The notes under the pieces were generated by a model, which worked only from the letters and a program-made list of their open reading frames with translations, searched no databases and had not been told where the DNA came from. A stretch of 32,153 bases of DNA, taken from assembly GCA_030628225.1 (NCBI GenBank), contig DAOVRJ010000003.1:1-32153 (forward strand), in the 5' to 3' direction. The translations under genes and the position numbers were made by a program. Shown piece after piece: positions 1 through 32,153 of this stretch. Source of the stretch: Candidatus Zixiibacteriota bacterium. Its GTDB lineage: Bacteria > SM23-81. Positions within the stretch are counted from its first letter, which is position 1; every line of letters starts with the position of its first letter.

Positions 1-2332
1 TATCAGCTGGGACAACAATTCTTGCTCTGACCTTGCCATTCACCTGGATAACAACGGTAACTTCAAGTTTTTTTAAGAACTTTGGATCGTAGCTTGGCCA
101 TTTGTTAAGAAAAACGCTTTGTTTGTGTCCTAGAGCTTGCCATAGCTCTTCAGCTAAATGAGGAGCAAATGGAGAAAGCAGCAATACTAAAGTCCTAGAG
201 GCTTCATCAAGAAATTTTTGGTTTCGTTTTGGCAAAGGAGTTTCTTTAAGATATATGTATAAAGCGTTGACAAACTCCATAAGCCTGCTAATGGCTGTGT
301 TAAAGTGAAATCGGTCAATGTCTTGACCAATTTGTTGAATAGTGTAATGCATGACGCGATTCAAATCGTCAGAGAAGGGATCGGATCCAGAGCTTTTCTC
401 TTGACGAATTTGATGGACCAATCTCCAAATACGGTTAAGGAATCTATAAATCCCCACAATGCCCTCGTCACTCCAATCTCCCCCATCTTGATAAGATCCC
501 ATGAACATCAAGTACATGCGGAAAGTATCAGATCCATACTGATTTATAAATTGGTCCGCGCTGACCACATTGCCTCTTGACTTGGACATCTTGGCGCCGT
601 CTTTGGTGATGGTTCCCTGATGGATAAGTCTGCTGAAAGGCTCATCGAAATGTATATGACCCATGTCATGCAGGACCTTTGTCACGAAACGGGCATAGAG
701 CAGGTGCATGACGGCGTGCTCTGCACCACCGACATATTGATCTACCGGACACCATTTCTTGACCAGATCAGGATCAAAAGCGCTTTCGCTGCGGTAAGGG
801 CTCAGGTATCTCATAAAGTACCAGGAAGAGCATACAAAAGTGTCCATGGTATCCACCTCACGGCGCCCAGGAGCACCGCAGCGTGGACAGGCTGTACGAA
901 CAAAGGCGGGATTCGTGGCTAAAGGTGATTCTTCTGTTCCCTTGGGGGTGAAATCCACATCTTTTGGCAGCAAAACCGGAAGATCTGCTTCGGGAACAGG
1001 TACGATGCCACAGTCCTCGCAGTACACGATGGGAATTGGCGCGCCCCAGTATCGCTGCCGGGAGATCAGCCAGTCCCTCAGCTTGTAATTCACGCACCGC
1101 CTTCCGATTACCGCTTTCTCCAGGGCATCGGCGATCCCCTGCCAGCCCTCTTCAGAACTCAATCCATCAAAATCAGCGGAGTTGACCATGACCCCAGATT
1201 CTACGAAGGCCTCCTTCAGGGTTCTCCCCTCCCCCGCTCCGCGGGGCCTGATGACCTCCCGGATGGGCAGATCGAATTTTTTGGCGAACTCGAAATCGCG
1301 CTGGTCATGAGCTGGAACAGCCATGACAGCGCCGGTTCCGTAAGTGAGCAAGACATAATCGGCGATCCAGATGGGTATTCTTTCATCGTTAATTGGGTTG
1401 ATGGCATAAACGCCTGTAAACACCCCCGTTTTCTCCTTTTCCGTCGAAGTTCGCTGAATTTCGCTTTCTCGTCTAGCTTTTTCGACGTAGTCGAAAACCT
1501 CTCCTTTGTGCTCCGCCTTGGTCAGCTCCTGGACCAACGCATGTTCAGGGGCCAAAACCATATAGGTGACACCAAAAAGTGTATCGGGTCTGGTGGTAAA
1601 AACGGGTATCTTCTGTTCCGACTCCGCAGCCCTGAAGATAACTTCAACGCCCTCGCTGCGACCGATCCAGTTTCTCTGCATGATTTTGGTCTTCTCCGGC
1701 CAGTCGATTCTGGCCAGATCCTCCAGAAGTCTGTCGGCATATGCGGTGGTCTTGAAGAACCACTGCTCCAGATCCTTGTGTGTAACAGATTCTCCGCAGC
1801 GCTCACAGTATCCCTCCACCACCTGTTCGTTTGCCAAAACCGTCTTGCAGCTGGGACACCAATTCACAGGTGCTTTTTTCCGCTCAGCCAACCCCTTTTT
1901 ATACAGCTGGAGGAAAAGCCACTGGGTCCAGCGATAGTATTCCGGAGAGCTGGTGTCGATCTCCTTATCCCAATCGTACATGGCTCCTATAGCTTTGAGC
2001 TGTTTCCTGATCTGGGAGATGTTCTCGGTGGTACTGATAGCCGGGTGTACCCCGTGGGAGATAGCGTAATTTTCGGCCGGCAGGCCAAAGGCGTCGTATC
2101 CCATTGGTTCAAACACATTAAAACCACACAATCGCTTATAACGAGCCCATGTATCTGTGGGGCCATAATTATACCAGTGTCCGGTATGGAGCTTTTCTCC
2201 AGAAGGATAGCTGAACATCACCAGGCAGTACAGCTTGCGGCGTTCATCGTTTAGGTCTACCTTGTTCAAACCGTGTTCTTCCCAGTAATTTTGCCATTTC
2301 TTCTCGATCGCTCTAAATGGATAACCTGCCAT
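1..2332 (-). CDS. leuS: Leucyl-tRNA synthetase, C-terminal end truncated by window edge
   Basis: Reverse-strand reading from ATG at 2332: MAGYPFRAIEKKWQNYWEEHGL...MFSYPSGEKLHTGHWYNYGPTDTWARYKRLCGFNVFEPMGYDAFGLPAENYAI (class I HIGH region); near the window start SPFAPHLAEELWQALGH...VVIQVNGKVRARIVVPAD, typical LeuS C-terminus. Not in the ORF track because its stop is off-window. Confidence 0.96.
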   Translation of the reverse strand, partial: MAGYPFRAIEKKWQNYWEEHGLNKVDLNDERRKLYCLVMFSYPSGEKLHTGHWYNYGPTDTWARYKRLCGFNVFEPMGYDAFGLPAENYAISHGVHPAISTTENISQIRKQLKAIGAMYDWDKEIDTSSPEYYRWTQWLFLQLYKKGLAERKKAPVNWCPSCKTVLANEQVVEGYCERCGESVTHKDLEQWFFKTTAYADRLLEDLARIDWPEKTKIMQRNWIGRSEGVEVIFRAAESEQKIPVFTTRPDTLFGVTYMVLAPEHALVQELTKAEHKGEVFDYVEKARRESEIQRTSTEKEKTGVFTGVYAINPINDERIPIWIADYVLLTYGTGAVMAVPAHDQRDFEFAKKFDLPIREVIRPRGAGEGRTLKEAFVESGVMVNSADFDGLSSEEGWQGIADALEKAVIGRRCVNYKLRDWLISRQRYWGAPIPIVYCEDCGIVPVPEADLPVLLPKDVDFTPKGTEESPLATNPAFVRTACPRCGAPGRREVDTMDTFVCSSWYFMRYLSPYRSESAFDPDLVKKWCPVDQYVGGAEHAVMHLLYARFVTKVLHDMGHIHFDEPFSRLIHQGTITKDGAKMSKSRGNVVSADQFINQYGSDTFRMYLMFMGSYQDGGDWSDEGIVGIYRFLNRIWRLVHQIRQEKSSGSDPFSDDLNRVMHYTIQQIGQDIDRFHFNTAISRLMEFVNALYIYLKETPLPKRNQKFLDEASRTLVLLLSPFAPHLAEELWQALGHKQSVFLNKWPSYDPKFLKKLEVTVVIQVNGKVRARIVVPAD

Positions 2333-2378
2333 TTAACTCTCCCTTAAGACTCCCCTTTTCCTGACCAGTTAACTTAAA

Positions 2379-3671
2379 CTATGGATAGATTCTGGATAAA
2401 AGCCTGGGAAATGGGATCGTCTCACGAAGATGGGATCGTCCACAGATCCAGGCTACCGTTCGCTCAATTCCCAGGCCAAACCCGGCATGGGGTACGCTGC
2501 CATATCTGCGAAGATCCAAATACCATTTGAAAACCTCGAAAGGCAATTTATGCTTTTTTATCTTTTTCTCCAATTCATCCAGCTTGTCTTCCCTCTGTCC
2601 GCCGCCGATGATCTCCCCGTATCCCTCGGGGGCCAAAACATCCAGGCATAGAGCCAATTGGTGGTTCTGGGGATCTGTCTTCATATAAAAAGCCTTGCTC
2701 TTTAAAGGATATCGATGGATGATAATTGGCTTGTCGAACTCGTTGGACAGTATGGTCTCGTCTGCAGCCCCAAAATCCTCCCCCCATTTAAAATCTATCC
2801 CTTTTTCCTGGAGAATCTGCACTGAATCGTCGTAGCTGATGCGCGGAAACGGCTTGACGACTTTGCCTAGTTTTTCCAGGTCTCTCTCCAGGAGAATGAG
2901 CTCTTTCTCTTTATTCTTCAGCACTCTTTGGACAAGATAGGTGATAAAATCCTCGGCCAGATCCATGGTGTCCGCCAGATCGTAAAAAGCCATCTCCGGT
3001 TCCACCATCCAGAACTCTGTGAGATGACGTCGTGTTTTTGCTTTCTCCGCGCGGAAAGTGGGCCCAAAACAGTACACCCGGCCAAATGCCATGGCCGCAG
3101 CTTCATTGTAGAGCTGCCCGCTTTGGGTCAAATAGGCTTGTTCGCCAAAATATTCCGTTTCGAAAAGTGCAGTGGTTCCCTCGGATGCATTGGGGGTAAA
3201 AATAGGCGCGTCGACGAGGACAAATCCGCGTTCATGGAAAAAATCCCGGCAGGCGCTGATGATCTCATCCCTTACCAGCAGGATGGCATGTTGTTTGGAT
3301 GATCTAAGCCACAGGTGGCGATGGTCCATTAAAAAGGCCGTTCCGTGTTCTTTGGGGCTAATTGGATACTCCTCGGCGATCTGGATAAGCTCGATTCTAC
3401 GAATGGCCAGCTCATAACCCCCAGGTGCCCTATGATCTTGCCGAACAACACCATTGACCTTCAAGGAAGACTCCTGAGTAAGCCGATCGAACAGTGAGAA
3501 AGTGCCCTCATCCGCATCGTCTTTGAACATAACTCCCTGCAAAAGTCCAGTTCCATCTCGTAAGGTCAAAAACCTCAGTTTTCCGCTGGATCTCTTGTTG
3601 TAAAGCCAACCCTTGATGGACACCTCTTTGCCCACATATTGGCCAATTTCGTTGATATAGGTCTGAATCAT
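2379..3671 (-). CDS. asnS: Asparaginyl-tRNA synthetase (class II)
   Basis: N-terminal OB fold ([26 protein letters not shown]), class II motifs ([55 protein letters not shown]). Confidence 0.95.
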
Positions 3672-3727
3672 CTGCTAAAAGCTCCTTCGAATTTCCGTAT
3701 GGTGAAAAACAACCAATTGCTTTTCAC

Positions 3728-4564
3728 CTAGCTCACCAGCAAAAGGGGAAGTTCTATCTTTCGCAGAACCTCTTCGGTGGTGCTGCCCAAAAGCGCCTCT
3801 CTCAGTCGTTTATGCCCATGGACTCCCATAATAACCAGATCGACTTCTTCTGTCCTGCAGGTTCGAAGGATTTCCTCCCCCGCCCTCCCCTTACTCACCT
3901 TTGCGCTCAGTTTTAGCTCAAAAGGACGCAGGTATTCTAGAGCCTCATCTATAGTTTTTCTGCCCGACATGGAGTCGCTATCAGCAGCTAGCACGATGAG
4001 CGGACTTTTCATACGCAAGGCGAAATCAGCGGCTATCTGCAGCGCATGATTGGCCTGAGGGCTACGATCGTAGGCCAGCATCATCTTTCGAATGGCTCTG
4101 TATTCCTTAGGTAAGACCAATATGGGTTTATTAGCCTCGCGAACAGTTCCATCTAATGTTGCCCCCATCTGTTTCCGACCCCACGGTGCATATTCACCCC
4201 TACGCCCCATGATGATTAAATCGACCATACGAGCTTGCTCGCAGATGACCTCCACCGGTGAACCAGCGATTTTAGTGCTGACGAACTCCACTTTTGTCTT
4301 ACGGGCTTGCTGAGCGCACTTTTTAAGAACTTCCTCGGCCTTTTCCTCCAGGATCTTTTGGGTTTCCTTTTGATAGCTAGCGGTGGGAATCATAGGCAAA
4401 AAGCCGTCGGCCCCGATGTAGACGGCCCATTTGAATATGCGAATATCCACAATGGTCAAAAAGCGCAGAAAGGCACCGTATTTCTGGGCCAGTTGAATGC
4501 TCTGCCGCACCACGCTGTTGCTGTAAACAGAGCCGTCCACCGTGGCCAGTATGCTTTTGATCAT
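3728..4564 (-). CDS. Tandem-domain universal stress protein (UspA family)
   Basis: Two Usp domains (MIKSILATVDGSVYSNSVVRQSIQLA...; MMLAYDRSPQANHALQIAADFA...VDLVIMGVHGHKRLREALLGSTTEEVLRK). The ORF track starts at 4618, but the Usp fold starts at the internal ATG (MIKSILATVDGS, 4564), avoiding overlap with the upstream gene. Confidence 0.88.
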   Translation of the reverse strand: MIKSILATVDGSVYSNSVVRQSIQLAQKYGAFLRFLTIVDIRIFKWAVYIGADGFLPMIPTASYQKETQKILEEKAEEVLKKCAQQARKTKVEFVSTKIAGSPVEVICEQARMVDLIIMGRRGEYAPWGRKQMGATLDGTVREANKPILVLPKEYRAIRKMMLAYDRSPQANHALQIAADFALRMKSPLIVLAADSDSMSGRKTIDEALEYLRPFELKLSAKVSKGRAGEEILRTCRTEEVDLVIMGVHGHKRLREALLGSTTEEVLRKIELPLLLVS

Positions 4565-4577
4565 GACTTTTTTGCGC

Positions 4578-6206
4578 CTATACTTTGCGTAATATGGCGT
4601 AAGCGATTTTTGAAGCATGCAGATTGATCTGGTGCAGATCCCCGATGAGATCCATGTGAACGGTGGTGGTATCCAGAGATTCTTTTAGGCCTTGATGGAG
4701 ACGGTCTATGTGCGCACGATGCAGCCGGTTTTGTTCCAGAGACAGTCTCTTGCGTCTTTCGATGGTCTTTTGGGACAAGTTATTATCCCAGGCAGCGAAA
4801 GCGTTTATGGCCATCTGCAGGGTGGTAACAACCTCAGAGTGAAATTGGGTGATCTCACCGAAGCCCTCATCGGAGAAATAAAAGGGCTGAGCGATTTTTC
4901 TCTCGGCGTAGACCATGAGATTTTTGCTGACCAGATCCCCAATCTGCTCCAGCTCGCTGGTGATAAACAACAGGGCAATTTCTTTCTCCACTTGCTCGCT
5001 GGTTAGCTCTTTCTGAGAGAGCTTAGTTAAATAATGTGTTATGCGTTCCTCCAGAAGATCCACCCGGTTATCCTTTTTCACCAAGTCGCGGCGTAGCTGT
5101 TCGTCGTTATCCTTGTAAACGTTCATAGTTTTCTTGACCATCTCAAATACGATATCGGCCATTCTCAAAATCTCTCGGGTGGACTGACCCAAGGCCAAAT
5201 CTGGCGTTTCCAGGAGCGTCTCTTCCAGGTATTTGGGGGCAAATTCCCTGGCAGGTAGCTCTTTTTTCGGCAAAAGCGCGGAGATCACAGCTCCATACGG
5301 TCGAATGAAAGGCACGAAAAGTATGGCCATTCCCACGTTGAAGAAGGCATGGACGTTGGCAATCTGTCGGGGGATCTCTCCAGACGTTCTGGCTATCAGA
5401 TCGGCAACAGGGCCGATGAAGGGATAGAAAAGGATGACGCCGACGATTTTAAAAAGTGTATGGCCCCAGGCAACCCTTTTGCCAGCGACATTGGATCCTA
5501 GGCTGGCCAAAAGGGCCGTGGCACAGGTTCCCACGTTGGCTCCCAGCACCAAAGGTATGGCGGACTCCAGATTCATCAGGCCCTGAAAGGAAAGGCTGAG
5601 CACCAATCCCAGAGTGGCGGCACTGCTCTGTACGATGGCTGTAAAAATGGTGGCCAGCAATATTCCCAGCAGGGGGTTTTCCCCCACCTTGAGGATTGCA
5701 TCGGTAATATGTGGATAGTACCTCAGCGGAGCCACCGAATCGGACATGACCTTCATACCGAAGAAAATCAGCCCAAAGGCCAGAATGACCCCCCCGACTC
5801 GATAACCGCGGCTCTCCTTATTTAAGAGGGTGAGCAAAAAACCAATGGTTAGGATGAGCAGGGCGTAATCGGAAATCCGAAAAGCTATCAACTGCACGGT
5901 CACTGTGGTGCCGATACCTGCCCCTAGTATGATACTCAGGCTCTGCAATAAGGTGATCAGGCCGATGCCGGCAAAGCTGACCAGCATCACTGTGGTGGCA
6001 CTGCTGCTCTGTAAGGTCACCGTAGACAATGCTCCCACGCCGACGCCCTTGAACCTGTTGCTGATCAGCCTGCCGATGATATAGCGCAGACGGTTTTTGG
6101 CTATGCTCTGCAGATGTTCTCCACCCAGCCTTAACCCAAACAGGAAGAGGCTAAGACCACCCAAAAGGGTGAAGAAAGATATTATTGTGAAATATTCTCT
6201 GTCCAC
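4578..6206 (-). CDS. Na/Pi-cotransporter II family protein with C-terminal PhoU-like domain
   Basis: LFLFGLRLGGEHLQSIAKNRLR, two QSSSATT/QSSAATLG repeats, GANVGTCATALLAS; C-terminal helical PhoU-like region. Confidence 0.9.
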   Translation of the reverse strand: MDREYFTIISFFTLLGGLSLFLFGLRLGGEHLQSIAKNRLRYIIGRLISNRFKGVGVGALSTVTLQSSSATTVMLVSFAGIGLITLLQSLSIILGAGIGTTVTVQLIAFRISDYALLILTIGFLLTLLNKESRGYRVGGVILAFGLIFFGMKVMSDSVAPLRYYPHITDAILKVGENPLLGILLATIFTAIVQSSAATLGLVLSLSFQGLMNLESAIPLVLGANVGTCATALLASLGSNVAGKRVAWGHTLFKIVGVILFYPFIGPVADLIARTSGEIPRQIANVHAFFNVGMAILFVPFIRPYGAVISALLPKKELPAREFAPKYLEETLLETPDLALGQSTREILRMADIVFEMVKKTMNVYKDNDEQLRRDLVKKDNRVDLLEERITHYLTKLSQKELTSEQVEKEIALLFITSELEQIGDLVSKNLMVYAERKIAQPFYFSDEGFGEITQFHSEVVTTLQMAINAFAAWDNNLSQKTIERRKRLSLEQNRLHRAHIDRLHQGLKESLDTTTVHMDLIGDLHQINLHASKIAYAILRKV

Positions 6207-6247
6207 TGGAACCTTGTTTCTCCCAATCTCATAGTACCAAAGGAAAA

Positions 6248-6294
6248 GCCCCCAGCTTTGGCGATGACCACCTCGTAACCCATCTGGGGGCTCA
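6248..6294 (-). terminator. Probable intrinsic terminator downstream of rpsA
   Basis: Minus-strand AGCCCCCAG ... CTGGGGGCT (9 bp stem, long loop of about 28 nt) followed by TTTCCTTT. Confidence 0.5.
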
Positions 6295-6353
6295 GCAAAA
6301 GCCGTTTTTTACACGGATGTCGTCTTCCATTTTCAGAGACGGACCCAATTCTA

Positions 6354-8438
6354 TCACGTAGATGAGGACTCCTGATTATCTGGAGATTTGTCCTCTTCTG
6401 GCGAATTCTCAGAAGGGGGTGGCTTTTGCTCACTCTGTTTAGCAGAATCCTGCTGTTCTTCGGCAGAGGATTCGTCCTCATCGGAGAGAACCTTGGTCGC
6501 CTTTCCCATTTCCTTTGCTCCGGCAACTTCCCCCATGGTCATCGATTTCACGGGATGTTTTGCCAAATAGGATTCCAGCTCAGTCTTTTCGTGATCCTCA
6601 AAATAGGCCTTGGCGCTGAGGATGATCTTTCGGTTGCTCAGATCGAACTCGATGACCTTCAAGGGAATCTCTTCTCCTACCGAAAAAGCCTCAGCGGGTT
6701 TGCGGATATCAGGTCGGCCCAGTTGGGTAAGGGGAACAAATCCTTCTACAGATTCAGGCAATTCGACGATGACGCCACGTTCTAAAAGCCGCAGGATGGT
6801 TCCCTGAACGTTGGTTCCCACTGGATATACCTCGGACAGGTGCTCCCAAGGATCCTCGATGAGCTGTTTGTATCCCAGAGAAACACGTCGGTTGTCCTTG
6901 TCGATATTCAGGATGGTCACCTCAACTTTATCGCCTTTCTTCAACACCTCACTGGGGTGATGAATGCGACGGGTCCAGGAAAGATCGGAGATGTGCACGA
7001 GCCCATCAATTCCCTCCTCAATTTCCACAAAGGCACCGAAGTTAGTGAGATTCCTAACCCTTCCCGTCACGCGAGAGCCGATTTGGTGGCGCTCTTCAAG
7101 CGTTAACCAAGGGTTCTGCTGAATCTGCTTCAGTCCAAGAGAAATCTTCTCCCCCGCTTTGTCCACCTTAAGGACCACAATCTCAACCACATCTCCTATG
7201 GCCACAACTTTCGAGGGATGACGAATATGTTGTGTCCAGGACATCTCGGAGATGTGGATAAGTCCTTCAATCCCCTTCTCCAATTCGACAAAAGCTCCGT
7301 AGTCGGTAATGCTAACCACCTTACCTCGAACTTTATCCCCAACGGGATATTTCTCCTCTACATTCTCCCAGGGATAAGGAGTGAGCTGTTTTAACCCAAG
7401 GGATATACGCTCTCTCTCCTGTTCAAAATTGAGGACTTTGACCTTGAGCACATCGCCTATGGCCACCAGTTCAGATGGATGACTGACCCGTCCCCAGGAC
7501 ATATCGGTTATATGCAATAAACCGTCGATACCTCCCAGATCGATAAAGGCTCCAAAATCGGTGATGTTCTTAACCGTGCCCTCGCGAACTTGACCCACCT
7601 CTAACTCTTTGATAATTAGAGCCTTGGCCTTCGCCCTCTCTTCCTCCAAGACAACTCTTCGTGAAATAACGATGTTCCTTCTCATCTTGTTGAGTTTAAT
7701 AATCTTGAAGGCAAATGTTTCGCCTATTAATTGGTCTAGATCTGGAACCGGACGCAGGGCCACCTGAGATCCGGGGAGAAAAGCATCTACCCCAAAAAGG
7801 TCCACAACCATTCCGCCTTTGATCCGCCTGAGGAGACGTCCTTCAACTAGCTCTCCATTATCATAGGCATTCTTGATGTTGTCCCAGACCCTCATGAAGT
7901 CTGCCTTCTGTTTGGAGAGCACAAGCTGTCCATCCTGGTTCTCTATGCTTTCCAGATAAACATCGAATTCATCGCCCACTTTCACGTTCAGGGGTTCTCC
8001 AAACTCGATGATAGGAATAATCCCCTCCGATTTGAACCCCACATCCACAAGAGCATCGGTTTCGGAAACCTGGATGATCTTGCCCTTGACGATCTCGCCC
8101 TCCCGGATGTCGCGCATAGTTTCCTCGTATGCCTGGAGCATCTCGGCGTATTCCTCCTCGGAATACTCCTCCTCGTCATCATAAAAATATTGTTTTGTGG
8201 CAGGTTCAACATCTTCTTTGATCTCTAACTGCTCCTTTGGCTCGGGGGTGGCGACCTTAACGTTCTTCGGTTTAGGTGCGGTTTCTTCTTTTTTAATTGT
8301 CTTCTTGCGCGAAACAGACTTCTTTGGTTTAGTCACCCGCGATTTTGCCTCTTTGGGTTCACCTCCTTTCTTAGTTTTGTTTGTCTTCTCCTCCTCTGCG
8401 GAGGGTTGGGTTGGTTGAACTTCTTCTGGCAACATCAT
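6354..8438 (-). CDS. rpsA: 30S ribosomal protein S1 with charged N- and C-terminal extensions
   Basis: Six consecutive S1 repeats (e.g. GTVKNITDFGAFIDLGGIDGLLHITDMSW; GKVVSITDYGAFVELEKGIEGLIHISEMSW; GRVRNLTNFGAFVEIEEGIDGLVHISDLSW); downstream of cmk and plsC. Confidence 0.95.
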   Translation of the reverse strand: MMLPEEVQPTQPSAEEEKTNKTKKGGEPKEAKSRVTKPKKSVSRKKTIKKEETAPKPKNVKVATPEPKEQLEIKEDVEPATKQYFYDDEEEYSEEEYAEMLQAYEETMRDIREGEIVKGKIIQVSETDALVDVGFKSEGIIPIIEFGEPLNVKVGDEFDVYLESIENQDGQLVLSKQKADFMRVWDNIKNAYDNGELVEGRLLRRIKGGMVVDLFGVDAFLPGSQVALRPVPDLDQLIGETFAFKIIKLNKMRRNIVISRRVVLEEERAKAKALIIKELEVGQVREGTVKNITDFGAFIDLGGIDGLLHITDMSWGRVSHPSELVAIGDVLKVKVLNFEQERERISLGLKQLTPYPWENVEEKYPVGDKVRGKVVSITDYGAFVELEKGIEGLIHISEMSWTQHIRHPSKVVAIGDVVEIVVLKVDKAGEKISLGLKQIQQNPWLTLEERHQIGSRVTGRVRNLTNFGAFVEIEEGIDGLVHISDLSWTRRIHHPSEVLKKGDKVEVTILNIDKDNRRVSLGYKQLIEDPWEHLSEVYPVGTNVQGTILRLLERGVIVELPESVEGFVPLTQLGRPDIRKPAEAFSVGEEIPLKVIEFDLSNRKIILSAKAYFEDHEKTELESYLAKHPVKSMTMGEVAGAKEMGKATKVLSDEDESSAEEQQDSAKQSEQKPPPSENSPEEDKSPDNQESSST

Positions 8439-8469
8439 CTTCCTCTTTCCCCTTTCTTTATTAAATTTC

Positions 8470-8485
8470 GGCTCCTAAGAGCCGA
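8470..8485. other. Perfect 6-bp stem-loop in plsC-rpsA intergenic region (rpsA leader)
   Basis: CGGCTCctaaGAGCCG, between plsC stop and rpsA Shine-Dalgarno (minus strand). Confidence 0.5.
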
Positions 8486-8496
8486 TAATAATCTTA

Positions 8497-9126
8497 TTAC
8501 CTCGTTTTCATTGAGACCTGCAGAGTACCGATCCGATGCATTATTTCCTGGACAACCTTTCGATACGCCGATTTATCCTTTTCAAGGTTTTCCATCCAGC
8601 TCCATGGAATTGGAGGACCGAAGCTAACTGTCAACCTGCTTTTCCTTAAGATTGTCTTACGCAACTGATTAGAGCCACTGATATATGCCGGTACTATTGA
8701 AACCCGTCCTTCTATAGCAAGTTTTCCCACTCCCGGTTTCCCATTGAGCAGAGTGTTTCCAGGCCCTCTGGTGCCCTCGGGAAATAGCAAAACGGCATTG
8801 CCTTCCCTGAGAAGTTCGGCGATTCGCCGGAGAGCAGCCCGATCTGCCCTACCCCTGCTGACCGGAACCGTATTGTAAGCCCTTATCACACGGGCAAAAA
8901 GGCGATTTCTAAACAGTTCTTTCTTGCCCAGATAGTAAACCTCCCTCGGAATGGCCGCTCCAACTACGGGAGGATCCATCAAACTGATGTGATTGCTGGC
9001 TATGATGATCGCTCCATCGGATGGGATCATCTCCTGACCTTGCACCCGAAAGCCAAATAGAGCCTTTAAAACCGCATTTATAAATCGCCAGGACCATTTA
9101 TACAAAGGCCTCATGGCTAATCCCAT
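8497..9126 (-). CDS. plsC: 1-acyl-sn-glycerol-3-phosphate acyltransferase
   Basis: ASNHISLMDPPVVGAA (HX4D-type motif as NHISLMD), LFPEGTRGPG; placed between cmk and rpsA. Confidence 0.9.
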   Translation of the reverse strand: MGLAMRPLYKWSWRFINAVLKALFGFRVQGQEMIPSDGAIIIASNHISLMDPPVVGAAIPREVYYLGKKELFRNRLFARVIRAYNTVPVSRGRADRAALRRIAELLREGNAVLLFPEGTRGPGNTLLNGKPGVGKLAIEGRVSIVPAYISGSNQLRKTILRKSRLTVSFGPPIPWSWMENLEKDKSAYRKVVQEIMHRIGTLQVSMKTR

Positions 9127-9138
9127 TAAGTTTATGGG

Positions 9139-9840
9139 CTAGGTGTCTGCCGGCAGCTTGTCCAGAATTTCTTTAAGAACCTCTTCGATGGACAGCTTTG
9201 TGGTGTCTATGACAATGGCATTTTCCGCCTGCCGCAGAGGAGCCACCTCTCTGCGGCTGTCGTCGCGATCCCTTTGGCGCATCTGGCTCTCCAGTTGTTC
9301 CATGTCCACATCGCCACCCCAGCTTTTCATCTGCAGATAGCGTCGCCTCGCCCTTTCATGGACTGCAGCGGTGATGTAAAATTTGACATCGGCATCGGGC
9401 AAAACGACCGTGCCTATATCTCGCCCCTCCATTACTACACCGCTTACACGAGCCAGACCTCTTTGCTTTTCTACCATAGATGCGTGCACATTCGGGTAGG
9501 CTGAAATTCGCGATGAAGCCATGTCGATCTGTGGAGTGCGAATTTCTTCGGTTACATCCTGTTCATCAATCAACACACGATACGCCCATTTATCCTGGGG
9601 ATCAGTTTTTAGAAAGCGAATCTGGCACTCTTGAGCCAATTGCCCCAGGCCATCCTGGTTTTCCACATTCACACCCTTTTGCTCAGCGAGGACGGCCAGG
9701 GCTCGGTACATGGCCCCGGTATCCACGAAGAGGCATCCTAAAGTTTCGGCCAGAAGCATCCCTACAGTTCCTTTTCCACTGCTGGCCGGCCCATCAATGG
9801 CCACTATAAGCCGGGAATGACTCATTGCTGTTTCCCCCAC
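9139..9840 (-). CDS. cmk: Cytidylate kinase
   Basis: IVAIDGPASSGKGTVGMLLAETLGCLFVDTGAMYRALA; VMEGRDIGTVVLPDADVKFYITA; RRYLQ...RDRDDSRREVAPLR. Confidence 0.96.
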   Translation of the reverse strand: MGETAMSHSRLIVAIDGPASSGKGTVGMLLAETLGCLFVDTGAMYRALAVLAEQKGVNVENQDGLGQLAQECQIRFLKTDPQDKWAYRVLIDEQDVTEEIRTPQIDMASSRISAYPNVHASMVEKQRGLARVSGVVMEGRDIGTVVLPDADVKFYITAAVHERARRRYLQMKSWGGDVDMEQLESQMRQRDRDDSRREVAPLRQAENAIVIDTTKLSIEEVLKEILDKLPADT

Positions 9841-9880
9841 AGAGTGGCGATGATTTGTAGAGTCTCCGTGGACATTCTAT

Positions 9881-10588
9881 TTACCTCCCGGCCGACCTCA
9901 ACCTCTTAACCTCATTGGTGGAGAGGTGTCGCCACTGACCGCTACTCAATCCCTCGGTATTTATACCGGCGAAAATCATCCTGCGCAGGCTGATCACCGG
10001 ATGACCGATAGCCGCTAACATTCGTTTCACCTGTCGTTTCTTCCCGGTGGTAAGTTCCAGGTAAATTTCGCTGTGATCCGCTTTCCGATATAGCAATTTC
10101 GCCGTTGTTGCCCGGGATATTCCGTCATCGAGCTGGATGCCTTTCAAGAGGTTTTTAAGCTTACGATCATCGACAATTCCAATTACCTTAGCTTGATATC
10201 CTTTGATGATTTTGTGGCTGGGATGGGTCAGACGATGGGCCAACTCCCCGTCATTTGTTAGTAACAACACTCCTTCTGTGTCATAATCAAGACGACCAAC
10301 CGAAAAGACACGGCTCTTAATGCTATCCAGAAGATCGAAAACCGTGGATCTACCTTGAGGGTCAGCAGAGGTCACCAGGTAGCCAGCGGGTTTGTTCAGT
10401 AAAAGATAGAGCCGAGTCTTTTCTGCGGAAACCCTCACCCCGTCAAGAAAAACCTCGTCCCTTTCTGGGTTAACGCGCAGGCCCAGCTCTTTTACGCATT
10501 GCCCATTAACCTGGGCTCGACCCTCCAGGATGTATCGATCCGCCTGACGTCTGGATATTCCCCCGTGCTGGGCCAAGAATCTGTTCAA
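9881..10588 (-). CDS. rluB: Pseudouridine synthase RluB family; TTG start overlapping scpB
   Basis: S4 domain (NRFLAQHGGISRRQADRYILEGRAQVNG), LLLNKPAGYLVTSADPQGRSTVFDLL, VGRLDYDTEGVLLLTNDGELAHRLTHP. Start TTG preceded by GAAGGAG. Confidence 0.93.
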   Translation of the reverse strand: MNRFLAQHGGISRRQADRYILEGRAQVNGQCVKELGLRVNPERDEVFLDGVRVSAEKTRLYLLLNKPAGYLVTSADPQGRSTVFDLLDSIKSRVFSVGRLDYDTEGVLLLTNDGELAHRLTHPSHKIIKGYQAKVIGIVDDRKLKNLLKGIQLDDGISRATTAKLLYRKADHSEIYLELTTGKKRQVKRMLAAIGHPVISLRRMIFAGINTEGLSSGQWRHLSTNEVKRLRSAGR

Positions 10589-11156
10589 CCGCTCCTTCGT
10601 ATTCGGTCACCACACCCTCTGCCGCTTTCGGACTTTCTGTTAAAGAACTAAGCTCGCCTTTGGCAGGAAGATCCGTGATTTTATTAAGCCCGAAATAGCG
10701 CAAAAACTCATCCGTTGTCCCGTAAAGCAAGGGTCGTCCTACAGAGATCTTTCGACCCTTAACGGTAATTAGCTTTTTTTCCAACAGTGTATTCAGAACG
10801 CCATCTATGCAAACGCCGCGAAGACATTCTATCTCAGCGCGAACGATTGGCTGTTCATAGGCGATTATAGCCAGTGTTTCCAGTGCCGGCTGTGAAAGTC
10901 GGGAGTGAGATCTGCAGCGAAAAAGTTCTCGGACCCATGGAGCGTACTGAGGACGCGTGCAGATTTGATATCCACCGGCCAGCTCCAAGATCTGAAAGCT
11001 GCGCCCGCTCTGATCGTATTGTTTCTTCAGGCTCTCGATGGCTTCTTGGATCTGCCGAACATCCGTCTCCTTGATGATCGTCTGTAAAATTCCCACTGAT
11101 AATGGTCGATCGGAGGCGAAAAGCAGAGATTCTACGATACCCTTGGTTTGATTCAT
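10506..11156 (-). CDS. scpB: Segregation and condensation protein B
   Basis: VESLLFASDRPLSVGILQTII..., ALETLAIIAYEQPIVRAEIECLRGVCIDGVLNTLLEKKLITVKGRKISVGRPLLYGTTDEFLRYFGL. Confidence 0.95.
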   Translation of the reverse strand: MNQTKGIVESLLFASDRPLSVGILQTIIKETDVRQIQEAIESLKKQYDQSGRSFQILELAGGYQICTRPQYAPWVRELFRCRSHSRLSQPALETLAIIAYEQPIVRAEIECLRGVCIDGVLNTLLEKKLITVKGRKISVGRPLLYGTTDEFLRYFGLNKITDLPAKGELSSLTESPKAAEGVVTEYEGAVEQILGPARGNIQTSGGSIHPGGSSPG

Positions 11157-11947
11157 GAGCTGTTTTGGAAAGGATGATGGTAATCTCTAGCGACGCTCTT
11201 AATGTAGATCCAAATTTGACCGAAAGCTCGCTGCTGCTTGACAGAGACAAGCTGAGCTCGCATTAGCTCTAAGAGAGCCAGGAATGTGACTACCATAGCT
11301 GTGTTACGGGAGTCGGATCGAATCAAGTCTATAAAAGGAACTTTTTTTCGACTATGCAGAATAGTCAAAATATGATCAAAACGCTCCTTTACCGTATATT
11401 CGTCGAGTTCTACTTGGTGAGATTCCGCGAGCGACTCTTTTTCTACAATGTTCTTAAAGGCATCAATTAATTCGAAAAGACTTACATCTATGAGATCCTG
11501 CTCTGCTTCTTGCTCCGCCCACTCGGGCTCACCTGGCCGGGCATAAAGCAGGGTGCTCTGTTGTTCCTTCTCTCCCAGCGTCTGGGCTGCAGTCTTAAAA
11601 AGGCGGTATTCCAAAAGCCTGTTCACCAGTTCCTGACGGGGATCTTCCGGAAAGGAATCGTCCGTTTTGTCAGGCTGAGGCAACAACATCCGTGACTTGA
11701 GCGACATCAGGGTGGCAGCCATAACCAGAAAATCAGCAGCCACATCCAGTTGGAGAAGACGCATGAGCTTGAGATATTCTAGATACTCTGCGGTAATCCG
11801 GGCAATGGGAATGTCGTAGATATCAATTTGATCTTTATGAATCAAAAACAACAATAGATCCAAAGGGCCTTCGAAAAGGGGAAGTTTCACCTGATAACCG
11901 GTAACAGTTCTCCTCTTCTCAACGGTCATCGTTCTACCTTGAGTCAT
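11153..11947 (-). CDS. scpA: Segregation and condensation protein A
   Basis: YQVKLPLFEGPLDLLLFLIHKDQIDIYDIPIARITAEYLEYL; 4-bp overlap with scpB start. Confidence 0.95.
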   Translation of the reverse strand: MTQGRTMTVEKRRTVTGYQVKLPLFEGPLDLLLFLIHKDQIDIYDIPIARITAEYLEYLKLMRLLQLDVAADFLVMAATLMSLKSRMLLPQPDKTDDSFPEDPRQELVNRLLEYRLFKTAAQTLGEKEQQSTLLYARPGEPEWAEQEAEQDLIDVSLFELIDAFKNIVEKESLAESHQVELDEYTVKERFDHILTILHSRKKVPFIDLIRSDSRNTAMVVTFLALLELMRAQLVSVKQQRAFGQIWIYIKSVARDYHHPFQNSS

Positions 11948-11969
11948 CGGCAGAACCCCCTATCTAATA

Positions 11970-12953
11970 TCACCGGATCTGCATAGCCTCTTTCACCTGA
12001 TCCATAGTTTCACGGGCAATGACGCGAGCTTTTCCAGCACCATCCTGAAGAATTTCTTCCACTTGAGAGATATTTGATTCCAGGATACGTCGCTTTTCTC
12101 GCATGGGACTTAAAAAATCCGTGATCTTCTTGATCAGGTTTTTTTTGTCGGCAACACAACCCAGTTTGCCACTGCGGCAAGCTCGCTCAATCTGATCTAT
12201 TTCCCCAGGGTTGAACTTCTTGTGATATGTAAAGACCGTACAGATCTCTGGATGTCCAGGATCGGAGATGTGAATTTTTTGAGGATCGGTGATGGTGGAC
12301 ATAATCTTTTTCTTGATCTGATCCGGCTCATCAGCCAACTGGATGGTGTTGCCCACCGATTTGCTCATCCGATTTCCGTCGGTGCCGGGAAGGCGACTAA
12401 AAGGTGTCAGCAAAGCCACTGGCTCCGGGAAGGTTTGCCCATATAAATTATTGAAACGCCGGGCTATTTCCCGAGTTAACTCAATATGAGGAGCTTGATC
12501 CTCCCCCACGGGCACCGCATTGGCCTTGTATATGAGAATATCGGCAGCCTGCAGAACGGGATAGCCCAGAAGGCCATAGCTTATATTTTCCCCCAGATGA
12601 AGATCTTTTATAACCTCTTTCAAAGTTGGATTTCGCTCCAGCCGCGCACTGGTGACAAGCATAGAGAACATCAGGTGGAGCTCTGCATGTTCGGGAACAT
12701 CAGACTGGACGAATATTAAGCTTTTCTCAGGATCGATGCCGGCGCAAAGCCAGTCTATAGTCATGTCCAGGATGTTTTGGCGAATGTCCAAGTTTTTCTC
12801 AAAACCCGTCGTCAGGGCATGCCAGTTGGCCACCATGTGAAAGTTTTCATACTCGTCCTGAAGACGTACCCAGTTTTCCAAGGCACCGGCAAAATGCCCC
12901 AGGTGTAATTTTCCGGTAGGCCTCATCCCACTTAATATTCTCTTCTTAGCCAT
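11970..12953 (-). CDS. trpS: Tryptophanyl-tRNA synthetase
   Basis: RILSGMRPTGKLHLGHFAGALENWV; GNRMSKSVGNTI (KMSKS). Confidence 0.96.
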   Translation of the reverse strand: MAKKRILSGMRPTGKLHLGHFAGALENWVRLQDEYENFHMVANWHALTTGFEKNLDIRQNILDMTIDWLCAGIDPEKSLIFVQSDVPEHAELHLMFSMLVTSARLERNPTLKEVIKDLHLGENISYGLLGYPVLQAADILIYKANAVPVGEDQAPHIELTREIARRFNNLYGQTFPEPVALLTPFSRLPGTDGNRMSKSVGNTIQLADEPDQIKKKIMSTITDPQKIHISDPGHPEICTVFTYHKKFNPGEIDQIERACRSGKLGCVADKKNLIKKITDFLSPMREKRRILESNISQVEEILQDGAGKARVIARETMDQVKEAMQIR

Positions 12954-12987
12954 AATTTCCTTAAAAAACCAGGGGGTCCATTACCAA

Positions 12988-13497
12988 TTATTCCATGAAC
13001 AAATAACGACACCAGCGTTGATCTGATATACCGATGAAACATCTTATGAAGGTTAGATAATTTGGTCTGCGTGGTCTACGCAACAAGACCATCCCCGCTT
13101 CCTCCGGTGTTTGCTGTCCCTTTCTGTTATTACAACGGGCACAGGCACAGACCAAATTTTCCCAACTGTCTGCTCCGCCTTGATTTTTAGGTATAACATG
13201 ATCCAGCGTCAGCGGCTGGCGCTTTTGGCCACAATATTGACATCTATAACCATCGCGTTTGATGATGTTTTTTCGCGTAAGCAGAATCTTTTTTCTGGGG
13301 ATCGCGATATACATGAAGAGTCGGACAACACTGGGCATGGGATAAGTTTTCGATACGGTGTGTATCTCCAGCGCATCCCGCTCAACTATTTCAGCTTTGC
13401 CCAAAAATACCAGCACGATGGCTCGCTTTGTAGTACAGATACTAAAAGGCTCATAGTTTTGATTTAGCACCAGAACATAACCGTTTAGCATCAGCAT
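12988..13497 (-). CDS. HNH endonuclease family protein
   Basis: RDGYRCQYCGQKRQPLTLDHVIPKNQGGADSWENLVCACARCNNRKGQQTPEEAGM: HNH fold with two zinc-binding CxxC pairs. Confidence 0.9.
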   Translation of the reverse strand: MLMLNGYVLVLNQNYEPFSICTTKRAIVLVFLGKAEIVERDALEIHTVSKTYPMPSVVRLFMYIAIPRKKILLTRKNIIKRDGYRCQYCGQKRQPLTLDHVIPKNQGGADSWENLVCACARCNNRKGQQTPEEAGMVLLRRPRRPNYLTFIRCFIGISDQRWCRYLFME

Positions 13498-14330
13498 TCG
13501 CCAAGCAAACCTCTCACAACTCTCCTGGCCCCAACGTATTTAGCACGCAGGAAAGCATCGTAATCATCTGCGGATGGCTCCAGGCTGCCGGTCCTGACGT
13601 AGCCAAGACAATGAATGAATTTACCGCCCTGGATATGAATAGTTACATGAGTTATTCTGTCACTATCTTGTGGTCGAAAGAAAAGAAGATCTGCCGGCAT
13701 TAAATTCTCTCGGCAGGAAACCTCTTGACCACTGGAGAATTGCTGGTGAGCATCACGCGGCAGTTGAAATCCATTGAGCCCAAAAACGGTCTGCACAAAC
13801 CCTGAACAGTCAAAACCTTTGGGAGTTGCCCCCCCCCACATATAGGGAAGACCTGTGAAACTTCGTGCTGTTCTGATAATCTCCTCTGAACTACCCCCTC
13901 CCATATGTATCAGATCTGCCCGATCAGAGATGTCTCTGTTGGCAATCCAACCATGGCGTCCATCTGGCAGGGCCACCTGATTCCACCGATCGCCCTTTCC
14001 AACCAAGAGGAGCTCCGTTCCCATTACCACATCGCTTACCGGGATCGATGTTTTTTGCCGTCGAGACAGAATTAAAGCTACCTGGGAGCTGACCATCACT
14101 TTGCGGCTATTTGCCCACTGGTGAACCAATTCTTCTTTGCATAGTTGCAAGAGCGGTTCGTTAATCCAACCCACATACCCATCTGGTAGACGCACCTTAT
14201 ACCAGTCCTGATGCTGATCTAACAACTCCAGGGCCATTCCCATTATGGTTTGAGTCACCTGTTCCGCTCTCAGATCAGGTTCCCTACGAACATCGGCAAC
14301 GCTGACCTTGACCAATGCCCACGAGCTCAA
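13491..14330 (-). CDS. SH3b plus NlpC/P60 peptidoglycan hydrolase
   Basis: N-terminal SH3-like repeats (VSVADVRREPDLRAEQVTQ...GYVGWI; ...GRHGWI) and catalytic region GLPYMWGGATPKGFDCSGFVQTVF...RDAHQQF...PADLLFF...THVTIHI. Confidence 0.92.
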   Translation of the reverse strand: MSSWALVKVSVADVRREPDLRAEQVTQTIMGMALELLDQHQDWYKVRLPDGYVGWINEPLLQLCKEELVHQWANSRKVMVSSQVALILSRRQKTSIPVSDVVMGTELLLVGKGDRWNQVALPDGRHGWIANRDISDRADLIHMGGGSSEEIIRTARSFTGLPYMWGGATPKGFDCSGFVQTVFGLNGFQLPRDAHQQFSSGQEVSCRENLMPADLLFFRPQDSDRITHVTIHIQGGKFIHCLGYVRTGSLEPSADDYDAFLRAKYVGARRVVRGLLGEC

Positions 14331-14486
14331 TTCTAAAATCTCCGCAGGATATTAATAGCCCTAATTCCATTCAAATTACAACATTAATTCTGTATTGTCA
14401 ACGCTTTTTTGGGCTTTTCAGGATCAAAAGAGTCCCCGATGGAAACTGGGGACTTAATTTTCGTTTAGCAAGTGAAATCAGCGCCA

Positions 14487-16403
14487 TCAATCCCAAAACT
14501 CCCAGGAAAGCCCTCCATAAAAAGCCCTGCCAGGAAGAGGATAGCCCGAGCGAAGAAAATATTTCTCATCTCCTAAGTTCTCTGCCAACAGATAAATCTG
14601 GAAATTACTGAGTATACGCGCGGTCACCTTTCCGTTGTACAGGAAGTTTGAGTTCAGTTTCTGTCCCTCATTAGCGTCTGCGTACCGGACCCCCATATAT
14701 TCAATGCCCAACCTGGCAGTTACATCCAGCTCATTTCGAATCAGATTCATGCCATACTGCACATAGCCAGCTATCTTATGCTGCGGTTGATAGGGCAAGC
14801 GCCTGTCCAGTAAATCGTCTTTAGCATCCAGGAAAGCATATGTCAATGAAGACTGCAGTCGATCAAGATACTTCACAGTGACCTGGCCCTCAAAACCCTT
14901 AATGATGGCCTGCGACTTGTTCACGGGCATCCAGCAGCCGTAGACATAGCTTTCGTCCACATTGTCCCATTGTATGAGATCGCTAACTTCCCGGCGGAAA
15001 AAGCATCCGTTCCCGGTGAACAGGCCGGCTTGTATCCGCCCTCCGATCTGAAAAGCCACCGCCTTTTCGGGCTTAACGTCTACGTTGCCGCTTTCCCCGT
15101 AATCTAACTTTCCGTCCAGATCATAATCGATATTGCTCTTAGGCCAATAGAGATCATTGAAGGTCGGGGTCCTGTATGAGCGCCTAAAGGAGGTAAAAAG
15201 GGAAGCGTGGTTTCCAGCCAACCAGGTGATGGTCAGGTCGGGGCAGAACTGATCGTCGAATTTCTCATGGTAGTCATATCGACCGGCGAGCCTAAACTTT
15301 ACATTACTACGTAATGTCAGTTCTTCCTGAAGGAACATGGCCCCGCGATACAGGTCGTGGCAGCCGTTTTCCGAGGAATCAAGGCGTCTGTTCTGGATCT
15401 CCCCCCCAACCGTCATTTTATGGGCGCTGCCAAAGGAAAAGCTATTTTGGAGTTCGATTCCGTAAATCCATCGCCTGTGTTTTGCCTCGGTGAAGAAATC
15501 AGGGTTTTTATACTCCTGTCGGCTGTAGTTTCGGTAGATGATTGAGCGAAAGCTATTTTCTAAGCCCTTACAGAACTGCAGGGTGATGGCCTGATTCCAG
15601 TTTTGATCCTCCTGGTGTGCGTTTGGAGTGGGCATTATGTCCATGCCGGGAACGCCAAGATCTGCATCATAGAGATGTGTTCTATATGTAATAAGCCCCT
15701 TTTCGCCCAAGGAACAGCTGAGCTTACCGGTCATATGCCGTCCCTCGAAGTCGCTGTTATCTCTGAAGCCAGCGGATTTTATTGATGAACCCATGAGGTT
15801 GAGACCAAAACGCTGACCAAACAGTCGAGCAAATCGAGCGGCGACTTTTTCCAGATCGCCAGCCCCTTTCTGGTATTTTATATGCGTTAAAGGCCTTTCA
15901 TAGATGGTGGATCGAGTAATGATGTTGACTACGCCCCCCAGAGCATCTGCCCCGTACAGAGAAGAAACCGCCCCTCGAACCACCTCTATACTCTGCACAT
16001 CTTCCAGGGGAATAAGATTCAGATCAAACCCACCGAGTTGAATATCGTTGATTGGTACCCCGTCTATCATGATCAATACCTGTCCGGAAGTGCTGCCGCG
16101 CAAGCTCAGACTCGCATTTTGTCCTATGCTCCCATAAGTTCCCACACTGACGCCGGGCAATAGTTTTAGAACATCACCTAAGTGTTGAGCAGAAGATTGT
16201 TCGATATCGGCGCTGGTCAGAACATCCACATTGGCGTCGCTCTCCCATAGGGTATGAGGCGTCCTTGTGGCCGTGACCACTATTGGTTGAAGCTGATAGT
16301 CGACCTGCTCCCCCGCTGTTGCGATAGAGGCCTGATCAGAATTCGCCCCTGCGGTGGAGGTTGATAGAGCCAAGACCAATGAGAACATCAACGGAAGACG
16401 CAT
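14487..16403 (-). CDS. TonB-dependent outer-membrane receptor (BtuB-like)
   Basis: Signal peptide; TonB-box-like PIVVTATRTP; plug domain (LGDVLKLLPGVSVGTYGSIGQNASLSLRGSTSGQVLIMIDGVPIND...VVRGAVSSLYGADALGGVVNIITR); C-terminal LAENLGDEKYFLRSGYPLPGRAFYGGLSWEF. Confidence 0.93.
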   Translation of the reverse strand: MRLPLMFSLVLALSTSTAGANSDQASIATAGEQVDYQLQPIVVTATRTPHTLWESDANVDVLTSADIEQSSAQHLGDVLKLLPGVSVGTYGSIGQNASLSLRGSTSGQVLIMIDGVPINDIQLGGFDLNLIPLEDVQSIEVVRGAVSSLYGADALGGVVNIITRSTIYERPLTHIKYQKGAGDLEKVAARFARLFGQRFGLNLMGSSIKSAGFRDNSDFEGRHMTGKLSCSLGEKGLITYRTHLYDADLGVPGMDIMPTPNAHQEDQNWNQAITLQFCKGLENSFRSIIYRNYSRQEYKNPDFFTEAKHRRWIYGIELQNSFSFGSAHKMTVGGEIQNRRLDSSENGCHDLYRGAMFLQEELTLRSNVKFRLAGRYDYHEKFDDQFCPDLTITWLAGNHASLFTSFRRSYRTPTFNDLYWPKSNIDYDLDGKLDYGESGNVDVKPEKAVAFQIGGRIQAGLFTGNGCFFRREVSDLIQWDNVDESYVYGCWMPVNKSQAIIKGFEGQVTVKYLDRLQSSLTYAFLDAKDDLLDRRLPYQPQHKIAGYVQYGMNLIRNELDVTARLGIEYMGVRYADANEGQKLNSNFLYNGKVTARILSNFQIYLLAENLGDEKYFLRSGYPLPGRAFYGGLSWEFWD

Positions 16404-16484
16404 AATTCAGTCTCCTAGAACATATCCGATACAGAATATACGCACTTTCTTCGTCACTGGTGTGAGCCAAAATATCTTTTCATA

Positions 16485-16513
16485 AATATGGGCTACCTGA
16501 GAGCATTTGTCAA
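16485..16513 (-). promoter_or_regulatory. Sigma70-type promoter for the 14487-16403 TonB receptor
   Basis: Minus strand TTGACA (16513-16508), 17-nt spacer, CATATT (16490-16485); AGGAG upstream of the ATG. Confidence 0.65.
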
Positions 16514-16627
16514 ATGATTCTCTTTAAGATTGAAAAAAAGAGCTTGAGAGCACTACAACAACCAGATATTTGTTATGTGGGATATACTTCTACCATTCCA
16601 ACAAAAAGGCGACCTTTTTGCAAAAGA

Positions 16628-16662
16628 ACGGGCAAAATGCCTTGAGACACTTTGCCCGTGAA
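16628..16662 (-). terminator. Intrinsic terminator downstream of the beta-propeller gene
   Basis: Minus-strand CGGGCAAA ... TTTGCCCG followed by TTCTTTTG. Confidence 0.65.
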
Positions 16663-16721
16663 TTATGCGATAAACTACCAGCTGTCAAGAGATAGGGGCG
16701 AGTTTTGCCCTCCTACCCTTC

Positions 16722-18050
16722 TCATTTCATATTGCCCAAGCTTTTGTCAAAGATACCTACCCGGTTGGAATCTTCGTTCTCTTCAGCTCCCTTTCGTGCT
16801 CGCACCAGATAATACCGGGACTCGGTCGGTGGCGTTGGGTCCGTCCATTTATCTTCTGTAGTAGAATCTGCGGGAGTTGTGGGCGCAAAGTTAGGATCTA
16901 GGTCATCGCTATAAATGCGATATATATCCACCCCGTTCTTGGCGGTCCAGGACAGTTGAAATGTCCCTTTGTCCTTGATGATCGTCAAATCATCTATTGG
17001 GCCCATGTATGCTTCCATTATGGTCATATCTTGAGCTCCATCGCCGAAGCCATAGGTAGCCATAACAGTATCCCCGTGGGGGCAAAACCTCTGCACGGCA
17101 TCGTCCATGTAATTGTTGACATAAATCACGTCCTCGATCTGATCATAAAACAGGCGCATTGCCCCATCTCCTACCCGGATAGGATTGATACTGTTATGAT
17201 AAACAGTGTCGGCGTAAATATCGTAAGTGTACAGAAATCCGTTGACAAAATCGCCCCAGTCGCAGAGATAAACCTGGCCATCGATCGTGACGATGATATC
17301 TCCGGGAGCTCCGCCAATTTCCACGGTGTCAACCACAGCTGGCCCACCGTCGGGACCGGCCCAACGGTCAATAATGCAGATCTTTCCGGCTTCGCTGACA
17401 TAATCGCCGGTGCAGACCACGTAAACTCTGCCATCCGGTCCCAGAGCAAGGTCCTGGGCATTTATGGGCACCGCCAGGGTTGTGGTCACCGTATCGGCGC
17501 TGACGTCGATGACGGAAACTGATGAGGCATCGTATTTCGCCAGAGAGGTGTCCACACCAGAGTTGGTCACAAAGGCGGTGTCTCCCAACACCAGAACCCC
17601 CTGAGGTCTCGGTCCCACGGGAATATCTTTCTCTATGATGCTGTTCTCCAGATCCACCACAGATACCGTGTTGAGCAGCCAATTGGTCACATATGCCCGT
17701 TCGTCGCTAACGAAGTCCATGAACCAGGGATTGCTTGTATCGGCCAAAGCAATTCTCTTCTCCACCTGGTCACAGAGGGGATTGATGATCATGATCTCCG
17801 GCGGATCGGAATTGACCACGTAGACCCTTTTCTGGTGAGCGATCACCTGATTGGGAACATCACCCAGGGCCAAAACATCGTTGGTGATCTGGCTGTTTTC
17901 CAGATTCATCTTAGAAAGTGTTTTGGCCGACCCATTCATCACGTAAAGAGTTCTGGGGACATCAGCGCCGTTTGCATTTGAAGTGGCAATAAATAATATG
18001 ATATAAATCATCATGAACATCGTTCTCATCATGATACCTTTCATGATCAT
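16722..18050 (-). CDS. Secreted YncE-like beta-propeller protein with C-terminal FN3-like domain
   Basis: Signal peptide (MFMMIYIILFIATSNANGA); repeated propeller blades (LYVMNGSAKTLSKMNLENSQITNDVLALGDVPNQVI; AYVTNWLLNTVSVVDLENSIIEKDIPVGPRPQGVLV...); C-terminal FQLSWTAKNGVDIYRIYSDD...SRYYLVRARKG. Confidence 0.85.
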   Translation of the reverse strand: MIMKGIMMRTMFMMIYIILFIATSNANGADVPRTLYVMNGSAKTLSKMNLENSQITNDVLALGDVPNQVIAHQKRVYVVNSDPPEIMIINPLCDQVEKRIALADTSNPWFMDFVSDERAYVTNWLLNTVSVVDLENSIIEKDIPVGPRPQGVLVLGDTAFVTNSGVDTSLAKYDASSVSVIDVSADTVTTTLAVPINAQDLALGPDGRVYVVCTGDYVSEAGKICIIDRWAGPDGGPAVVDTVEIGGAPGDIIVTIDGQVYLCDWGDFVNGFLYTYDIYADTVYHNSINPIRVGDGAMRLFYDQIEDVIYVNNYMDDAVQRFCPHGDTVMATYGFGDGAQDMTIMEAYMGPIDDLTIIKDKGTFQLSWTAKNGVDIYRIYSDDLDPNFAPTTPADSTTEDKWTDPTPPTESRYYLVRARKGAEENEDSNRVGIFDKSLGNMK

Positions 18051-18186
18051 GCTCCCTTTTTGGTCATGTTCACGCTCTATGTCATGAGAATAATAGCGGA
18101 TTTATCAGGAATTTCAAATCAAACGAGCTATCGGCTTTTTCTTGGCTTCCATGTGTTATCTCCCCCCTTTCAGTTCCACATGACCT

Positions 18187-20100
18187 TCAGCGGATGAGGA
18201 TCATTTTACGCGTCTCGGTTAGTTCGCCTATCTTTAAACTACAGAAATAGATACCGCTGCTAACCGGCCTGCCCGTATAATCCGTTCCATCCCACTTTAT
18301 GTGCTGTTGACCGGCATTCCTGATTCCGTCGATGAGAGTTCTCACCTTCTGTCCCAAAAGATTGAATACAGTGAGTTTGATGGATTCTCGACTTGGAACA
18401 AAATACTGAATGATGGTTTCAGCATTAAAAGGGTTGGGGTAATTCTGCCAGAGTTTAAACGCAACGGGCTGAACCATTGGATCCTCTTCGTTCACCAGCG
18501 TCGTGGATGAGCTGTTCACAGCCACGATGGCGTCCAGGTCAAAATCGCCATTGTACAAACCCTCCTGATAGATGTCGCCCAGATCAGTGATTCTAACATA
18601 AGTCGCCCATTCCAGCCCCAAATCTGCTAAATCAAAATGATCCCCACCGGACACCGTGGGATCTGTGGGATTGAGGTTGTCATCCGTGGGAGTCACCCCG
18701 GCTAGTCCAGACATGTCTGTGGTGTCGTAGGGGAATTGATACCAGTTTTGTCCATTTTGACTGACGGATACAATGCCCGCCTCCATAAACACAGTACCGA
18801 AGATGGAGATGAACGCATTTTCAAATACGGTGAAATCCACGCCATGGCCATCGACGATGGCATTGTCGATGAACCTGAGGATAATTTCGCCTCCGTGTCC
18901 CAGGGATAAGAGTTCCTCTGGCTTGCAGCTTGGACTGTTAGGATTTATGCTCGGATCAGGATCAGGTGGACCGAGAACGTTATTCGGGAAGTAGTTATAC
19001 CCGAATTCGCTCCAATTCTCCCCGGGCGTGAAGCTGACCACCTCGTCTGCCCAGGGATCTGAACTCATGATCGGCTCCACTATGGCCATATCTTGAGCTC
19101 CCTCTCCAAAATTGTACGTTGCCAGCACCGTATCTGCATCTACATCAAATTTCTGGACGGTATCATCGCCAAAATTAGATATCCAAAGGGCATCTTCTTG
19201 TCCATCATATAGCAGGCGCATAGCACCATAGCCTACCTGTATAGGATTATCCACACCGCGAATAACAGTATCTGCATAGGCATCATACACGTAAAGATGA
19301 CCGTGAGGCTCTGCGCCAAAGGAGGTACAATAACCCTTCCCAGAAGGGGTAATCATGATGTCTCCGGGCATGCCCCCTATTTCAATGGTGTCCACCACGG
19401 CCGGTGTCCAATCGGGTCCGGCCCAGCGATCGATGACCACGATACGGCCGGGGATATCGTCGTAATTGCCAGTACACATGACGTGAATCCGGCCATCGGG
19501 GGCAAGAGCCAAATTTTGAGGATTGGTGAGAACCTCAAGATTTTGAATGATGGTATCTTGCAGGACGTCTATGATGGAGACCGTCGAAGGGCTGTAATGA
19601 GGATATCCGCCGGTGTTGGTGATGAAGGCTTGGTTTTCAACGATCAGGATTCCCTGAGGTCCAATTCCCACTGGTATATCTTTTAGGATAGTTCTGTTTT
19701 CCACATCGACAACAGAAACGCTATTGGCAATTAAATTCGTCACATACGCTTTATTTGCTCCTACAAAGGCCATGTAGTATGGATTGCTGCCCTGGGCTAA
19801 GGAAATGATCACGGGTTCCTGACCATCATCTCTGGGATCGATGATCATGATGTCGTTGGTGCCGGAATTTACCACGTAGAGCATGTCGTTGAAGCTCAGT
19901 ATTTGATTGGGCCATTGGCCAATGGTGAGGAAATCATTTACGATGACCTCCGTCTCCAAATTCAATTTGGAAAGAGTTCTGCCCAGTCCGTTGATGATAT
20001 AAAGAGTCCTGGGCTCATCGGCAAATGTAATATTGCCAAGCGAAACCAGCGCTAGACCCACAAAGAGCAAAATGCTTGTAAAAATTCGCTGCCTGATCAT
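18187..20100 (-). CDS. Secreted YncE-like beta-propeller, extra beta-rich (discoidin-like?) domain, T9SS/FlgD-type C-terminal domain
   Basis: Signal peptide; blades paralogous to the neighbouring protein (LYIINGLGRTLSKLNLETEVIVNDFLTIGQWPNQIL); unique middle domain WADEVVSFTPGENWSEFGYNYFPNNVLGPPDP...GHGGEIILRFIDNAIVDGHGVDFTVFENAF; C-terminus LWQNYPNPFNAETIIQYFVPSRESIKLTVFNLLGQKVRTLIDG...GTDYTGRPVSSGIYFCSLKIGELTETRKMILIR. Confidence 0.88.
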   Translation of the reverse strand: MIRQRIFTSILLFVGLALVSLGNITFADEPRTLYIINGLGRTLSKLNLETEVIVNDFLTIGQWPNQILSFNDMLYVVNSGTNDIMIIDPRDDGQEPVIISLAQGSNPYYMAFVGANKAYVTNLIANSVSVVDVENRTILKDIPVGIGPQGILIVENQAFITNTGGYPHYSPSTVSIIDVLQDTIIQNLEVLTNPQNLALAPDGRIHVMCTGNYDDIPGRIVVIDRWAGPDWTPAVVDTIEIGGMPGDIMITPSGKGYCTSFGAEPHGHLYVYDAYADTVIRGVDNPIQVGYGAMRLLYDGQEDALWISNFGDDTVQKFDVDADTVLATYNFGEGAQDMAIVEPIMSSDPWADEVVSFTPGENWSEFGYNYFPNNVLGPPDPDPSINPNSPSCKPEELLSLGHGGEIILRFIDNAIVDGHGVDFTVFENAFISIFGTVFMEAGIVSVSQNGQNWYQFPYDTTDMSGLAGVTPTDDNLNPTDPTVSGGDHFDLADLGLEWATYVRITDLGDIYQEGLYNGDFDLDAIVAVNSSSTTLVNEEDPMVQPVAFKLWQNYPNPFNAETIIQYFVPSRESIKLTVFNLLGQKVRTLIDGIRNAGQQHIKWDGTDYTGRPVSSGIYFCSLKIGELTETRKMILIR

Positions 20101-20146
20101 CGATGTCCCTCCTTTTCTGATGGATGTTGGCAGTGAATTTACTTCA

Positions 20147-22414
20147 TCAAAACGGGTTCTTTATGGATAATCCTAAACGCCACTCCCTGGGTGGAAGAGG
20201 CATGTCTTCAAGGATCTCATGCCGCTCATCGGTGATGTTGAAAACCGAGAACTTGCACTTTAGTTCCGCCGAGGACACACGAAAGCTCCAGGACACATCT
20301 GTGTCCAACACCTTGTACTGAGGCATCTCGATGGTGTTTGATTCCGTCACAAAGCGTCGGCCAACATTCCGATAATGAATACCCCCCTGCCAGGGATCAA
20401 ATTTAAGATTAATGTTGGCTTTGAATGAATCCTGAGGTTTGTAAGGTAGTATTTTATTGTGCGTCGTCCTCCGATTGCTCTTGTTTATAGGTTTGAGATG
20501 TGAATAGCTGAAAAGCACAGTTACGAATTCCTCGGGAGAGCACAACTCCATTGAATATTCTTGCCCTGTTATTTCTGCATCTGTGTTGAACGGGGAGAAA
20601 ACCTCAAAATTTCCCAGCCTCCATACGATTAGATCATCGATATTGTATCGAAACGCCGTTATCTGCCCCGCTATGTCCCCCCAAGTCGTTAATCGCCAGC
20701 CAAAGCTGGCATCGACATTCAAACTCTTTTCTGGAAGAAGATCGGGTTTCCCCTTAATTCTGAAATCCTGATAAAACAGATCGGCAAAAGTGGGCACACG
20801 AAAAGAACGGGCTAGATTGGACCGGAGATAAAAACGATTACCATCCCCCACTGAAATCAAAAACCCCACTCCCGGACTCCATTGATGCTCAACCCGTTTG
20901 ATCTCGGCATTGTCAATTACAATTTCATCGTAGCGAATGGCAGGTGTAACAATGACTCGCCAGGACAACCATGAAAAATGGTGCTTCCATTCCTGATGCA
21001 AGAGCACACCGTGTGATCGATCTTGAGCCTGACCGATGGTAGTGTTCTTTCCGGTGAGCAGATCGCTATCGCGATACCGCAGCAACCGACCGGTGTAGCC
21101 GGCGGTACATCGAAACCAATGGAGTGGACTGTACTGAACAGTGGAGTTGATCGCCGATGTCTTCAAGATAGCTTCGTAATGATATGGAGGATAGCGCCGA
21201 TATCTCAGCTCGGCATGCGCAGGCCATAAATTAGAGTTTTCGTTGCCAGACTCGCAGTAATCTAAATCGATGGTAACCTGGAGATGATCAATATTGTAAA
21301 CATACTGGGTCCCCAGAATGTCTCGCCTCGAGTTAGCCCGGGCATAAGCCGTCCAGTAGTTGATTTTTCCCGGCAGCCCTCTGTTGGAAATCACTCGCCC
21401 TCCCTTCACACAGATACGATGTCTTCCCCACCCCAGGCTCACATGCCCAAAAAGATTCCGCGATAAGAGATCCGCGTTTATTCTATTCTCCGGGATTGTC
21501 CTATCGTCGGGCGTCTCATAGCTGTAGGGAAAATCCCCCTGGCTTTGCAGATAGTTGTAGGAGACAAAGCAACCGAACCTCCCGTAGCTGCACGACCAAC
21601 TTGGCTCAATCTGGTACAGTTGCCATGAGCCCGTCATACAGTTTAGCTGGGCATTATTTTCGAATTTGTCTCTGGTGATGATGTTCAATACACCACCTAT
21701 TGCTCCCCCACCGAATCTTGGTGAAGTACCTCCTCTGTAAACCTCGATTTTCTCAATAATATTTATAGGCACTTCGGAGAGATCGACCTCGCCCATGAGC
21801 GCGTCGTTAAGCGGCATGCCATCCAACAGAACCAGGACCTGATTGGTCGGGCTGCCTCGAATTGAGATCTTCTTTCCGTTTCCCAATCCTCCCGTGTTTT
21901 GAATTTCCACTCCTGGAACCCCTTGCAACAGTTCTCCAACAGACTGGAAATTAGACTCTTCTATCTTTCTACGGGTTATGGTAAACACATCTGTCGTGGG
22001 GATATCTGTCCATCTTTCGGCGAAAACCTCTATTTCTGCTATAGGAATCAGTTTTGGGCTGAGTTGGTAATTTACATGTACGGGTTGATCTCGGAACACT
22101 GTTATATCCGAGATCGTCAGAGTCTCATACCCAATATAGCTGGCCGATACTGTATAAATACCAACGAGCAAGTTCTCCAACTGGAAATAACCATGCTCAT
22201 CGGTGATCGCACCTATTCCCTTGCCGTGGACCACCACATTAGCTCCCAAAAGGGGATTGCCAGTATCTATATCTGTCACCAACCCGCAGATTTTAGCGGT
22301 AGACTGTGCCCATGCTGTTGAGCACAGTAACAGCGCGAATACGCACAAGATCGTTGTATTGCGAGTCAACTGAGGTGTCCTTCCAAATAGAAAAGGCGAA
22401 ATACTACGGCTCAA
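20147..22414 (-). CDS. btuB: TonB-dependent receptor with N-terminal CarboxypepD_reg-like domain, B12-riboswitch-controlled (BtuB-like); actual start probably TTG near 22369
   Basis: ICGLVTDIDTGNPLLGANVVVHGKGIGAITDEHGYFQLENLLVGIYTVSASYIGYET; plug (VGELLQGVPGVEIQNTGGLGNGKKISIRGSPTNQVLVLLDGMPLNDALMGEVDLSEVPINIIEKIEVYRGGTSPRFGGGAIGGVLNIITRD); downstream of a cobalamin riboswitch. Internal TTG (MTRNTTILCVFALLLCSTAWAQS) has GGAAGGA just upstream. Confidence 0.9.
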   Translation of the reverse strand: MSRSISPFLFGRTPQLTRNTTILCVFALLLCSTAWAQSTAKICGLVTDIDTGNPLLGANVVVHGKGIGAITDEHGYFQLENLLVGIYTVSASYIGYETLTISDITVFRDQPVHVNYQLSPKLIPIAEIEVFAERWTDIPTTDVFTITRRKIEESNFQSVGELLQGVPGVEIQNTGGLGNGKKISIRGSPTNQVLVLLDGMPLNDALMGEVDLSEVPINIIEKIEVYRGGTSPRFGGGAIGGVLNIITRDKFENNAQLNCMTGSWQLYQIEPSWSCSYGRFGCFVSYNYLQSQGDFPYSYETPDDRTIPENRINADLLSRNLFGHVSLGWGRHRICVKGGRVISNRGLPGKINYWTAYARANSRRDILGTQYVYNIDHLQVTIDLDYCESGNENSNLWPAHAELRYRRYPPYHYEAILKTSAINSTVQYSPLHWFRCTAGYTGRLLRYRDSDLLTGKNTTIGQAQDRSHGVLLHQEWKHHFSWLSWRVIVTPAIRYDEIVIDNAEIKRVEHQWSPGVGFLISVGDGNRFYLRSNLARSFRVPTFADLFYQDFRIKGKPDLLPEKSLNVDASFGWRLTTWGDIAGQITAFRYNIDDLIVWRLGNFEVFSPFNTDAEITGQEYSMELCSPEEFVTVLFSYSHLKPINKSNRRTTHNKILPYKPQDSFKANINLKFDPWQGGIHYRNVGRRFVTESNTIEMPQYKVLDTDVSWSFRVSSAELKCKFSVFNITDERHEILEDMPLPPREWRLGLSIKNPF

Positions 22415-22422
22415 TAAAAACC

Positions 22423-22452
22423 CCCAACTTCCGAGAATGAAAGCTGGGGTCG
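22423..22452 (-). terminator. Intrinsic terminator, riboswitch expression platform before btuB
   Basis: Minus strand CCCCAGCTT-(loop)-AAGTTGGGG followed by GTTTTTATT, between the B12 aptamer and btuB. Confidence 0.8.
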
Positions 22453-22494
22453 ATACGTATCAAGAACCCAAACCTCGCCCACGGAGGTCTTTGT

Positions 22495-22672
22495 GGATCT
22501 TCACTGGAGACGGCAGGTTTCCTGGCTATGGGCATCGGACCTACTCGCCACGCCTTCCCGTCCCCCTTAATGGAAACAGTGGCAATTGTGGCTTTCGTAG
22601 CCCATCACAGTAGCGGGGCTGCGACGGATTTTCACCGTCTTCCCTATTGGCCCTTGCGGGCACCGCCTTCGT
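22495..22672 (-). promoter_or_regulatory. Cobalamin riboswitch (B12 box) upstream of btuB/propeller operon
   Basis: Minus strand GGTGCCCGCAAGGGCCAATAGGGAAGACGGTGAAAATCCGTCGCAGCCCCGCTACTGTGATG ... GCCAGGAAACCTGCCGTCTCC. Confidence 0.95.
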
Positions 22673-22713
22673 GTTGTATTCGCAAAGAGCAGACTTAAGA
22701 AGTGATATCTGGC

Positions 22714-23235
22714 TCAGCAATCATCTGGAGCTGTCCAGCGAGGTCTTATCTTGTATATTAATGGCCCGATCACGGTAAAGATCATCAAATTCGAGACCAT
22801 GTGTATAATCGAAAACATCATGCCCGCGACCAGAACAGCCGACAACTTTGAGGCCATTCCAAAGGATATGGCCATTGCCACGTTGGTAACGATGTCATAA
22901 AACAGCGTACATGCCAAACCACAAAGCGCCATCTTCGCCCAAGTAAATCCCCTGTCCAGCCAAGGCTGAATCGCTCCCCCCACTGCTCCGATGGTGGCCA
23001 TTCCGCCCACTTGAGCCAAGGCCACGGGAAGTACCGGAGCACCCATGGGGTTCAGGGTGGTGAACAAGCCCATGGAGATGATTCCCACTATGAAGCCGCC
23101 CTTCGATCCCAGGATGTAGCCGGCCATGAAGATCACCAAGGTGACAAGCTCCACGTTGGGCACATGCACCAACGAAAACCCCAGGGCTACAGCCAGGGCC
23201 ACAAAGGTGGCGGAGAGGGCAAAATCTCGGATCAC
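22714..23235 (-). CDS. Membrane protein resembling an ECF transporter S-component; candidate cobalamin uptake (CbrT-like role)
   Basis: Small hydrophobic protein MRDFALSATFVALAVALGF...FMAGYILGSKGGFIVGIISMGLFTTLNPMG...GAVGGAIQPWLDRG, typical of ECF S-components; own B12 riboswitch. GTG start. Confidence 0.75.
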   Translation of the reverse strand: MIRDFALSATFVALAVALGFSLVHVPNVELVTLVIFMAGYILGSKGGFIVGIISMGLFTTLNPMGAPVLPVALAQVGGMATIGAVGGAIQPWLDRGFTWAKMALCGLACTLFYDIVTNVAMAISFGMASKLSAVLVAGMMFSIIHMVSNLMIFTVIGPLIYKIRPRWTAPDDC

Positions 23236-23249
23236 GTTGAGTGTCCCAT
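23232..23249 (-). CDS. Possible 5-codon leader peptide (MGHST*) overlapping the GTG start of the ECF-S gene
   Basis: ATG at 23249 with GGGAGGA 7 nt upstream; its TGA overlaps the GTG start at 23235 (GTGA). Confidence 0.35.
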   Translation of the reverse strand: MGHST

Positions 23250-23276
23250 AAAAAAATCCTCCCGTCGGGGAAGATC
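23250..23276 (-). terminator. Second of two tandem hairpins in the ECF-S leader; its 3' arm contains an SD-like GGGAGGA
   Basis: Minus strand TCTTCCC-CGAC-GGGAGGA followed by TTTTTTT. Confidence 0.65.
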
Positions 23277-23302
23277 AAAAAAGCCCGACCTTCAAAGTCG
23301 GG
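23275..23302 (-). terminator. First of two tandem hairpins in the ECF-S leader (intrinsic terminator)
   Basis: Minus strand CCCGACTTTGAAGGTCGGGC followed by TTTTTTGATC. Confidence 0.8.
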
Positions 23303-23344
23303 ACTAGAAGACGAAACCTTCCCGCGAAGGCATTTTTTCGCTGG

Positions 23345-23545
23345 ACGCAGGCAGGTCTCCTGGCTCTCGGCAAAAGAAGCGCCATCCTTCCCAGGGAAAA
23401 ACTAACTCCCCAGTGGCCTACAATATATCGCTTCTGAGGTTCCGGCCTGAAAACAGCCGGACCTCCTGCCGATCACAGTGGCGGGGCCGCTCGGTTTTCC
23501 ACCGTTTTCCCTATTCTCCGCTCCTACGGCACCTGCGCCTTCATG
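23345..23545 (-). promoter_or_regulatory. Cobalamin riboswitch upstream of the ECF-S-like gene
   Basis: Minus strand GCAGGTGCCGTAGGAGCGGAGAATAGGGAAAACGGTGGAAAACCGAGCGGCCCCGCCACTGTGATCGG ... GCCACTGG ... GGGAAGGATGGC ... GCCAGGAGACCTGCC. Confidence 0.96.
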
Positions 23546-23558
23546 TTTCTTCCGCGCT

Positions 23559-23587
23559 AATATAGCGTAGGATCTTTCGCTTGTCAA
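23559..23587 (-). promoter_or_regulatory. Sigma70-type promoter driving the first cobalamin riboswitch
   Basis: Minus strand TTGACA (23587-23582), exactly 17-nt spacer, TATATT (23564-23559), immediately upstream of the aptamer. Confidence 0.85.
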
Positions 23588-23930
23588 GCACCAAAATGTG
23601 GTTTTTCTCAAATATCACAAACTTGCTTTCCCCTGAGCCCCTGTTCAAACCATCCAGTTTGCTGTAAGAATACCCCGGTTAAACGTTTTTCATATTGTTG
23701 TCGTAGAGAATATGACGCGTTTGCAAAGAGCATCGGCGACGAAGAAGATATGCATGCCCCTTTGCTGGAATTCCTTGCGGACATCGCAGATATCCCAATA
23801 TCCCGTCTAAGAATCTTCGCTGCCGGAGATGGCCAAGGCACATTTTTGATACAAGAGCGGCTCTATCCTGGCTGTGCAGGTGATACCTTTTTGAACATAT
23901 CGGCCGCGCACTCTCTCGCACCTTATGAGA

Positions 23931-23960
23931 AAAAGGCCGACGTATCAACGTCGGCCTTTC
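23931..23960 (-). terminator. Strong intrinsic terminator (possibly bidirectional) ending the LPS/metabolic run
   Basis: AAAGGCCGACGT-tgat-ACGTCGGCCTTT with T-rich flank on the minus strand. Confidence 0.85.
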
Positions 23961-23996
23961 TGTTCTCCAGACATCTGCATGCGATTTAGAAAGATA

Positions 23997-24380
23997 TCAG
24001 GAATCCTCTTTACCCTCACCGGTAAATTCCATGCTTTCCAGATTCTCCCCCATATGTTCCAGCATCCAGCGGGCATCATCGGCCAAATCACAGTCGGGGT
24101 AATTGTCAACGATGCTCTGCATGGCAGCACTAGCCTTATTGTAGTCCTTTAGCTCCTCGGAGTAAATAAAACCAATCATAAACTGAGCTTTGTAATTATG
24201 CTCGTTATGGGGATATTTTTTCAACAGCATGCTGTAAAAGTCAACGGCCTTTTCAAAATTGCCCTCATTCTCCGCTTGCTGGGCCAGGCTAAACATCTCT
24301 TCTGGTGACTTTGTGCTGCAACCGTTAAAAAACAGCAACAACACAGCCACCACAATAGTTCCCACAAGCGCACTTCTCAT
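23997..24380 (-). CDS. Small TPR-like lipoprotein
   Basis: MRSALVGTIVVAVLLLFFNGCSTKS lipobox; AENEGNFEKAVDFYSMLLKKYPHNEHNYKAQFMIGFIYSEELKDYNKASAAMQSIVDNYP. ATG at 24380 has an AAGGAGG SD; the ORF-track start at 24485 is probably too long. Confidence 0.8.
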   Translation of the reverse strand: MRSALVGTIVVAVLLLFFNGCSTKSPEEMFSLAQQAENEGNFEKAVDFYSMLLKKYPHNEHNYKAQFMIGFIYSEELKDYNKASAAMQSIVDNYPDCDLADDARWMLEHMGENLESMEFTGEGKEDS

Positions 24381-24459
24381 ATCTGCCTCCTTATCAAATA
24401 AGATGGTTAAATTCAATATAACAATTATTTGCATGATGTCAAGGTAGTTTTCAATAGTC

Positions 24460-25410
24460 TCAGGGTCTGGGTATGGCCAGATCATCCGTCCCCGGGGCGG
24501 ACATAGTTATCTCAGGGGAATTTTCCTGGATAAGCTCATGGATGATCTGGGCGTATTTGACCTTTTCCCGCGCCCAATCGGCCATCATCTGAGAGTTCGT
24601 CCACGGTTTGTAGAGTGCTCCTGGGCCCGCTCCACAACCCGGGCCGGGTTCTACCTTGAAGTAACAGGGAGCCGCCACCCGGGCCATGTCTGGTGCCTCA
24701 TAGAAGCGCATGTAACCACCAAAGGATTCGGTGATGATTATGTGAACATCCAGAGGGATATCGGTAACCTGTCTTATGTTGGCGAATTGAGCCAGGGTAA
24801 GGTCGGCCACAGGGTTGAAACTTCCGGCGCCCAGGGATTGCAGGAGTCTTCCACCGGCAGCATTGGCATGTCCGCAGTAAATGGAAACCTTGAAGGTGAT
24901 ATCTTCGGGCAAATCCCCTTTTTTCTTCATCTCGTTCAGCAGCCAGAGAAGCCCCTCGTCGATGACCAGGAAACCGCGGAAGCCCAGATCTATTGCCCTG
25001 AAGATATCGGTGATGACCTGGCGGAGTTGATCGCTGCCCCGGTAGCGAAGACCAGACAATCCGCCCTCAGGGGTGACCAGCTGTCTGCCTATGTCCCAGG
25101 AGGCCCGGGGACCCGGGGTAAGGATAACCTCCAGCTTTGCCTCGGCGGCCATCTGAGCAAAATCTCTCAGCTCGGCTTTGTCCAGCAGGGTTGCTCCCAT
25201 AACCACGGAGATCGCCCGATGGATGGGAACCTTACGCTTGTTCATCTCGTCAATGAGAGCCTCCAGCACGACAGGACGTTCCACTCCGGATATCTCCATA
25301 CGATACCAGGCGCCATCGGGGAATCGTTTGGTGCTGGTGGGAAGATCCCGGGCATCACGACCGGGAATTCCGTGCTTCTCCATCAATTTGCTTACATCGT
25401 CCATCTTCAT
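24460..25410 (-). CDS. Peptidase-U32-like / TIM-barrel protein of unknown function
   Basis: Intact 316-aa ORF in the run: GSDQLRQVITDIFRAIDLGFRGFLVIDEGLLWLLNEM...FKVSIYCGHANAAGGRLLQSLGAGSFNPVADLTLAQFANIRQVTDIPLDVHI. Family call is a weak recognition. Confidence 0.55.
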   Translation of the reverse strand: MKMDDVSKLMEKHGIPGRDARDLPTSTKRFPDGAWYRMEISGVERPVVLEALIDEMNKRKVPIHRAISVVMGATLLDKAELRDFAQMAAEAKLEVILTPGPRASWDIGRQLVTPEGGLSGLRYRGSDQLRQVITDIFRAIDLGFRGFLVIDEGLLWLLNEMKKKGDLPEDITFKVSIYCGHANAAGGRLLQSLGAGSFNPVADLTLAQFANIRQVTDIPLDVHIIITESFGGYMRFYEAPDMARVAAPCYFKVEPGPGCGAGPGALYKPWTNSQMMADWAREKVKYAQIIHELIQENSPEITMSAPGTDDLAIPRP

Positions 25411-25449
25411 GGGAGTTCCTCCTATCCTGTTTTGGAAAGATGGTAATAA

Positions 25450-26862
25450 TTACAGGTTGAAGCAGACCACTTTTGGTTCGGTCATCTCGTAGATGGCATA
25501 GCGAAGTCCTTCGCGTCCGAGACCGCTGAGCTTGACACCGCCGAAAGGCATCTGGTCGATGCGATAATCCGAGGTGTCGTTGACCATTATCCCGCCCACG
25601 TCGATGCCCTCGATAGCCTGGAAGGCGTTATTGATGTTCTGAGTGAATATACCGGCATGCAGCCCGTACTTGGAGCCGTTGATGGTCTCGATAACCTGGG
25701 ACAGATCATCAAATTTAAAGAGGACCACCACCGGGGCAAAAACCTCCTCGGCAACAACCTTGGCGCTGAGGGGAACGTCAGCCAGGATGGTGGGCTGATA
25801 GACGGAGCCCTCTCGGATGCCCCCGGTCAGAATCTTGCCCCCCTGGGAAACGGCTTCCTGAACCCATGACTCTATTCTCTTGGCCTCGCTCTCCGAGATC
25901 ATAGGGCCCATTTCGGTTTTCTCATCGTGCTGAGGTCCCACCACCAAGGTTTTTGTTTTGGCCACGAACTTCTCCTGAAATTCATCATAGACTCTTGTGT
26001 GGACGAAGAGACGCTGTACCCCTATACAATTCTGACCAGCACAGCCAAAGGCTCCATCGACACAAGAAGGCACGGCCCTATTCAAATCAGCGTCTGCCAT
26101 CACGATGACCGCAGAATTGGATCCTAATTCCATACCTATTTTCTTCAAACCAGCTTTTTTAACGATCTCCAGACCGGCCTCCGGCCCTCCGGTAAAGGTG
26201 ATCATTCGCACCCGATCATCGGTAACCAGAGCGTCGCCGATCTCATTTCCATAGCCGGTGACGATGTTCAGACCTTTGGGAGGCAACCCGGCTTCCAGGA
26301 ACAGCTCGCCCAGTTTTAGAGCCACCAGAGGGGTCACCGTGGCTGGCTTAAGTACCACGGAGTTCCCGCTGGCCAGAGCGGGGCCAAGCTTGTGGGCCAC
26401 CAGGTTTAGGGGGTCGTTGAAAGGGGTGATCGCCCCGATGACCCCGATGGGAAATCGGTAATAGTAACCTCGTCTGTTAATAGAGCCGTCACGGCTGTCA
26501 AAAGGCAGCGTTTCACCGTTTATTCTACGGGCTTCCTCGGAGGCTACCGTGATGGTGGTAGTGGCTCTGCCCACCTCGAAACGAGCCTCGCGGATGGTTT
26601 TGCTTCCTTCCGAGGAAAGTGTTTTAGCAAAATCCTCCAGTCTCTGCTCCATCAATCGGGCCGTCTTGGCCAAAATGTTTATTCTTTCCAGCGTAGAAAG
26701 CTTTTTAGTCTCCCTAAAGCCTTCCACGGCCGATGTAATTGCGTCTTTCATGTCCTGGGAGCTGGCCGCTGGAACGGTGTCCACCAGAGAATTATCGTAC
26801 GGGTTCCTGACTTCGATCTTGTTCTCTCTGTCCACCCACTTCCCGCCTATCAGCATCTTCAT
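25450..26862 (-). CDS. Aldehyde dehydrogenase family protein (NAD(P)-dependent)
   Basis: PIGVIGAITPFNDPLNLVAHKLGPALASGNSVVLKPATVTPL; ITFTGGPEAG; MELGSNSAVIVMADADL; FGCAGQNCIGVQRLFV (catalytic Cys); EEVFAPVVVL. Confidence 0.93.
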   Translation of the reverse strand: MKMLIGGKWVDRENKIEVRNPYDNSLVDTVPAASSQDMKDAITSAVEGFRETKKLSTLERINILAKTARLMEQRLEDFAKTLSSEGSKTIREARFEVGRATTTITVASEEARRINGETLPFDSRDGSINRRGYYYRFPIGVIGAITPFNDPLNLVAHKLGPALASGNSVVLKPATVTPLVALKLGELFLEAGLPPKGLNIVTGYGNEIGDALVTDDRVRMITFTGGPEAGLEIVKKAGLKKIGMELGSNSAVIVMADADLNRAVPSCVDGAFGCAGQNCIGVQRLFVHTRVYDEFQEKFVAKTKTLVVGPQHDEKTEMGPMISESEAKRIESWVQEAVSQGGKILTGGIREGSVYQPTILADVPLSAKVVAEEVFAPVVVLFKFDDLSQVIETINGSKYGLHAGIFTQNINNAFQAIEGIDVGGIMVNDTSDYRIDQMPFGGVKLSGLGREGLRYAIYEMTEPKVVCFNL

Positions 26863-26912
26863 TAAACAACCTCCTTGATCAGGTAATTTGGAGAGCTATT
26901 ATTCTATTCAGA

Positions 26913-27959
26913 CTAAGCCAGGTTTACTGCGGAACGTTCACGATGAATGGAGAGCATATCAACCAAAATGGAAAAACCTGTCTCCAGTCTTCCGGCTCCG
27001 GGGCCCACGACGGTCACATTGCCCAATAGATCTGTGTCAAAGGTCAGCGCGTTGGTAACTCCGCCGACGCCGGCCAAAAAATCGTCTGCAGGCACCTTCT
27101 TCGGAGAAACCTCCGCTTGAACCTTATCGCCGTCACGCCATGCCCGGGCGATGAGCTTCCACCTTTTGTTCTCCTGATTTGCCGTTTCTATATCCTTCAG
27201 CGTAATACCGGTAATGCCCGTACAGGGCACGTCGGCTATTTTCAGGTCCCCACCCATGACCATGTTGGCGATTATCACGATCTTTGCCAGAGCATCCCAT
27301 CCTTTCACGTCAGCATCCGGTTTAGCTTCTGCATAACCCAGCTCCTGAGCTACTTTCAGCGTTTCCTCGTATCCTTTACCCTTCTCCATCTCACTGAGGA
27401 TATAGTTAGTGGTACCATTGAGGATACCCCGCACCTCACGGATCTCTGTACCGGCCAGGTTCTCCAGGGCAAAATTTAAAACCGGAGTGCCGCTGACCAC
27501 GGTTCCTTCATAACGAAAACAAACACCTTTTTGCCTGGCCAGCTTAACAAGTTCCCTCCCAAACAAGGCAGACGGTCCCTTGTTGCTGGTGATCACGTGC
27601 TTTCCACTCTCCAGGGCGGCGCGTACATGACTTGCTGCCGGCTCCCCAGTATCGATATCAGTATAGGATATTTCCACAACGATGTCCGCTCCACTTTCCC
27701 TGATGGTCTTCAGACTATCCCAGCCAGTAGTGGCTCCGGGATAGCCATCAATTCGTCCCGTTTCCCGGACCAAGGAAAGCAGTTTCTCCAAATCAAGTCC
27801 CTCCTCTAAATATATAGAACCTTTCATGATATCCGATATGGCCACCACAGAACACTCGAAATCATACTTCCGTCGCAACTGATCCCTTTTATTCATCAGA
27901 ATTTCGGCCAGTCCCTGGCCTACGGTGCCGAAACCAATAAAAGCTATCTTGTAGGTCAT
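26913..27959 (-). CDS. hom: Homoserine dehydrogenase family protein, no ACT domain
   Basis: KIAFIGFGTVGQGLAEIL; HVITSNKGPSALFG; VVSGTPVLNFALENLAGTEIREVRGILNGTTNYILSEME; AQELGYAEAKPDADVKGWDALAKIVIIAN. Confidence 0.9.
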   Translation of the reverse strand: MTYKIAFIGFGTVGQGLAEILMNKRDQLRRKYDFECSVVAISDIMKGSIYLEEGLDLEKLLSLVRETGRIDGYPGATTGWDSLKTIRESGADIVVEISYTDIDTGEPAASHVRAALESGKHVITSNKGPSALFGRELVKLARQKGVCFRYEGTVVSGTPVLNFALENLAGTEIREVRGILNGTTNYILSEMEKGKGYEETLKVAQELGYAEAKPDADVKGWDALAKIVIIANMVMGGDLKIADVPCTGITGITLKDIETANQENKRWKLIARAWRDGDKVQAEVSPKKVPADDFLAGVGGVTNALTFDTDLLGNVTVVGPGAGRLETGFSILVDMLSIHRERSAVNLA

Positions 27960-27979
27960 CGCACACTCTCCTCTTTGTC

Positions 27980-28591
27980 CTATTGATAAGCTTGTAATCT
28001 AGCCACGTCCGCGATGGCGGCCATGCCTTTAGAGAAGGCAGTCAGATTGGCCTTCAGCGTTTTGGAAGCCAACTTCTTTTTTATGATTCGACGCAGCCTG
28101 GTATCGTCTAACTCCAGCAGGGCTGCCAGAGCGCCCAGAAGAGCTATGTTCAAGGTACGCATATTTCCAGAGTTCCGGGCTATGTTCACCCCATCCACAA
28201 GTATCACACGTTTTGCCCTTCGGCCAAGTTTAGCCAAAATATCATCGGGGTAATCTCGCTGGCCGATGGCCACAGGCATGGGTTTCAGCTGCTGCGTATT
28301 AAGGATGATCTGCCCGTCGGGGCGCAGATATTCCACCCAGCGAAGCGCTTCCAGCTCTTCGAAAGCCAGCATTACATCGGCAGTTCCCTTTTCGATCAGG
28401 GGGGAATAAACCTTGGATCCATAGCGCACGTGACTGACAACGCTGCCTCCCCTCTGGGCCATGCCATGAACTTCGCTCTTCTTGACATCATAGCCGATAT
28501 CCAAGCAGGTCATGGATAGTATTTCACTTACTAAAAGAACTCCCTGTCCACCCACTCCGGCGATGAGCACATTTTTAGCATTACAGTTCAT
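27980..28591 (-). CDS. iorB: Indolepyruvate/2-oxoacid:ferredoxin oxidoreductase gamma-type subunit
   Basis: VLIAGVGGQGVLLVSEILSMTCLDIGYDVKKSEVHGMAQRGGSVVSHVRYGSKVYSPLIEKGTADVMLAFEELEALR. Confidence 0.85.
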   Translation of the reverse strand: MNCNAKNVLIAGVGGQGVLLVSEILSMTCLDIGYDVKKSEVHGMAQRGGSVVSHVRYGSKVYSPLIEKGTADVMLAFEELEALRWVEYLRPDGQIILNTQQLKPMPVAIGQRDYPDDILAKLGRRAKRVILVDGVNIARNSGNMRTLNIALLGALAALLELDDTRLRRIIKKKLASKTLKANLTAFSKGMAAIADVARLQAYQ

Positions 28592-28649
28592 GTCACATCC
28601 TTTTTTATTGATGGATGCCTATGTAAACCTGAGGAAAACCAATGGATTT

Positions 28650-29666
28650 TCAGATTTTTTCCAGCCAGGGCATCAGCGAGCGCAATTTCTTTCCCACCAT
28701 TTCTGCGGGATGGTCATCGTCCTGGTGAAGCATCCGGGAATAGTTCACTCTACCGGTGCGATTTTCAGCCAACCATTCCTGGGAGAAACGGCCGTCGCGA
28801 ACATCTTTTAAAATCTGCACCATTCTACTCTTGGTATCTTTAGAGATGATCATCGGCCCTCTGGTGATATCACCATAGCGAGCAATTTCGCTGATTCTGC
28901 TCCTCATTCCCTGGATTCCGTGGACGTAGATCATATCGGCTATTTGTTTTATCTCATGGAGACACTCAAAATAGGCTATTTCCGGCTGGTAACCTGCTTC
29001 TACCAGCGTTTCAAAGCCGGCCTTGATCAGGGCCGTCAAACCTCCGCATAGCACCGATTGTTCTCCGAACAGGTCCGTTTCCGTCTCTTCTGCAAAGGTG
29101 GTCTCGATGACGCCTGAGCGAGTACCCCCAATACCCTTGGCCACGGCCAGCCCAATCTCCTTTGAATGGCTGGTGGCATCCTGGAAAACGGCTAAAAGGC
29201 AGATCACCCCCATGCCTTGCTTATAAAGGCTTCTTACGAGCACTCCAGGGCCTTTGGGGGCCACCAACAGGCAGTCAACTTCCCGAGGAGGAATCACCTG
29301 ACGATAATGAACGCTGAACCCGTGGGCGAAAACCAGGGCGTCTCCCGCTTTTAAACTCGGTAAGATCTGATCTTTAAATATCTGGGCATGCAGATGATCC
29401 GGCATCAGCACAAGAATTACTTGTGCCAAAGATACGGCCTCCCGGGCAATTAGAGGATGAAATCCATCCTGCTGAGCCTTTCTCCAGGCCGGGCTACCTG
29501 GCAAATCTGCCACTTCCACATCCAAACCGCTGTCCCGCAAATTATTAGCTTGGGCGCTCCCCTGGGAACCATACCCGATGACCGCGATCTTTTTGTCGCG
29601 TAGGATATCCAAGCTGGCGTCTTTCTCATTGTAAATCACGGCCAATTTAAAGCCCCCTTTCGACAA
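28650..29666 (-). CDS. Ketol-acid reductoisomerase-like protein (divergent class I KARI)
   Basis: KIAVIGYGSQGSAQANNLRDSGLDVEVADLPGSPAW; FAHGFSVHY; VAPKGPGVLVRSLY; KGIGGTRSGVIETTFAEETETDLFGEQSVLCGGLTALIKAGFETLVEAGYQPEIAYFECLHEIKQI. Confidence 0.88.
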   Translation of the reverse strand: MSKGGFKLAVIYNEKDASLDILRDKKIAVIGYGSQGSAQANNLRDSGLDVEVADLPGSPAWRKAQQDGFHPLIAREAVSLAQVILVLMPDHLHAQIFKDQILPSLKAGDALVFAHGFSVHYRQVIPPREVDCLLVAPKGPGVLVRSLYKQGMGVICLLAVFQDATSHSKEIGLAVAKGIGGTRSGVIETTFAEETETDLFGEQSVLCGGLTALIKAGFETLVEAGYQPEIAYFECLHEIKQIADMIYVHGIQGMRSRISEIARYGDITRGPMIISKDTKSRMVQILKDVRDGRFSQEWLAENRTGRVNYSRMLHQDDDHPAEMVGKKLRSLMPWLEKI

Positions 29667-30747
29667 GTTCCCATAGCTCTCTTTCTCCAGATACTACCTG
29701 GAGTCTAATTCCAAAAGAGAGAAGGGGAATTGCCACCTTTCCCATGACTGGCAGTCGCACCTCATCCTTTTCGGTGGTTACCACATACTGGGCACCAGCC
29801 TCACGAGCAAGGCAGATTACCTGCTCCAATTCTTCTCGTCGGTAAGGATGATGATCAGGGAAACGAACACTCTCGATCAGCCGGACACCTGTTTGCTCAA
29901 GTGATCGCTCAAAAGAGCTTGGATTTCCGATGCCGGACATGGCCAGGACCTGCTTTCCTCGCAAGGATTCCAGGTCCAGTTGCTCACCGGAATGAACGTC
30001 TCGCAAGCTCATCGGCTCACATTCGCTCTGAACTACGATGGCATTTGGACATATCTGATGAAGAAAGTCCACCAGCTCTCCAACACCATCGGCCTGGTTC
30101 ACCCTTGTTAAAACGAACAGCTGAGCCCAGCGCAGAGCTTTTACTTTCTCCCTGAGGATGCCCGCAGGAAAAACCCGTCCATTACCAAAGGGACATGTGG
30201 CGTCGATGACTACCAGTTCCACTTCCCTGGCCAGCCGGAGGTGCTGGAACCCATCATCGAGAATCAATATTCTTGGCCGGAACATCTCCACGGCAACTCT
30301 TCCCCCGGCTATCCGATCTGCACACACCACAACGGGAACTTTTGGCAGAGATCGGGACATCATAAGAGGCTCGTCCCCTACATCTTGCCATTTACCATTT
30401 CCGCCTACCAAAACCCTATGACCGCGGCTAGTCCGGCCATATCCTCGGGTTAAGATGGCCACCCCTATTCCCCTGCCGGCCAGATTATCGGCCAGCAGAT
30501 TAACCAACGGCGTTTTCCCCGTTCCTCCCATAGAGATATTTCCCACGCTGATAACCCGGGCCCCTACGCGGTGTGTTTTTAAAATTCCGCTCCGGTATAG
30601 AACCCTGCGCAGGTGAACGATCGCGGATACTGGCACTGCCACAAAATAACATAGACAACGCGTTAGAGCAGGTAAAAACCCGTTTTTTCTTTCCAGGACC
30701 GCTCGTATCCAAATTTTTCGCCATTTGCTTGATAAGGAAATTCGCAT
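29647..30747 (-). CDS. lpxK: Tetraacyldisaccharide 4'-kinase
   Basis: VISVGNISMGGTGKTPLVNLLADNLAGRGIGVAILTRGYGR; GDEPLMMSRSLPKVPVVVCADRIAGG; ILDDGFQHLRLAREVELVVIDA. Confidence 0.95.
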   Translation of the reverse strand: MRISLSSKWRKIWIRAVLERKNGFLPALTRCLCYFVAVPVSAIVHLRRVLYRSGILKTHRVGARVISVGNISMGGTGKTPLVNLLADNLAGRGIGVAILTRGYGRTSRGHRVLVGGNGKWQDVGDEPLMMSRSLPKVPVVVCADRIAGGRVAVEMFRPRILILDDGFQHLRLAREVELVVIDATCPFGNGRVFPAGILREKVKALRWAQLFVLTRVNQADGVGELVDFLHQICPNAIVVQSECEPMSLRDVHSGEQLDLESLRGKQVLAMSGIGNPSSFERSLEQTGVRLIESVRFPDHHPYRREELEQVICLAREAGAQYVVTTEKDEVRLPVMGKVAIPLLSFGIRLQVVSGERELWELVERGL

Positions 30748-30749
30748 GG

Positions 30750-32030
30750 TTAGCTACACAGCTTTTCCTCTAATGCTTCAGCTGTTCTTTCGGAGCTCCC
30801 CTGCCCCTTCAGGACCACCTTCAGAGCAGCCTTTCCTCTCCGGTTGCGCTCTTCATCTGAGCAGAATATACGCGAGACAGCTTGCTGCAACTGTGTTTCA
30901 TCCCTCACCTGCATGCCGCCACCGGTTTCCATAAGCATACGGGCGCTTTTACGGCAGTTTTCCATGTGCGGACCAAATAGAACAGGGATACCATAGGATG
31001 CCGGCTCCAGGGGATTATGTCCTCCATAAGGCAACAAACTGCCACCCACAAAGGCCACGTCGGCTGTAGAATAAAGTCTCATTAGCTGACCCATATTATC
31101 CACAACCAGAACATTCCATGAAATGCAAGAAAGCCCTTCCAGTTGACTGTATCTTCGCACCTTCAAACCTTTAGCACGTATAATACGCGTCACCTTTCCT
31201 GCCCTTTTCACATGCCGTGGAGCTACGATTGCCCTAAATAAATCGTTGCCGGCCATAATTCCTGAAATAGCCTCCGCAATCTTCTCCTCCTCCCCCGGGC
31301 GCGTGCTCCCAGCCACCAGCACCTTCGTTCCATCCGGTATTCCCAGCGAGCTGCGCACCAGATCTCGCTCCCCGCGCATCTGGGAGTCTACCAGCAGATC
31401 TCCCTTGAAGTTGCCCGTAACCTTAACTCGTGAGCTCTCAGCGCCCAACACGCGAAACCTCTGCGAGTCCTGCTCTGTTTGGACACAGATCATCTCCATG
31501 CAAGCAAGGGTTTTAGACATGAGCCCCTTAAACACCAGATAACGAGATAAGCTACGCTCAGACATCCGGCCGTTGATCAGAGCCACTTTTGTGCCCCTTC
31601 GGCGGGCCTGCCAAATTAAATTAGGCCATAGCTCTGTCTCCGCCAACAGTAAGATCTGCGGCTTAGCGATTTTTAGGACTCGCTTTACTATAAAGGAAAG
31701 ATCTATGGGAAGGTAAAAAACTCGCCGAATTTCTCCCTTCAATTGAGCGGCTCGCTCCCGTCCCGCCCGTGTGGTAACGGAGAGGATGAACAGTTGCTCA
31801 GGAAATCTTCGCCGCAGTGACGGAAGAAAGGCGGCCAAACTGTTCACCTCCCCAACCGAGGCGGCATGGATCCAAAGAGTAGGGCGCGATTTCACGCTGC
31901 CAAATATGTCTCTCGGCCACAGTCCTAACCTTTCTTTCAGACCGTGGCCCCCTAACAGAACTTTAGGCAACAGATATGGAAGAGCAAGCAGCAATGCTAT
32001 GGATAGAGCCATATCATAGAGGAACAGCAT
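30750..32030 (-). CDS. waaA: 3-deoxy-D-manno-octulosonic acid (Kdo) transferase
   Basis: LWIHAASVGEVNSLAAFLPSLRRRFP; AETELWPNLIWQARRRGTKVALINGRMSERS; FVGGSLLPYGGHNPLEPASYGIPVLFGPHMEN. Confidence 0.95.
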   Translation of the reverse strand: MLFLYDMALSIALLLALPYLLPKVLLGGHGLKERLGLWPRDIFGSVKSRPTLWIHAASVGEVNSLAAFLPSLRRRFPEQLFILSVTTRAGRERAAQLKGEIRRVFYLPIDLSFIVKRVLKIAKPQILLLAETELWPNLIWQARRRGTKVALINGRMSERSLSRYLVFKGLMSKTLACMEMICVQTEQDSQRFRVLGAESSRVKVTGNFKGDLLVDSQMRGERDLVRSSLGIPDGTKVLVAGSTRPGEEEKIAEAISGIMAGNDLFRAIVAPRHVKRAGKVTRIIRAKGLKVRRYSQLEGLSCISWNVLVVDNMGQLMRLYSTADVAFVGGSLLPYGGHNPLEPASYGIPVLFGPHMENCRKSARMLMETGGGMQVRDETQLQQAVSRIFCSDEERNRRGKAALKVVLKGQGSSERTAEALEEKLCS

Positions 32031-32033
32031 GCT

Positions 32034-32153
32034 TCACCGAATCCGAGTTCTCTGGAAGAAATTGTCTGCCTTATGGGTTAGCTCCTGAAGAGCCCTCTCA
32101 AGCTCTACCCTTTTTGCCTCGACATCTTCTCCGCAGATCTTCCTGGGCACGCA
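32034..32153 (-). CDS. C-terminal end of an upstream protein, probably DUF374-type lysophospholipid acyltransferase (5' part off-window)
   Basis: Reverse-strand open frame ...CVPRKICGEDVEAKRVELERALQELTHKADNFFQRTRIR*; the ending and position next to waaA fit DUF374 proteins. Confidence 0.4.
   Translation of the reverse strand, partial: CVPRKICGEDVEAKRVELERALQELTHKADNFFQRTRIR

Follow-up and report, generated by a model that had tools for sequence, protein, structure and literature searches.

A probable vitamin B12 scavenging operon with BtuG-like propellers and ECF import in a Candidatus Zixiibacteriota bacterium

We describe here, in a window of 32,153 nucleotides (the whole stretch of DNA analysed) from a Candidatus Zixiibacteriota bacterium, a locus which, judging from its sequence, very probably (about 0.87) constitutes an operon for vitamin B12 (corrinoid) scavenging, with BtuG-like capture propellers and ECF import. 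A promoter-like site is followed by a cobalamin riboswitch, the gene of a CbrT-like ECF transporter S-component (ECF-S), a second cobalamin riboswitch, the gene of a BtuB-type receptor, those of two secreted beta-propellers (propA and propB) and a strong terminator (Table 1). All these parts had been listed in a preliminary description of this DNA and were recovered on the minus strand at their positions, including the terminator placed near 16.65 kb, where a hairpin is found at 16659-16628. That description had missed the BtuH-like domain and the type IX tail of propA. What computation shows is the order of the genes, the riboswitches, the homology to BtuG, BtuH, BtuB and CbrT, the conserved linkage of these elements in many phyla, and the absence from this assembly of BtuF and of any BtuC above cut-off.

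Table 1. Features of the locus, in the order of transcription
Feature	Position	Strand	Remarks
Promoter-like site TTGACA-17-TATATT	23559..23587	-	consensus match and position; 8 nt 5' of aptamer 1
Cobalamin riboswitch 1 (RF00174)	23333..23551	-	78.3 bits, E 6.8e-18
Terminator hairpin, leader 1	23284..23302	-	-12.1 kcal/mol, folding z -2.5
ECF transporter S-component, CbrT-like	22714..23235	-	riboswitch directly upstream
Cobalamin riboswitch 2 (RF00174)	22495..22681	-	102.3 bits, E 8.9e-25
Terminator hairpin, leader 2	22422..22449	-	-18.6 kcal/mol, folding z -4.5
TBDT1, TonB-dependent receptor, BtuB type	20147..22414	-	N-terminal CarboxypepD_reg domain
propA (637 aa)	18187..20100	-	BtuG-like propeller, BtuH-like domain, type IX secretion tail
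propA propeller domain, aa 28-345	19066..20019	-
propA BtuH-like domain, aa 347-533	18502..19062	-	separate conserved domain; no Pfam family
propA type IX secretion C-terminal tail, aa 554-634	18199..18441	-	PF18962 E 2.2e-6; TIGR04183 E 1.6e-10
propB	16722..18050	-	BtuG-like propeller, FN3-like C-terminus (by eye), type I signal peptide
Intrinsic terminator at operon end	16628..16659	-	-22.1 kcal/mol, folding z -6.2
Promoter-like site 5' of TBDT2	16485..16513	-
TBDT2, second BtuB-type receptor	14487..16403	-	just beyond operon terminator; absent from the preliminary description

The two riboswitches, whose scores are to be read against an RF00174 gathering score of 31.5 bits, are the only ones of this family in the whole 2.34 Mb genome. 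The hairpins in leaders 1 and 2 are probably the expression platforms of riboswitches 1 and 2, respectively. The promoter call rests on position, because the 14 promoter-like sites found overall do not exceed the 14.3 expected from shuffled sequence. No riboswitch was detected before the second receptor gene, TBDT2, even at relaxed thresholds.

The AlphaFold model of propA has a pLDDT of 84.6, and of about 94 in its propeller part. Its top Foldseek match in the PDB is BtuG1 (8blw_B, E 6.7e-20), the alignment running across both the propeller and the BtuH-like domain, and BtuG structures, several of them solved with cobalamin, occupy 16 of the 17 top positions. Similarly, BtuG structures dominate the profile search matches in the PDB after 1l0q, and those of propB include 8ptf, 8ptd and 8blw_B. 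The earlier suggestion that these propellers are BtuG-like is therefore upheld, since nearly all other propellers rank below the BtuG structures in both profile and fold searches. In the reverse direction, a fragment of Bacteroides thetaiotaomicron BtuG1 finds propB and propA as its best matches in this genome, and its best match is a surveyed propeller in 18/18 genomes with any match, at a low identity of 25-30% over the hit region. The same fragment matches PF16819 (DUF5074) with 32.0 bits, above the cut-off of 27.2, and propB lies just under it (24.4 bits); nine of 28 propeller relatives match this family (E<0.001).

Both propellers are BtuG homologues and likely its functional equivalents, but not classical BtuG lipoproteins, because they carry type I signals, with a type IX tail in propA and neither anchor in propB. 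In propA, no lipobox is present, and the genome encodes the type IX protein SprA alongside this sorting tail. In propB, a search for surface-anchoring signals found neither a type IX tail nor a lipobox. One may imagine a relay between the two propellers: propA, exposed via the type IX system, would capture corrinoid at the surface and serve as the lid, whereas propB, devoid of sorting tail and lipid anchor, would remain in the periplasm and hand the corrinoid on from receptor to CbrT-type ECF transporter, replacing BtuF. We regard such a relay as rather unlikely. In the preferred reading, that of a scavenging operon with capture propellers, propB may be located at the cell surface like propA.

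Linkage between riboswitch, BtuB and propeller was observed for close relatives of the window propellers in many families. Riboswitches were called with a covariance model, a regular expression for the B12 box having recovered only 10 of 15 known ones. Among propellers scoring above 180 bits, sequences used for the model being excluded, 17 of 19 are preceded by a cobalamin riboswitch, whereas a cut at 100 bits gives only a moderate split of linked and unlinked proteins (Fisher p 0.02); the association is strong only in the high-scoring group. An NPQ...CTG motif is found in 26/35 riboswitch-linked propellers and in 0/16 unlinked ones, but it describes this set rather than tests it, because it was derived from the linked proteins. 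Loci that combine cobalamin riboswitches, BtuB-type receptors and BtuG-like propellers were located in KSB1, Calditrichota, Gemmatimonadota and Fermentibacteria, among others. This recurrence of BtuB and riboswitch beside the propellers contradicts their assignment to a different family with no BtuB co-occurrence. The idea of BtuG equivalents outside Bacteroidota also stands, the window being from Candidatus Zixiibacteriota and the equivalence being supported by homology and conserved linkage. Only three further genomes of the window's phylum were drawn by the searches, a number that argues against a phylum as large as Bacteroidota.

These observations bear on another possibility, in which the operon serves B12 uptake but its propellers are generic surface or S-layer YVTN/YncE proteins, structural or adhesive, that do not bind corrinoid. 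Indeed, YVTN propellers are common, and high scores are also reached by generic ones such as 1l0q, an archaeal surface-layer protein which is the first or second match in several searches; the YNCE Pfam model is matched by 13 of the 28 family members. Nevertheless, the near monopoly of BtuG among the top fold hits (16/17), the return of the same proteins by the BtuG1 reverse search, their repeated occurrence, across many families, next to BtuB and a cobalamin riboswitch, and the propeller-BtuH domain order common to propA and BtuG1 make this explanation quite improbable.

The middle domain of propA is related to the BtuH domain, as indicated by two different methods, each weak, which converge on the same target, 8blw_B. 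A fold search of the PDB with this domain alone gave BtuG1 8blw_B as top match (E 2e-5), with a gappy alignment (TM 0.48, rmsd 12.3 Å), and a profile of 38 BtuH-like sequences had a single PDB sequence match, residues 428-498 of 8blw_B, that is its H domain, at a marginal E of 0.0039. The domain is encoded at no fewer than 278 loci, and at 71 of the 80 loci examined, which come from many phyla, a cobalamin riboswitch lies upstream on the same strand. Identity with DUF4465/BtuJ was ruled out, the domain having no match to PF14717; DUF4465 was found in none of the 143 relatives searched. At locus L042, the ORF preceding the BtuH-like gene was considered as DUF4430/transcobalamin and rejected, with no Pfam match.

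The best family for both receptors is BtuB (TIGR01779 TonB-B12, E 6.9e-49 for TBDT1 and 3.1e-58 for TBDT2), each scoring below the curated equivalog cut-off. TBDT1 matches BtuB structures, including 8blw_A, and is presumed to be the partner of the propellers. A TBDT2 relative (59%) in the same family is encoded directly 3' of a riboswitch and ECF-S.

As for the inner membrane, the ECF-S protein has a sole PDB match, 6fnp (ECF-CbrT, E 1e-6), with no other S-component, and remains under cut-off for PF07155 and PF12822. A CbrT-like ECF-S shares its locus with receptor and propeller in the window and at L037, L048, L065, L072 and L181. In the genome assembly, BtuF and CbiC (corrin-ring synthesis) were not found and no BtuC was above cut-off; these absences are not proof, since the assembly is 92% complete and in 306 contigs. 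FecCD matches were weak, below cut-off, and read as other permeases rather than BtuC. The genome also contains five B12-binding-domain matches, a second S-component, and EcfT as a fragment only, at a contig end beside truA. ECF import is likely the inner-membrane step, because BtuF, BtuC and CbiC are absent and the CbrT-like ECF-S is recurrent in such operons, in agreement with the ECF importer proposed earlier in place of BtuFCD. The host is a probable B12 auxotroph.

Cobalamin riboswitches are also known to regulate cobalt transporters. That the receptor and propellers import some other substrate under the control of B12 status, for instance a cobalt chelate or a different tetrapyrrole, is the least credible reading: the substrate of a TonB-dependent receptor is not safely assignable from sequence and both receptors fall short of the equivalog cut-off, but BtuB is still their best family, the ECF-S matches CbrT only, and the genome combines B12-binding enzyme domains with no CbiC found, so that cobalt taken up from outside would be no substitute for the vitamin.

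In the B12 scavenging reading, both riboswitches would permit read-through of their terminators at low intracellular adenosylcobalamin. propA would be exported and fixed at the surface via the type IX system, propB possibly likewise. Each BtuG-like propeller would bind corrinoid and cover the BtuB-type receptor like a lid, while propA would offer a second capture site in its BtuH-like domain. The receptor, powered by TonB, would import the corrinoid, which a CbrT-type ECF transporter with a shared EcfAA'T module would then move across the inner membrane, replacing BtuFCD. Here corrinoid binding, complex formation and the order of handover are what we infer.

If true, BtuB, a type IX-anchored BtuG-BtuH protein and ECF would make a complete two-membrane route without BtuFCD; in the open-access literature we found no report of BtuB combined with a type IX-tailed BtuG-BtuH protein and an ECF importer. 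For outer-membrane bacteria unable to make the corrin ring, surface B12 capture seems to be a general strategy, because loci of BtuG-like propellers trace to several non-Bacteroidota phyla. To our knowledge, BtuH has been reported only from Bacteroidota. The BtuH-like domain, without Pfam family, widespread and strongly tied to riboswitches, thus offers a large set of B12-binding candidates.

Known systems share several of these features. BtuJ/DUF4465 (PMC12751083, PMC13398666) is another beta-jellyroll family for B12 capture, present in several clades and linked to BtuB loci; its Pfam model finds no match in the propA domain. The B12-binding domain of BtuH2 (PMC8941943), where Tyr510, Trp511, Trp577, His476, Asn399 and Gln333 contact B12, is related to the propA middle domain through the fold search and the weak sequence match via the BtuG1 H domain. 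The two also share a resemblance to CBM32 domains such as AlyQ, while BtuH2, unlike propA, carries N-terminal Ig-like domains.

BtuG has been reported as exclusive to Bacteroidetes (PMC6143338). BtuG2 and BtuG3 (8bn0, 8bmx, 8okv, 8p97; PMC6143338, PMC10404256) have this propeller fold too, with TM values of 0.74-0.80 by target length, and, like the window propellers, are BtuB-adjacent and riboswitch-controlled; the window differs by its phylum and by its two propellers in tandem. The closest counterpart of propA, and its best structure match, is BtuG1 (BtuGH, BT_1490) of the BtuG1/BtuB1 pair of B. thetaiotaomicron (PDB 8blw, PMC10404256), in which a seven-bladed propeller is likewise followed by a BtuH-type domain and whose gene also lies beside that of a BtuB-type receptor in a riboswitch-controlled locus. 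The sequences of propA and BtuG1 are at most about 30% identical, and BtuG1 is lipid-anchored whereas propA combines a type I signal with a type IX tail. The inner-membrane step is BtuFCD in B. thetaiotaomicron and probably a transporter with a CbrT-like ECF-S in the window. ECF-CbrT (6fnp; PMC5997447), sole PDB relative of this ECF-S, transports B12 without BtuFCD. The characterised CbrT comes from Lactobacillus delbrueckii, a bacterium devoid of an outer membrane, whereas the window ECF-S is encoded together with BtuB-type receptors and BtuG-like propellers.

The elements named in the preliminary description (promoter, two B12 riboswitches, ECF S-component, receptor, two propellers and terminator) are all there, in one minus-strand arrangement, and the observation is thus confirmed. 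The source genome (2.34 Mb, 306 contigs, 92% complete; the window is contig C147) yielded only the window's two cobalamin riboswitches, none being detectable ahead of the second receptor. Elsewhere in the window, a 316-residue protein (24460-25410) without Pfam or NCBIfam match adjoins aldehyde dehydrogenase, homoserine dehydrogenase and indolepyruvate oxidoreductase genes.

Features of the gene set and of the second receptor gene
Feature	Coordinates	Strand	Remark
Promoter-like site	23587-23559	minus	
Cobalamin riboswitch 1	23551-23333	minus	then terminator hairpin
ECF S-component gene	23235-22714	minus	
Cobalamin riboswitch 2	22681-22495	minus	then second terminator hairpin
TonB-dependent receptor (first)	22414-20147	minus	
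propA, propeller gene	20100-18187	minus	
propB, propeller gene	18050-16722	minus	
Strong terminator closing the gene set	16659-16628	minus	
Second BtuB-type receptor	16403-14487	minus	past terminator; own promoter-like site

The proposal that the propellers are BtuG equivalents is supported by sequence and fold searches. In sequence profile searches, BtuG structures dominate their best PDB matches after 1l0q, an archaeal surface-layer protein. With the AlphaFold model of propA (mean pLDDT 84.6, about 94 in the propeller), Foldseek retrieved BtuG1 as top PDB match (8blw_B, E 6.7e-20) and BtuG structures as 16 of the 17 top matches, while hydrazine synthase, Lp49 and YncE rank lower. Conversely, a 232-residue BtuG1 fragment, searched against 26 whole genomes mostly chosen for having such propellers, which tests which protein matches and not how frequently, had a surveyed propeller as its best match in 18/18 genomes with any match, propA and propB included. 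The window propellers are likely functional equivalents of BtuG, with B12 binding predicted; these homologues are not classical BtuG, because they lack the lipid anchor that defines the classical lipoprotein. Some surveyed loci, among them L093, L091, L080, L105 and L129, carry two propeller genes of unequal similarity beside a BtuH-like gene and a receptor; since BT1487 (4r5o, BtuK2) is itself among the propeller matches, the weaker-scoring one in such loci may correspond to BtuK.

No Pfam family matches propA residues 347-533. Modelled alone (pLDDT 70.6), this middle domain finds BtuG1 8blw_B as best PDB fold match (E 2e-5), followed by CBM32/discoidin domains, and a profile of 38 relatives, with E values as high as 10 allowed, retrieves a single PDB sequence, again 8blw_B (428-498, E 0.0039). 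Though individually weak, these matches come from two different methods that agree. BtuG1 bears at its C-terminus a BtuH domain roughly 250 residues long (PMC10404256), and BtuH shows modest similarity to AlyQ (PMC8941943), whose CBM32 is also among the fold matches. In our reading, propA is a putative BtuG-BtuH fusion carrying a type IX tail, and the genome encodes SprA, a type IX protein. Having a type I signal and neither type IX tail nor lipobox, propB may be periplasmic; its nearest relatives (L036, L037) do have the tail. The NCBIfam model for LIC_13355 family lipoproteins also matches the BtuH-like domain (window 18502-19062), in 6/6 members of alignment A2 (best E 3.6e-13, below cut-off). 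LIC_13355 of Leptospira has reportedly been examined for its binding activities, in a paper whose text, when searched, contains none of the words cobalamin, B12 and riboswitch; a B12 role is a candidate worth testing.

Scanning GTDB genomes with the middle domain gave at least 278 loci, the best 80 of which come from KSB1, Calditrichota, Gemmatimonadota, Fermentibacteria, Ignavibacteria, Kapabacteria, Myxococcota, Sumerlaeota, Binatia and others. Among these 80, a cobalamin riboswitch lies upstream on the same strand in 71, a propeller gene is found in 65 and a receptor in 54; six of the nine riboswitch-less loci start at most 3.3 kb from a contig end. When 18 loci were rechecked with Rfam's own model, the riboswitches of 16 were confirmed; L059 and L070, where they were not, belong to the contig-end cases. 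A propeller model was run separately over 287 genomes: of the 19 propellers that scored above 180 bits, leaving out those that built the model, 17 are downstream of a cobalamin riboswitch, and lower-scoring ones are mixed. A receptor with a propeller-BtuH fusion occurs in L059, L061-L065 and L067-L072. L061, from a record titled Actinomycetota MAG, carries a KSB1-type receptor and propeller-BtuH-type IX fusion and is possibly mis-binned. In L042, a small secreted protein (8645-9160) of no Pfam family lies between riboswitch and BtuH-like gene. Three BtuH-like genes directly follow a riboswitch without nearby receptor or propeller (L041 8902-9711, L123 1110-1964, L136 8875-9684); the next gene has a type IV prepilin-like N-terminus.

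For both window receptors, BtuB is the best NCBIfam match, under the curated cut-off. The ECF S-component has 6fnp as its sole PDB match (E 1e-6), that is ECF-CbrT, a B12 transporter (PMC5997447). The suggested import via ECF rather than BtuFCD gains from this, and from the own genome, whose 92% complete assembly lacks PF01497 (BtuF) and gives no above-threshold match to FecCD (BtuC). CbiC is absent from 28/28 genomes searched, so synthesis of the corrin ring is unlikely; these absences are only supportive because the assembly is incomplete. B12-binding enzyme domains and, at a contig end, an EcfT fragment are present. A second S-component-like protein in this genome (L049 8108-8611, G000:C292) would fit a shared ECF module. 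G001, the nearest relative, has a riboswitch, an ECF-S (62% identical) and a receptor side by side, this receptor sharing 59% identity with the window's second one, and in G002 the riboswitch-ECF-S-receptor and receptor-propeller units are on separate contigs. Most simply, a riboswitch-receptor-propeller module would sit, in the window, within an older riboswitch-ECF-S-BtuB unit. The combination of ECF-S, receptor and propeller also recurs within single loci, namely L037, L048, L065, L072 and L181.

A position outside Bacteroidota is also supported: about 300 relatives sought gave only three in the window's phylum (G001, G002, G003), where Bacteroidota would presumably have yielded far more, and the propeller-BtuH fusion is also in named loci of KSB1, Calditrichota and Gemmatimonadota. 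BtuG was reported exclusive to Bacteroidetes on the basis of 313 human gut genomes (PMC6143338). The interpretation supported here is an association, outside that phylum, of BtuB with predicted corrinoid capture proteins of BtuG-BtuH type, putatively type IX anchored, and a probable ECF importer.

Follow-up and report, generated by a model that had tools for sequence, protein, structure and literature searches.

The window, the whole 32,153-nucleotide stretch of DNA analysed here, very probably encodes a BtuGH-type cobamide-capture protein of 637 aa, whose putative binding activity is deduced from homology and genomic context. Its architecture is that of BtuGH from Bacteroides thetaiotaomicron (BT_1490) with T9SS export replacing the lipid anchor. 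While btuH has been described as patchy in gut Bacteroidetes and three Firmicutes species (PMC8941943), new here are the T9SS variant, H domains in phyla other than Bacteroidota, a prepilin-like cassette in Planctomycetota and a distant link to LIC_13355 of Leptospira. The gene and the parts of its product are as follows:

18187..20100, minus strand: BtuGH-type gene, 637 aa, comprising signal peptide, BtuG propeller, BtuH-like domain and T9SS type A sorting domain
20020..20100, minus strand: signal peptide region, aa 1-27, without cysteine or lipobox (sequence read directly)
19066..20013, minus strand: BtuG-like YVTN beta-propeller, aa 30-345 (TIGR03866, phmmer, AlphaFold and Foldseek)
18508..19059, minus strand: compact BtuH-like domain, aa 348-531, in which N428 aligns with the B12-contacting Asn399 of BtuH2 (profiles, model)
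18199..18441, minus strand: T9SS type A C-terminal sorting domain, aa 554-634, with YPNPFN (PF18962, TIGR04183)

The open reading frame runs uninterrupted along the minus strand from 20100 to 18187, and the plus-strand reading of this interval has stops throughout. An earlier note on this DNA had reported the 637-aa frame, which is real and contains the peptides quoted there, without giving its strand. Its division of the protein into a propeller, a middle domain and a C-terminal T9SS/FlgD-like domain agrees with the Pfam and NCBIfam matches and with the domain boundaries. The N-terminus (MIRQRIFTSILLFVGLALVSLGNITFADEPRT) is signal-peptide-like and, read directly, shows no lipobox, with no cysteine in the first 32 residues.

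Along the minus strand, the surrounding locus consists of a riboswitch and an ECF S component, followed by a further riboswitch, a BtuB-like receptor, the BtuGH gene, a second BtuG-like propeller and a second BtuB-like receptor:

23333..23551, minus strand: second cobalamin riboswitch, ahead of the ECF S component (78.3 bits)
22714..23235, minus strand: substrate-binding (S) component of an ECF transporter, a candidate for corrinoid import across the inner membrane (PF07155, 26.5 bits against a cut-off of 26.7; PF12822 weaker)
22495..22681, minus strand: cobalamin riboswitch RF00174 (102.3 bits), preceding the genes for the BtuB-like receptor and BtuGH
20147..22414, minus strand: TonB-dependent receptor, BtuB-like, first gene after the riboswitch (TIGR01779, E 6.9e-49, 166.9 bits, below the cut-off of 599.7)
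16722..18050, minus strand: 442-aa BtuG-like protein, the second propeller of the locus, with neither sorting domain nor lipobox (DUF5074 below cut-off at 24.4 bits; 8ptf/8ptd, E 3e-8; 8blw_B, E 3e-7)
14487..16403, minus strand: second TonB-dependent receptor, BtuB-like (TIGR01779, E 3.1e-58, below cut-off)

Both receptors are nearest to the TonB-B12 receptor model, yet score below its cut-off. The 2.34-Mb assembly has no cobalamin riboswitches other than the two of the window. A search of this genome for CbiD, which marks anaerobic B12 synthesis, was negative, consistent with a B12 scavenger, although the assembly is 92% complete and the gene could be missing from it. The match to the MetH B12 domain in the genome is marginal. 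We also observed that the second receptor ends the operon, giving two receptors and two propellers at the locus, that the C-terminal stretch of the second propeller protein reads like a fibronectin type III domain, and that relatives of the ECF S component lie near receptors at two of the related loci described below (L011 and L014).

The propeller carries YVTN repeats (TIGR03866, E 2.4e-20) and matches 8ptf/8ptd in a phmmer search of the PDB (E 1.1e-5), with the archaeal S-layer propeller 1l0q scoring highest by sequence and BtuG1 second. A whole-protein AlphaFold run with seven sequences modelled the propeller (pLDDT around 90) and the tail well, though not the H domain, so the fold of the latter rests on a separate domain model. 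Among the 18 best PDB fold matches of the whole-protein model in Foldseek, 16 belong to the BtuG family (BtuG1, BtuG2 and BtuG3), counting in 3dsm, a surface layer protein from B. uniformis that shares this fold and for which the listing does not state B12 binding. The remaining two are 1l0q, which ranks first, and hydrazine synthase beta. BtuG1 (8blw_B) aligns with the model over 648 columns. It counts against a role in B12 capture that YVTN propellers resemble non-corrinoid proteins as well and that 1l0q is the top fold match.

This propeller is thus homologous to BtuG and is encoded alongside a BtuB-type receptor under cobalamin riboswitch control; because a T9SS tail is present in place of a lipoprotein signal peptide, we file the protein as a BtuG-like variant and not as a canonical BtuG lipoprotein. 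The lipoproteins BtuG2 and BtuG3 share with it the propeller fold and an operon with BtuB, but they are lipid-anchored and of a single domain, whereas the window protein has several domains and a T9SS tail.

The middle domain does not represent a new fold but a compact relative of BtuH, a B12-binding domain. No Pfam model matches it in the window protein or in any of 17 aligned members, and likewise none was found for the Bacteroidota BtuH. Its relative from the same phylum (L016) shares 59% identity, and a scan of 84,980 genomes yielded 16 further loci besides this seventeenth one; the 17-member alignment comprises the window and its relatives except L022, whose reading frame is disturbed. 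Searches of the PDB by phmmer with the single domain and by a two-sequence profile gave no real match, and the 17-sequence profile was needed to obtain one: it finds only 8blw_B, BtuG1/BtuGH of B. thetaiotaomicron, in the H domain (E 4.9e-5, best domain 4.9e-4).

The separate AlphaFold model of the domain (pLDDT 92.6, pTM 0.90) points the same way, with 8blw_B (BtuG1) and 7biz_B (BtuH2) ranking first and second in Foldseek, ahead of F5/8 type C (discoidin) and CBM32 domains. BtuH2 is matched moderately well (14% identity, with a query-based TM of 0.51-0.56), and the domain belongs with BtuH by sequence homology and, to this moderate degree, by fold. The earlier note had proposed a Pfam and structure search of this part and had likened it to discoidin domains, which holds in that these are the best fold matches after BtuG1 and BtuH2. 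The likeness to F5/8 type C (discoidin) and CBM32 domains concerns the general beta-sandwich fold only; the middle domain has no Pfam F5/8 type C match, and we found no evidence for sugar or lipid binding. Its description there as novel-looking does not hold, the fusion of a BtuG propeller with BtuH being already known as BtuG1/BtuGH (PMC10404256, PMC12751083).

Using the H segment of BtuG1 from the PDB alignment as query, we independently recovered four Bacteroidota BtuH domains from plasmid records; tblastn of the window's middle domain against plasmids returned nothing, and a search of viral contigs with the BtuG1 H segment gave no match. In profile-profile comparison with the Bacteroidota BtuH domains, the pairwise E-values are 5.9e-7 for the KSB1-type members alone and 4.8e-12 when the distant members are added. 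It is hardly credible that the domain is instead DUF4465 (BtuJ), a different B12 binder with a beta-jelly-roll fold that is known from eight bacterial clades (PMC13398666), given that none of the 17 members has a Pfam match and that fold and profile searches yield BtuG1 and BtuH2, not BtuJ. This identity was rejected for want of a DUF4465 profile match.

Since the B. finegoldii BtuH has all eight B12-contact residues named for BtuH2 at their published numbers, the residue numbering of BtuH2 carries over to our alignment. Asn399 of BtuH2, which contacts the phosphate of B12 (PMC8941943), is invariant in all 21 sequences and corresponds to N428 of the window protein, the sole B12 contact of BtuH2 that is clearly kept in the compact domain. 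Gln333 aligns with Glu365, the compact domain lacks the segment bearing His476, Tyr510 and Trp511, and Trp577 is not clearly alignable. The corrin-side contacts of the compact domain cannot equal those of BtuH2, because the His476/Tyr510/Trp511 stretch is absent. BtuH2 itself (BT_1956, PDB 7BIZ) has the domain family, the fold and Asn399 in common with the window domain, but it is a lipoprotein with a longer ligand-side insert and with PKD domains ahead where the window protein has its propeller. For the compact domain, B12 binding is a putative function that we assign from sequence relationships.

The genomic setting of the domain speaks to this assignment directly. At 59 of 60 testable loci from several phyla, a cobalamin riboswitch lies upstream on the same strand, where chance would give about 0.006 per locus on the generous assumption of 10 riboswitches per 4 Mb. 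The scan set contributes 17 of 17 loci (the window, L007, L009-L015 and L017-L024; L008 is cut by a contig end and was left out), and its H domain is present in exactly one copy in each of 18 genomes. From Planctomycetota, the phylum of the Phycisphaerae bacterium with locus L023, we drew an even, separate sample of 392 genomes, 62 of which carry the H domain; among 40 loci inspected, 38 of the 39 testable ones have the riboswitch on the same strand within 5 kb upstream. The one exception, L079, shows no cobalamin riboswitch even at E 1, and L109 was left out, its locus being cut by a contig end. A cobalamin riboswitch also precedes each of the four Bacteroidota BtuH loci.

As modules of common occurrence, propellers, discoidin folds and sorting domains could make up an ordinary secreted adhesin or enzyme placed in a B12 operon by chance, but this linkage, together with the lead of B12-binding proteins among the PDB matches of both domains, makes such a coincidence very improbable. 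The BtuH domain thus occurs in compact form in KSB1, Planctomycetota, Hydrogenedentota and others with a near-perfect cobalamin riboswitch linkage, which offers a direct annotation rule for many "hypothetical" proteins. The earlier note had suggested examining the co-occurrence of the middle domain with B12 riboswitches and had cast the domain as a possible second corrinoid-binding module; its kinship with BtuH and the 59 loci argue in favour of that proposal, with binding itself predicted from homology.

Two main arrangements recur. One runs from riboswitch to receptor to fused BtuG-H (the window and L009-L014). The H domain is present in 38 of 82 genomes from the phylum of L010, and 28 of these 38 contain an open frame as long as the fusion (629-694 aa). 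In the other arrangement the H domain stands alone behind the riboswitch, and receptor and propellers are encoded separately (L007, L015, L017, L018 and Persicobacter). We argue that the H domain itself serves corrinoid uptake because its stand-alone form sits under its own riboswitch. Were the propeller alone to bind corrinoids, the middle domain might do another job in the pathway such as BtuG-BtuB docking or the binding of a surface glycan or of a B12 precursor or carrier, as could be read from the glycans often bound by discoidin and CBM32 folds and from the many BtuH2 ligand residues, most of them, that are not alignable. We consider this unlikely because H domains lacking a propeller in their chain also follow riboswitches directly (Planctomycetota included), because Asn399 is invariant and because the H domain of BtuGH, a homologue, binds B12 without its partner (PMC12751083).

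Returning to the reading of the window protein as a two-domain cobamide binder, its closest known counterpart is BtuGH of B. thetaiotaomicron (PDB 8BLW chain B), a fusion of BtuG and BtuH of which each half binds cobalamin separately (PMC12751083) and whose H domain is docked on the propeller in the cryo-EM structure (PMC10404256). In both proteins the BtuH domain comes after the propeller within a single chain; for both, a gene for a BtuB-type TonB receptor lies alongside, a cobalamin riboswitch controls the locus, and surface localisation is expected. Bacteroides BtuGH is a lipoprotein without a T9SS tail while the opposite applies to the window protein, and its H domain has around 250 residues including the His476/Tyr510/Trp511 stretch, compared to 184 without it in the window protein. 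The B. finegoldii homologue is 26% identical to the window protein over the full alignment.

Regarding export, the sorting domain scores above the cut-offs of both Por_Secre_tail (PF18962, 28.3 bits against 27) and TIGR04183 (40.8 bits against 23), and FlgD_ig (PF13860) also matches the C-terminal domain. The same genome encodes PorU (743 bits, cut-off 420) and SprA (632 bits, cut-off 200) and has 52 Por_Secre_tail matches, so that both the sorting domain and the machinery of a T9SS type A cargo are present. With no lipobox, these findings uphold the proposal of T9SS export in place of lipid anchoring, for which a check of the genome for T9SS core genes had been suggested. In one genome of the same phylum, YPNPFN tails are also carried by two propeller genes and by an H-domain gene that stands alone. 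Our literature search found no paper linking BtuG to T9SS export. Two-domain BtuGH scavenging of B12 would extend, in this way, from lipoproteins of gut Bacteroides to T9SS-exported proteins of uncultured environmental bacteria.

We propose that scarcity of B12 would permit expression of the operon through the riboswitch and that the 637-aa protein would cross the inner membrane via its signal peptide and the outer membrane via the T9SS, a route suggested by the presence of signal and machinery, and remain on or near the surface. There, by analogy to B. thetaiotaomicron, the BtuH-like domain might catch cobamides and pass them to, or work beside, the BtuG propeller. The propeller could in turn form a lid on the BtuB-like receptor, whose gene lies just upstream, and hand the cobamides to it. 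TonB-driven import would follow, and the ECF transporter, with corrinoids as its presumed substrate, might then bring the vitamin in.

In Planctomycetota, a homologous prepilin-like protein is encoded on the same strand after the riboswitch-H gene at 16 of the 20 loci sampled, and at several of them a PQQ-type propeller gene intervenes. L021 and L024 instead have a fusion of the H domain with the prepilin-like HX9DG/DUF1559 protein. The loci concerned are the following:

L019, L021, L023, L024, L110-L123, L128 and L129: loci of the possible cassette in Planctomycetota and Hydrogenedentota

It is possible that the H domain and the prepilin-like HX9DG/DUF1559 protein form an undescribed B12-uptake cassette. 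Prepilin-like HX9DG proteins are very numerous in these bacteria, so the link is to be read with caution. Tentatively, and with more doubt than confidence, we suggest that BtuH-like domains mark widespread, mostly undescribed riboswitch-controlled systems of B12 capture outside Bacteroidota, among which Planctomycetota and Hydrogenedentota may use a pseudopilus-like device, instead of or besides a BtuBG lid, to present captured B12 at the cell surface or to move it there. BT1487, named BtuK2 (PMC12751083), is a quinoprotein-like propeller in the PDB (4r5o, in the fold-match listing) and may be the counterpart of the PQQ propeller of this cassette.

The LIC_13355 lipoprotein family of Leptospira (NF033170) is a distant sequence relative of the H domain, matched by 14 of the 17 members of our alignment (best E 3e-12) and by the L021 protein (L021:7926-10235; E 3.9e-11). 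At 26.9 bits against a curated cut-off of 120, the window domain lies far below membership of the family, as do the other scores seen. LIC_13355 has been studied as a laminin- and plasminogen-binding protein (PMC11891782), and the two cobalamin riboswitches reported in L. interrogans are located at btuB and LIC20135, not at LIC_13355 (PMC3953431). LIC_13355 may be a B12-binding relative, and the link to the H domain suggests another function, open to testing, for this lipoprotein that is currently investigated as an adhesin. In the window protein, the related region covers aa 401-458.
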